Assembly: GCA_943331105.2 (NCBI GenBank)
Contig: CALQKH020000010.1
Location: 1 to 64,000, forward strand
Length of the DNA stretch: 64,000 nucleotides
Reading direction: 5' to 3'
DNA from: Akkermansia muciniphila
GTDB lineage: Bacteria > Pseudomonadota > Gammaproteobacteria > Burkholderiales > Burkholderiaceae_C
Part shown: positions 1 to 64,000 of the stretch, one piece after another
Numbering within the stretch: position 1 is the stretch's first letter
How the letters are laid out: each line of letters begins with the position of its first letter
Made by a program: the position numbers and the translations under genes
The notes under the pieces: generated by a model
What the model saw: the letters and a program-made list of their open reading frames with translations, nothing else
Told to the model about the DNA's origin: nothing
The model's database searches: none

Positions 1-91
1 GACGCATGATGGTGCCTTTGCCGAATTGCTTTTCAATCTGGGCCAGGGCGGCTTGCAGGGCTTTGGACTTTTCGCTGTTGTCGTCGCTCAT
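1..91 (-). CDS. recA: RecA recombinase, N-terminal fragment (runs off window start)
   Basis: Reverse complement from ATG at 91 reads MSDDNSEKSKALQAALAQIEKQFGKGTIMR, the typical RecA N-terminus; not in the supplied ORF track. Confidence 0.93.
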   Translation of the reverse strand, partial: MSDDNSEKSKALQAALAQIEKQFGKGTIMR

Positions 92-150
92 GAGAATCTC
101 CTTGAATATCAATGGGTTGAGGCACCGGTTTCAACAGCGACGCGCTGTTT

Positions 151-170
151 ACTGGATGTGTGAACAGTAC
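151..170. promoter_or_regulatory. LexA/SOS box
   Basis: TACTGGATGTGTGAACAGTA matches TACTG-N10-CAGTA, 60 bp upstream of the recA ATG. Confidence 0.85.
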
Positions 171-234
171 TGTAAACGACCTGTATAAACGTGTAAACCA
201 TATTTTTGGTCAGTTTGCCTTACCATATGAGGCC

Positions 235-759
235 ATGAACTCCATCCCTAATGCGGCCTTTCAAGTACCAGAAAACAGCCCCTCTGAGCGGCTGGAAATC
301 CAAGACGACCGTTGGCGACAAAGCCATCTAGGTCGCCTTTTAGGTCATGCCATGCGGCGTTTTGACGAGCGTGTGCTGCACCTGATGGCGGTCAACGAGG
401 GTGTACCGCTGGCCTTGGCCAATTTGGCTTCGCGTGACCAGATCAGCGCTGCGCATGTGCACATCACAAGGCATTTGGGGCTGAACGGCTCGCGATTGAC
501 CGATTTGGCTCGCGCAGCGGGCATGAGCAAACAGGCCATGGGTGATCTGGTGGACCAATGCACAGCTTGGGGTTTGGTGCAGCGCGGGCCGGACCCTTTG
601 GATGCACGGGCACGGCTTGTGGTGTTCACGCCAGTTGGTTTGGCTTGGCTGCAGGCCTTCAAGGATGCGGTGGCCCAAGCGGAGGCCGAATTCCGTGATG
701 CGGTAGGTAAAGATGTGGCCACGGTGGTTGCTTTGGGACTCGAGGCGTATGCCCATTGA
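235..759 (+). CDS. MarR family transcriptional regulator
   Basis: ORF 160..759; winged-helix region GLNGSRLTDLARAAGMSKQAMGDLVDQCTAWGLVQRGPDPLDARARLVVFT. ATG at 235 preferred over 160. Confidence 0.8.
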   Translation: MNSIPNAAFQVPENSPSERLEIQDDRWRQSHLGRLLGHAMRRFDERVLHLMAVNEGVPLALANLASRDQISAAHVHITRHLGLNGSRLTDLARAAGMSKQAMGDLVDQCTAWGLVQRGPDPLDARARLVVFTPVGLAWLQAFKDAVAQAEAEFRDAVGKDVATVVALGLEAYAH

Positions 760-876
760 CACGAAGACCGCATTCAGCGGGGCGCAAGGCACATGCCTGA
801 CACTAGAATCAGACAGCGGGTGCACCCAGCCGAGTCAAAAGGCCCTGCGCCATAGCCACAACAACAGGAGACAGCC

Positions 877-1551
877 ATGCGCATTCTGATAGCCGAAGAC
901 GACCAGGTGCTTGCGGACGGTTTGTTGCGCACTTTGCGCAGCGCAGGCGCCGCAGTGGACCACGTGGCCAGTGGCAGCGAGGCCGATGCGGCCTTGATGA
1001 CCAACAGTGAATTCGATCTGCTGATTTTGGACCTTGGCTTGCCTAAAATGCACGGCCTTGAGGTCCTCAAGCGCTTGCGCGGCAGAGGCTCTGTGTTGCC
1101 TGTCTTGATCCTCACGGCCGCCGATAGCGTGGAAGAGCGTGTCAAGGGTTTGGATTACGGCGCCGATGATTACATGGCCAAACCCTTCAGCCTCCAAGAG
1201 CTCGAAGCCCGAGTTCGTGCGCTGACCCGCCGCGGCATGGGCGGTGCCACATCGCAAATCAAGCACGGCCCCTTGGTGTATGACCAATCTGGCCGTGTGG
1301 CCACCATCGACGGCAAGATGGTCGAGTTGTCGGCGCGCGAGCTGGGTCTGCTCGAAGTCTTGCTGCAACGCGCAGGGCGTTTGGTGAGCAAAGACCAGTT
1401 GGTCGAGCGCTTGTGCGAGTGGGGCGAAGAGGTCAGCAACAACGCGATTGAGGTGTACATCCATCGCTTGCGCAAGAAAATCGAGAAGGGTCCGATCCGC
1501 ATTGCGACCGTGCGCGGCTTGGGTTATTGCCTCGAAAAAATTCCTGGCTGA
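877..1551 (+). CDS. OmpR/TctD-type response regulator
   Basis: MRILIAEDDQVLADGLLRTL receiver plus C-terminal winged helix (NAIEVYIHRLRKKIE...IATVRGLGYCL). Confidence 0.92.
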   Translation: MRILIAEDDQVLADGLLRTLRSAGAAVDHVASGSEADAALMTNSEFDLLILDLGLPKMHGLEVLKRLRGRGSVLPVLILTAADSVEERVKGLDYGADDYMAKPFSLQELEARVRALTRRGMGGATSQIKHGPLVYDQSGRVATIDGKMVELSARELGLLEVLLQRAGRLVSKDQLVERLCEWGEEVSNNAIEVYIHRLRKKIEKGPIRIATVRGLGYCLEKIPG

Positions 1552-1587
1552 CCCCGCCCAGTGACGATGCTGCAGGTCATTTGAGCC

Positions 1588-3048
1588 ATGAAGTCCAAGG
1601 GCTTGAACCTGCGGGTTTTCAAACGCGAGCAACGCTCGTTGTTCGGCGAAATCCTGGACTGGATGCTGACGCCCTTGCTGTTGCTTTGGCCGATCAGTTT
1701 GGCGCTGACCTGGTTGGTGGCGCAAGGCTTGGCCAACAAGCCGTTTGACCGGGCTTTGGTGCACAACGTGCATGCGTTGGCGCAGCAGGTCAAATTGGGG
1801 CCAGACAAAACAGTCGAATTCAATTTGCCCCAACCGGCCAGCGAACTGCTGCGCGCAGATGAGACCGATTTGGTTTACTACCAAGTGCGCGGTGCCCTCA
1901 ATGAGCACTTGAGTGGTGAGCGTGACTTGCCGCTACCCCAACCCAATGAACCCAAGGGCAGCAGTTACGAGGTGCACATCCGCGACGATGAAATGCGGGG
2001 CCTGGAGGTGCGGGTGGCGTACACCTGGATACGGCTCGATGCCGAGGGCAATCGGCCCGCGCTGGTCCAGGTGGCCGAAACGCGTGAAAAGCGCTCGGTG
2101 TTGGCGGCTGAAATCATCAAGGGCGTGATGCTGCCCCAGTTCGCCTTGTTGCCGCTGGCCGTGCTTCTGGTTTGGCTGGCTTTGGTGCGTGGCATCAAGC
2201 CCTTGTCACAGTTGGAGGAGAGAATCCGCGCTCGCAAATCGGATGACCTGAGCCCCTTGGACGACAAGGCGGTGCCAATGGAGGTGGCGCCTTTGGTGGT
2301 GTCGGTGAATGACTTGCTGGAGCGGCTGAAGGACTCGATCGTCACGCAAAAAAGGTTTTTGGCCGATGCGGCCCATCAGCTCAAAACACCGTTGGCCGGA
2401 TTGCGCATGCAGGCCGACTTGGCCCAGCGCTCGGGCTCTAGCGAAGACGATCTCAAAAAGTCCTTGCAGCAGATTGGACGTGCCAGTGTGCAGGCCACGC
2501 ACACGGTGAACCAGTTGTTGTCATTGGCCCGCGCCGAAGGGGGCAGCAACCACCTGCCGCAACAGCGCTGTGACATGGCGGCCCTGAGCAGCGAGGTGTT
2601 GCAAGACTGCCTGCCCCGTGCCATGGACAAAGGTATTGACTTGGGCTATGAGGGTGTGGCGCCCGGTACCCGCGGCGCACAAGTTCAGGGCAACTTGACC
2701 TTGCTCAAAGAGATGCTGCGCAACTTGGTGGAAAACGCGGTCCACTACACCCCCAGTACACCAGAGCGGCAAGGGGTGATCACGCTCCGTGTGTTGGTGG
2801 ATCCTTACAGCAAAGTCTTGGTGGTTCAGGTAGAAGACAACGGACCGGGCATTGCGCATCACGAACGGGACTTGGTGTTTCAGCCGTTTTTCAGGGCGCT
2901 GGGTACCAACGTAGATGGTTCTGGCTTGGGCTTGCCCATCGTCAAGGAGATTGCACAGCAACACGGCGCCACGGTCAGCATTGATGCCGCTATCGCCGGC
3001 GCACCCATGCCGGGGGCCTGTTTCACCGTGCGATTCGGCATGGCTTGA
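1588..3048 (+). CDS. Sensor histidine kinase (TctE-like)
   Basis: H-box FLADAAHQLKTPLAGLRMQADLA, N-box NLVENAVHYTP, G-boxes DNGPGI and GSGLGLPIVKEI; follows the response regulator. Confidence 0.92.
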   Translation: MKSKGLNLRVFKREQRSLFGEILDWMLTPLLLLWPISLALTWLVAQGLANKPFDRALVHNVHALAQQVKLGPDKTVEFNLPQPASELLRADETDLVYYQVRGALNEHLSGERDLPLPQPNEPKGSSYEVHIRDDEMRGLEVRVAYTWIRLDAEGNRPALVQVAETREKRSVLAAEIIKGVMLPQFALLPLAVLLVWLALVRGIKPLSQLEERIRARKSDDLSPLDDKAVPMEVAPLVVSVNDLLERLKDSIVTQKRFLADAAHQLKTPLAGLRMQADLAQRSGSSEDDLKKSLQQIGRASVQATHTVNQLLSLARAEGGSNHLPQQRCDMAALSSEVLQDCLPRAMDKGIDLGYEGVAPGTRGAQVQGNLTLLKEMLRNLVENAVHYTPSTPERQGVITLRVLVDPYSKVLVVQVEDNGPGIAHHERDLVFQPFFRALGTNVDGSGLGLPIVKEIAQQHGATVSIDAAIAGAPMPGACFTVRFGMA

Positions 3049-3060
3049 GGGACTGGCTTC

Positions 3061-3720
3061 TCAAGCTGGAGTGGCCATGTTGAGCTGTAAACGCTCGCGT
3101 GCTATGACCCGCGATACAGCAGGAGTAGCGGCTACTTTTTCCACAAAGCGCCATAAAGCGGGGTGTTCTTCTGCTGTGATGCCCGCAATCGTTCCCCAAC
3201 GTGCCAGGGTCAGGGTGTAGGCATCCAGTGCGCCCAAGCGTTCGCCACCAAGCCAGTCTTGGCCTTGGTTTTCAGCGGCTTGCACCAAGGCCTGCAACTC
3301 ACTGAGCATGCCTCGAAACAGCTGCGTGTTGTAAGGTTTGAGCGCCGCCTGCACTTCGGCTTGGTCCGAGAATTTTTGCGGCATGAAAATGTGTGTGAAG
3401 GTCGGGTGAACCGTGTTGTTCATCCAGGCCAAGGTGGACAAAGCGCGGGCGCGGGCCATGGGTTCGGTCGGCAAAAACCCCATGCTTGGGAACAGTTGAT
3501 CCAAGTGCAGCACGATCGCCAAAATTTGTGTGACAGGCTGGCCTTCGTGCACCAGCACGGGCACTTGACCTCGCGGATTGATGGCTTTGTAGTCGGCGCT
3601 GTTTTGCTCGCCTTTGTGCAATTTCACCATGCTGGGCTCAAACTCGGCGCCGCTCAGCTCCAGCAGAACATGGGGCACAAAGGAACAGGCCCCAGGGGCA
3701 AAGTAAAGTTGTAATGACAT
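3061..3720 (-). CDS. Glutathione S-transferase family protein
   Basis: MSLQLYFAPGACSFVPHVLLELSGAEFEP; GST N-terminal thioredoxin-like fold motif. Confidence 0.85.
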   Translation of the reverse strand: MSLQLYFAPGACSFVPHVLLELSGAEFEPSMVKLHKGEQNSADYKAINPRGQVPVLVHEGQPVTQILAIVLHLDQLFPSMGFLPTEPMARARALSTLAWMNNTVHPTFTHIFMPQKFSDQAEVQAALKPYNTQLFRGMLSELQALVQAAENQGQDWLGGERLGALDAYTLTLARWGTIAGITAEEHPALWRFVEKVAATPAVSRVIARERLQLNMATPA

Positions 3721-3746
3721 GGTGGTGGTTCTCGGGTTGAATGGTC

Positions 3747-3938
3747 CTAGCGTGGTGCTGCATTTGGAACGCTTGGCGCAAGCACCGGTTGAATGGCTTC
3801 AGGGCGCAGTTGTTGCTGCAGCCGTTCAGGTTCTTGGGGCTGCTGAGGCCCCAGACCCAAGGGGGCCAGCGCATCCCATTGCCATGCCAGTGCAGCGGCG
3901 TTGAGCACCACCAAAAGGGCTAGCCAGTATTTCAACAT
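3747..3938 (-). CDS. Small single-TM hypothetical protein
   Basis: 63 aa, N-terminal hydrophobic helix MLKYWLALLVVLNAAALAW then Pro/Gln-rich; just downstream of birA in the same orientation. Confidence 0.5.
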   Translation of the reverse strand: MLKYWLALLVVLNAAALAWQWDALAPLGLGPQQPQEPERLQQQLRPEAIQPVLAPSVPNAAPR

Positions 3939-3952
3939 GGTTCGGTGTCCAG

Positions 3953-4723
3953 TCAGATGAAAGGTCGTACGCTGATTTCGGCGCTGTGGATTTCTTGCGC
4001 GCCCAGCTCGGTTTGCAATCGTAACGCACCCCCGCGGCTGACACCCAAGGCAATCCCCTGCTGACCGTCGCTGGTGTGCACACGGCGGTCTTTCAGCACA
4101 TCGCGCGCCTCGAAGCGCTTTTGCAGGGGTGCAAAGCCGGTGGTTTCAAAGGCCAACAACGCTTGAACCAAGGGAAAAGCCAGTTTGCCCAGTGCATCGG
4201 CTGCGGTGCAGCCTGGCCACAGCTCAGACAAGGCAGCAGGGGCTGTGCTCAAGCCTTCTGACGGGCGGGGGCGTATGTTCAGGCCCACGCCGACCACCAC
4301 TTGGCTGCGCCCAGCCATGCTGGCTGCTTCAACCAATATGCCGCCGAGCTTGCGGTCTTCAAACCATAAATCATTGGGCCATTTCAGGCGCACATCGGGG
4401 TGCAAACTTTCGGCCAAACTCAGACCCACAGCCAAAGACAAGCCGGACCAATCTTGCGGGCTCAAAGCCAAGCTGATTGAAAAGGTGAGCGAATCACCCG
4501 GCTGGCTTTGCCAGACGCGTCCTTGGCGGCCACGTCCCGCAGTTTGGCGCTCGGCCACCAGCAAAGTGGCTTCGTGCTGTCCTGCCCGGGCCCTGCGCAT
4601 GAGCTCGCTGTTGCTGGAGTCGATTTCGGGCAGCACCTCAACCGTGAAATCGGGCAGCAGGGGGTACACCTGCGTCCAGATCGTTTCGGCGGGCCATGGG
4701 TGAACCATGCTGACCAGTGGCAT
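3953..4723 (-). CDS. birA: Biotin--[acetyl-CoA-carboxylase] ligase (no HTH domain)
   Basis: AERQTAGRGRQGRVW, LKWPNDLWFEDRKLGGILVE and VVGVGLNI motifs. Confidence 0.9.
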   Translation of the reverse strand: MPLVSMVHPWPAETIWTQVYPLLPDFTVEVLPEIDSSNSELMRRARAGQHEATLLVAERQTAGRGRQGRVWQSQPGDSLTFSISLALSPQDWSGLSLAVGLSLAESLHPDVRLKWPNDLWFEDRKLGGILVEAASMAGRSQVVVGVGLNIRPRPSEGLSTAPAALSELWPGCTAADALGKLAFPLVQALLAFETTGFAPLQKRFEARDVLKDRRVHTSDGQQGIALGVSRGGALRLQTELGAQEIHSAEISVRPFI

Positions 4724-4726
4724 GAC

Positions 4727-5368
4727 TCAGCGCTTTTTGGGGCTGGAGGCTTTGCCCGTTTTATCGGCCTTGACGGCCTTGGAGGCTTTTGGAGGGGTTT
4801 TGGCTTTGACCTTGTCTTTGGCTTTGGCCTTGGCCTTTGCTTTCTTTTGCTTGGGGGTCTTGGGTGTGTCTTTGCGCTCTTTGGGCGACAGCAAGGTGCC
4901 GCGGCAGTTGGCGCTGCCGCACCAGCAAGGGTATTCGGCTTTGAGCTTCTTGGTGTAAGGCTCGTCGATGATCAGGCCGTAGTCGTAGTTCAGCTCTTCA
5001 CCGGCCGCAATGTTGCGAATCGCCTTGATGAAGATGCGGTCGTTGTCCTCGTCGGCTTCACAGTTGGGATCGCAGCTGTGGTTGATCCATCGCGATGAGT
5101 TGCCGCCGTGCAGCGCATCGATCACCCGGTCCTCGTTCACATGGAAGTAAAACGTGTGGTTGGGATCGTTGGGATCATGCGGGTGGCGGTCTTGCGCTTC
5201 ATCCCAGCTGATGACCTCACCCACGTATTCGATCAGGGTCTCGCCCTCGGTGATGTCTTGTAAAGCGAAGACACCTTTGCCATGCACGCCTGAGCGGCGG
5301 GTCTGGATGCGTTTGCCAGACGCACAAGCAATTCGGTGACTGGGGGAGGAAACAGGGGTTTTGGCCAC
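4727..5368 (-). CDS. SET domain protein with lysine-rich C-terminal tail
   Basis: SET motifs GVHGKGVFALQDITEGETLIEYVGEVI, RWINHSCDPNCEA, GEELNYDYGL and post-SET CWCGSANCRGTLL; tail KKAKAKAKAKDKVKAKTPPKASKAVKADKTGKASSPKKR. Confidence 0.9.
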   Translation of the reverse strand: MAKTPVSSPSHRIACASGKRIQTRRSGVHGKGVFALQDITEGETLIEYVGEVISWDEAQDRHPHDPNDPNHTFYFHVNEDRVIDALHGGNSSRWINHSCDPNCEADEDNDRIFIKAIRNIAAGEELNYDYGLIIDEPYTKKLKAEYPCWCGSANCRGTLLSPKERKDTPKTPKQKKAKAKAKAKDKVKAKTPPKASKAVKADKTGKASSPKKR

Positions 5369-5427
5369 GACGTCAAAAAATTTGTTATGGTGAATTCATG
5401 TGGGCGCGTGCGTGAGCGCGTGCCCGG

Positions 5428-5444
5428 GCGCGTGCGCACACGCG
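5428..5444. promoter_or_regulatory. Alternating purine-pyrimidine tract with embedded inverted repeat
   Basis: GCGCGTGCGCACACGCG: 17 alternating bases; arms CGCGTG/CACGCG around CGCA. Confidence 0.5.
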
Positions 5445-5464
5445 AGACAACGGATTGTAATGAC

Positions 5465-8395
5465 ATGAAGACACTGGTAATTGCAGAGAAGCCTTCAGTG
5501 GCCCAAGACATCGTGAAGGCCTTGACCCCGACCTCGGGCAAGTTCGAGAAACACGACGACCATTTTGAAAACGACCGCTATGTCGTGACCAGTGCGGTGG
5601 GCCATCTGGTGGAGATCCAAGCCCCCGAGCAGTACGACGTCAAGCGCGGCAAGTGGAGCTTTGCCAACTTGCCCGTGATCCCGCCCCACTTTGACTTGAA
5701 GCCTGTGGACAAAACCAAGAGCCGCCTCTCTGCGGTGGTCAAGCAGGCCAAGCGCAAAGATGTGAATGCCCTCATCAACGCCTGTGACGCGGGCCGCGAG
5801 GGTGAATTGATCTTCCGCCTGATTGAGCAGTACGCCGGTGGTACCAAGACCCTGGACAAACCCGTGCAGCGCCTGTGGCTGCAGTCCATGACGCCGCAGG
5901 CCATTCGAGATGGCTTTGACAACCTGCGCAGCAACACCCAGATGCAGGGCCTGGCCGATGCCGCCCGCAGCCGCTCGGAGGCCGATTGGCTGGTCGGTAT
6001 CAATGGCACGCGTGCCATGACCGCGTTCAACTCGCGCGATGGCGGCTTCTTCTTGACCACTGTGGGCCGGGTGCAAACGCCCACGCTGGCCGTGGTGGTG
6101 GAGCGCGAAGAGCAAATCCGCAAGTTCATCAGCCGCGACTATTGGGAAATCCATGCCGAGTTCAGCGCCGCCGCAGGCACCTATGCCGGCAAGTGGTTTG
6201 ACCCGAATTGGAAGAAGGAAGAAGACGCTGAAAAGAAGGCCGACCGAAAGTGGACGGCCCTTGAGGCGCAAGCCATTGTCGATGCCGTGCGTGGCAAAAC
6301 GGCCACCGTGACCGAAGAGGCCACGCCCACCACGCAAGCCAGCCCCGGCCTGTTTGACTTGACCAGCTTGCAGCGCGAGGCCAACGGCAAGTTTGGCTTC
6401 TCAGCCAAGACCACGCTGGCGCTGGCCCAAAGCCTGTACGAACGCCACAAGGCCCTCACCTATCCACGTACCGACTCGCGTCACCTGCCCGAAGACTACG
6501 TGCCCGTGGCCAAGCAAACCTTTGAAATGCTGGCCGACAGCGGCATGCGCCACCTCGCCCCGCACGCGCTCACGGCGCTGAACAACAACTACGTGCGCAA
6601 GATGCCACGCGTGTTCGACAACAAAAAGGTGTCGGACCACTTTGCCATCATCCCCACACTGCAAGCGCCCAGCGGCTTGTCTGAGGCCGAGCAAAAGCTC
6701 TATGACCTGGTGGTGCGCCGCTTTATGGCGGTGTTTTTCCCCAGCGCCGAGTACCAAGTTACGACCCGCATCAGCTTAGCTGCAGGCCACAGCTTCAAGA
6801 CCGTGGGCAAGGTGTTGGTCAAACCGGGTTGGTTGGCCATTTACGGCAAAGAAGCCGCAGCCGAAGTGGAAGACGCCAAAGACGGTGACAAGGGCCAGAA
6901 CCTGGTGCCGGTACAGCCGGATGAACAGGTCGGGGTCGACTCGGTTGAAGCCAAGGGCCTCAAAACCCGTCCTCCGGCCCGCTACTCAGAAGCCACGCTT
7001 TTGGGTGCCATGGAGGGCGCGGGCAAATTGGTGGACGACGACGAGCTGCGCGAAGCGATGCAGGAAAAAGGCCTGGGCACACCCGCCACCCGCGCCGCCA
7101 TCATCGAAGGTCTGCTGAACGAAAAATACATGCTGCGCGAGGGCCGCGAGATGATTCCAACGGCCAAGGCTTTCCAGCTCATGACGTTGCTTCGCGGCTT
7201 GCAGGTGGAAGAGCTGTCCAAGCCCGAACTCACGGGCGAGTGGGAATACAAGCTTGCGCAAATGGAGCAAGGCAAACTCAGCCGCGCTACCTTCATGGCC
7301 GAGATTGCGGCCATGACCGAGCACATCGTCAAGAAAGCCAAAGAGTACGACCGCGACACCGTGCCCGGTGACTACGCGACGCTCAGCACGCCTTGCCCCA
7401 ATTGCGGCGGCGTGGTCAAAGAAAACTACAGACGCTATACCTGCAATGGGGCTGACGGCGCCAGCGACGGCTGTGGTTTCTCTTTTGGCAAGTCACCCGC
7501 AGGCCGAACCTTTGAGCCGGCCGAAGTCGAACAGTTCATGCAGGACAAGAAAATTGGACCGCTTGATGGTTTCCGCTCCAAAGCTGGGTGGCCGTTCGTG
7601 GCGGAGATGGCGCTGAAATACAACGAAGAAGAGAAGAACTGGAAGCTGGAGTTCGATTTCGGTGACGACAAGAAAAACGAAGAAAGCGGTGAGATTGTCG
7701 AGTTCAGTGATGAATCGCTGGGCGCATGCCCCAAGTGCGGCAGCGCGGTACACGAGCACGGCAGCAACTACGTGTGCAGCAAAGCCGTACCGACAAACGA
7801 GCAACCCACGCCCAGTTGCGACTTCAAGAGCGGCAAGATCATCTTGCAGCAACCGGTGGAGCGTGAGCAGGTGACCAAGCTGCTGGCCACCGGCAAGACC
7901 GATTTGCTCGACAAGTTCATCAGCAACCGCACGCGTCGCCCCTTCAAAGCCATGCTGGCTTGGAACCCCGAAGAGGGCAAAGTGACTTTCGAGTTTGAGC
8001 AGCGCGAAGGCGCAAAGAAGTACCCGCCACGCAAGACGGCGGCCAAAAAGACGCCGTTTGGCAAAGTGGCCGTGAAGAAGGCCGTTGCCAAAACCACGTC
8101 AGCCAAAACGCCCGCGGCTAAAAAAGCGGCCAAAACTGCCGTACCCAAAGCGCCCCGCAAGGCCGCAGTGGGGACGCTTAAACCCAGCCCAGCTTTGATG
8201 GCGGTGATTGGAGATGGTGCCTATGCCCGCACCGAGGTGGTCAAGAAAATCTGGGATTACATCAAGGCCAACAACTTGCAGGACCCGGCAGATAAGCGCT
8301 CGATCAAGGCCGACGGAAAGTTGCAAGCCGTATTTGGCAAAGACCAAGCCACGATGTTTGAGTTGGCAGGGATCATCGGCAAGCACCTGAGCTGA
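5465..8395 (+). CDS. topB: DNA topoisomerase III with C4 zinc-ribbon motifs, Lys/Ala-rich linker and C-terminal SWIB domain
   Basis: MKTLVIAEKPSVAQDIV toprim start, ALTYPRTDSRHLPEDY catalytic Tyr region, CPNCGG...C and CPKCGS...C motifs, terminal LKPSPALMAVIGDGAYARTEVVKKIWDYIKANNLQDPADKRSIKADGKLQAVFGKDQATMFELAGIIGKHLS (SWIB). Confidence 0.93.
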   Translation: MKTLVIAEKPSVAQDIVKALTPTSGKFEKHDDHFENDRYVVTSAVGHLVEIQAPEQYDVKRGKWSFANLPVIPPHFDLKPVDKTKSRLSAVVKQAKRKDVNALINACDAGREGELIFRLIEQYAGGTKTLDKPVQRLWLQSMTPQAIRDGFDNLRSNTQMQGLADAARSRSEADWLVGINGTRAMTAFNSRDGGFFLTTVGRVQTPTLAVVVEREEQIRKFISRDYWEIHAEFSAAAGTYAGKWFDPNWKKEEDAEKKADRKWTALEAQAIVDAVRGKTATVTEEATPTTQASPGLFDLTSLQREANGKFGFSAKTTLALAQSLYERHKALTYPRTDSRHLPEDYVPVAKQTFEMLADSGMRHLAPHALTALNNNYVRKMPRVFDNKKVSDHFAIIPTLQAPSGLSEAEQKLYDLVVRRFMAVFFPSAEYQVTTRISLAAGHSFKTVGKVLVKPGWLAIYGKEAAAEVEDAKDGDKGQNLVPVQPDEQVGVDSVEAKGLKTRPPARYSEATLLGAMEGAGKLVDDDELREAMQEKGLGTPATRAAIIEGLLNEKYMLREGREMIPTAKAFQLMTLLRGLQVEELSKPELTGEWEYKLAQMEQGKLSRATFMAEIAAMTEHIVKKAKEYDRDTVPGDYATLSTPCPNCGGVVKENYRRYTCNGADGASDGCGFSFGKSPAGRTFEPAEVEQFMQDKKIGPLDGFRSKAGWPFVAEMALKYNEEEKNWKLEFDFGDDKKNEESGEIVEFSDESLGACPKCGSAVHEHGSNYVCSKAVPTNEQPTPSCDFKSGKIILQQPVEREQVTKLLATGKTDLLDKFISNRTRRPFKAMLAWNPEEGKVTFEFEQREGAKKYPPRKTAAKKTPFGKVAVKKAVAKTTSAKTPAAKKAAKTAVPKAPRKAAVGTLKPSPALMAVIGDGAYARTEVVKKIWDYIKANNLQDPADKRSIKADGKLQAVFGKDQATMFELAGIIGKHLS

Positions 8396-8412
8396 GGGGC
8401 TCAGCCCCTCAG
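8392..8412. terminator. Shared palindrome between convergent topB and acyl-CoA synthetase genes
   Basis: CTGAGGGGC-TCA-GCCCCTCAG perfect inverted repeat containing both stop codons. Confidence 0.5.
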
Positions 8413-10304
8413 GGTGCGTGCAACACCAGTTTCACGGGCAAAGCGTCCAGCAGGGGCTTGAGCGCCGCCCAGGCATCGGCAGGCGTGGCGCGGGCGTCCA
8501 CCGCCACCAGTGCATCGCCTGTTGCCTGCACTTGCGGCCATTGCGCGGGTGCAAGCTGTAAGGGTGCCATCGCGTTTTGGATCAGTTTCTGCACCACGGC
8601 CGCTGTGGCTGAGGTGCGCAATTCGGGTTTGTAAATTTTGCCCACGTTGGTCACGGGCATGGCGTTGAGCACCGTGATCGATTTGGGTTTGGCGGGGCCT
8701 TCGTCCACACGTTCGGCTGTGAAGGCGAGCAACTCGGCTTCGGTCACCTGGCTGCCGGGTTTGAGGGTGGCAAAGGCCACAGGCACCTCGCCTGCGTAGG
8801 CATCTGGCGCACCGACAGCCGCGCACAAGGCCACCTGCGGATGCGCACCCAAGGCGTCTTCAATCACCTTCGGGTCAATGTTGTGACCACTGCGGATGAT
8901 CAGGTCCTTGGCGCGGCCCGACAGGTGCAGGCGGCCCTGCGTGTCGATGAAGCCCACATCGCCCGTGATGAGCCAGCCGTCCGGCGTGAAGCTGCGTGCT
9001 GTCTCTGCGGCATCCAGATAGCCGGAGAACAAATTCGGTCCTTGGTAAAGCACCATGCCTTTTTCTCCAGCGGGCAGGGTGTGCGTTGTGGCCTGGTCAT
9101 CGCTGCTCAGCGCCACGATGCGCACACGCGCATGCGGCAAAGGCCAACCCACGCAGCCAGCGGGCGCGCTTAAGGCCGGCGGGGCCACGGTGCTCAGACC
9201 GGCGGTTTCGGTCATGCCCAAGCTCTCGTTGATGTGCAAACCGAAGGCTTGTTCAAAGCGTTGCGCCAACTCTGGCGGCAGCGGTGCCGCGCCTGTGCGC
9301 ACAGCACGCAGGGTGGAGATGTCGGCCCCCTGCAGCGGCACGTCCGCGAGGGCAGCCAGCACCGTGGGCACCCCCGACATCAGTGTGCAGCGGTGGTGGG
9401 CCACCAGCCGCCAATAGTTTTGCACCACCTCTCGGTTGCGAAACAAAGCCTCGGTCGGAATGATCACATGCATGCCGACTGCCAGCGAACACAAGGCGCC
9501 GGGCAGTACACCCGCCACATGGAAGAGCGGGTAGCCGTTGATCGTCACATCGCTCGAGCGAAAGCCCTGCATGTTGGCATTGGCCCAAGCTGTAAAAACC
9601 TGTGCGCCATGGCTGTGTCTGGCCAGTTTGGGGGCTCCGGTGGTGCCGCCCGTGTGAAAGTATGCCGCGATGTCTTCGGGCTGAAAAACACGTTGGCTGA
9701 CCAGGTGGTCGGCCACTTGCGAGCTGCGCAAGGCGTGGAAGTCGTGGGCTCCAGCAGGCAGTGCGTTCCCATCTTGAAGTGGACCTCCGTCCGGTTGGAC
9801 CAGCAACACCGTCTTCAAGCTGGGCAACTGGGTTTGCAGCCGCAAGGCTTTCGCCCTGAGTCGGCTGTCGTCTTCGACGCCATGCGCGATCAGCACTTTG
9901 GCTTGGCTGGCTTGCAGCAGCGACAACAGTTTCTCTTCGCTGAGCAAGGGGTTGAGCGGCTGCACAATGCCTGCGGCTTCGCCCCCCCAAAGGGCCAGGT
10001 GGTAGGCCAAGCCGCCGGGCAACAGAACGCCCACAGGGTCTTGAGGGCCCACACCCAGATGGTGCAACAAATTGGCCGTTTGGTGGATGCCTTGCAGCAA
10101 GCTGCGGTAGGTCCAAGTGGTGGACGCTCCGCCGGGTTGGCCCGTGTGCAAAAAGCTCAGCGCGGGCTGGCCGGCATGAACCTGGGCACTGGTATGGATC
10201 AGGTCATAGGTGCTGGCCCAGGGCATGGCGTCGGCCAACGGCGTGGCCTCGATGCGGTAAATGTCGGCCAAACTTTGAACAGGATATGAAACAGTCAGGT
10301 GCAT
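8409..10304 (-). CDS. Acyl-CoA synthetase (AMP-binding)
   Basis: AYFHTGGTTGAPKLARHSH P-loop motif, YQGPNLFSGYLD, WLITGDVGFIDTQGRLHLSGRAKDLIIRSGHNIDP. ATG at 10304 preferred over 10418. Confidence 0.9.
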   Translation of the reverse strand: MHLTVSYPVQSLADIYRIEATPLADAMPWASTYDLIHTSAQVHAGQPALSFLHTGQPGGASTTWTYRSLLQGIHQTANLLHHLGVGPQDPVGVLLPGGLAYHLALWGGEAAGIVQPLNPLLSEEKLLSLLQASQAKVLIAHGVEDDSRLRAKALRLQTQLPSLKTVLLVQPDGGPLQDGNALPAGAHDFHALRSSQVADHLVSQRVFQPEDIAAYFHTGGTTGAPKLARHSHGAQVFTAWANANMQGFRSSDVTINGYPLFHVAGVLPGALCSLAVGMHVIIPTEALFRNREVVQNYWRLVAHHRCTLMSGVPTVLAALADVPLQGADISTLRAVRTGAAPLPPELAQRFEQAFGLHINESLGMTETAGLSTVAPPALSAPAGCVGWPLPHARVRIVALSSDDQATTHTLPAGEKGMVLYQGPNLFSGYLDAAETARSFTPDGWLITGDVGFIDTQGRLHLSGRAKDLIIRSGHNIDPKVIEDALGAHPQVALCAAVGAPDAYAGEVPVAFATLKPGSQVTEAELLAFTAERVDEGPAKPKSITVLNAMPVTNVGKIYKPELRTSATAAVVQKLIQNAMAPLQLAPAQWPQVQATGDALVAVDARATPADAWAALKPLLDALPVKLVLHAP

Positions 10305-10420
10305 GACCGATGTTAGCCGCCCTCTGCGGCTGTTTTGTCTCGCAAGTGGCAAGCGGGCGCTTTTCAACCCGCTGGTCATGTCACCATGCAGACTTTGCCG
10401 CCACCATTCAGGGATCACCG

Positions 10421-11395
10421 ATGCACGATGCCAGCGCCCTACCCACTTTTGAAGACGTCTTGGCCGCCGCCGCGCGGCTGCAAGGACATGCCCTCCGAAC
10501 GCCAGTGCTGCAATCGCGCACGCTCAACGCGCAGTTGGGCGCCCAGGTCTTCATCAAGTGCGAAAACTTTCAGCGCATGGGGGCCTTCAAGTTCCGCGGC
10601 GGCTTCAATGCCCTGTCACGGCTGACACCTGCCGAGCGCCAAGCCGGGGTGGTGGCTTATTCATCGGGCAATCACGCCCAGGCCGTGGCCTTGTCGGCGC
10701 AAATTTTGGACATCCCGGCCACCATCGTCATGCCGCACGACGCCTCACCCGCCAAGCTGGCGGCCACACGCGGCTATGGCGCGCAAGTGGTGGGTTACGA
10801 CCGCTACACAGACGATGCATTGGCCATTGCAAAAGGCCTGGCCGCCGAGCACGGCATGCGCTTTATTCCGCCGTTTGACCATCCGGACGTGCTGAGCGGC
10901 CAAGGCACAGCGGCGTTGGAGTTGTTTCAGGAAGTGGGCGAGCTCGATGCCTTGTTCGTGTGCTTGGGCGGTGGCGGCCTGCTCAGCGGCAGCGCCCTGT
11001 CGGCCAAGGCCCTGTCCCCAGCCTGCAAGATTTACGGCGTGGAGCCCGAAGCGGGCAACGATGTGCAGCAGTCCTTGCAACAGGGCCAGCGGGTGCGCAT
11101 CGCGACCCCGGTGACGATCGCCGATGGCGCGCAAACGCCCATGGTCGGCGAAATCACCTTCGAGATCATTCGCCGCCTGGTGGACGCTGTGCACACCGTG
11201 ACCGATGCGCAACTTGTGCAGGCCATGCGCTTTTATGCCGAACGCATGAAGATGGTGGTCGAGCCCACGGGTTGTTTGTCACTGGCAGCGGCCATTCAGG
11301 CCAGCGAGCAGCTTCAAGGTCAGCGCGTGGGTGTCATCGTGAGCGGCGGCAACGTGGATTTGAGCCGCTTTGCGCAGTTGCTCAGCCAAGGCTGA
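10421..11395 (+). CDS. Serine/threonine dehydratase family (PLP-dependent)
   Basis: KCENFQRMGAFKFRGG PLP-Lys motif, SSGNHAQAVAL, LGGGGLLSG; no C-terminal ACT domain. Confidence 0.88.
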   Translation: MHDASALPTFEDVLAAAARLQGHALRTPVLQSRTLNAQLGAQVFIKCENFQRMGAFKFRGGFNALSRLTPAERQAGVVAYSSGNHAQAVALSAQILDIPATIVMPHDASPAKLAATRGYGAQVVGYDRYTDDALAIAKGLAAEHGMRFIPPFDHPDVLSGQGTAALELFQEVGELDALFVCLGGGGLLSGSALSAKALSPACKIYGVEPEAGNDVQQSLQQGQRVRIATPVTIADGAQTPMVGEITFEIIRRLVDAVHTVTDAQLVQAMRFYAERMKMVVEPTGCLSLAAAIQASEQLQGQRVGVIVSGGNVDLSRFAQLLSQG

Positions 11396-11491
11396 AACCA
11401 GGCCTTCGGCCGGCACAGGCCAGCACCGCCGCATTGCGGTCGGTGCGGTCAAGCCTTGGACCAAGGGCATCGGCTTGCGCGCTTTGGCAGC

Positions 11492-12124
11492 TCAGTCGTT
11501 TGTCAGAAGTTGACTCAAATCGATTTGACGGCACATGCCCATCACTTGGGCCGAACTGTTGACCTGAAACTTTTGGTAGATGGTGGCGCGGTGTTTTTTG
11601 GCTGTATTGGGCTGAATGCCTGCGATCTGAGCGATGTCCGTGTTGGTTTTCCCTTCTGCAATCAGCATGAAAATTTCCTGTTCGCGCTTGGAAAGGCTTT
11701 CAAACAATCGTCGCAGCTCATTGGCCTTCACCCGTTCAATGTGTCTTTGCCGATCCAGTGCCAGAGCCTTGTCGATTGAGGCGCACAACTTGTCGCGCTT
11801 GAAGGGTTTGAGCAGGAAGTCAACCGCCCCAAGCCTGAAGGCCTCGATGATTTCATTTTTGTCGCTTTCACCGCTGATGTAGACCACCGGGGGTCTTCTG
11901 TTCAGCGTTTCCAGGCGGGCTTGCAGGTCCAGACCACTCAGGCTAGGCATTCTCATGTCCAAAAGCAACACGGCGGGAGAAATGTCCAATGCGCGGTCCA
12001 AATACGCTTGTGCATTGTCAAATGTGTCCACCGTGTAGCCCAGCATGGTCAGCGTGTCGCTGAGGTAAAAGCGGATATCGGGGTTGTCGTCAACCAAAAA
12101 GATATGGCCTAGCCGTTGTTCCAT
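11492..12124 (-). CDS. FixJ/LuxR-type response regulator
   Basis: HIFLVDDNPDIRFYL receiver, LLLDMRMPSLSG phosphoacceptor, LSKREQEIFMLIAEGKTNTDIAQIAGIQPNTAKKHRATIYQKF HTH. ATG at 12124; GTG at 12145 also possible. Confidence 0.88.
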   Translation of the reverse strand: MEQRLGHIFLVDDNPDIRFYLSDTLTMLGYTVDTFDNAQAYLDRALDISPAVLLLDMRMPSLSGLDLQARLETLNRRPPVVYISGESDKNEIIEAFRLGAVDFLLKPFKRDKLCASIDKALALDRQRHIERVKANELRRLFESLSKREQEIFMLIAEGKTNTDIAQIAGIQPNTAKKHRATIYQKFQVNSSAQVMGMCRQIDLSQLLTND

Positions 12125-12208
12125 GTTGACAGTATGCCGAGGCACGCCGGCAGAGACGAAATCCCCTTGGGCAAGGGGTTATGCGTCTGACCACCAGTTG
12201 TGCCGCCG

Positions 12209-12691
12209 TCACTGGGCTTTGCATGAGGCAGGTAAGTACTTGGTGGGCAGTCCGTTGGTTGCGGCAGGCCCACATCGCCAGCTGGCAACAGGTTTGCCGC
12301 CATCGGTACTGCCGTTGACCGCGGTGGTGCCTGCTTGCAACGGTGTCAGTGAAAGGCTGTTGGCCGATGCCGAGGTGCTGCCCCGCAAAGCTTGGTGGTT
12401 GCCCACCACGGTGATCACGCCATTGGCGTCAACCCCGATGCTGGTGACGTATTTGCTGGTTTGGGTATCGCACGCTCTGGACAAGCTGGCTGATACATCA
12501 GCCTCAGAGGCTGAGCCAATGGCTTCGTTGACGGCAGTTTTACAGCCACTGGTGGCCAAAAGCATCTCTGAAACTTTGGCCCTGATGCTGTAGTCTTGGT
12601 ACGCCGGAAGCGCCAAGGCACCCAAAATCCCAATGATCGCAATGACGATCATCAGCTCAATCAATGTCAAACCCTGTTGCCTTTTTTGCAT
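12209..12691 (-). CDS. pilA: Type IV major pilin (prepilin)
   Basis: Class III signal [34 protein letters not shown] and C-terminal Cys pair. Confidence 0.9.
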
Positions 12692-12759
12692 GGCATTTCT
12701 CCCTTAAGAATGGGCATTGATGGTAATCCATTCAATACCCAAATTCCATAAGGTCAAAT

Positions 12760-12775
12760 GGGAGCCGAAGCTCCC
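12760..12775 (-). terminator. Stable cUUCGg hairpin between terC and pilA
   Basis: Minus strand GGGAGC-TTCG-GCTCCC; no strong U tract, so could be an attenuator rather than a terminator. Confidence 0.4.
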
Positions 12776-12813
12776 AAAGGATCAAGCGGAGCGCACTGGA
12801 CGCCCTTTGAGGG

Positions 12814-13521
12814 TCAGGTGGCTTCTTGTGCCGTGCGACGGGCCATGATGATCTTGCCAGCGGCCAGAACCAACAAAGCACCTGCCAAGCCCAAACCGTA
12901 GCCCCAGATCTTGTCTTGAGGGATGTACTCGACCAAGCCTGGGTCAGTTTGGATCATGGTGCCGGCAATCCAACCCAAGAGCATGCCGCCCGCAACGATG
13001 ATGGCCGGAAAGCGGTCCATCAACTTGAGCACCAACTGGCTGCCCCAAACAATGATCGGGATGCTGACCAGCAAGCCAAAGATGACCAAAGGCATTTGGT
13101 GATCGGGGTTGCCAGAGGTTTGGGCGGCGCCTGCGATGGCGATCACGTTGTCCACGCTCATGACCAAGTCGGCAATGATGACGGTTTTGACCGCGCCCCA
13201 GAGCTTGTCGCTGCCCTGGATATTGCTGTGGTCGTCATCGGCATCGGGGGTCAGCAGTTTCACACCAATCCAGATGAGCAAAAGCGCGCCCACAAATTTG
13301 AGGAACGGAATCGCCAACAATGTGAGCGCAAAAAAGATCAGGATGACCCGCAAGATGATGGCACCTGCTGTGCCCCACAGGATGCCTTGTCTGCGCTGGT
13401 GCTCGGGCAACTGACGGCAAGCCAGGGCGATCACGACGGCGTTGTCGCCGCCCAGCAGGATGTCGATCATGATGATCTGGGCGACAGCAACCCAGAACGT
13501 AGCGGTCAGAAATTCTTCCAC
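12814..13521 (-). CDS. TerC family integral membrane protein
   Basis: DILLGGDNAVVIALACRQLP and ADLVMSVDNVIAIAGAA motifs, multiple TM segments. Confidence 0.9.
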   Translation of the reverse strand: MEEFLTATFWVAVAQIIMIDILLGGDNAVVIALACRQLPEHQRRQGILWGTAGAIILRVILIFFALTLLAIPFLKFVGALLLIWIGVKLLTPDADDDHSNIQGSDKLWGAVKTVIIADLVMSVDNVIAIAGAAQTSGNPDHQMPLVIFGLLVSIPIIVWGSQLVLKLMDRFPAIIVAGGMLLGWIAGTMIQTDPGLVEYIPQDKIWGYGLGLAGALLVLAAGKIIMARRTAQEAT

Positions 13522-13568
13522 GGTGGTCCTTTTGCCCGTTGGAGCGGGCGCTTATATGCAAAAAAATA

Positions 13569-13599
13569 AAGCCGGATTTTCCCTCAGAAAATCCGGCTT
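13569..13599 (-). terminator. Rho-independent terminator of sucCD
   Basis: 13-bp perfect stem AAGCCGGATTTTC/GAAAATCCGGCTT, loop of 5; on the minus strand followed by TTTATTTTTTT. Confidence 0.9.
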
Positions 13600-13660
13600 A
13601 TCTATTGTGGCAAACCACATCCCTGCCAAAAGCAGGTCATTTTGGTACAGAAGAAACGTT

Positions 13661-14557
13661 TTATTTCAGCTGAGCTTTGAGCAACTTGCCCAATTCAGAT
13701 GGGTTGCGTGTGACGATGAAGCCGCACTCTTCCATGATGGCCAGTTTGGCATCGGCCGTGTCGGCGCCGCCAGAGATCAAAGCACCTGCATGGCCCATGC
13801 GCTTGCCGGGAGGGGCCGTCACACCGGCGATGAAGCCCACAATCGGCTTCTTCATGTTGGCTTTGCACCACTGAGCAGCTTCGGCTTCGTCCGGACCGCC
13901 GATTTCACCGATCATGATGACCGCGTCGGTGTCGGGATCGTCGTTGAACGCCTTCATCACGTCGATGTGCTTCAAGCCATTGATCGGGTCGCCACCGATG
14001 CCGACGGCGCTGGACTGGCCGAGACCCACTTCGGTCAACATCGCCACGGCTTCATAGGTCAAAGTGCCCGAACGCGACACCACGCCAATGCGGCCTTTGC
14101 GGTGGATGTGACCGGGCATGATGCCAATCTTGATTTCTTCAGGGGTGATGAGGCCTGGGCAGTTGGGGCCCAGCAACAACGTGCGCTTGCCGCCAGCGGC
14201 TTCTTTGGCTTTCATCTTGTTGCGCACTTCCAGCATGTCCTTGACCGGAATGCCTTCGGTGATGCAAATGGCCAAGTCGAGGTCGGCTTCGACGGCCTCC
14301 CAGATCGCAGCGGCTGCGCCCGCTGGTGGCACATAAATCACCGACACGGTGGCGCCTGTGTTCTGAGCCGCTTCTTTGACAGATGCGTAGATCGGGATAT
14401 CAAAGATGGACTCGCCGGCCTTCTTGGGATTCACGCCTGCGACAAAGCAGTTTTTGCCGTTCGCGTATTCCTGGCACTTCTCCGTGTGGAATTGACCGGT
14501 TTTGCCGGTGATGCCTTGGGTGATGACTTTGGTGTCTTTGTTGATGTAGATCGACAT
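13661..14557 (-). CDS. sucD: Succinyl-CoA ligase alpha subunit
   Basis: [45 protein letters not shown]. Confidence 0.97.
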
Positions 14558-14566
14558 ATTTGTTCC

Positions 14567-14648
14567 TAATCAGTTGGGGGCAGCGCTGAAAATCTGTCCC
14601 GCAAAGTTAATCAGTTGGGGACAGAGCTGAAGATCTGTCCCACAAAGA
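14567..14648. repeat. Two tandem 41-bp REP-like hairpin units between sucC and sucD
   Basis: Units 14567-14607 and 14608-14648 are 36/41 identical; unit 2 holds GGGACAGA-N8-TCTGTCCC. Confidence 0.75.
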
Positions 14649-14651
14649 CAT

Positions 14652-15812
<1,161 letters not shown>

Positions 15813-16001
15813 GAGGTCTTCTCTCAGAGGGGTGGGTAATTTCGGCCGGTCCGCTGGGGCCTTTCATTGCAAGAAAGACCAGCCAGCATGCGCTGGACAC
15901 TGCAGACAGCGACTGTATCATGCTGCAATGCACCAATCCTGAGCCACTCGTCTTACGTTGACTTGACGTTGTGAGTTCGATTTCCAGTGAAAGTAATACC
16001 C

Positions 16002-16925
16002 ATGGCCAAAATTTTCATCGACGGCGAAGCCGGCACCACCGGTTTGCAAATTCGCGATCGATTGGCGCAGATGCCGCATCTGGAGTTGCTCAGCATTGAC
16101 CCTTCTCGCCGTAAAGATCCCGAGGCCAAGCGCGAGCTGATGGCTGCTGCCGATTTGGTGGTGCTGTGCCTGCACGACGATGCGGCGATCGAGTCGGTGG
16201 CCATGATCGACAGTCTGCCGGGCGCCAAGCCACGGATCGTGGACGCTTCTACGGCCCACCGTTGCCACCCCGATTGGGTGTTCGGCTTTCCAGAATTGGC
16301 CGCAGATCAGGCCGCTGCCGTGCGCCAAGCGCAGCGGGTGGCCAACCCCGGCTGCTACGCCACGGGTGCGATTGCAATTTTGCGCCCTTTGATCGAGGCA
16401 GGCCTATTGGCCTCTGATTTCCCGGTCTGCTTGCCCTCAGTGAGTGGTTACTCTGGTGGTGGCCGCACCATGATTGAGGACTATGAGGCGGGCAAGGCCC
16501 CATTGTTTGAAGCCTACGCATTGGGTTTGCAGCACAAACACATCCCCGAAATCATGCGCTACACCGGTCTGATCTGCCGGCCTTTGTTTGTCCCCGCGGT
16601 GGGCAACTTCCGCCAAGGCATGCTGGTGCAACTGCCCCTGCACCTGGACACTTTGCCGGGCAAACCGACGGGCGCAGACCTGCACGAAGCTTTGCGTTCG
16701 CATTACGCGGCCAGCCGTGCCGAAGGCGGCTGGGTGAGCGTAGAGCCTCCCACCGACAACCTGAAGCTGGACGCCACGGCTCTCAATGACACGAACAAGC
16801 TGGAAATTCGTGTGTTCGCCAACGAGGCCGTCCGCCAGGCTGTGGTGATTGCCCGCCTGGACAATCTGGGCAAAGGTGCCAGCGGTGCAGCGGTGCAGAA
16901 CATCCAGCTGATGCTGGGTGTGTGA
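16002..16925 (+). CDS. argC: N-acetyl-gamma-glutamyl-phosphate reductase (type 2)
   Basis: [42 protein letters not shown]. Confidence 0.9.
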
Positions 16926-16941
16926 TTGCTCCAGCTTGTCG

Positions 16942-16972
16942 GCCAAACGCCGCTTCTAACGGCGGCGTTGGC
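16942..16972. terminator. Hairpin between convergent argC and yaeQ
   Basis: AACGCCGC-N8-GCGGCGTT with further GCCA/TGGC pairing. Confidence 0.5.
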
Positions 16973-16973
16973 T

Positions 16974-17534
16974 TCACTTCCAGCGGATCAGCTCGATGTG
17001 CACGCTGCCCTTGTCGCTGCTGAAGGTGACGCTGCCTTCTTGCACGGTGGCTTGCAGTTGCATGCTGCGCTCGGCCAATTTCGCCAGCTCTTGTGAGCCT
17101 TCGGTGGGCACGCGCCAGACCTGCAGTTTGTCCAAGCGTGTGAGTTTGGTTTCGATGCCTTTCCACCAAACCTCGGCCGCGTGGTTGAAGCAATACAGCA
17201 GCACCTCATCCGCCTTTTGACAGGCCTTCATGATCGGCTTGTCTTCGGGCTGACCCACCTCCATCCACACGCGGGTGCGACCTGTGAAGTCGCGCAAACT
17301 GCAATCGGGGTCATCTGGGTCGGACAAGCCGGCCCCAAAAGCCAGCTTGCCGTCCCCATTGCAAACCGCTTGCAGTTTGTAAGCATTGATGGCCAGGGCC
17401 AGCAGGCGAATCATCATCCGCTCATCGGTCTCGCTGGGGTGACGCGCCAGCGTGAGCTGGTGGTCTTCGTAACAGCTGTGATCGATGTCAGCGATCGACA
17501 GGTTGGCTTTGTAGATGGTGGATTTGAGGGCCAT
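16974..17534 (-). CDS. YaeQ family protein
   Basis: MALKSTIYKANLSIADIDHSCYEDHQLTLARHPSETDERMMIRLLALA. Confidence 0.88.
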   Translation of the reverse strand: MALKSTIYKANLSIADIDHSCYEDHQLTLARHPSETDERMMIRLLALAINAYKLQAVCNGDGKLAFGAGLSDPDDPDCSLRDFTGRTRVWMEVGQPEDKPIMKACQKADEVLLYCFNHAAEVWWKGIETKLTRLDKLQVWRVPTEGSQELAKLAERSMQLQATVQEGSVTFSSDKGSVHIELIRWK

Positions 17535-17538
17535 GGTG

Positions 17539-19056
<1,518 letters not shown>

Positions 19057-19064
19057 TTATCTTT

Positions 19065-19679
19065 ATGAAACTCATCGGCTCCATTACCAGTCCTTATGTG
19101 CGCAAGGTGCGCGTCGTCATGGCCGAGAAGAAGTTGGACTACCAATTCGTCACCGAAGACGTGTGGTCAGCCCAAACCGTAATCCATGCGTCCAATCCGC
19201 TGGGCAAAGTGCCCTGCTTGGTGATGGAAGGTGGCGAAGCGGTTTTTGATTCCCGTGTGATCGTGGAGTATTTGGACACTTTGTCACCCGTGGGCAAGCT
19301 GATTCCGGTGGCGGGCCGTGAACGGGCTGAGGTCAAAACCTGGGAGGCGCTGGCTGACGGCTTGTTGGATGCGGCCTTGACGGCCCGCATGGAAGCGGTT
19401 TGGACTGGACGTGAAGATGCCCAGCGCAGCCAAGCCTGGATTGATCGCCATTTGGACAAAATCCAGCACGCCCTGAAGGCCATGAGCCATGGTTTGGGCG
19501 ACAAAGCATTTTGTTCTGGCATTCACCTGAGCCTGTCGGACATCGCGGTAGGCTGTGCGGTGGCTTATTTGGACTTCCGTTTTCCTCAAATCGACTGGCG
19601 CACGCCTTACCCCAATCTGCACAAGCTTTACGACAAGCTGGCGCAGCGTTCCAGTTTTCAGGAAACCCAGCCGGGCTGA
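19065..19679 (+). CDS. Glutathione S-transferase
   Basis: MKLIGSITSPYVRKVRVVMAEKKLDYQFV; NPLGKVPCLVMEGGEAVFDSRVIVEYLD. Confidence 0.88.
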   Translation: MKLIGSITSPYVRKVRVVMAEKKLDYQFVTEDVWSAQTVIHASNPLGKVPCLVMEGGEAVFDSRVIVEYLDTLSPVGKLIPVAGRERAEVKTWEALADGLLDAALTARMEAVWTGREDAQRSQAWIDRHLDKIQHALKAMSHGLGDKAFCSGIHLSLSDIAVGCAVAYLDFRFPQIDWRTPYPNLHKLYDKLAQRSSFQETQPG

Positions 19680-19858
19680 TTTGTTTCTTGGCGGTCCGTA
19701 CTGCGGTGGCCTTGTGTCGGTTGCTGCAAAAACCGGCAGATTGTCCGGTGCGCGTCTGTCCAGACAGGCTCGGCTCTTTATGATGATTCGGATGGGTTGT
19801 TCCAACGCCCATTCACATCGTCATGGGGCAGCGAGCTGCCCGTTTTCAGGAGAGTATT

Positions 19859-20731
19859 TTGCGCATTGCCACCTTTGTCTACAACAACAAACGCCAAGTC
19901 GGTCAAGTCTCGGTTGACGGCCTGCAGGTCACGCCTTTTGCCCTGACACAGGCCCAAGCCCAGCATGGCGCCCAAATGTTGATCGACGCCATGGTGGCTG
20001 GTCAGCCCTTGCCAGCTTTGACGGCCACCCCTTTGGCCATTTCTTCGGTCAAGCTCGAATCTCCTTTGCCTGTGCCGCGCCGCAATGTCTGGTGTGTGGG
20101 CCGCAACTACCACGCCCACGCCAAAGAGCTGCAGGCTTCGGTGTTCAAAGACAGCAACACAGACACCAAGGCTTGGCCCATCGTTTTCACCAAGGTGCCT
20201 GAATGCGTGGTGGGTCCCACCGACGATGTGCAGCTGCCCGGTGCTGCGGTGTCTGAGCAAATCGACTATGAAGCCGAGTTGGCGGTGATCATTGGCCAAG
20301 GCGGCAAAAACATCAGCCAGGCCGATGCGATGAAACATGTGTTCGGCTACACCGTGGTCAACGACGTGACCGCCCGTGATGTCCAGATGCGCCACCAGCA
20401 GTGGGACATGGGCAAGTCTTTTGACACCTTTTGCCCCATGGGTCCGTGGCTCGTGACCGCCGACGACATCGACGGCCGGAAAACCCGTGTGCGCTGCTGG
20501 GTCAATGGCGAATTGCGCCAAGACGGCCCGACCGAGAACATGATTTTCGACATCCCCACGTTGATTGAAACCATCTCGCGCGGCATCACGCTTTACCCCG
20601 GTGACATCATCGCCACGGGCACGCCTGCCGGTGTGGGCATGGGTTTGAATCCACCCCGTTACATCGCCAAGGGTGATGTGATCCGTGTTGAGATCGATGG
20701 CATCGGCCACATCGAAAACCGTTTCGTCTGA
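19859..20731 (+). CDS. Fumarylacetoacetate hydrolase family protein
   Basis: WCVGRNYHAHAKEL, DYEAELAVIIG, GYTVVNDVTARDVQ, PGDIIATGTPAGVGMG. A TTG start at 19859 follows AGGAGAG; ORF-track ATG is at 19823. Confidence 0.88.
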   Translation: MRIATFVYNNKRQVGQVSVDGLQVTPFALTQAQAQHGAQMLIDAMVAGQPLPALTATPLAISSVKLESPLPVPRRNVWCVGRNYHAHAKELQASVFKDSNTDTKAWPIVFTKVPECVVGPTDDVQLPGAAVSEQIDYEAELAVIIGQGGKNISQADAMKHVFGYTVVNDVTARDVQMRHQQWDMGKSFDTFCPMGPWLVTADDIDGRKTRVRCWVNGELRQDGPTENMIFDIPTLIETISRGITLYPGDIIATGTPAGVGMGLNPPRYIAKGDVIRVEIDGIGHIENRFV

Positions 20732-20751
20732 CACCCATCAGGAGACAAAAA

Positions 20752-21726
20752 GTGAATTCAAGACAGTGGCTCAAAGTGATGATGGCTGCGGCCATCGCCT
20801 GTTCCGGTTGGTCGGCGATGGCGCAAGCCTATCCCACCAAGCCCATCACCATGGTGGTGCCTTTTCCGCCAGGTGGCGTGGCCGATACCGTGGGACGCCC
20901 CGTGGCCGAAGCCATGTCGCGCCACCTCAAGCAAAGCATTGTGGTCGAGAACAAAGGCGGTGCAGGGGGTGGCATCGGCATGGCGCAGGTGGCCAAATCC
21001 AAAGGGGATGGCTATACGCTTTTGATGTCGCTGTCTTCCTTGGTGGTGTTGCCAGAAGCCGCCCGCATCTTGCAGCAAACCCCGCTCTATGAAACCCGCC
21101 AACTCAAGCCCATTGCGCGTTTCACGGCCGACCCCACCGTGCTGGTGGTGCGCGCGGACAGCCCTTGGAAAACCTATGCCGAGTTCATGGCCTATGCCAA
21201 GACCAACCCGGGACGCATTTCTTTTGGGTCTTCGGGCAATTACGGCACGATGCACGTGCCCATGGAGCAGTTGAAAGCGGCCACGTCTTCGTTCATGTTG
21301 CACGTGCCGTACACCGGCGCAGGCCCTGCGGTCTTGTCTTTGTTGGGAGGCCAAATTGAAGCCTTGTCCACCGGGCCTGCCAGTGTGAAACAACACATTG
21401 CCTCTGGCCGTTTGCGTGCATTGGCGCACTGGGGTGAAGGTCGTTTGGCCAGCATGCCCGAAGTGCCCAGTTTCAAGGAGTTGGGTGTACCCATCCAGTA
21501 TTCGCAATGGTCCGGCATGTTTGTTCCTGCCGACACCCCGCCCGCTGTGGTGGACGCTTTGCGCCAAGCCGCTCGCTTTGCTGCACAAGATGCGCGTGCT
21601 GTTGCCGCACTGACCTCTGCGGGCACGTCGTTCATGTACCAAGACGCGCCCGACTTTGAGCGCTTTGTCCAAGCCGACGCCAAAGACATGGGTGCTTTGG
21701 TCAAGCGCATTGGCAAAGTGGACTGA
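20752..21726 (+). CDS. Bug/TctC family periplasmic tripartite-tricarboxylate binding protein
   Basis: GTG start; signal peptide ending AMAQAYPTKPITMVVPFPPGGVADTVGR. Confidence 0.9.
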   Translation: MNSRQWLKVMMAAAIACSGWSAMAQAYPTKPITMVVPFPPGGVADTVGRPVAEAMSRHLKQSIVVENKGGAGGGIGMAQVAKSKGDGYTLLMSLSSLVVLPEAARILQQTPLYETRQLKPIARFTADPTVLVVRADSPWKTYAEFMAYAKTNPGRISFGSSGNYGTMHVPMEQLKAATSSFMLHVPYTGAGPAVLSLLGGQIEALSTGPASVKQHIASGRLRALAHWGEGRLASMPEVPSFKELGVPIQYSQWSGMFVPADTPPAVVDALRQAARFAAQDARAVAALTSAGTSFMYQDAPDFERFVQADAKDMGALVKRIGKVD

Positions 21727-21787
21727 AGAGCCCCTTTGGCCTCGCTTTAGCCCATTCTTTCTCATTTGAATTAAACAAGGATTTCCC

Positions 21788-22681
21788 GTGATCTGGAGTC
21801 AAGAGTATTTTGTCAATCGCGAAGACGTTCGCCTGTATGTGTACCGCAAACGTGCCACCGCCCCTGTAGCGGGCGAGGCCGTCAAACCCGTGCTGTTTTT
21901 GGTTCATGGCTCGACAGTTTCAGGGCGCAGCACCTATGACCTGCAAGTGCCTGGAGGCCAGGACTATTCGGTCATGGATTACTTTGCAGAACGCGGCTAT
22001 GACGTTTGGACTGTTGATCATGAGGGCTACGGCCGATCCAGTTGGTCTGGCCGTGGCAACAGCGATGTGCGTACAGGCGCCAAAGACTTGGCTGCGGTTG
22101 TTCCATTTGTCTTGCAAACAACAGGCGCAGAAAAAATCAACATTTTTGGTTCATCCTCCGGCGCATTGCGCGCTTGTCTTTACACCGAAGCGCACCCCCA
22201 AACTGTGGCGCGCCTGGGTCTTTCGGCCTTGGTTTACACCGGTGCCGGTTCGCCTACCTTGGAGCAGCGCCGCAAAAAACTGCCTGAGTACAGTGCCAGC
22301 CCCCGTCGCAAAGTGGATTTGGCTTTTTATGAAGGCATGTTCAACCGTGACAAACCCGGCTCCAGTGAAGACAGCGTGCCCAAGGCGATTGCAGCGGTGG
22401 AGTTACCGCTGGTCAGCGAGGTGCCCACCGGCACCTATGTGGACATGTGCGCCAACTTGCCTTTGGCCAAGCCCGAGGCCATTCCCTGTCCTACTTTGGT
22501 GATCCGCGGCGAGTTCGACGGCATTGCTGCTGAGCCCGATTTGTTGGACTTCTTCACACGCCTGCCGACCAAAGACAAACAGTTTGTGGTTTTGTCTGGC
22601 ATTGCGCACAACCCGATGATGGGCGTGGTTCGCAACAAGTTCCACTTTGCACTGGAGAACTTTCTCAAAGCACCTCTTTGA
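21788..22681 (+). CDS. Alpha/beta hydrolase (copy 1)
   Basis: LVHGSTVSG oxyanion region, GSSSGALRA nucleophile elbow, VIRGEFDGIAAEPDL, GIAHNPM His. Confidence 0.85.
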   Translation: MIWSQEYFVNREDVRLYVYRKRATAPVAGEAVKPVLFLVHGSTVSGRSTYDLQVPGGQDYSVMDYFAERGYDVWTVDHEGYGRSSWSGRGNSDVRTGAKDLAAVVPFVLQTTGAEKINIFGSSSGALRACLYTEAHPQTVARLGLSALVYTGAGSPTLEQRRKKLPEYSASPRRKVDLAFYEGMFNRDKPGSSEDSVPKAIAAVELPLVSEVPTGTYVDMCANLPLAKPEAIPCPTLVIRGEFDGIAAEPDLLDFFTRLPTKDKQFVVLSGIAHNPMMGVVRNKFHFALENFLKAPL

Positions 22682-22784
22682 GTGCGCCATCAACCCTATG
22701 CGTCAAGGGGCGCAGCAAGAACGCATGAAAGGCCCGCCAAGAGGCTTGATCTGCAATTAAAAATTCCAACAGGAGACAAGCACC

Positions 22785-23699
22785 ATGGCAAACGTTGAAT
22801 GGTCTGGCGGCCAAGAGCACTGGACCCATAAAGAAGACATCCGCCTTTTTTTGTGGCAGAAAACAGCATCTCCCAAAGTCCCGTATGCGGGCACGATTTT
22901 GTTTGTACATGGTTCGTCCATGGCCTCACAACCCACGTTTGATTTGAGTGTGCCCGGACGCCCACACTCGTCCGTGATGGACTGGTTTGCTGAGCGCGGC
23001 TTTGACACATGGTGCATGGACAACGAAGGCTATGGTCGTTCGGACAAGCACCGTCCCATCAACTTTGACATCAGCAACGGGGCCGATGATCTGTCTGTGG
23101 GTAGCGCCTACATTCTTGAAAAAACAGGCGCCAAGCAACTGCTGGTCTACGGCATTTCTTCGGGCGCCCTGAAGGCCGCCTTGTTTGCGCAAAGGCACCC
23201 AGAGCGTGTGGCCAAACTGGCGCTGGACGCTTTTGTTTGGACGGGTCAAGGCAGCCCAACTTTGGCCGAGCGCGCCAAAAAATTACCCGAATTTTTGGCC
23301 AAAAACAGCCGCCCCATTGACAGAGCTTTTGTGCACAGCATCTTCAACCGTGACCACGCCGAGTGCGCAGACGACGCCACCAAGGATGCATTTGCCGATG
23401 CCATCCTTACCCTGGACTCATCCATGCCCACGGGCACCTATGTGGACATGTGCTCCAAGTTGCCCTTGGTAGACCCCACCCAAGTCAAGGCCGCGACGCT
23501 CATCATGCGCGGCGAATACGATGGCATAGCCAGCTTGGACGACCTGATCAATTTCTACAAGTTGCTGCCCTGCACCAACAAGCAATTCAGCATCATGCAA
23601 GGCATCTCGCATGCCAGTTTCCAGCAAAAAAACCACCTGATGGTCTACCAAATTTTGCACAGCTTCTTTTCTCAACCGGACCCCATCTACAAAGGTTAA
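22785..23699 (+). CDS. Alpha/beta hydrolase (copy 2)
   Basis: FVHGSSMAS, GISSGALKA, MRGEYDGIASLDDL, GISHASF; collinear similarity to 21788..22681. Confidence 0.85.
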   Translation: MANVEWSGGQEHWTHKEDIRLFLWQKTASPKVPYAGTILFVHGSSMASQPTFDLSVPGRPHSSVMDWFAERGFDTWCMDNEGYGRSDKHRPINFDISNGADDLSVGSAYILEKTGAKQLLVYGISSGALKAALFAQRHPERVAKLALDAFVWTGQGSPTLAERAKKLPEFLAKNSRPIDRAFVHSIFNRDHAECADDATKDAFADAILTLDSSMPTGTYVDMCSKLPLVDPTQVKAATLIMRGEYDGIASLDDLINFYKLLPCTNKQFSIMQGISHASFQQKNHLMVYQILHSFFSQPDPIYKG

Positions 23700-23701
23700 A
23701 C

Positions 23702-24670
23702 ATGAAAAAGCTATTGAACACTGTGTGTGCCGCTGCCTTATTGGCGCTGTCTTTGGGTGCAGCCCAAGCCCAGACCTACCCCAGCAAGCCGGTCAAAATT
23801 GTGGTGCCGTTTGGGCCGGGTGGGTTCACCGATGTCGTGGCCCGAATTCTGGGCGTCAAGTTGAGCGAAAGCTTGGGTCAGCCGGTCGTGATCGAGAACA
23901 GGCCTGGAGCGGGCTCGATGATCGGGACTGACCAAGTGGCGAAATCGGCACCCGATGGGCATACCCTGTTGATTGTTTCTTCGACCCATGTCATCAGCCC
24001 CTGGATTTACAAAAGCGTCCCCTACGACCCCATCAAGGCATTTGTGCCTGTCACCAAGTTGGTCGATTCGCCTTATGTGTTGTTGACCAACCCCAAGGTG
24101 CCAGCCAAAAACGTGCAAGAGTTCATTGCACTGGCCAAAGCGCAGCCTGATGCCATCCACTACGCGTCGTCCGGCAATGGCAGTGCGCAGCACTTGATCG
24201 GTGGCTTGTTCGCATCGATGACCAAAACCCAGCTCAAGCACGTGCCTTACCGAAGCAGCAATTTGGCGGCAACCGACTTGGTCGCTGGTGTCGTAGAAAG
24301 CAGTTTTGCGGGTGTGCCCAACGCCTTGGCCCAAGTGCCCAATGGCCGCCTCAATGCCTTGGCGGTGACGAGTGCCAAGCGCATACCTCAGCTGCCCAAT
24401 GTGCCCACCATGCAAGAGGCCGGCGTTGCAGGTTTTGATGCCACCATTTGGTTGGCGCTGTTGGCGCCGGCCGGTACGCCCGCCAGCATCGTTAACCGCT
24501 TGAACAGCGACGTCGCCAAAATCATGAATACACCCGAAACACAAAAAGCCATGTTTGATGCGGGCGTTGAAGTCAGTTTGTCTACCCCTGCCGCGATGTC
24601 ACAACTCATGGTTTCTGAAATGGACAAATGGGGCAAAGTGGTCAAAGAAGCGGGCATCAAGCTGGAGTAA
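23702..24670 (+). CDS. Bug/TctC family periplasmic binding protein
   Basis: MKKLLNTVCAAALLALSLGAAQAQTYPSKPVKIVVPFGPGGFTDVVAR. ATG at 23702; ORF-track start 23363 is an in-frame extension. Confidence 0.9.
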   Translation: MKKLLNTVCAAALLALSLGAAQAQTYPSKPVKIVVPFGPGGFTDVVARILGVKLSESLGQPVVIENRPGAGSMIGTDQVAKSAPDGHTLLIVSSTHVISPWIYKSVPYDPIKAFVPVTKLVDSPYVLLTNPKVPAKNVQEFIALAKAQPDAIHYASSGNGSAQHLIGGLFASMTKTQLKHVPYRSSNLAATDLVAGVVESSFAGVPNALAQVPNGRLNALAVTSAKRIPQLPNVPTMQEAGVAGFDATIWLALLAPAGTPASIVNRLNSDVAKIMNTPETQKAMFDAGVEVSLSTPAAMSQLMVSEMDKWGKVVKEAGIKLE

Positions 24671-24738
24671 AGCGGGTGTTCTGTGGTTTTTTCGTTGCTG
24701 TTTTTTTAATCAATTTTTAGACGACTTGGAGACAAAAC

Positions 24739-25710
24739 ATGTTGACCTTGCATCAATCTTTGAAATGGGTGGCCATGGGCTTGGCCTTGTCAGCGGGATG
24801 GGCACAAGCGCAAACCTACCCGAACCGACCCGTGAAAATCGTGGTGCCATTTGCAGCTGGTGGGCCAGCCGATAACTACGCCCGGTTTATGGCGCAACGA
24901 CTGACCGAGGAGCTCAAGCAGTCGTTCGTGATCGACAACAAACCCGGCGCAGGTTCGATCATTGGCACCGACTTGGCTGCCAAGTCGCCGGCCGATGGTT
25001 ACACCTTGTTGATGATGTCGAACACGCACACCGTCAACGAGTCATTGATCCCCACCAAACCGTTTGCCTTGATGCGCGATTTTGTGGGCATCGCGCCCAT
25101 CAATTACTCGGCTTTGCTGTTGGTGGCTCACCCCTCTGTGCCAGTCAAAAACGTGGGCGAGTTGGTGGCTTTGGCCAAATCCAGACCCGGCAAGATCAAT
25201 TACGCCTCGTCTGGCAACGGCACGCCATACCACATGGCTGGCGAGTTGTTCAAGTTCATGGCGGGCATTGACATGACCCATGTGCCCTACAAAGGCAGCT
25301 CCGGTGCTCGCACCGACATCGTGGGGGGCCAGGTGGACGTGATGTTCGATGCGGAAACCACCATGGCCACTTTGTCACGCGAAGGCAAGGTCCGCGCCTT
25401 GGCCAGCACCGGTCTGAGCCGCTCCAGCAACCTGCCCGATTTGGCAACTGTCCATGAGTCAGGTGTGCCCCGGTTTGAAGCCAGCATTTGGCTCGGCTTG
25501 ATGGCGCCCAAAGGCACACCCGCCGATGTGGTGAACAGGCTCAATGCCGAAGTGCGCAAGATTGTGAACAACCCCGATGTGAGGGCCGCTTGGGCCAAGC
25601 AAGGCGCGGTGCCGATGTCGATGACTGTGTCGGAGTTCGACCAGTATCTGAACGCCGACATTGCCAAGTGGGCCAACATTGTGAAGGTCTCAGGCGCCAA
25701 GCCGGACTGA
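24739..25710 (+). CDS. Bug/TctC family periplasmic binding protein
   Basis: Signal peptide then QTYPNRPVKIVVPFAAGGPADNYAR; INYASSGNGTPYHMAGELFK. Confidence 0.9.
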   Translation: MLTLHQSLKWVAMGLALSAGWAQAQTYPNRPVKIVVPFAAGGPADNYARFMAQRLTEELKQSFVIDNKPGAGSIIGTDLAAKSPADGYTLLMMSNTHTVNESLIPTKPFALMRDFVGIAPINYSALLLVAHPSVPVKNVGELVALAKSRPGKINYASSGNGTPYHMAGELFKFMAGIDMTHVPYKGSSGARTDIVGGQVDVMFDAETTMATLSREGKVRALASTGLSRSSNLPDLATVHESGVPRFEASIWLGLMAPKGTPADVVNRLNAEVRKIVNNPDVRAAWAKQGAVPMSMTVSEFDQYLNADIAKWANIVKVSGAKPD

Positions 25711-25713
25711 CCC

Positions 25714-26199
25714 ATGACCCAGGCTGTGGCTCAAGCCGTGCGATTTCAGCTGAACGGCCGCAGCGTGTCCGTGCAAGCTGAAAGCGGGCAAAGCCTGCTC
25801 GACTTATTGCGCAGCACGCTACAGCTCAAAGCCACGCGCATGGGCTGCGGGCAGGGCCAGTGCGGTGCTTGTCGCGTCATGCTGGATGGTCACGCTGTGT
25901 CATCCTGTGAAACGCCCTTGTGGGCCGTCGAAGGCAAAGCCGTGATCACGGTGGAAGGCCTGGGCAGTCGCTCGGCACCGCATGCCCTGCAAACCGCCTT
26001 CATCGAAGAGCAGGCCATGCAGTGCGGCTTTTGCACCAGCGGTATCTTGATGTCTGCCGCCGCCTTGCTGCAACGCCAGCCTCGTCCCAGCCGACAAGAA
26101 ATTGTCCAAGCCATTGACGGGCACTTGTGTCGGTGTGGGGCGCACAACCGGGTGGTGCGGGCGATTGAAAAAGCCGCGGTGCGGCTGGCTGCGCCATGA
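25714..26199 (+). CDS. [2Fe-2S] small subunit of molybdenum hydroxylase
   Basis: CGQGQCGACRVMLDG...C and CGFC...CRC cluster motifs. Confidence 0.92.
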   Translation: MTQAVAQAVRFQLNGRSVSVQAESGQSLLDLLRSTLQLKATRMGCGQGQCGACRVMLDGHAVSSCETPLWAVEGKAVITVEGLGSRSAPHALQTAFIEEQAMQCGFCTSGILMSAAALLQRQPRPSRQEIVQAIDGHLCRCGAHNRVVRAIEKAAVRLAAP

Positions 26200-28457
26200 C
26201 CCCCGAATCCCTCAAAGCGCAACCGCTGCTGCGTCAATGGTTGGCATTGGGTCCGGATGGACGGGTGCAGGCGTTTTCAGGCAAAGTCGATTTGGGGCAA
26301 GGCATCTCTCACGCGCTGCGGCTGATCGTGGCCGAAGAATTGCGGCTGCGGCCCGAACAAATCGACATGGTGCCCGCCAGCACCGCGTTCAGTCCTGACG
26401 AAGCCGTGACCTCGGGCAGTTTGTCGATTCAGCACTCGGGCACAGCCCTGCGCTGTGCGGCCGCACATTGGCGCGAAGCTTGCCGACAAGTGATGGCGGA
26501 GCGACTGGGTGGTTTGGGTGTGGTTTTGCAAGATGTGCGCTGCGAAGGCGGGCTGTTTTACGTATCCTGCCAGCATCCGGATGACGCACCTGAATCCTTG
26601 CCTCGGGCCTCTTACGCGGCGTTGTCAAACCCTGCCATGTGGGAGGCTGCGATCGAGCCTTGGCACATTCAGGCGGTGCACGCCGTGCATGACCTGAACA
26701 GCGCAGAGTCAGCCCCCTTGCGCCCCGATGTGGCAGCCAAAGTGTTTGGTGAATTTGAATACATTCACGACCGTGTGATGCCGGGCGCGGCACACCCTAT
26801 GTGCCATGGCCTGGTGTTTCGTCCTGGCACCCTCAGCGCCGAGCTGATCGAGCACGACATCCAAGAGCTGACCCTCGCTTTGCATCGCACCGCTGGCGTT
26901 CTGAAAGTCGTGCGTGACGGTTTGTTGTTGGGCGTGTTGGCCGAGACCGAATACGCTTTGAGCCAGATCGCCAGAAAGATTGAAGAAGATGTTGCGCTTG
27001 GGAAGCTTTGGCGCTGCGATGCAGAAGTGCCAGACCCCTTGGAACTTGCAAGCTGGCTGAAAACCCAAGCACTGGACACCACAGTCGTGGCCGATACGGC
27101 CAGCAAATCCGACACGAATGCAAATGTTGATTCGGGCAGGAGCCCAGCCAGTCACCTGCGCGTGGTCGCCGAGTTTGAAAGGCCGTTTTTGCAGCACGCG
27201 TCCATTGGTTTGTGCTGCGCCTTGGCGCAATGGAAGGAACAATCGTTGGAGGTCTGGACCCACTGTCAAGGCATTTACAACCTGCGTCGTGATTTGGCCT
27301 TGGCTTTTGATCAGCCTGCTGAACAGGTGCAGGTTACGCATGTCGAAGGTGCTGGATGTTATGGCCACAATGGCGCAGATGACGTGGCTTGGGATGCCGC
27401 ATGGCTGGCGCGGCAAGTGCCTGGTCGCCCTGTGCGGGTTCAGTGGACGCGTCAAGCCGAGCTGGGCCACGCCCCTTTGGCCCCAGCCATGTCGGTGCGC
27501 ATCGAAGCGGCTGTGAACAAAGACGGACAGTTGAGCCATTGGACGCAAACCGTGTGGGGCCAAGGCCATGGCACAAGGCCTGGCCGAGGCCAAACACCTG
27601 CTTTGCTCGGTGCATGGCAGACCGCCTGCCCCGCGCCTGTGACTTTGGCTGTGAATGCTGCCATGGCAGCCGGAGGCGGATCAGAGCGAAACGCCCAGCC
27701 GCCCTATAACATCCCTTTGGTCAAAGTCATCAACCACCGAGTGCTGAGCATGCCTTTTCGCGTCTCGGCCATGCGGGCTTTGGGCGCTCCTGTCAACGTG
27801 TTGGCCGCAGAGTCGGTCATGGACGAATTGGCGCAAGGGCTGCAGCAAGACCCATTGGCGTTTCGCCTGGCGCACTTGCAAGGTGCAGAGCACGCCCGTG
27901 CTGCAGCTGTGTTGCAAAAAGCAGCCGATATGGCGGGTTGGTCAAGGCCTGCGCATACAGACCGCCCCGAAGGCTGGGGTAGGGGCTTGGCCTATGCGCG
28001 TTATAAAAACACGGGTGCGTTTTGCGCTGTGGTGGTCGAATTGGTGGTGGCCGAAAAAGTCAAGTTGCACAAAATTTGGATCGCCGCCGATGTGGGCCAT
28101 GTGGTGGATGCGGATGGTGCCATCAACCAGCTCGAAGGTGGCGCGCTGCAAGCCACCAGTTGGGCGCTGTGCGAAGCTGCGCAACTGAGCCCCCAAGGCA
28201 TCGCATCGAACGACTGGACCCGCTACCCGATTTTGAAATTCAGCGACATGCCCGAAGTCTCGGTCAACTTGATGCCTGATGAAAGCCATGCCTCGCTGGG
28301 TGCTGGCGAATGCAGTGCCGGACCGACTTGCGCGGCCATCGCCAACGCCATCTTTGATGCCATTGGCGTGCGCGTGCGCAGCATGCCTTTTACGCCCGAT
28401 AACCTGATGCGTGCCATCGACAACGGTGCACCGCCACAAGCTTCAACCTTTCCTTGA
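26196..28457 (+). CDS. Molybdopterin-binding large subunit of xanthine-dehydrogenase-family hydroxylase (IorB-like two-subunit type)
   Basis: ATGA overlap with small subunit; SGKVDLGQGISHAL, RVSAMRALGAPVNVLAAESVMDELA, C-terminal GAGECSAGPTCAAIANAIFDAIGVRVRSMPFTPDNL. Confidence 0.85.
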   Translation: MTPESLKAQPLLRQWLALGPDGRVQAFSGKVDLGQGISHALRLIVAEELRLRPEQIDMVPASTAFSPDEAVTSGSLSIQHSGTALRCAAAHWREACRQVMAERLGGLGVVLQDVRCEGGLFYVSCQHPDDAPESLPRASYAALSNPAMWEAAIEPWHIQAVHAVHDLNSAESAPLRPDVAAKVFGEFEYIHDRVMPGAAHPMCHGLVFRPGTLSAELIEHDIQELTLALHRTAGVLKVVRDGLLLGVLAETEYALSQIARKIEEDVALGKLWRCDAEVPDPLELASWLKTQALDTTVVADTASKSDTNANVDSGRSPASHLRVVAEFERPFLQHASIGLCCALAQWKEQSLEVWTHCQGIYNLRRDLALAFDQPAEQVQVTHVEGAGCYGHNGADDVAWDAAWLARQVPGRPVRVQWTRQAELGHAPLAPAMSVRIEAAVNKDGQLSHWTQTVWGQGHGTRPGRGQTPALLGAWQTACPAPVTLAVNAAMAAGGGSERNAQPPYNIPLVKVINHRVLSMPFRVSAMRALGAPVNVLAAESVMDELAQGLQQDPLAFRLAHLQGAEHARAAAVLQKAADMAGWSRPAHTDRPEGWGRGLAYARYKNTGAFCAVVVELVVAEKVKLHKIWIAADVGHVVDADGAINQLEGGALQATSWALCEAAQLSPQGIASNDWTRYPILKFSDMPEVSVNLMPDESHASLGAGECSAGPTCAAIANAIFDAIGVRVRSMPFTPDNLMRAIDNGAPPQASTFP

Positions 28458-28471
28458 ACTGAGAGAACAAC

Positions 28472-29161
28472 ATGCATGTATTGAGTGGCGGCGCTGCCGC
28501 AGCCGTGGTCCAGGGCGTTCAGGCCGAATTTGAAAAAATCTCTGGCAGCCGCATCAACGGTACCTTCAGCGCGGTGGGCATGATGCGTGACAAACTGCTG
28601 GGCGGTGCGCCCTGCGATGTGGTCATCCTCACCAAGCCTTTGATTGAGCAGTTGATCGCTTCGGGCCATGTGGTGCCAGGCAGCGCACGGTCCCTTGGCT
28701 TGGTCAAAACAGGCGTCGCCGTGCGCAGTGGCGCAGCACATCCCAGTGTCAAAACACGAGAAGCGTTGCATGCCGCCATGAGCGCGGCCCAAGGCATTTA
28801 TTTCCCCGACCCGGAGAAAGCCACGGCGGGCATCCATTTCATGAACGTGCTCAAAGCACTGGGCTTGAATGAAAGCCTGCAAAGCCGTTTTCGCGTGTTC
28901 CCCAATGGCGCAACCGCCATGGCAGCGATGGCCCAAAGCCAAGAACCTGGACTGATTGGTTGTACGCAAGTGACGGAAATCAACTACACCGAAGGCGTGG
29001 ACCTGATCGACGTGCTGCCCAGCGAGTTTGAGCTCAGCACCGATTACACCTTGGGCATTTGCACCGGATCTCACAACCCAGCGCAAGCGCAAGTGTTGTC
29101 CGATTTGTTGAGTGGCAGCGCATCCGAAGCGGTGCGCAGACAAGGTGGCTTTGAATTTTGA
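28472..29161 (+). CDS. ModA-like substrate-binding domain protein lacking a signal peptide
   Basis: MHVLSGGAAAAVVQGVQAEFEKISGSRINGTFSAVGMMRDKLLGGAPCDVVILT; no hydrophobic export signal before the domain. Confidence 0.75.
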   Translation: MHVLSGGAAAAVVQGVQAEFEKISGSRINGTFSAVGMMRDKLLGGAPCDVVILTKPLIEQLIASGHVVPGSARSLGLVKTGVAVRSGAAHPSVKTREALHAAMSAAQGIYFPDPEKATAGIHFMNVLKALGLNESLQSRFRVFPNGATAMAAMAQSQEPGLIGCTQVTEINYTEGVDLIDVLPSEFELSTDYTLGICTGSHNPAQAQVLSDLLSGSASEAVRRQGGFEF

Positions 29162-29184
29162 TGCCACTGGCCTTTGGCCAGGGC

Positions 29185-29619
29185 TCAGGTGTTGGCGCGT
29201 TTTTTGAGCCAACGCATCAGGCCGCCCACCACTGGTAGTTTTTCATACAGCTCTTCGGCTGCGTCCCAGTAGTCTCGGTGCAAAGTGACCAAGCCTTGCG
29301 CGTTGAACACCACGTGACTGGCGCCCCGAACGGCTTGCAGGGTTTGGGTGTCAAATCGTTTGAAGTGAAAGCGAAACTCCCACGTCAAAAAGGCTTGATC
29401 CCCATCCACCACCTGGTGCGTGACGACAAAGTGGGGCTTGTCCAGGGCCACGTACATGTGCCGAAAAATGCCCTCGATGGCGGGCAAGCCTTGGACCTCA
29501 TTGAACGGGTCTTTGAAGCTGGCATCAGCAGCGTAAATCTCGCCCAAGCGCGAAATGCTTTGCGGCGTCAGCGTTTCAAAAAATTCGGCCAGGTTTTGCG
29601 TGGCTTGTCGGGTGTCCAT
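29185..29619 (-). CDS. SnoaL/NTF2-like nuclear transport factor 2 family protein
   Basis: FFETLTPQSISRLGEIYAADASFKDPFNEVQGLPAIEGIFRHMY. Confidence 0.8.
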   Translation of the reverse strand: MDTRQATQNLAEFFETLTPQSISRLGEIYAADASFKDPFNEVQGLPAIEGIFRHMYVALDKPHFVVTHQVVDGDQAFLTWEFRFHFKRFDTQTLQAVRGASHVVFNAQGLVTLHRDYWDAAEELYEKLPVVGGLMRWLKKRANT

Positions 29620-29639
29620 GGTCGGCTTTCAATTCGGAT

Positions 29640-30566
29640 TCACAGCCCGGTGAACTTGCGCACCAGCGGAAAGTACAAACGGTAGGGCAGCAAGCGCAGC
29701 AACTTGAGCCACAGCGTGAAGCGTTTGGGAAAGTGGATGTCGAACTGTCCTTGGGCCCAGCCCTTGAGCATGTCTTGGGCTGCTTGCTCTGGGCTGATCA
29801 AGGCGGGCATGGTGAATTGGTTTTGCGCCGTGAGTGGCGTGGCCACAAAGCCAGGGTTGACCACGCTCACGCCAATGCCCTGGTCTTGCAAGTCCATGTA
29901 CAGGGTCTCGGCCAAATGCGTGAGGGCCGCTTTGGTGGGGCCATAGGCCAAACCGTTGGGCAGCCCGCGCCAACCGGCCACGCTGCTGAGCAAACTGATG
30001 TGACCGCTTTGGCGTGCCAGCATGCCGGGCAGCACCGCACTGAGAACTTGCAAAGCGCCTTGGTAATTGACCTTGTCGTGTTGCAACAAGTCGTCCAGAT
30101 CGATGGCTGTGGCGCGTTGGGCGCGGTAATAGCCTGCCGCATAAACCACCAGGTCCAGCGGCCCTTCGGCTTGCAGGGCTTGGGCGGTGGCTTGCACTTG
30201 CTCTGGGTCGCTCACATCGAGCGCACGCCATTGCACGTGCGCATCTTGGGCGGCCCAGTCCAGCACAGCTTGTGGGTTGCGTGCCGAGACGATCACGTGG
30301 GCACCCGCCGTGCGCAGTGCTTGGGCACAAGCCAGGCCAATGCCGGTGGAGGCGCCGACCAACCAGACTCGGCGACCTTGCCAATCGGTCATGGGGGTGT
30401 TCAGTTGCAGCCAGCTGCGTGGCGTGGGTTGGGTGTTCGATGGTGCGACACCCGTGGTTTGCGGACCGACTTTGGGTATGGCCGTGTTGGTCTGCAGCGA
30501 GGCATTCGTCAGCACCGCGCCCATGGCGTTCAGTCCCGTGTTGGAGGGGTTGGGGTTCATGCGCAT
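29640..30566 (-). CDS. Short-chain dehydrogenase/reductase
   Basis: RRVWLVGASTGIGLACA Rossmann motif, YGPTKAALTHLAETL catalytic YxxxK. Start by TGATG overlap with DUF3833 stop; ATG at 30392 is an alternative. Confidence 0.85.
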   Translation of the reverse strand: MRMNPNPSNTGLNAMGAVLTNASLQTNTAIPKVGPQTTGVAPSNTQPTPRSWLQLNTPMTDWQGRRVWLVGASTGIGLACAQALRTAGAHVIVSARNPQAVLDWAAQDAHVQWRALDVSDPEQVQATAQALQAEGPLDLVVYAAGYYRAQRATAIDLDDLLQHDKVNYQGALQVLSAVLPGMLARQSGHISLLSSVAGWRGLPNGLAYGPTKAALTHLAETLYMDLQDQGIGVSVVNPGFVATPLTAQNQFTMPALISPEQAAQDMLKGWAQGQFDIHFPKRFTLWLKLLRLLPYRLYFPLVRKFTGL

Positions 30567-31195
30567 CAACCCGGCTTGGCCGCCAAAGGCGTGCGCCGCG
30601 TGAAAGACAGAGTGACCTCGCCCAGTTTCACGCCCCATTTGCTCATGGTGGCTTTGTTGAGCATGACGCGGTCGTCCATCAAGAACATCCAGTCGTCAAA
30701 ATCGACGTTCCACACCCGACCATCGACGGGCAATGCCAAGGTATAGCCCCAGCGAAACGCGTTGCCGCTGACTTGGCCCCGGGCCTCGCCCACCACATCG
30801 TCGGCACTGCCCGTGTAAGAGCCGTTGGGTCCGGCTTTGAGCCGCCAGATGCGGCGCTGCGTCGTGCCGTCCGAATACACAAAGGCTTCGTCCAGCACGC
30901 CTTCGTCGCCATTCCAGCTGCAATCCATGACCACGGTGAAGCGTTTGACCACTTGGCCGCTGCGGTCGGTGAACACACCCCAAGCGTCGATGGTGCCGGT
31001 GAAATAAGTGCGCAAATCCAGGACGGGCTTTTCCTGGGCGTAGTTTTGCACTTGGGGCCCGGCGCAGCTGGCCAAAAAGGGCGTGCTCGCCACCATGGAC
31101 AAAGCGCCCAAGCGAGTCAAAGCTGTGCGGCGGTGGATCATGGCGTTTGGATGGCGCATGGAGGACTCCCGTTGTCTACATTCAAAGCGGCTCAT
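30566..31195 (-). CDS. DUF3833 family lipoprotein
   Basis: Lipobox LASC; YFTGTIDAWGVFTDRSGQVVKRFTVVMDCSWNGDEGVLDEAFVYSDG. Confidence 0.83.
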   Translation of the reverse strand: MSRFECRQRESSMRHPNAMIHRRTALTRLGALSMVASTPFLASCAGPQVQNYAQEKPVLDLRTYFTGTIDAWGVFTDRSGQVVKRFTVVMDCSWNGDEGVLDEAFVYSDGTTQRRIWRLKAGPNGSYTGSADDVVGEARGQVSGNAFRWGYTLALPVDGRVWNVDFDDWMFLMDDRVMLNKATMSKWGVKLGEVTLSFTRRTPLAAKPG

Positions 31196-32520
31196 GCCGA
31201 AGGGTGGGCCCGTGCGGGCCCCAAAATCAAATCAGGCTGGCGCATCAGGCTGGCGTACAAAGCCAAGCCGGCCAACAACTTGAGCACGCAAGGCAGCAAG
31301 CCATAGGCCAGGCCCAGCGCCATCACAGCATCGGCATCTTGCTGGCCTGGCGCATAGCCCCACAGGCCCAGCAAAGGCAGCGACAGCCCGGCGGCCAAAG
31401 CCAAATTGAGCTTGGTGGCCAGATTCCACCAGCCCATGAAAGCGCCATCAGTGCGGCCGCGCTCGCCGCAGCGGTCGATCAATTGGTTGAGCAAAGCCCC
31501 GGGGACTGTGAGGTCTGCGCCCAGCGCCATGCCCGACAAGGCACACACCACCAAAAACCCGGTGGTGTCGCCCGCACCCAGCGTGATGACACTCACAAAA
31601 GCCAGCACCGACAAAGTCATGCCGGTGGCCCAAGTGCGCAGCAGACCGATGCGGTCAATCACCTTGAGCCACAGCGGAAACGACAGTGCCCCGGCGGCAA
31701 AATACAAACCCAGAAACAAAGGCTCCATGGCCTTGGGTGCTTGCAACAGGTCTTGCACAAAAAACAGCACCAGCGTGGCGGGCACGGCGCTGGCCAGCCC
31801 ATTGAGCATGAACACCAACAACAGACGCCGAAAACCGGCGTGCTTCCAAGGCTGCCAAAGGCTGCTGGCTTCATGGCGGGTTGCCACCGTGGCTATCGCG
31901 GGTTCAGCGTTTTGGGCGGTGCGCTGCCAAGTGATCAAACCCAGCGCCAGCATCACGACCAGCAATAGGGTGGTCAGCTCCCAGCCCCAAATCGCGGGCA
32001 GAGCCGACGCCAGCAACACACCCACCAAAGCAAAACCTTCGCGCCAAGCCACCCAGCGGCTTTGCGCAATACCGCCGCCGCCTTGCCGCGCTGCCCAAGC
32101 TTGGTGCAAGATGCCCAAGCCGCTGTAGGCCAAGTGGCTGAGCGTCAAGGCGCAGCCCACCCACCACAACAAGCCTGCAGACGACAAAGACGCTGCTGGC
32201 GGGAAAAACAGCGCTGCAAAGCCCAGCGCCACCACCGTGGCCAGCAGCAAGGCCGCGATCCACACCGCCTGCCAAGAGTGGCGGTACAAACGGTCGCCAA
32301 AGCGGCCCAGCCAAGGGTCCACCACCGCATCGATGCTGCGGCTCAGCAAGAGCACCGCGCCCAGTGCCGCCAGAGGCACGCCGTACTGCTGGGCATACAG
32401 GTTGGGCAAATGCACATACACCGGCAAAGCCACAAACGCCAAAGGCAAGCCCAGCAAGCCATAGGCTGCCGAGGTCTTGCGCTGCACAGCGCTGGGGTTC
32501 AACGGGGCCATGTCATTCAT
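31192..32520 (-). CDS. MFS transporter
   Basis: Twelve-TM-like hydrophobic pattern; GLPLAFVALPVYVHLPNLYAQQYGVPLAALGAVLLLSRSIDAVVDPWLG. Confidence 0.82.
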   Translation of the reverse strand: MNDMAPLNPSAVQRKTSAAYGLLGLPLAFVALPVYVHLPNLYAQQYGVPLAALGAVLLLSRSIDAVVDPWLGRFGDRLYRHSWQAVWIAALLLATVVALGFAALFFPPAASLSSAGLLWWVGCALTLSHLAYSGLGILHQAWAARQGGGGIAQSRWVAWREGFALVGVLLASALPAIWGWELTTLLLVVMLALGLITWQRTAQNAEPAIATVATRHEASSLWQPWKHAGFRRLLLVFMLNGLASAVPATLVLFFVQDLLQAPKAMEPLFLGLYFAAGALSFPLWLKVIDRIGLLRTWATGMTLSVLAFVSVITLGAGDTTGFLVVCALSGMALGADLTVPGALLNQLIDRCGERGRTDGAFMGWWNLATKLNLALAAGLSLPLLGLWGYAPGQQDADAVMALGLAYGLLPCVLKLLAGLALYASLMRQPDLILGPARAHPSA

Positions 32521-33131
32521 GGTTGCAGGCCTTGCAACAGTTGCGCACGCATCTTGGGCTCAGAGGTGCGTTCGTCGAGCCATATGCCAAAAAACAAACG
32601 CGCGAAATTGACGTCCTTGACGGCGCCAACGCGTTGGCCATTGACCCAAAATTCGGCCCCTTCACCGGGCAGATTGACGCCTGTGATGCGTTCTCCTGCG
32701 CTCACGTTGGGAAAGATCTCGCGCATGGCCGCCAGCCAAGCTTGCGCTTGTGCATCGGTGAAGCTGCCCACGCGCCGCATCTCGTCAATCGAACGGCTGG
32801 CAATGGCCGAGCCCTCCAGTTTGCGCAGGTATTGCAGCTCCAGAGCAAAGGCTTGTTGCATGGCCTGACTGTGCCGAAAACCACGGGGTGTCCACAACCT
32901 GGCGTCGTACACCTCAAACCCCCAGACCCGCAAGCGCACCGGCGCGGTGGGTACCACACCGCCCAAGCCCGCCAATTCGGGGCGGCTGAAGGCGGCGTTG
33001 GGGCTGGCCACGCTGGTGCTTTGCGCTTGAGCTGCGCCCAACAAGCCACCCCACAAGACCAGGAAAAAACCGTGTCGCCAGCCTTGCTGCAGCAGCCAGG
33101 ACATGGCGCGGGTTGTCATTGAGGTGTGCAT
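32517..33131 (-). CDS. Chalcone isomerase-like protein
   Basis: LRVWGFEVYDARLWTPRGF...FALELQYLRKLEGSAIASRSIDEMRR. Confidence 0.82.
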   Translation of the reverse strand: MHTSMTTRAMSWLLQQGWRHGFFLVLWGGLLGAAQAQSTSVASPNAAFSRPELAGLGGVVPTAPVRLRVWGFEVYDARLWTPRGFRHSQAMQQAFALELQYLRKLEGSAIASRSIDEMRRVGSFTDAQAQAWLAAMREIFPNVSAGERITGVNLPGEGAEFWVNGQRVGAVKDVNFARLFFGIWLDERTSEPKMRAQLLQGLQP

Positions 33132-33136
33132 GGGTT

Positions 33137-34407
33137 TTAGCCGGGTTTGGCCAAGGTGAACTGCACCACGTCGATGTTGGCTTCATCGAACGCGGCTTCG
33201 CAATACGCCAGATAAAAGGACCACAAGCGGATGAAGCGGTCGTCAAATTTCAGTGTGCGCACGGTGTCCAGTTGGGACATGAAGCTCTCGCGCCAGCGGC
33301 GCAGGGTCTCGGCGTAATCGGGGCCGAAGTTCAGCTCGTCCACCACCTGCAGCCCCGCCGCTTGCGCTTGCTTGCGGAACTCGCTCGGGCTGGGCAAGCA
33401 GCCCCCTGGAAAGATGTACTGTTGGATGAAGTCGGTCGATTGCAAGTAGCGCTCAAAAAAGCGGTCGTCGATCGTGATGCTTTGCACGCAGGCACGGCCA
33501 CCGGGCTTGAGCATGCGGCTGATGGTTTGAAAATAAGTCGGCCAGTATTCCTGCCCCACCGCCTCGATCATCTCGATCGAGCACACCGCGTCGTACGGTC
33601 CGTCGTGGATGTCACGGTAGTCTTGCAGGCGCAAATCGGCGCGCTGCTGCACACCCTGCGATTGCATGCGGGCATTGGCAAAAGCCAGCTGCTCGGTGGA
33701 CAAGGTCACACCTGTGATGTGGGCTCCAAACTCGGTGGTGGCGGCCTCGGCCAATGCGCCCCAGCCGCAGCCGATCTCCAGCACGCGGTCGCCGGGCTTG
33801 GCATTCACCATGCGCAGGGCGCGGCGCACCTTGGCTTTTTGGGCGTCGGCCATGTCTTGGCTGTGGTCGCCTTCGAACCAGGCCGACGAGTAGTTCATCG
33901 TGCCGTCCAGCCACAGCTCGTAAAACGCATTGCCCAGGTCGTAATGGGCGTGGATGTTTTTGCGGCTGTTGCTGCGGTTGTTGCGGTTGAGCAAGTGCTT
34001 GATGCGGTAGAACAAGCGCCCCAACCAGTGGCCATAAATCGCGCTCTCGATGTGGTCGCGGTTGGCAATGGTCAGGCGAAGCAAGGCGGCCAAATCGGGC
34101 GTGGTCCAGTCGCCGGCCATGTAGCCCTCGGCAAAACCAATGTCACCCGATTTCAGCACCTCGGCGCACATCTCCCAACGGTGGATATGCAAGGCGGCAA
34201 AAGGGGCCTCGTGCGTGCCAAAGACCTGGAGGTTGCCGTCGGGTGCGTGCACCGTGAGCGTGCCAATCTTCAGGCGCGTCAAAAGACTCAACAAGCGTGC
34301 AGCGGCTTTGGGCAGGCTGGCATGCGAAATGGTGGTGGTGCGGTGGCCCAAGGCTTGGGCGTGGTCGGCAGTCTTCATGGAGGGTGGCATCCGGTGGGTT
34401 CCAGTGT

Positions 34408-34411
<4 letters not shown>
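33137..34411 (-). CDS. Cyclopropane-fatty-acyl-phospholipid synthase family methyltransferase
   Basis: HYDLGNAFYELWLDGTMNYSSAWFEG, VLEIGCGWGALAEAA, SIEMIEAVGQEYW. Confidence 0.92.
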
Positions 34412-35195
<784 letters not shown>

Positions 35196-35199
<4 letters not shown>

Positions 35200-36539
35200 G
35201 CGGCCAGTCTGTCCTGAACAGGGCTGGCCTGTTCGTGGATCAGTTTGAGCAAAGCGCGGCCCACTTGCAGGCCCGATTTCAGGCCGTCTTCGTGAAAGCC
35301 ATAACCCGTCCATGCCCCGGCATACCAGCTGTGCTGTTGGCCTTGCAGCAAGGGCAAGCGCTTTTGCGCCTCGATGGCGGCCAAATCAAACACAGGGTGG
35401 GCGTAATCGTATTCGCCCACGATGGTGGCCGGATCGATGTCGTGCAAAGGGTTGAGAGAGACCACCACGGGTTGCGCAAACGGGATGCGTTGCAAACGGT
35501 TGAGCAGGTAATGCAGGCACACCCTTGAAGACTCGCGCTCGCTGCTGGCGGCGCGTTCGTAATTCCACGCGGCCCAGGTCTTGGGGTTGGCGGGCAGCAC
35601 GCTGGCGTCAGTGTGCAACACGGCACGGTTGTCCTGGTAGCGAATGGCCCCCAGCAGGCTGCGTTCTTCACCAGACGCCTCACGCAGCATGCTCAACGCT
35701 TGGTCGGTGTGGGTGGCGATGACCACTTGGTCAAAACGCTCTGCATGGCCGTCGGTGATGACGCGCACGCCTTGTGCGTCGCGTTCGATCAAGCGCACGG
35801 GGGTGTTCAGGCGCTTGTCGTGCACACCCGCCAAAATTTTCTCGACGTAGTGGCGGGCACCGCCCACCACGCTGAACCACTGCGGGCGGTTGGTCACCTG
35901 AATCAGGCCATGGTTGTGGCAAAACCGGATCATGGTCGCCACCGGGAATTGCAGCATCTGGTCGGTTGGACAACTCCAGATGCAGCCCAGCATGGGCAAG
36001 AAATACCAATCGCGAAACGGCTCGCTGAATTGGTGCGTACGCAAAAAATCCGACAGTGGCTGCTGCAGCTCTTTTTCGCGCTGTTCTTTGGCGATGCGGG
36101 TGCACAGGGCGTTGAAGCGCACCACATCCAGCAACATGCGCCAAAAACGCGGGTTGACCAAGTTGCTGCGCTGCGCGAACACGCTGTTCAGATCGGTGCC
36201 GCTCCACTCCAGGGTTTTGCCGTTCAGAGCGCCCGGCACCTTGACCGAAAACGACATGTCGGACGGCGCAGTCTCGACATTCAATTCAGCAAACAAGTTG
36301 ATCAGGTTGGGGTAGGTGCGCTCGTTGAACACCAAAAAACCCGTGTCCACGCCGTGCGTGACCGTGCCTTGCGGTGTGGGCAGCGTGATGTCCACCGTGT
36401 GGGTGTGGCCGCCAAAATAGTCTCCCGCCTCGAACACGGTGATGTCGGCTTGGTCTTTCAGGGTGTGGGCCACGGCCAGGCCGGAAATGCCCGAGCCCAC
36501 AATCGCCAGTTTCATGCGTGGCTTCGCTGTGGGGCTCAT
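35196..36539 (-). CDS. FAD-dependent amine-oxidase-like oxidoreductase
   Basis: MKLAIVGSGISGLAVAHTLKDQADITVFEAGDYFGGHTHTV dinucleotide-binding motif; partner of CFA/DUF1365 genes. Confidence 0.9.
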
Positions 36540-37147
36540 GGCTTGGCCTTCAGGGCTTTGTCGATAGCCGACACCAAGGTCTTGCTCTCAGGGCCGGTCA
36601 TGCTGCTGTACTGTTCAATCACCTTGCCATCACGGCCGATCAGGTATTTGTGAAAGTTCCAGCGGGGTTTTTGGCCGGTTTGTACGCTCAGCTGTTTGAA
36701 AAAGGGAGCCGCGCCATCGCCCGTCACTTGGGTTTTGGTGAACATCGGGAACTTGACGCCAAAGGTGCTTTCACAAAACGCGGCGATGTCTTTGTTGCTG
36801 CCTTTTTCTTGTGAAAAGTCATTGGATGGAAAGCCCAGCACCACCAAGCCCTGGTCTTTGTATTGGGTGTTCAGGTTTTCAAGTCCCTTGTACTGGGAGG
36901 TGAAACCGCAAAAACTGGCGGTGTTGACCACCAACACCACTTTGCCTGCGTATTGGCACAGCGATTGGGGCTTTTCATCTTGGAGCCGGTCAAACGTGTG
37001 GTTCAAGAGGGCAGGGCACGCGACTTTGTCAGGGCTTGAGGTGGTGTTGGGGCTGGCCAAAGCGGCTTCCATGCCCAGACCCAGCACGGCGGCCACCAGC
37101 GCCAGCAAGAGATTGCCACCCCATTGTTTGACCCATGAGTGATTCAT
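36536..37147 (-). CDS. Glutathione peroxidase (Cys type) with N-terminal signal sequence
   Basis: VVLVVNTASFCGFTSQYKGLENLNTQYKDQGLVVLGFPSNDF; RWNFHKYLIGRDG. Confidence 0.9.
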   Translation of the reverse strand: MNHSWVKQWGGNLLLALVAAVLGLGMEAALASPNTTSSPDKVACPALLNHTFDRLQDEKPQSLCQYAGKVVLVVNTASFCGFTSQYKGLENLNTQYKDQGLVVLGFPSNDFSQEKGSNKDIAAFCESTFGVKFPMFTKTQVTGDGAAPFFKQLSVQTGQKPRWNFHKYLIGRDGKVIEQYSSMTGPESKTLVSAIDKALKAKP

Positions 37148-37234
37148 TTGCACTTTTAATTCCATTTTGTGACTGATCAGTTTAAACTTGTTTGGCCCTA
37201 TTGTCACGCCAGCCCTTTGCGATTGGAAAAATGA

Positions 37235-37468
37235 ATGCCCAAACCCTCTGGTTTTAAGGGAAACAAACAGGATTTGCCGCAAAAACCCTGTGTGGTTTGC
37301 GGCCGCGCCATGAGCTGGCGCAAAAGCTGGGCCAAAAACTGGGACAAGGTGCTGTACTGCAGCGACCGATGCCGGGCCGACAAACCCAAGAACTCCAACG
37401 CGGGTCCCACTCCAGCGACCCCCACCCTCACACCCACACCCTCACCGCGCAAGAAAGTCTCTGCATGA
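37235..37468 (+). CDS. DUF2256 zinc-ribbon-like protein
   Basis: PQKPCVVCGRAMSWRKSWAKNWDKVLYCSDRCRADK. Confidence 0.88.
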   Translation: MPKPSGFKGNKQDLPQKPCVVCGRAMSWRKSWAKNWDKVLYCSDRCRADKPKNSNAGPTPATPTLTPTPSPRKKVSA

Positions 37469-39003
37469 CACGCCACCTGATCTTGGTGTTGGGTGACCAG
37501 CTCGGATGGGACAACCCGGCTTTGGCCGACTTTGACCCCAACCAAGACCGCTTGTTGATGATCGAAGCGGACAGCGAAGCCGACGAAGTCTGGAACCATA
37601 AAGCGCGAATTGCTATTTTTTTGTCGGGCATGCGGCACTTTGCCAACGAAGCGCACCGCCGCAAAATGCCCTTTACTTATATGAAGGTCGACGACAAGGC
37701 CTTGCCCGCTGACTTTGCCGGTCGCTTGGCCCATGCCTTGCAAGAGCACCGCCCCCAAGCCCTGGTGGTCATGGAAGCCGGGGCTTGGCGCATGGAACGG
37801 CTCATCGAAGATGCCGCCGATCACGCCCAAGTGCTGCTGCGCTGGGTGAACGACACCCACTTTATGTGCAGCCGCGCCGAGTTTGCCAAGTGGGCGGGCG
37901 ACAAGAAAGAGCTGCGCCTAGAGTTCTTTTACCGCGAGATGCGCAAACGGCACGGCATCTTGATGGAAGGGAAAGAACCCATTGGAGGCCAATGGAACTT
38001 TGATGCCGAGAACCGCAAAGGTTTTGGTGCCAAAGGCCCGGGCACCGTGCCGCCACCCGCTCGCTTTGCGCCCGACAGCGTCACGCAAGACGTGATCGAC
38101 TTGGTCAACACACGCTTTGCCCAGCACCCCGGCACGCTTGACCATTTCGCTTGGGCCGTGACCCGCGAAGACGCGCTCGTGGCACTGCAGCACTTTGTGG
38201 ACCAGCGCCTCGAAAACTTTGGCGCGTGGCAAGACGCCATGTGGACCACGCTGCCTTTTGGCTGGCACGCGCTGGTGGGCAGCAGCTTGAACCTGCATTT
38301 GCTCCACCCGCGTGAGGTGATTGCCGCGGCCGAGCAGGCTTATCATGCACGCGGCTTGCCGCTGGCCAGCGTCGAGGGCTTCATCCGCCAGGTGCTGGGT
38401 TGGCGCGAGTTCATTCGAGGGGTGTACTGGCTGGACATGCCGCACATGGCCGAGGCCAACCACTACGGCCACACCCGCGATTTGCCCAAGTGGTATTGGA
38501 CGGGCAACACCCACATGGCCTGCATGCAGGCCACCATTGGGCAAAGCCTGCAGCATGGTTATGCGCACCACATCCAGCGCCTCATGGTCACCGGGCAGTT
38601 TGCGGTGCTGGCGGGTTTGTCGCCGCAGCAGGTCAGTGCTTGGTACCGCGCCATGTATGTGGACGCGGTGGAGTGGGTGGAAACGCCCAACACCTTAGGC
38701 ATGGCCCTGCACGCCAACGGCGGGCGCTTCACCAGCAAACCCTATGTGGCCAGCGGTCAGTACGTCAGCCGCATGAGCAACTACTGCAAAGGCTGTCGTT
38801 ACCAACCCGAAGTGCGTACCGGCCCCAACGCCTGCCCCATGACCACGTTGTACTGGGACTTTTTGATCCGCCATGAAAAAGACTTTTCAGGCAACCCGCG
38901 CACCGCCCTCATGGTCAAGCATGTGGGCAAGATGAGCGAAGACGATAAGGCGCAAATTCGGCAACAGGCCGATGCCACCCGCGAAGGTCTGGACGGCGTG
39001 TGA
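37465..39003 (+). CDS. Cryptochrome/photolyase-family protein, FeS-BCP (PhrB) type
   Basis: MTRHLILVLGDQLGWDNPAL; C-x2-C-x12-C (YCKGCRYQPEVRTGPNAC) plus upstream Cys in HMACMQATIGQSLQHGYAHHIQRLMV. Confidence 0.9.
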   Translation: MTRHLILVLGDQLGWDNPALADFDPNQDRLLMIEADSEADEVWNHKARIAIFLSGMRHFANEAHRRKMPFTYMKVDDKALPADFAGRLAHALQEHRPQALVVMEAGAWRMERLIEDAADHAQVLLRWVNDTHFMCSRAEFAKWAGDKKELRLEFFYREMRKRHGILMEGKEPIGGQWNFDAENRKGFGAKGPGTVPPPARFAPDSVTQDVIDLVNTRFAQHPGTLDHFAWAVTREDALVALQHFVDQRLENFGAWQDAMWTTLPFGWHALVGSSLNLHLLHPREVIAAAEQAYHARGLPLASVEGFIRQVLGWREFIRGVYWLDMPHMAEANHYGHTRDLPKWYWTGNTHMACMQATIGQSLQHGYAHHIQRLMVTGQFAVLAGLSPQQVSAWYRAMYVDAVEWVETPNTLGMALHANGGRFTSKPYVASGQYVSRMSNYCKGCRYQPEVRTGPNACPMTTLYWDFLIRHEKDFSGNPRTALMVKHVGKMSEDDKAQIRQQADATREGLDGV

Positions 39004-39006
39004 GGC

Positions 39007-40242
<1,236 letters not shown>

Positions 40243-41190
40243 TCAGGCCATTTGTTCTGCGCTGCTTTTGCCGCCATCGCCAAAGCATTGCGCCACCAGC
40301 TCTCGTAACCACTGGTGCCCCGGGTCTTTGTGCAGGCGGGCGTGCCAGAACTGGTGAATGGCACTGCCATCCACGGTCAAAGGCAGGGCGCGGCTAATCA
40401 GTGCAAACGGGCGGGTCACACGCTGCGCAAAGCGCTCAGGCACTGTGGCGATCAGGTCGGAGTGGCTGAGCACATCCCCCAAAGCCACGTAGTGCGGCAC
40501 CGTCAGGCGGATGCGCCTTGGCAAGCCCTGTCGCTCCAGCGCTTCGCTGATGGCCTCGTCGATCCGTCCGTGCCCTGTGCCCGCAGCGATCACCCGCACA
40601 TGGCTGGCAGCGGCAAAGTCGGCGAGTGCCAAACTGGGCGCATGGGCCAGCGGATGGCCTTCGCGCATCAGGCAGACATAGGGCTGGCGAAACAGCGCTT
40701 GCTGGAAGAAGCCCGCTTGCAACTGCGGCAGCAAGCCCAGCGCCAAGTCGGTGCGGCCCGTGGCCATGTCATCGCCCAGGCTGGCGCTGGTCACGGCCAC
40801 CACGTTCAGTGTCACGCCGGGCGCGTTTTGGGACAGCGCGTCCATCAGCACCGGCAGGAAATACATCTCGCCCACGTCGGTCATGGCCAAGCTGAAGCGG
40901 CGCGCGCTGGTGGCCGGGTCAAACGAGGCGCGCACCTGCAGTGCTTGCTGCAGGCCGTCGAGCGCGGTGGCCACAGGTTCGGCCAGCTGCAAGGCATAGG
41001 GCGTGGGCACCATGCCGCCTTGGGTGCGCAAAAACAGGGGGTCGTCCAGGTTGGTGCGCAAACGGCCCAAGGCGCTGCTCACGGCCGGCTGGCTCATGCC
41101 CAGCACCGTGGCCACCGCCGAGACGCGCTTTTCGCGCAGCAGGTGGTGAAACACCAGCAGCAGGTTCAGGTCGAGGCGGGCGAGGTCCAT
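40243..41190 (-). CDS. LysR-type regulator, NahR/NagR-like
   Basis: MDLARLDLNLLLVFHHLLREKRVSAVATVLGMSQPAVSSALGRLRTNLDDPLFLRT; DVGEMYFLPVLMDAL; VRVIAAGTGHG resembles remembered NahR sequence. Confidence 0.88.
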   Translation of the reverse strand: MDLARLDLNLLLVFHHLLREKRVSAVATVLGMSQPAVSSALGRLRTNLDDPLFLRTQGGMVPTPYALQLAEPVATALDGLQQALQVRASFDPATSARRFSLAMTDVGEMYFLPVLMDALSQNAPGVTLNVVAVTSASLGDDMATGRTDLALGLLPQLQAGFFQQALFRQPYVCLMREGHPLAHAPSLALADFAAASHVRVIAAGTGHGRIDEAISEALERQGLPRRIRLTVPHYVALGDVLSHSDLIATVPERFAQRVTRPFALISRALPLTVDGSAIHQFWHARLHKDPGHQWLRELVAQCFGDGGKSSAEQMA

Positions 41191-41209
41191 GGTGTCTTTG
41201 TTATTTGAA

Positions 41210-41251
41210 ATTCGAATAGTGATTATCTTTGAATTTCGATTTACGAAATTC
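41210..41251. promoter_or_regulatory. Operator-like palindromes in the LysR/oxygenase divergent region
   Basis: GAATTTCG-ATTTA-CGAAATTC (41231-41251) and ATTCGAAT (41210-41217). Confidence 0.6.
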
Positions 41252-41295
41252 ATGGGTTTGCGCATGATCCGCATCAAGAATTTCGAGGAGTCTCC

Positions 41296-42561
41296 ATGCG
41301 CGAACAAGCCATTCACTGGGAAACGCCCGGCACCAGCCGCGTTCCGTTTGCCGTGTACACCGACGAAGACCGGCACAAAAAGGAGCTGGAGCGCTTCTTC
41401 TACAAAAGCCATTGGAGCTATGTGGGCCTGGAGGCCGAGGTTCCCAACCCCGGAGACTTCAAGCGCACGGTGGTGGGCGAGCGCTCGGTCATCATGACGC
41501 GCGCCACCGACGGGCAGATCCATGTGGTCGAGAACGTCTGCGCCCACCGGGGCATGCAGTTTTGCCGCGAGCGTCATGGCAACAAAAAAGAGTTTGTTTG
41601 CCCTTATCACCAGTGGAGCTACAGCCTCCAAGGCGATTTGCAGGGCGTGCCGTTTCGGCGTGGCGTGCGGCAAGACGGCAAGGTCAATGGCGGCATGCCG
41701 TCTGACTTTGACCCCAAAGACCACGGCCTCACAGCCTTGAAAGTCACTACACGCGGGGGTGTGGTGTTCGCTTCGTTCGACCATGGTGTGGAGTCGTTCG
41801 AAGACTTCATGGGGCCCACCATCCTGAAATACTTCGACCGTCTGTTCAACGGCCGCCAGCTGGTGGTGTTGGGCTACAACCGCCAGCGTATTCCGGGCAA
41901 CTGGAAGCTGATGCAGGAAAACATCAAAGACCCGTATCACCCCGGCTTGCTGCACACTTGGTTTGTGACTTTTGGCCTTTGGCGTGCCGACAACAAGAGC
42001 GAGCTGCGCATGGACGCGCATCACCGCCACGCGGCCATGATCTCGACCCGGGGCAGCGCGGGCCAGGCCACGGGGCAGGCGTCGCAAGTCACACAAGTGA
42101 GCAGCTTCAAAGAAAGCATGCAGCTGCACGACGCCAGCTTTCTGGACATCGTGCCCGAGGGCTGGTGGCAAATGGAAGACCAGATGCCCACGGCGGTGAT
42201 GATGACGCTGTTCCCCAGCGTGATCTTTCAGCAGCAGGTCAACAGCGTGTCCACACGTCACATCCAGCCCGACGGGCATGGGGCGTTTGACTTTGTCTGG
42301 ACGCACTTTGGCTTTGAAGACGACACGCCCGAGATGACCGAGCGCCGCCTGCGCCAGTCCAACCTGTTTGGCCCGGCCGGCTTTGTGAGCGCGGACGATG
42401 GCGAGGTGATCGAGTTTTCGCAGCAAGCCTTCGAGACCAAACCTGAGCACCGTATGCTGGTGGAGCTGGGCGGGCGCGATGTGGGCGAGACGGACCACAT
42501 GGTGACCGAAACGCTCATTCGAGGCATGTACGAATACTGGCGCAAAGTGATGGAGGCATGA
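41296..42561 (+). CDS. Aromatic ring-hydroxylating oxygenase alpha subunit (NagG/AndAc-like)
   Basis: Rieske motif [51 protein letters not shown] iron site; close to remembered NagG sequence. Confidence 0.92.
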
Positions 42562-43055
42562 ACCCCATGAGCACGATCCCCATGGTGAACTTTGAAACCC
42601 ACATGGCCCTCGGCCGCCTGTACGCCGATTACGCCTTGGCCGTGGACAGCGGGCAGTGGGACTTGTGGCCGGAATTTTTCACCGAGCAATGCGTGTACAA
42701 ACTCATCCCACGTGAGAACCACGAGCGCGGCTTTCCGCTTTGCACCCTGTCGTTCACCAGCCAAGGCATGTTGAAAGACCGGGTGTATGGCATCCAAGAA
42801 ACGCTGTACCACGACCCGTATTACCAGCGCCATGTGGTGGGCGCGCCGGTGGTTCGCCGTGTGGAGGGCGAGCGCATCCACGCCGAAGCCAACTACGCCG
42901 TGTTTCGCACCAAACTCGACAAAGCCAGCACCGTGTTCAATGTGGGACGCTACATCGACACCATCGTGCCAACGCCCGACGGCCTGAAGTTCGCCGAGCG
43001 CCTGTGCGTGTACGACAGCGAAATGATCCCCAACGCCATCATTTACCCGATATGA
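42558..43055 (+). CDS. Aromatic ring-hydroxylating oxygenase beta subunit
   Basis: NTF2-like small subunit; ATGA overlap with alpha subunit. Confidence 0.88.
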
Positions 43056-43369
43056 CCATGACAAACTGGACCGACGTGGCCGCCGAGGCCGATTTGTTTG
43101 AAGGCGCAGGCATCGCCGTCGCCCCCGAGGGCCAAGACATCGCGCTGTTCAGCTTGGATGGCGAAGTCTTTGCCATCAACAACCTGTGTACCCATGGCAA
43201 CGCCAAGCTGTGTGACGGCTTTGTCGAAGGCGACCATGTGGAATGCCCCTTTCATCAGGCCCAGTTCAGCCTGCGTGACGGTTCGGTGGCCTGCGGCCCG
43301 GCGACCGAGCCGGCCAAGACTTGGCCGGTCAAGGTGGAAGGTGGGCGGGTGTTTCTTCAGCTGGGCTGA
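43052..43369 (+). CDS. Rieske-type [2Fe-2S] ferredoxin
   Basis: [35 protein letters not shown] (CxH...CxxH); ATGA overlap with beta subunit. Confidence 0.9.
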
Positions 43370-43391
43370 TGCCAATTGAGAGCCATTTTCA

Positions 43392-43700
43392 TCAGTGGAA
43401 ATCGTCTTCTCGCTGATGTCGCAATGCGAGGACGGTCACCGTGTGAGCGTCTTCAATTTCAAAAAGTGCCAGATACCCAGATGCTCCAAACGAAATGATG
43501 AGCTCTCTGAGCATAGGGCCGTGTGCACCATCGGCTGCTTTGCGACAAGAAAAAGGCGATTTGCGTAAAAAATCTAGACCGTTTTCAATGGCTTGCAATG
43601 CCCGTTCAGCAGTATGGGTGTCAAATTCCAAGAGATACTCATAAAGCCTGTTCAGATCAGATTGGGCTTTTGCAGTAAAGCGAACTTGAAACTCATCCAT
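43392..43700 (-). CDS. RelE/ParE family toxin
   Basis: FQVRFTAKAQSDLNRLYEYLLEF...GLDFLRKSPFSCRKA...LRELIISFGASGYLALFEIEDAHTVTVLALRHQRED. Confidence 0.85.
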   Translation of the reverse strand: MDEFQVRFTAKAQSDLNRLYEYLLEFDTHTAERALQAIENGLDFLRKSPFSCRKAADGAHGPMLRELIISFGASGYLALFEIEDAHTVTVLALRHQREDDFH

Positions 43701-43718
43701 GATCGAGCCCGGTCCGAC

Positions 43719-43988
43719 TCAAGAGGCCGAGGACTTGGCTTTGGCCAGTTTGCTCTTCAATTCATGCAGCACGTCATCAGCGGAAAAGTAGACCTGACTT
43801 TGACGGGCTTCTTCGGCAGATCGCAAACCACGGGCAATGAACTCGTCTTCGGCCGCGCGGTGTGCAATGAATCTTTCCAGTGAGATTTCCATCAGCTTGG
43901 AAATGGTCTCATCGGGGCGAAGTGCATTTTCGGCGGCTTGTCTGAGACTTGGGCTGACACGAAGGGCCGGTAGTGTGGCGGTTTTCAT
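43719..43988 (-). CDS. Antitoxin partner of ParE-like toxin
   Basis: 89 aa upstream of toxin in the same operon; MKTATLPALRVSPSLRQAAENALRPDETISKLMEISLERFIAHR. Confidence 0.78.
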   Translation of the reverse strand: MKTATLPALRVSPSLRQAAENALRPDETISKLMEISLERFIAHRAAEDEFIARGLRSAEEARQSQVYFSADDVLHELKSKLAKAKSSAS

Positions 43989-43999
43989 AGGAAGCCTTT

Positions 44000-44016
44000 C
44001 AATTGCGATGCAATTG
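44000..44016. promoter_or_regulatory. Candidate toxin-antitoxin operator
   Basis: CAATTG-CGATG-CAATTG 12 bp upstream of the antitoxin ATG. Confidence 0.5.
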
Positions 44017-44041
44017 TAATGCGCCAATGATCTGGCAAGAA

Positions 44042-45130
44042 TCAATCGATCCTGGTGCGCGTCAACAGCATCGAATCCCCATAGCTGAAAAACCGGTACC
44101 GCTGCGCCATCGCGTGGCGGTACAGGCCCATGATGTGTTCGTAGCCTGCAAAGGCGCTGACCAGCATCATCAGCGTGCTTTTGGGCAGATGGAAGTTGGT
44201 GATCAGCCGGTCGATCACTTGGAACTCAAAACCCGGGGTGATGAAAATCTCGGTGTCGCCGCTGGCCTGGCCAAACTTGGCCCACGACTCCAGCGTGCGC
44301 ACCGTGGTGGTGCCCACCGCCACCACCTGGCCACCGCGTGCCTTGCAAGCCGCAATGGCCTGCTGCGTGGCTTCGGGCACCTCGTACCACTCGCTGTGCA
44401 TGGTGTGTTCGGCAATGTTCTCGGTCTTGACCGGCTGGAAGGTGCCTGCGCCCACATGCAGCGTGACGCTGGCCGTGTGCACGCCACGCGCCGCCAGGGC
44501 CGACAACACCCCCTCGTCAAAATGCAGCGCCGCCGTGGGCGCGGCCACCGCGCCCGGTGCCCGCGCAAACACGGTCTGGTAACGGCGTGCGTCTTCTTCG
44601 GTGTCGGCGTGGTCGGCAGTGCCTGCAGGTCGCTCAATGTATGGAGGCAGCGGCACCACGCCGTGCTTTTCCATCAAGGCGTGCGGCTCGTCGCTCAGCT
44701 GCAGGTGAAACAGCTGGCCGTTTTCATCGGGCCAGCGGCCCAGCAGCACGGCATCAAAACCGCCGTGGCGCGCGCCGCCTGCCAAATACATCTTGCCGCC
44801 CACCAAAGGTTTTTTGCTCACCTTCATGTGCGCCACCACCTGGTGGCCCTGCAGCACGCGCTCGATCAGCAACTCCAGCTTGCCGCCACTGGCCTTCTCG
44901 CCAAAGATGCGGGCCTTGACCACCTTGGTGTCATTGAACACCAGCAAGTCGCCCGGGTTGAGCAGGCTGGGCAGATCGCGAAAAATCCGGTCTGTGACCG
45001 CCCCGGGCGCGCCGTCCAGCAAGCGCGAGGCGCTGCGCTCCGCAGCAGGGTGTTGGGCAATCAGTTCGGGTGGGAGCTCAAAGTCGAAATCGTTGAGCGT
45101 GAAGGCGCGGGGGGAGGCAGAAGAGGACAT
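44042..45130 (-). CDS. queA: tRNA preQ1(34) S-adenosylmethionine ribosyltransferase-isomerase
   Basis: [54 protein letters not shown]. Confidence 0.97.
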
Positions 45131-45197
45131 GGTGTGTGGGCTTGACAGGCCCGTTGGAATGAAAACGGCGTGATTTTCTCACGCGAAGTACCCGTGC

Positions 45198-45563
45198 TCA
45201 GCGAGCAATGTGCATTCGGATGTTGGCAAGGAGATCGCCAAAAAGAAATGGTTTGGAAATGAAGGCTGCGACACCCAGTTCAAGTGACTGTTTGTTGTCA
45301 AGGCTGTGACGACCAGACATCAGGATGATCGGGGTGTTGATGTTCAGGTCTTGAAGTCTGCGCAGCAATTGAAAGCCATCCATACCTGGCATTTCAATAT
45401 CGCTCAAGATGAGATCGGTTGAAGTCATGGTGTTCTGCGCTAGAAAGTCTTCGGCACATCCATAGGCCACGACATCGAATCCTTTCAGCGTCAGCAGCCT
45501 CGAGAGTGAGTCTCGGATCGAGAGATCGTTCTCGACGATGGCTAGCCTTTGGAGAGTTTGCAT
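45198..45563 (-). CDS. Stand-alone receiver-domain response regulator
   Basis: LAIVENDLSIRDSLSRLL; LILSDIEMPGMDGFQLL; FISKPFLF; no output domain. Confidence 0.87.
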   Translation of the reverse strand: MQTLQRLAIVENDLSIRDSLSRLLTLKGFDVVAYGCAEDFLAQNTMTSTDLILSDIEMPGMDGFQLLRRLQDLNINTPIILMSGRHSLDNKQSLELGVAAFISKPFLFGDLLANIRMHIAR

Positions 45564-45672
45564 CTGCGTGTGACTGGGTGGATAAATTAATATTAATTAA
45601 AAAATTATTTGTTTTAAAAAGAGTTGTCTAGAGATGTTAATGTTTGCATTAAATGAAAATTGTAATTAACTT

Positions 45673-45688
45673 TTAACAAATTTGTTAA
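45673..45688. promoter_or_regulatory. 16-bp perfect palindrome in an AT-rich intergenic region
   Basis: TTAACAAATTTGTTAA. Confidence 0.5.
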
Positions 45689-45732
45689 TTAAATTACAGA
45701 AGAAAAAGGAGTCAAGAGATACCTTTGCCAAG

Positions 45733-46146
45733 ATGGGCTCCCTATCCGAACCAGAAGCATTTGCACAGCGTCTCAGGCAGGCGCTGGATGCTTCTGCTGT
45801 GCGGGCTTCGCCCACGGTGGTGGCCAATGTATTCAATCTTCGTTATTGGGGCCGCAGCATCACCCCGCATACGGCGCGCAATTGGTTGTTGGGCAAAGCG
45901 ATTCCTACGCAGGACAAATTGCGGGTGCTGGCGGACTGGTTGCAGGTGAGCCCGGATGAACTGAGGTTTGGTCGGACGGGCGGCGCTGTCATGGCCGCGG
46001 AGGCTTCGACAGACCCTGCCACGTTGAGCATGGCCGATCGTGAAATGCTCAGCCGCTACCTCGGCTTGGATGTTAATGACCGCAAAACGGTGCGCGAGGT
46101 CGTGACGGCTTTGGCTTTGGCTGCCAGCTTGAAGTCAAAAGTGTGA
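45733..46146 (+). CDS. Helix-turn-helix (XRE-like) regulator
   Basis: ITPHTARNWLLGKAIPTQDKLRVLADWLQVSPDELRFG. ATG at 45733 preferred over 45682. Confidence 0.72.
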   Translation: MGSLSEPEAFAQRLRQALDASAVRASPTVVANVFNLRYWGRSITPHTARNWLLGKAIPTQDKLRVLADWLQVSPDELRFGRTGGAVMAAEASTDPATLSMADREMLSRYLGLDVNDRKTVREVVTALALAASLKSKV

Positions 46147-46189
46147 ACCCCCCTGTGTTGTGCAGACTTGGACGCGGCACAATCGCCCC

Positions 46190-48259
<2,070 letters not shown>

Positions 48260-48275
48260 TGTTCAAATACCGACC

Positions 48276-49238
48276 ATGACCCTGACCGAACTCAAATACA
48301 TCGTGGCCGTGGCCCGCGAAAAGCACTTTGGCAAAGCAGCCGAGGCGTGCTTCGTGTCGCAGCCTACGCTGTCGCTGGCCATCAAGAAGCTGGAAGAAGA
48401 GCTGGAGGTCAAGCTGTTTGAGCGCAGCGCCAGCGAGGTCTCGGTCACCACCTTGGGCGAAGAAATCGTGCGCCAGGCGCAAAGCGTGCTGGAGCAGGCC
48501 GCCGAGATCAAGGAAATCGCCAAGCGGGGCAAAGACCCGCTGGCGGCCACCATGCGGCTGGGCGTGATTTACACGATTGGCCCGTATTTGCTGCCCGATC
48601 TGGTGCGCCAGATCATCACCGACATGCCGCAAATGCCGCTGATGCTGCAGGAGAACTTCACCGTGCGGCTGCTCGAGATGCTGCGCACAGGCGAGATCGA
48701 TTGCGCCATCCTGGCCGAGCCTTTCCCCGAGTCGGGTTTGGCCGTGGCGCCTTTGTACGACGAAACTTTCATGGCCGCTTTGCCTTTGAGCCACCCTTTG
48801 GCCAATCAAACGTCCATCACGCCCGAGCAACTGAAAAACGAAACCATGCTGTTGCTGGGCGCAGGCCATTGCTTTCGCGACCATGTGCTGGAGGTCTGCC
48901 CAGAATTTGCCCGTTACGCGAGCCAGACCGATGGCATTCGCAAGACATTTGAGGGCTCGTCGCTGGAGACCATCAAGCACATGGTGGCAGCAGGCATGGG
49001 CGTGACTTTGGTGCCGCGTCTGTCGGTGCCCGATCTCAAGCCGGTGCACAAACGCTCGGGCGGGCACAGCGATTCGCCTGTGCGTTATCTGCCCATCGTG
49101 GATCCGGCAGGCGGCAAGCCGCCCACGCGCCGTGTGGTGCTGGCCTGGCGGCGCAGTTACACCCGCTATGAGGCGATTGCCGCCATGCGCAATGCCATCT
49201 ACGCCTGCCCATTGCCGGGCGTGACCCGTTTGTCTTGA
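48276..49238 (+). CDS. oxyR: LysR-type peroxide sensor OxyR
   Basis: MTLTELKYIVAVAREKHFGKAAEACFVSQPTLS; redox Cys pair GHCFRDHVLEVC. Confidence 0.93.
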   Translation: MTLTELKYIVAVAREKHFGKAAEACFVSQPTLSLAIKKLEEELEVKLFERSASEVSVTTLGEEIVRQAQSVLEQAAEIKEIAKRGKDPLAATMRLGVIYTIGPYLLPDLVRQIITDMPQMPLMLQENFTVRLLEMLRTGEIDCAILAEPFPESGLAVAPLYDETFMAALPLSHPLANQTSITPEQLKNETMLLLGAGHCFRDHVLEVCPEFARYASQTDGIRKTFEGSSLETIKHMVAAGMGVTLVPRLSVPDLKPVHKRSGGHSDSPVRYLPIVDPAGGKPPTRRVVLAWRRSYTRYEAIAAMRNAIYACPLPGVTRLS

Positions 49239-49247
49239 GGCGCCTGT

Positions 49248-50096
49248 GTGACCACAAAGCTCAAGCTGTATCTGGATTTGATCCGCTGGAATCGTCCCGC
49301 GGGTTGGTTGCTGCTGCTGTGGCCGTCTTTGGCCGCGCTGTGGGTGGCTGCCGACGGATTTCCCGGCTGGCACCTGATCGCGGTGTTCACCTTGGGCACC
49401 GTCTTGATGCGCAGCGCGGGTTGCTGTGTCAACGATGTGGCCGACCGCGACTTTGACAAACACGTCAAGCGCACGGCCAACCGACCGGTCACGAGTGGGC
49501 GTCTGGGCGTGAAAGAAGCCTTGGCCGTGGGCGTGGTGCTGGCACTGTGTGCGTTTGGCCTGGTGTTGACCACCAATGCGGCCACCATCGCCTGGTCTTT
49601 TGCGGCGCTGGCGGTGACGCTGGTCTATCCGTATGCCAAGCGCTTTGTGTCCATGCCACAGGCTGTGCTCGGTGTGGCTTTCAGCTTTGGCATTCCGATG
49701 GCGTTTGCGGCAGTTCAGGGGCAGGTGCCGCTTTTGGCTTGGGGTTTGCTGCTGGGCAACTTGTTTTGGGTGTTGGCCTATGACACCGAATACGCCATGG
49801 TGGACCGCGACGACGACTTGAACATCGGCATGAAGACCTCGGCCATCACCCTGGGCCAGTGGGATGTGACCGCCATTACCGGGTTCTATCTGGCCTATTG
49901 GCTGGCTTGGGTGCTTTTGTTGGAAGGCGCTTCACGCGGGGTTTGGTTTTGGGCAGGCTTGCTCTCGGCTTTGGCGCAGGTGGTTTGGCACGTGCTGTTG
50001 ATCAAAGACCGCACGCGTGAAGGCTGCTTCAAAGCCTTCAGGTTGAACCATTGGCTGGGTTTCAGCGTGTTTGTTGGCGTGGCGCTGTCTTATTAG
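49248..50096 (+). CDS. ubiA: 4-hydroxybenzoate octaprenyltransferase
   Basis: GTG start; [55 protein letters not shown]. Confidence 0.96.
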
Positions 50097-50138
50097 CAGG
50101 TGCCCGAAAACCCCATGGGGCTTTCACAACGACAGGCC

Positions 50139-50963
50139 TCAGGCTTTGCCAAATTCGTCACCCAGCTCGGCGGCTCGCTTTTGAGCGGCCTGCATCGCCT
50201 GGATAAAAGAAGCCTTGATGCCGGCGCTGTCCATGCTGGTCAAGGCCGCGTAAGTGGTGCCGCCCTTGGAGGTCACACGCTGGCGCAGCACTTCGGGTGT
50301 TTCACTGGACGCGGCGGCCAAAGCCGAGGCTCCAGAAAAGGTGGCCATTGCCAGTTGGTAGGCCTGAGCGGCTGTCAGCCCCATGCCCACGCCAGCTTCG
50401 GTCATGGCTTCTAAAAAGTAAAAAACATAAGCTGGGCCCGAGCCCGACAGGGCGGTCACGGCATCCAAGAGTGATTCTTGATCGACCCACACACTCTGGC
50501 CTGTGGTGCGAATGACTTGTTCAACGCCAGCTTTGTCGGCAGGCGTGACCGATGGGCAGGCGAACAAGCCGGTGATGCCCTGACCGACCAGCGCAGGCGT
50601 GTTGGGCATGCAGCGCACCACGCGCTGCGTGCCCAACCAGCGGCAAATGCTGTCGGTGCGGATGCCTGCAGCCACCGACAGGTGGAGCGCTGGGCGGGTG
50701 AAGGGCATGACCGGAAGGGCGGCCTCATGAAAAACTTGTGGTTTGACGGCCCAGACCACCAACTGGGCTTGCGCCAAAGCCGGTCCAGCAGCAGGCAGGG
50801 CGGTGATGCCAAAGTCTTGCTGCAACTTGGCGGCGGTTTCTGCATAGGGTTCGACCACGGTGAATTGTTCGGGCTTCATGCCTTGGCGAATCAGGCCGCC
50901 AATGATGGCGCTGGCCATGTTGCCGCCGCCAATAAAGGCCGTGTGGTGTGCGAGGTGTGTCAT
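50139..50963 (-). CDS. proC: Pyrroline-5-carboxylate reductase
   Basis: TAFIGGGNMASAIIGGL; ALSGSGPAYVFYFLEAM; RVTSKGGTTYAAL. Confidence 0.95.
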   Translation of the reverse strand: MTHLAHHTAFIGGGNMASAIIGGLIRQGMKPEQFTVVEPYAETAAKLQQDFGITALPAAGPALAQAQLVVWAVKPQVFHEAALPVMPFTRPALHLSVAAGIRTDSICRWLGTQRVVRCMPNTPALVGQGITGLFACPSVTPADKAGVEQVIRTTGQSVWVDQESLLDAVTALSGSGPAYVFYFLEAMTEAGVGMGLTAAQAYQLAMATFSGASALAAASSETPEVLRQRVTSKGGTTYAALTSMDSAGIKASFIQAMQAAQKRAAELGDEFGKA

Positions 50964-51192
50964 GCGTAGCAAACTCCGAAAGTGACGCTAAATGGGCTGA
51001 TGGGCGACCCTGTTAGGCGATTGTCGCTGTTTGCGTGCCCGTCTTTGGGTCATCTTTGCCAGCGGACCGCATTCTTGCCATTGACCAAGGCATGACAAGC
51101 TTCAAAAGGGCTTGTGGAACGATTTGAGACGGCTAATTTCCAAGATGGCCCCCCCAAAAAAGCCTGTTTTACAAAAAAGATTCTTCAATTGA

Positions 51193-51221
51193 TTGCACAA
51201 GCCAATTTTTAAAGGCATAAT
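51193..51221 (+). promoter_or_regulatory. Sigma-70-like promoter of the spc operon
   Basis: TTGCAC-N17-CATAAT upstream of rplN. Confidence 0.65.
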
Positions 51222-51230
51222 AGAGGGCTT

Positions 51231-51246
51231 CGCCTTGCAAAAGGCG
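51231..51246 (+). promoter_or_regulatory. 5'-proximal GNRA hairpin in the spc leader
   Basis: CGCCTT-GCAA-AAGGCG about 10 nt after the -10 box. Confidence 0.6.
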
Positions 51247-51368
51247 TAGGTATCTGCCCAATCTGAAGCGCCGCGAGTGGTTTGCGGTGTGAATGACGGG
51301 TCCAAGACTGATTCTTGTAGGCTGGCTGTTGGGCTGGTGGACAAAGAATACAAGTTGGGAACAAAGAA

Positions 51369-51737
51369 ATGATCCAGACAGAATCTCGGTTGGATGTGGC
51401 CGACAACACCGGCGCCAAGTCCGTGCTGTGCATTAAGGTGCTCGGCGGGTCCAAGCGTCGCTATGCAAGTGTTGGCGACATCATCAAAGTGAGCATCAAA
51501 GAAGCCGCCCCACGTGGTCGCGTCAAAAAAGGCGAGATTTACAGTGCTGTGGTGGTTCGCACCGCCAAGGGCATTCGCCGCGGCGATGGCTCCCTCATCA
51601 AATTCGATGGCAACGCCGCTGTGTTGCTGAACGCCAAGTTGGAGCCTATCGGCACCCGCATCTTCGGCCCGGTCACGCGTGAACTGCGTACCGAGAAGTT
51701 CATGAAGATCGTGTCCCTGGCTCCTGAAGTACTGTAA
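51369..51737 (+). CDS. rplN: 50S ribosomal protein L14
   Basis: [33 protein letters not shown]. Confidence 0.99.
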
Positions 51738-51746
51738 GGACTCGCC

Positions 51747-52067
51747 ATGAACAAGATTCGCAAAGGCGACGAAGTTATCGTCATCACAGGTCGTGACAAG
51801 GGCAAGCGCGGCAAAGTGTCGCTCCGTGCCACTGACTCGCACGTGGTCATCGACGGCATCAACATCGTCAAAAAGCACGCCAAGCCAAACCCTATGAAGG
51901 GCACAACTGGCGGCATCATCGAAAAGGCCATGCCGATTCACCAATCCAATGTGGCCATTTTCAATGCCGCTACGGGTAAGGCTGATCGCGTGGGCATCAA
52001 GCTGCAAGCTGACGGAACACGCGTTCGTGTTTACAAGTCCAGCGGCGAAGAAATCAAGGTGGCATGA
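51747..52067 (+). CDS. rplX: 50S ribosomal protein L24
   Basis: [24 protein letters not shown]. Confidence 0.99.
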
Positions 52068-52609
52068 GCATGGCACGTCTTCAACAACTTTTCCGCGAGA
52101 AAATCGCTGCCGATTTGACAGCCAAGTTTGGCTACACATCGCCTATGCAGGTTCCTCGCATCACCAAGATCACACTCAACATGGGTGTGTCTGAGGCGGT
52201 CGCAGACAAAAAAGTCATGGACCACGCCGTGAGCGACTTGACCAAGATTGCTGGCCAAAAGCCTGTGGTGACCAAGGCCAAGAAAGCGATCGCTGGTTTC
52301 AAGATCCGTGAACAACAAGCCATTGGCTGCATGGTCACATTGCGCGGTGTTCAGATGTATGAATTCCTGGACCGTTTCGTGACCGTGGCTTTGCCGCGCG
52401 TTCGTGACTTCCGTGGTATCTCTGGCCGCGCATTCGATGGTCGTGGTAACTACAACATCGGCGTTAAAGAGCAGATCATTTTCCCTGAGATTGAGTACGA
52501 CAAGGTCGATGCCTTGCGCGGTCTCAACATCAGCATCACCACCACGGCCAAGTCTGACGAAGAGTGCAAAGCGCTCTTGGCAGCTTTCCGCTTCCCCTTC
52601 AAGAACTGA
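52064..52609 (+). CDS. rplE: 50S ribosomal protein L5
   Basis: [43 protein letters not shown]. Confidence 0.98.
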
Positions 52610-52617
52610 GGTGCCAC

Positions 52618-52923
52618 GTGGCTAAAGTAGCTTTGATCGAGCGTGAGCTCAAGCGTGAAAAACTGGCAGCCAAGTTCGCGAAAAAATACGCGGAATTGAA
52701 AGCCATTGCCAACGATTTCAAGCGCAGCGATGAAGAGCGTGCAGCTGCCCGTCTGGGTCTGCAAAAGCTCCCACGCAACGCAAACCCGACCCGTCAACGC
52801 AACCGCTGTGAAATCACTGGTCGCCCACGCGGTACTTTCCGTCAATTTGGTTTGGGTCGCGCCAAAATCCGTGAATTAGCCTTTGCAGGCCACATTCCGG
52901 GCGTGACCAAGGCCAGCTGGTAA
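52618..52923 (+). CDS. rpsN: 30S ribosomal protein S14
   Basis: GTG start; [26 protein letters not shown]...[41 protein letters not shown]. Confidence 0.98.
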
Positions 52924-52941
52924 TCGGCAGGAGATAACAAC

Positions 52942-53337
52942 ATGAGCATGAGTGATCCTATTGCCGATCTGTTGACCCGCATCCGTAATGCACAAATGGT
53001 GGCCAAGGCCGCTGTGATGGTTCCTTCTTCTAAAGTGAAGGTTGCCATTGCTCAAGTGCTGAAAGATGAAGGCTACATTGACGGTTTCCAAATCAAAACC
53101 GAAGACGGCAAGTCCGTCCTCGAAATTGCCCTGAAGTACTACGCCGGTCGCCCAGTGATTGAGCGCATCGAGCGCGTAAGCCGCCCTGGTTTGCGTGTGT
53201 ACAAAGGCCGTGATGCCATCCCACAAGTCCAAAACGGCTTGGGCGTCGCCATTGTCACCACGCCTCAAGGCGTGATGACCGACCGCAAAGCGCGCGCAGC
53301 CGGTGTCGGTGGCGAAGTGCTGTGCTACGTCGCTTAA
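52942..53337 (+). CDS. rpsH: 30S ribosomal protein S8
   Basis: [22 protein letters not shown]...[21 protein letters not shown]. Confidence 0.99.
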
Positions 53338-53353
53338 AGGCAGGAGAGACTGA

Positions 53354-53887
53354 ATGTCCCGAGTAGCAAAAATGCCCGTGACCATCCCCGCAGGTGTGGA
53401 TGTGTCCGTGAACCAAAACCAAATCAGTGTGAAAGGCGCTGGTGGCCAACTGGCCATCGCCTCCAACATGCTGGTAACCGTGAACAACGAAGGCGGCAAA
53501 CTCAGTTTTGCGCCAGCCAACGACTCACGCGAAGCCAATGCCATGAGCGGCACCTTGCGTCAGCTGGTGAACAACATGGTGACGGGTGTGACCAAAGGCT
53601 TTGAGAAAAAGCTGAACCTGGTTGGTGTGGGTTACAAAGCGGCGGCCACTGGCGCCAAATTGAACCTCGCTGTAGGTTATTCGCACCCCGTCAATATCGA
53701 CATGCCTGCGGGCATCACGGTAGCCACCCCTTCTGCGACCGAAATCGTGATCAAGGGTGCTGACCGTCAACGCGTTGGCCAAATCGCTGCCGAGATCCGT
53801 GCTGTTCGTCCACCTGAGCCCTACAAAGGCAAAGGCATCCGATATTCGGATGAGAAGATCACGATCAAAGAGACTAAGAAGAAATAA
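53354..53887 (+). CDS. rplF: 50S ribosomal protein L6
   Basis: [31 protein letters not shown]...[17 protein letters not shown]. Confidence 0.99.
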
Positions 53888-53898
53888 GGAGCTGCATC

Positions 53899-54264
53899 AT
53901 GATGACCAAGAAAGAGCAGCGTCTCCGTCGTGCACGTCAAACACGCATCCGCATTGCACAGCAAGGCGTGGCACGTTTGACTGTGAACCGCACCAACCTG
54001 CACATTTACGCCAGCGTTATCTCTGGCTGCGGTACCAAAGTTTTGGCAGCTGCATCAACCGCAGAAGCCGAAGTGCGCACCGCATTGGGCGCTGCTGGCA
54101 AAGGTGGCAACTCCGCAGCAGCAGCCGTGATCGGCAAGCGCATTGCTGAAAAAGCAAAAGCAGCTGGCGTTGAGAAGGTCGCCTTCGACCGCGCAGGTTT
54201 TGCTTACCACGGTCGTGTCAAGGCTTTGGCCGAAGCAGCCCGTGAAGCAGGTCTGCAGTTCTAA
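53899..54264 (+). CDS. rplR: 50S ribosomal protein L18
   Basis: [38 protein letters not shown]. Confidence 0.99.
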
Positions 54265-54281
54265 ACGGATCGGAGATACAA

Positions 54282-54800
54282 ATGGCTAAATTTACAGCAA
54301 AACCGCAAAGCGAAGGACCAGAAGACGGTCTTCGCGAAAAGATGATCGCGGTCAATCGCGTGACCAAAGTGGTCAAGGGCGGCCGTATCCTCGGTTTCGC
54401 AGCATTGACTGTGGTCGGTGATGGCGATGGCAAAGTGGGCATGGGCAAGGGCAAATCGAAAGAAGTGCCAGCGGCTGTGCAAAAGGCGATGGAAGAAGCA
54501 CGCCGAAACCTGGCCAAAGTCCACCTCAAAAATGGCACGATTCACCATGCAGTGAATGGTCACCATGGCGCAGCTCGCGTCATGATGGCACCGGCGCCCA
54601 AGGGTACCGGCATCATTGCTGGTGGTCCTATGCGCGCAGTGTTCGAAGTGGTGGGCATCACCGACATCGTGGCCAAGAGCCACGGTTCTTCCAACCCATA
54701 CAACATGGTTCGTGCCACCTTGGACGCTTTGTCCAACTGCACAACAGCTTCCAACGTGGCTGCCAAGCGTGGCAAGTCGGTTGAAGAGTTGTTCGGCTGA
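54282..54800 (+). CDS. rpsE: 30S ribosomal protein S5
   Basis: [43 protein letters not shown]. Confidence 0.99.
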
Positions 54801-54814
54801 ACCGGAGAACGAAC

Positions 54815-54997
54815 ATGACGACAGCATCTACCGTAAAAGTCCAACTGGTTCGCAGCCCGATTGGCACCAAAGAGTCTCACCGCGCCACGGTGCGTGGTTT
54901 GGGCTTGCGCAAGCTCAATTCTGTGAGTGAGTTGCAAGATTCGCCAGCAGTGCGCGGCATGATCAACAAGATCAGCTACCTGGTCAAAGTTCTCTAA
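54815..54997 (+). CDS. rpmD: 50S ribosomal protein L30
   Basis: [36 protein letters not shown]. Confidence 0.98.
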
Positions 54998-55007
54998 GAG
55001 GCCCATG

Positions 55008-55439
55008 ATGGAACTCAACAGCATCAAGCCCGCAGAAGGCTCTAAACATGCGCCACGTCGCGTTGGCCGTGGTATCGGTTCGGGTCTGGGTAAAACCGCC
55101 GGTCGTGGCCACAAAGGTCAGAAATCTCGTTCGGGTGGTTATCACAAAGTGGGTTTCGAAGGCGGTCAAATGCCTTTGCAACGCCGTTTGCCAAAGCGCG
55201 GTTTCAAGTCCATGTCTTTGAAGTACAACGCTGAAATCACGCTGACTTCACTTGAGCGTCTTGCTTTGCCTGAAGTCGATGTTTTGACATTGAAACAAGC
55301 AGGTCTGGTGGGTCAGATGGCCAAAGTGGTCAAAGTGATCAACACAGGTGAGTTGTCCAAAGCCGTGAAGTTGACGGGCATTGGTGCGACAGCTGGTGCC
55401 AAGGCAGCCATTGAGGCTGCTGGTGGTTCAGTGGCCTGA
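55008..55439 (+). CDS. rplO: 50S ribosomal protein L15
   Basis: [44 protein letters not shown]. Confidence 0.99.
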
Positions 55440-55461
55440 TCTTTGAAAATAGAGACGTACT

Positions 55462-56781
55462 GTGGCAACCATCGCTAATCAGACATCCAAGGCAGGCAAG
55501 TTTGGCGACCTGCGTCGTCGGCTTGTGTTCTTGCTGTTGGCGCTGGTTGTTTACCGCGTGGGTGCACACATTCCGGTGCCTGGCATTGATCCCGACCAAC
55601 TGAAGCAGTTGTTCAATGGTCAGCAGGGTGGCATATTGAATCTTTTCAATATGTTCTCGGGCGGTGCGCTGTCGCGTTTTACTGTTTTTGCTCTGGGCAT
55701 CATGCCGTACATCTCTGCGTCAATTGTGATGCAGCTGATGACTTACGTGGTTCCTACTTTTGAGCAGATGAAGAAAGAGGGCGAAGCCGGTCGTCGAAAG
55801 ATCACCCAATACACACGTTTTGGTGCACTGGGCTTGGCTATCTTTCAATCCTTCGGTATCGCTGTTGCACTCGAGGCTTCAGCTGGCTTGGTGATCAATC
55901 CTGGAATGGGTTTCCGGATGACCGCTGTGGTCAGTTTGACCGCTGGTGCCATGTTCTTGATGTGGTTGGGTGAGCAAATCACTGAGCGTGGTTTGGGTAA
56001 CGGTATTTCGATTTTGATTTTTGCGGGTATTGCTGCTGGTTTGCCCAGTGCTCTTGGCGGTTTGTTTGAGTTGGTTCGCACCGGTGCCATGAATCCTTTG
56101 ATCTCTTTGTTGATCATTGTGGTGGTGGGATTGGTGACTTATTTTGTGGTTTTTGTCGAAAGAGGGCAACGCAAAATATTGGTGAACTACGCTCGCCGTC
56201 AGGTTGGAAATAAAGTTTATGGTGGTCAATCTTCGCACTTGCCACTGAAGCTGAATATGGCGGGTGTCATTCCTCCCATTTTTGCTTCTTCGATCATCTT
56301 GCTGCCGGCAACATTGATTGGTTGGTTCAGTTCGGGTTCTTCTGAGAGTTCAGTGGTTCGCTTTTTCAAAGATGTGGCTAACGCCTTGGCCCCAGGTCAA
56401 CCCGTTTATGTCATGTTCTACGCGGCCGCCATTATTTTCTTCTGTTTCTTCTATACGGCCCTTGTTTTCAACAGCCGAGAAACAGCTGATAACTTGAAGA
56501 AAAGCGGTGCGTTCATTCCTGGCATTCGTCCAGGTGACCAAACTGCCAAGTTCATCGACAAAATTTTGCTGCGTTTGACGGCTGTGGGTGCTGTTTACAT
56601 CACGTTCGTCTGCTTACTGCCTGAGTTTTTGATTCTGAAATACAATGTTCCGTTTTACTTTGGCGGTACTTCTTTGTTGATCATTGTGGTGGTCACGATG
56701 GATTTCATGGCGCAAGTTCAAAACTACATGATGTCTCAGCAGTACGACTCTCTCTTGAAAAAGGCGAGTTTCAAGTCCTGA
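55462..56781 (+). CDS. secY: Preprotein translocase subunit SecY
   Basis: GTG start; [30 protein letters not shown]; multi-TM. Confidence 0.99.
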
Positions 56782-56886
56782 TGGCACAAGTTGGTTTGGT
56801 CGAGTTTCTTGATCCAAGTGTTCAAGGGCCCAGTTTTTAACTTTGTCTGAATTGACAAAGCATTGATAAGTTTTTTGGAGAGAACC

Positions 56887-57000
56887 ATGAGAGTTTCTGC
56901 TTCGGTGAAAAAAATTTGCCGTAATTGCAAAGTTATCCGCCGTAAAGGCGTTGTTCGTGTGATCTGCACTGATCCACGTCACAAGCAGCGTCAAGGCTGA
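56887..57000 (+). CDS. rpmJ: 50S ribosomal protein L36
   Basis: 37 aa [37 protein letters not shown]; below ORF-track length cutoff. Confidence 0.98.
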
Positions 57001-57024
57001 TTGAACTAGTTTTAGAGGACGAAA

Positions 57025-57390
57025 ATGGCACGTATCGCTGGCATCAACATTCCGCCGCACAAACATGCTGAAATTGGCTTGACCGCCATTTTTGGTATTG
57101 GTCGCACCCGCGCTCGACAAATTTGCGAGGCCACTGGCATCGCTTATTCGAAGAAGATCAAGGACCTGACCGACGCAGACCTGGAAAAAATTCGCGACCA
57201 CATCGCAGCGTTCACCATTGAAGGTGACCTGCGCCGTGAGACCACCATGAACATCAAGCGTTTGATGGACATTGGTTGCTACCGTGGTTTCCGTCATCGC
57301 CGTGGATTGCCCATGCGCGGTCAGCGCACTCGTACCAATGCACGTACTCGCAAGGGACCGCGCAAAGGTGCTGCGGCACTGAAGAAATAA
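57025..57390 (+). CDS. rpsM: 30S ribosomal protein S13
   Basis: [39 protein letters not shown]. Confidence 0.99.
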
Positions 57391-57409
57391 GCAGGACTGA
57401 GAGACCAAC

Positions 57410-57814
57410 ATGGCAAAAGCACAATCAAACAGCGCAGCACAACGTGTCCGCAAAAAAGTCCGCAAGAACATTGCCGACGGTATTGCTCACGTGCACGCTT
57501 CATTCAATAACACCATCATCACGATCACTGATCGCCAAGGCAATGCTTTGTCTTGGGCGTCTTCGGGTGGCCAAGGCTTCAAGGGTTCACGCAAGTCAAC
57601 ACCTTTTGCAGCTCAAGTGGCTTCCGAAGTAGCAGGTCGTGCTGCTCAAGAACAAGGCATTAAAAACTTGGACGTCGAGATCAAGGGCCCTGGCCCAGGT
57701 CGCGAGTCATCGGTTCGTGCTTTGGGTGCGTTGGGCATTCGCATCACATCGATTGCCGATGTGACGCCTGTCCCGCACAACGGTTGCCGCCCCCAAAAGC
57801 GTCGCCGCATTTAA
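57410..57814 (+). CDS. rpsK: 30S ribosomal protein S11
   Basis: [48 protein letters not shown]. Confidence 0.99.
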
Positions 57815-57832
57815 TCTCAAACCAAGCCCACC

Positions 57833-57877
57833 GCCAGGCCTTGCTTGCATCGCCTGGCTCCCGCATTTCTGATGCGG
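57833..57877 (+). promoter_or_regulatory. Tandem hairpins in the rpsK-rpsD intergenic region
   Basis: GCCAGG-N14-CCTGGC and CCGCAT-TTCTG-ATGCGG. Confidence 0.5.
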
Positions 57878-57899
57878 CAGCTGCATAAAGGAAAATCAA

Positions 57900-58523
57900 G
57901 TGGCACGTTACCTAGGCCCCAAGGCCAAACTTTCCCGCCGTGAAGGCACTGACTTGTTCTTGAAGAGTGCACGTCGCTCTATCGCTGACAAGTCAAAATT
58001 TGACACCAAGCCCGGTCAACACGGCCGCACTTCGGGTCAACGTACATCGGACTACGGTCTTCAGTTGCGCGAGAAGCAAAAAGTCAAGCGCATGTATGGT
58101 GTATTGGAGAAGCAGTTCCGCCGCTATTTCGCCGAGGCCGATCGCCGCAAAGGCAATACAGGCTCTAACCTGTTGGCTTTGCTCGAGTGCCGATTGGACA
58201 ACGTTGTTTACCGCATGGGTTTCGGCTCCACACGTGCAGAAGCCCGTCAGATGGTTTCTCACAAAGCCATTACCGTGAATGGCCAATCTGTGAACATCCC
58301 TTCATATTTGGTCAAAGCCGGTGATGTTGTCGCAGTTCGCGAAAAATCTAAAAAACAAAACCGTGTGGTTGAAGCTCTGCAATTGGCTGCCCAAGTTGGC
58401 ATGCCTGCATGGGTTGAAGTCAATGCGGACAAAGCCGAAGGCACCTTCAAAAAGGTTCCTGACCGCGACGAATTTGGTGCTGACATCAACGAATCGTTGA
58501 TTGTCGAACTGTATTCACGTTAA
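57900..58523 (+). CDS. rpsD: 30S ribosomal protein S4
   Basis: GTG start; [41 protein letters not shown]. Confidence 0.99.
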
Positions 58524-58622
58524 TTCGCTGTTTTGATTGTTCCCAGTGTGCAGTTTTTGTACCTGGGCACTTCATCAGCCTTACCGGTGTAACGAACCGG
58601 GGGTATTGAGAAGGAAGTCTGC

Positions 58623-59615
58623 ATGCAAACAAATTTGTTGAAACCCAAAGCGATCCAAGTCGAGCAATTGGCTGCCAACCGTGCAAAAGTCACGCTTGAA
58701 CCTTTTGAGCGCGGTTATGGTCACACGCTTGGAAACGCACTGCGTCGCGTTTTGTTGTCTTCAATGGTCGGTTATTCGGCAACCGAAGTCACCATTGCTG
58801 GCGTTGTTCACGAATACTCTTCTATTGACGGTGTTCAGCAAGATGTTGTGAACATCTTGTTGAACCTCAAAGGTGTTGTGTTCAAGTTGCACAACCGTGA
58901 CGAGGTCACTCTGAGCCTTCGCAAAGATGGCGAAGGTCCCGTGACAGCGGCTGATATCCAAACGCCGCACGACGTCGAAATCATCAACCCTGAGCATGTC
59001 ATTGCCAACCTGTCACAAGGTGGCAAGCTCGACATGCAAATCAAGGTTGAAAAAGGCCGTGGATATGTGCCAGGCAGCATGCGCCGTTATGCTGACGAGC
59101 CCACCAAAGCCTTGGGCCGCATTGTGCTCGACGCTTCTTTTTCACCGGTTAAGCGTGTGAGCTACACCGTTGAGAGCGCACGGGTCGAGCAGCGCACTGA
59201 CTTGGACAAGTTGGTCATCGAAATCGAAACCAACGGTGCCATAACCGCAGAAGATGCGGTTCGTGCATCGTCTAAGATTTTGGTCGAACAATTGGCTGTT
59301 TTTGCCCAACTCGAAGGCAGTGAATTGTCTGCGTTTGATGCACCTGCTGTTCGTGGCGGTGCTGGCAATTTCGATCCGATCCTGTTGCGTCCTGTGGACG
59401 AGCTTGAACTTACGGTTCGCTCCGCCAACTGCCTCAAAGCAGAAAACATTTACTACATCGGTGATCTGATTCAGCGCACTGAAAACGAATTGCTCAAGAC
59501 ACCTAATTTGGGTCGCAAGTCACTCAATGAAATCAAAGAAGTCCTGGCTTCACGTGGTTTGACATTGGGTATGAAACTCGAAGCTTGGCCACCAGCCGGC
59601 TTGGAAAAGCGTTAA
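58623..59615 (+). CDS. rpoA: RNA polymerase alpha subunit
   Basis: [32 protein letters not shown]; alpha-[30 protein letters not shown]. Confidence 0.99.
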
Positions 59616-59696
59616 TTTAAAGTTCCCGGATTTGTTCGGGGTGTGCACGGGCAGTACCTGATACGGCTGCCTGTTTAATAAAGAAAGGTAAGCACC

Positions 59697-60083
59697 ATGC
59701 GCCACGGAAACGGCCTCCGTAAATTGAACCGCACCAGCGAGCACCGCCTCGCCATGCTGCGTAACATGATGAATTCGCTCATCGAGCACGAAGTCATCAA
59801 AACAACGTTGCCAAAAGCCAAAGAGCTGCGTCGCGTCATTGAGCCGATGATCACTTTGGCCAAAGAAGACAACTTGTCGAACAAGCGCTTGGCTTTTAAC
59901 CGCTTGCGCGATCGCGACAGTGTCGTCAAGTTGTTCGCTGATTTGGGCCCACGTTTTGCCAAACGCCCTGGTGGTTACACACGTATCTTGAAGATGGGTT
60001 ACCGTGTGGGCGATAACGCACCGATGGCGCTGGTTGAATTGGTTGACCGTGCTGATTCTTCTGCTGATACACCAGCAGAATAA
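59697..60083 (+). CDS. rplQ: 50S ribosomal protein L17
   Basis: [50 protein letters not shown]. Confidence 0.99.
60059..60080 (+). promoter_or_regulatory. Hairpin in the last rplQ codons before tRNA-fMet
   Basis: TTCTGCTG-ATACAC-CAGCAGAA, perfect 8-bp stem, directly before the stop codon. Confidence 0.6.
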
Positions 60084-60101
60084 GGTATACTTTCCGAATA
60101 C

Positions 60102-60178
<77 letters not shown>

Positions 60179-60201
60179 AATTTTCAACTCCGGTTGAATT
60201 G

Positions 60202-60230
60202 AAAAAAAGCCCTCAACTGAGGGCTTTTTT
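60202..60230. terminator. Bidirectional rho-independent terminator (tRNA-fMet / rsmA)
   Basis: AAAAAAGCCCTC-AACT-GAGGGCTTTTTT inverted repeat with A and T tracts. Confidence 0.92.
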
Positions 60231-60259
60231 GCGACCATAAATTGTTCGCCGTCATCCAA

Positions 60260-61075
60260 TCAGTGCGCCGTTGACAAAGATTGAACCAGGGCAACATACT
60301 CATCCACTGGGACCTCCTCAGCGCGGCGCTGCAAGTCAAAATGACCGCTGAAACCTTTTTCCTCCAGCCATTTCCCTAAGGTGTTGCGCAATATCTTTCG
60401 CCGTTGACTGAAAGCAACCTGAACCAAGGATGACAACATTTGGACATCCAACTGTGGAGGCGCCAGAAGGGGAACCATGCGCACAATGGCACTGTCCACA
60501 CGCGGAGGTGGGTCAAAGCTGGATGGGGGTACAAACAAGATGTTGGCCATCTCGTAGCGCCACTGAAGCATCACCGACAGTCGGCTGTAGTCAGATGTAC
60601 AAGGCGCAGCCACCATGCGATCGATGACCTCCTTTTGCAACATGAAGTGCTGGTCTGCAATCGTGTCCACATGGTCAAGCAGATGGAACAGGATGGGTGT
60701 GGAAATGTTGTACGGCAAATTTCCGACAACCCTCAGCTTGACTGGCTCCTCTGCAAGGCGCAATGAGGCGGCAGATGACGCGCATGTTGCAGGGATTTGA
60801 GATGCCAAAGCACTGAAATCTACCCTCAAAACGTCTGACTCAATGACATTTAAATGCGGGTGTTCGCGAAGCCGTACTGCCAAATCACGGTCCAGTTCGA
60901 TCACGGTGAGTTGCCCCAAGCGTTCGACCAGTGGTTGGGTCAAGGCGGCTAAACCCGGGCCGATCTCCACCATGGCTTGACCCGGCAAAGGATCAATGGC
61001 GTCAACAATGCTGTCAATGATGGCCGTGTCGGTTAAAAAATGCTGACCAAAACGTTTACGTGCAATGTGTTTCAT
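60260..61075 (-). CDS. rsmA: 16S rRNA (adenine1518/1519-N6)-dimethyltransferase
   Basis: [47 protein letters not shown]. Confidence 0.98.
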
Positions 61076-62424
61076 TGCGGAGGTTCCCGCATTTCAACAA
61101 AAGCTTTGCCTCGAATTTCTTGGACCCAAGAAGCATAAGCCTCGTCCAGTTTGCTCTCGCGCAACACATTTCTAGCCAAGTTGCGTTGTTCTGCCTCTGT
61201 CATGGGTGCATCGCGACGGTCAGTGACTTCGATCAAATGAACACCAAAGCGGGACACAACAGGCTCGGCCAGTTGCCCGGGTCGCAGTTGGTTCATGGGC
61301 TGTTCAAACTCAGGCACAAACATCCCCGGGTTGGCCCAGCCAAGGTCGCCACCTTGGGGTGCGCTGCCGTCTTGAGAGATTCGTTTCGCCACATCAGCAA
61401 ACTCCACTCTGCCAGACAAAATGTCACGTCGTATGGCGGCCAATTGAGCGATGGCTTGAGCCTGAGACAGTTGCGCGCTTGGGCGAAGCAAAATATGTCG
61501 GGCGCGTGTTTGCGTGACCAACAAGGTTGAGGGAGGGGCTTGCCTTTGCAGAACTTTCAGAATGTGGAAGCCAGCACCTGAGCGCACGGCACCCGAAACA
61601 CCACCGACAGGCAAATCGGCCGTTGCTTGAACAAACAGCTCGGGGTAACGGTCAAGTGGGCGAAGGCCCATAGCCCCACCGCTGACGCCACGGTCAGCAG
61701 CAGTGGAAAAGGAAGCAGCCAAAGAAGCGAAATCTTCGCCGCTGCGTGCCCGTTGAACCACCAATTGAGCTCTGTCGGAAAGCTGCTTGATTTGTTCGGG
61801 CGAACTGTTTTCTGGAACGCCAATCAAAATCATGGCCAGATTGACATCTGTCGATGCATTCGCAGATTGACGTTGTATTTGATCATTGAGAAATTGGTTA
61901 ATCTCAGAATCGGAAATACGAATCCTGCTTTCAACCTCCCGTTCACGAATGCGGGTCAGCAACAATTGTTGACGAAGCTGATCGCGGAAGACAGAGAGCC
62001 CAATACCATCTTGTTGCAGGCGAGTGCGCAATGCTTCAACCGTCAGCTGGTTGTTGTTGGCAACCCCAGATTCAGCTTGGTTAATGGCCGCATCGTCCAC
62101 CACGATGCCCGAAGACAGCGCTTGTTGAATTTGAGCTTTTTCGTTGATCAGCTGCTCGAGTGCCAGCCCTTTGGACTCGGCATTGTTCGTCGGCTTGCCT
62201 TGTGTGCGAGCCTCACGTTGTAAACGAAGGCTCAATGCCTGAACTTCTTGGTTGGTGATGGGCTCGGAATTGACCACTGCCACCACGTAGTCAACAGAGC
62301 GCACAGGCGCAGAGCTGGGCTGAGCGCTTGCTGTCAAGGAGAGCGCCATCCACCCGATAAATGCGACAAAAGGCGATAAACACTTGAGCCAATACAAGCT
62401 GCGGCAATTGAAAGGTTTATTCAT
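61072..62424 (-). CDS. surA: Periplasmic chaperone / peptidyl-prolyl isomerase SurA
   Basis: Signal peptide then [19 protein letters not shown]; two parvulin regions including [21 protein letters not shown] overlap with rsmA. Confidence 0.95.
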
Positions 62425-64000
62425 AATTCTGAAAACGGCTCGGTTGCAAAGGGTTGTCGCGCAAATCTTGGTAACGAGGAATGTTGTTCCGAAGTGCTGC
62501 CAGTGGACTGGAGCCAACGCGGGCCAGGCCAATCAATTCCAATTGGAACAGTAAACGCGTGTTGGATGTCTCGATAGACCGTTGGTTTCGTTCAAAAACG
62601 ATGCGGCCAATCCAACAACCAGCATCATATTCAAGGCCCATCAGGCTTTCCACCATACGGCCTTCACTCATGCTGAAATTCATACGGCCCACGGTAAACC
62701 AGCGATCAGGCCCCAAGCCTTGGCCAGGGGATCGAGTCCATGCAGATTCAGCTTCTGTATTTCTACGGCCGATCAAATCGCTCAAGGGCCACTGCCACCC
62801 CAAATCCAGCTGTTCGCTGATGCCGCGATTCAATCGGTAAGCTGCGTTCAATACTCGATAAGGGCTGGGGTAGTAGCGAAGCTGAAGGGTGTTGCGGCTG
62901 ATGTCATTGGTTTGGTTGTTGATCTGGACTGTGTTGTCCAAAGCCCAACGATTGTCCCAACGAACGCCAGCACCCACCAAAAGGTCACTCAGGCCAGTTT
63001 TAGCCGCAAGCTGGTTGTTCAAGAGTGTGTTGTCCAACACAACCCGTTGATCGGAAAAGCGAATGCGTTGAGCCACACCCAAGCGCAGCAACTCGGCGCC
63101 GTTGACCGAATCGAAAAACCGACTGGTGACGCCAAGGGTCAGTGCGTCGTTGTCAATCAACCTGTCGTTGCCGACAAAAGTGTTCTCACTGTAAATAGTG
63201 GACAAGTTGAAATCGGTGATGCCCGTGTCGTACAGAGGCAGCATGCTTTGATCCCTGAATGGGCTTTTGGCATAAAAAGCACGGGGTTCTAATGTTTGCG
63301 CCACCGACCGACCAAACCACTGTGCAGCCCGCTCAAACACCAATCCGGTGTCCAACGAATAGGTTGGTAATACGCGGTTGGCAGAGCTGGAGCCGTTGTC
63401 CATGGGCTGATCGAGTTGATAACGTGTTGCGTGCAGTTGAAGTTTGGGTGTGAAAAAGCCCCAAGGGCGAATCCAGGGACGGCTGACCTGGGTATGCACA
63501 AAGCTGCGTTCACCATTTTGTGCCACCCTGCCAGGATTACGGCTGAAGTCGGCTTCGAAACGGGTTGTATCGCCCCGCACAGACCAATCAAAACCATTGG
63601 CTTGCCATTGACCGTAAGACATCCCGATTTGGGGGGTGCGGTCGTAGGGAGGCAAAATCGTGGAATTGATGTCCTGCAATGTCTGCCAGCGCTGAACCTG
63701 AGCCGTCATGTTGAAGGCACCACGCCCCCAACTGAGAACGCCTGTGGACGGTAACAAGCGCTGCGTCAAAACCAATCCTGTGCGGCGAAAATCGCGCCAA
63801 TAGTTGTCGTCACTGACGCGGTTCAAGTTCAGGCCAAGGCCCAAAGCACCGATGCGGTCAATGCCTGTGTCAATGCTGCCACTGTGTTGACTGGACAAGC
63901 CCCAGCGGGCTTGATCACTCAAGGTATCGGAGGGCATCAAATTCAAACGGGTTTGGCCTTTGTAGTCTTTTTCCAGGTATCGAAATTCGGTGTCCACCGC
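62417..64000 (-). CDS. lptD: LPS-assembly protein LptD, C-terminal part (N-terminus beyond window)
   Basis: Beta-barrel-rich C-terminus upstream of surA: EPRAFYAKSPFRDQSMLPLYDTGITDFNLSTIYSENTFVGNDRLIDNDALTLGVTSRF. Confidence 0.93.
   Translation of the reverse strand, partial: AVDTEFRYLEKDYKGQTRLNLMPSDTLSDQARWGLSSQHSGSIDTGIDRIGALGLGLNLNRVSDDNYWRDFRRTGLVLTQRLLPSTGVLSWGRGAFNMTAQVQRWQTLQDINSTILPPYDRTPQIGMSYGQWQANGFDWSVRGDTTRFEADFSRNPGRVAQNGERSFVHTQVSRPWIRPWGFFTPKLQLHATRYQLDQPMDNGSSSANRVLPTYSLDTGLVFERAAQWFGRSVAQTLEPRAFYAKSPFRDQSMLPLYDTGITDFNLSTIYSENTFVGNDRLIDNDALTLGVTSRFFDSVNGAELLRLGVAQRIRFSDQRVVLDNTLLNNQLAAKTGLSDLLVGAGVRWDNRWALDNTVQINNQTNDISRNTLQLRYYPSPYRVLNAAYRLNRGISEQLDLGWQWPLSDLIGRRNTEAESAWTRSPGQGLGPDRWFTVGRMNFSMSEGRMVESLMGLEYDAGCWIGRIVFERNQRSIETSNTRLLFQLELIGLARVGSSPLAALRNNIPRYQDLRDNPLQPSRFQNYE

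Follow-up and report, generated by a model that had tools for sequence, protein, structure and literature searches.

A conserved birA-SET-topB locus with a candidate supercoiling-responsive element between putative face-to-face promoters in the Comamonadaceae/Sphaerotilaceae group

In the window, by which we mean the whole stretch of 64,000 nucleotides that was analysed, a gene encoding a predicted SET-domain protein lysine methyltransferase lies head-to-head with the gene of a SWIB-tailed DNA topoisomerase III, and the gap between the two genes holds a composite element that is conserved in the Comamonadaceae/Sphaerotilaceae group. The explanation that we prefer, to which we give about even confidence when it is taken as a whole, is that birA-SET-topB is a conserved housekeeping locus of this group, that a supercoiling-sensing switch lies between its two face-to-face promoters, and that SET acts on a topology or nucleoid protein of the cell itself. 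A stronger form of this explanation, in which a family-wide and nearly genome-unique Z-DNA switch couples the topoisomerase and SET to supercoiling while SET acts on the cell's own topology proteins, is put forward tentatively. The features of the locus are listed in Table 1.

Table 1. Positions of the genes, domains and putative regulatory features of the locus in the window.
Feature	Position	Strand	Remarks
birA, biotin-protein ligase	3953..4723	-	TIGR00121 154.7 bits, cutoff 83.1
SET-domain protein lysine methyltransferase (predicted)	4727..5368	-	213 aa; PF00856 E 7.5e-26
Lys-rich C-terminal tail of SET, aa 161-213	4730..4888	-	follows the post-SET motif; 53 aa, of which 38% Lys
Putative extended -10 promoter TGTTATGGT for topB	5383..5391	+	family consensus TGnTAnnnT-GAA
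Alternating purine-pyrimidine (Z-DNA-prone) tract	5404..5444	.	imperfect here, longest perfect run 17
Putative -10 hexamer TACAAT (ATTGTA on +) for SET-birA, directed at the tract	5454..5459	-	exact in 74/81 loci
topB, DNA topoisomerase III with C-terminal SWIB	5465..8395	+	976 aa; NF011313/PRK14724 full length
Lys/Ala/Pro-rich TopB linker, ~aa 846-902	8000..8170	+	weak HC2-like composition
SWIB domain of TopB	8177..8389	+	PF02201, E 3e-25 to 2.6e-26

Conservation of the birA-SET-topB locus

The gap between SET and topB is 96 bp long, and birA follows SET directly downstream on the same strand after 3 bp. The head-to-head arrangement, which had been recognized in the original prediction, was confirmed by matches to PF00856 in SET, to NF011313/PRK14724 over the full length of TopB and to PF02201 in its SWIB domain. 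The start of TopB had been placed at 5336, but this position is merely an upstream in-frame GTG, and the conserved start (MKTLVIAEKPS) is found at 5465.

We surveyed about 100 genera of the Comamonadaceae/Sphaerotilaceae group, a large family with freshwater and soil members, with one genome per genus. SET was divergent from topB within less than 1 kb at 94 of the 100 TopB genes, which is well in excess of chance and shows that the adjacency is not confined to a single genome, with the reservation that these counts are not independent events because the genera are related. Among the remaining TopB genes, SET is 8 kb off in one case and missing from the genome in five. In total, SET was found in 96/101 sampled family genomes, nearly always at a single fixed locus, and the matches to SET and topB adjoin in most of the 60 Limnohabitans species sampled. 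The linkage of birA is as tight as that of topB, as SET has birA beside it in practically all of the family loci examined; the triad was seen in named loci of Thiomonas, Rubrivivax, Roseateles, Comamonas, Hydrogenophaga, Hylemonella and Limnohabitans, and SET remains beside birA in the single genome in which SET and topB are 8 kb apart. Because birA adjoins SET throughout, the conserved unit is birA-SET-topB rather than SET-topB alone.

The five genera that lost SET and kept TopB all have small genomes (5/12 at or below 2.8 Mb vs 0/89 above it), and birA and topB are still head-to-head in all of the four examined. At the level of the order, SET and TopB co-occur (21/26 vs 33/84, Fisher 0.0003, without correction for phylogeny). 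In the wider class, no SET-topB adjacency was seen in the SET-bearing genomes checked, most of which are without TopB.

Most of this linkage could be explained as inherited synteny. According to this explanation, SET would be an unrelated housekeeping methyltransferase that is co-transcribed with birA in an inherited birA-SET-topB arrangement, and its adjacency to topB would have no functional meaning. This agrees with the constancy of birA as the other neighbour of SET, which stays when topB is separated, and with the birA-topB arrangement retained in the SET-less genera. We consider it rather unlikely, since the neighbourhood outside the triad is variable on the side of topB, the common composite promoter element is itself conserved, and SET is found again beside topB or gyrB in phylogenetically separate contexts.

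The first of these contexts is a small family of MAGs, in which SET is convergent (tail-to-tail) with topB in 4/4 genomes and is directly preceded by gyrB in 3/4, the fourth being cut by a contig edge. The best-resolved locus has the order dnaA-dnaN-gyrB-SET, followed by topB-dprA in the opposite direction. The trees rest on about 154 SET columns; in them, the SETs of this family form a separate clade, and their grouping in one clade with the divergent-type SETs was rejected (AU p 0.0033). In two genomes of another genus (1.7-1.9 Mb), SET lies directly after gyrB. These other SET lineages are located at the replication origin, where SET adjoins gyrB or lies between gyrB and topB. A rough neutral count gave a chance of 0.0014 that 2/16 lineages adjoin any topoisomerase subunit gene; this value is only suggestive, because the gene category was picked after the data had been seen and both topB and gyrB tend to lie near the origin. 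A neighbour of SET that is shared across the non-triad lineages was sought and none was found. In one gammaproteobacterial locus, a GyrB/ParE-like gene lies two genes from SET; this locus was set aside, as its SET is of a different and distant type. Since SET adjoins topoisomerase genes in phylogenetically separate contexts, a link between SET and DNA topology is plausible from the gene order.

The intergenic tract and its flanking motifs

The SET-topB gap, of which the original prediction made no mention, holds a conserved composite of an extended -10 motif directed toward topB, an alternating purine-pyrimidine tract of 20-60 bp and a TACAAT -10 motif directed toward SET. The element of the window, which spans 5383-5459, is a weaker and imperfect example. 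The TGnTAnnnT-GAA pattern was present left of the tract in 72/81 family loci; this motif had been picked out with a regular expression, so that its logo is in part a product of the search itself. On the other side, an exact TACAAT was present in 74/81 loci, compared with 0.3% of random windows in a null count, and lies 6-12 nt past the tract in all but one of them. At the sequence level, the putative -10 elements stand at both sides of the tract and point inward, which is the arrangement of face-to-face promoters. A sigma-70 promoter scan of the SET-topB gap returned no match.

The tract was found by data exploration and was not predicted; it is supported by shuffles, background windows and a whole-genome pattern search. 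In the window, it has the top Z-like score of the 64 kb by a modest margin (27 vs 22.5 for the next segment), and in other genera it is uninterrupted for up to 56 nt. Of 76 unique family loci, 66 had a Z-like tract exceeding 200 shuffles at p<0.01, and in 67 the best Z-like segment of the locus lay in the gap. A tract score of at least 30 was reached in 48/72 loci vs 9/1715 background windows, and about 6/72 family loci were without a strong tract. For topB genes outside the family, a Z-like tract at p<0.01 was found in 0/18 loci of other families and in 0/2 loci of the small family of MAGs, and in the Thiomonas loci the SET-topB pair was present and the tract was not found. A perfect 28-nt RY run occurred in 15 of the 22 genomes that were pattern-searched. 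Every hit genome-wide fell in the SET-topB gap in 10 of these 15 genomes, two had hits in one further place, and the other three were left out of this tally; the claim that the tract is unique genome-wide depends on this single pattern search, in which the window's own genome gave no perfect 28-nt match.

The position of the element was followed in loci with an altered gene order. Four loci carry an inserted TlpA-like gene in front of topB, and in 3/4 of them the element has remained with the divergent promoter, upstream of the insert. In the genome with separated SET and topB, topB has kept the left promoter together with a tract of 21 bp, and in the SET-less loci a shortened tract is kept in 3/4 and lost in 1/4. 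From the behaviour of the separated genome and the SET-less loci, the element is best regarded as belonging to the entire divergent promoter region, of which topB is the constant member.

The identity of the tract between loci was 0.836 vs 0.802 in unit-shuffled pairs. Because this barely exceeds the shuffled controls, it is suggested that the alternation rather than the sequence is kept. In a simple dinucleotide energy model of the form given in PMC3024258, the B-Z threshold (-sigma) was estimated at about 0.034 across the family and at 0.037 in the window, compared with 0.051 for the neighbouring 200-bp windows. The tract can be classed as a predicted Z-DNA element, being a long alternating run rich in CG/TG steps that recurs across genera and is weaker in the window's species.

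The window copy of the tract is predicted to form strong hairpins (DNA z -1.96), and complementary overlapping leaders would follow from the inferred promoter positions. These points agree with another explanation, in which the tract, instead of being a Z-DNA switch, is bound by a protein or serves as an RNA leader (hairpin or antisense 5' overlap), and in this way regulates topB and SET. We regard this explanation as doubtful, as it is opposed by the retention of alternation rather than sequence, by a mean hairpin z that is just slightly negative against alternation-preserving shuffles (-0.55, with 6/41 below -1.64), and by an Rfam search that gave no match. Since the tract can form hairpins, an RNA or cruciform role is possible.

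The SET and TopB proteins

The SET gene begins with a GTG codon, and its product carries, in addition to PF00856, the catalytic motifs NHSC and GEELxYDYG (ELxYDY in the family pattern) and the post-SET cysteines CxCx4C, all of which are invariant across lineages. On these features it is predicted to be a member of the SET-domain lysine methyltransferases, and the closest solved structures are KMT2/MLL-type SET domains (E 1.6e-25). A second SET gene, which is without the tail, is present in the window's genome. TopB scored 1941.6 bits against NF011313/PRK14724 (cutoff 1088) with SWIB included, and was assigned to this family. The Lys-rich stretches that had been pointed out on both proteins are the sole Lys/Ala/Pro-rich 45-aa stretches among the 116 window ORFs of at least 150 aa. 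Their supposed histone-H1-like character holds for the TopB linker with respect to composition, but the scores remained under the curated cutoffs (HC2 24 vs 40 bits; NF038053 20.7 vs 80).

In the original prediction, SET was proposed to methylate its own tail and/or the TopB linker and thereby to tune the DNA binding of the topoisomerase. The conserved adjacency, the intact catalytic motifs of SET and the presence of Lys-rich stretches on both proteins in the window's genus are consistent with this proposal, but other data are against it. The Lys-rich tail of SET is a lineage-specific extension that is found in Limnohabitans and scattered other genera; it is short or missing in many orthologues, of which many finish at CRGT(M/L)L-APKR, and the tail was rejected as a conserved substrate. 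The Lys/Ala-rich tail of TopB occurs in Burkholderiales both with and without SET in the genome, and its dependence on SET was rejected as well. SWIB was found in 48/100 family TopBs (one genome per genus), and in 52/100 there was no match through SWIB; 20 of these 52 were read fully, and all finish in a Lys/Ala-rich tail without SWIB. The adjacency of SET was indifferent to this difference (46/48 with SWIB vs 48/52 without), and SWIB was discarded as its cause. The specific support for methylation of the tail or linker is therefore gone, and we judge this mechanism improbable; from the functional reading of the pair, the link with topology is the part that stays plausible.

The window's genome also encodes a stand-alone SWIB protein whose N-terminus is AKKA-rich. 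The linker and SWIB domain of TopB align with this protein across most of its length at 52% identity, which suggests that the TopB tail probably originated from a local fusion with a gene of the stand-alone-SWIB type.

Bacterial SET proteins are usually discussed as host-directed effectors. A weak match to the AnkI/LegAS4 SET region (43.9 bits, cutoff 550) speaks for such a role of the present SET, which would then be secreted and act on host chromatin in the manner of BtSET, LegAS4 or NUE. We consider this very improbable, as all effector-model matches are under cutoff and SET occupies one fixed locus in nearly all of the family genomes sampled. SET most likely belongs to the DNA-topology or nucleoid biology of the cell itself and is not host-directed, with TopB, the stand-alone SWIB protein and H1-like proteins as candidate substrates. 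Bacterial SET proteins would gain by this a likely endogenous context, that of DNA topology.

Proposed supercoiling switch

In our preferred explanation, birA-SET and topB would be governed from one bidirectional element, with two promoters that appear to face each other across the tract. Because they face each other, each RNA polymerase would first transcribe through the tract, and the transcripts would overlap at their 5' ends. Transcription of either gene would leave negative supercoils behind, and strong local negative supercoiling could flip the tract to left-handed Z-DNA. The flip may alter the access to both promoters, so that the expression of topB and SET-birA would track the supercoiling state. 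Activation of topB by the flip would be the homeostatic option; the direction is not fixed by the sequence. Counting against the explanation are the imperfect tract of the window and the negative sigma-70 scan, the Thiomonas and other family loci without the tract, its hairpin potential, and the dispensability of SET in the five small-genome genera.

Whether Z-DNA has a natural regulatory role in bacteria is a long-standing question. The locus presents a natural candidate with strong comparative support, which sits at a topoisomerase gene, where the sensing of supercoiling makes obvious sense, and which occurs in culturable organisms.

Comparison with known systems

Searches of the open-access literature turned up no topoisomerase gene for which a conserved natural Z-prone tract had been described between face-to-face promoters. 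No SET-topoisomerase pair and no Z-DNA at a bacterial topoisomerase gene were found there either, an absence that is not proof. In E. coli, the promoters of topA and gyr are known to be supercoiling-sensitive. The present locus is similar in that its topoisomerase gene is plausibly controlled by supercoiling, and it has an alternating CG/TG tract of low B-Z energy; Z-DNA is a supercoiling-driven structure (PMC3024258).

With regard to the proteins, the TopB of the window matches the PRK14724/NF011313 family over its full length including SWIB, without differences in the protein; the family model is silent on the SET neighbour and the promoter. The effectors LegAS4/RomA and BtSET of other bacteria (for a review, see PMC3980110) share a SET domain of the histone-methyltransferase type with the SET of the window, which differs from them in its fixed chromosomal housekeeping context and in effector-model scores that are under cutoff.

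The novelty claimed in the original prediction, that no bacterial SET-topoisomerase regulatory pair had been described, agrees with our searches of the open-access literature, but it has to be set beside Chlamydiae, in which SET, SWIB and a SWIB-topoisomerase have already been proposed as a chromatin-modifying complex (PMC6426960). The chlamydial set of SET (NUE/cpnSET), a small SWIB and TopA-SWIB is the closest known parallel (PMC6426960, PMC2904774). The likeness is that SET, a stand-alone SWIB and a SWIB-fused topoisomerase are found together in the window's genome. The topoisomerase of the window is a type III TopB, whereas that of Chlamydiae is TopA; moreover, SET here adjoins the topoisomerase gene with a common element between them, and the organism is not obligate intracellular.

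Related SET and SWIB genes

At least two SET genes per genome were found in most of the Limnohabitans genomes sampled, and the second SET gene of the window's genome adjoins an acyl-CoA synthetase-like gene. Long KAKTKAK tails were also observed on SET proteins from outside the family (loci L157, 1234-1860, and L257); therefore, such tails originated repeatedly.

The linker-SWIB tail of TopB was likely derived from the stand-alone SWIB protein. In several genera (L072, L086, L089, L304), an inserted TlpA/thioredoxin-like gene separates topB from the divergent promoter region.

Near the replication origin, gyrB is directly followed by SET in two distant Burkholderiales lineages. A distant gammaproteobacterial SET-like protein (L183) has a GyrB/ParE-like gene and one for an EngB-like GTPase as neighbours.

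Related SET and SWIB features (G000, window's genome; C, contig; L, compared locus)
Feature	Location	Detail
Stand-alone SWIB protein, AKKA-rich N-terminus	G000:C1:113066-113281 (L305 1495-1899, -)	
Second SET protein of the window's genome	G000:C7:79149-79454 (L002 1447-1902)	151 aa, without Lys tail
SET genes immediately 3' of gyrB	L148 5120-5614; L150 5398-5844; L184 8339-8779
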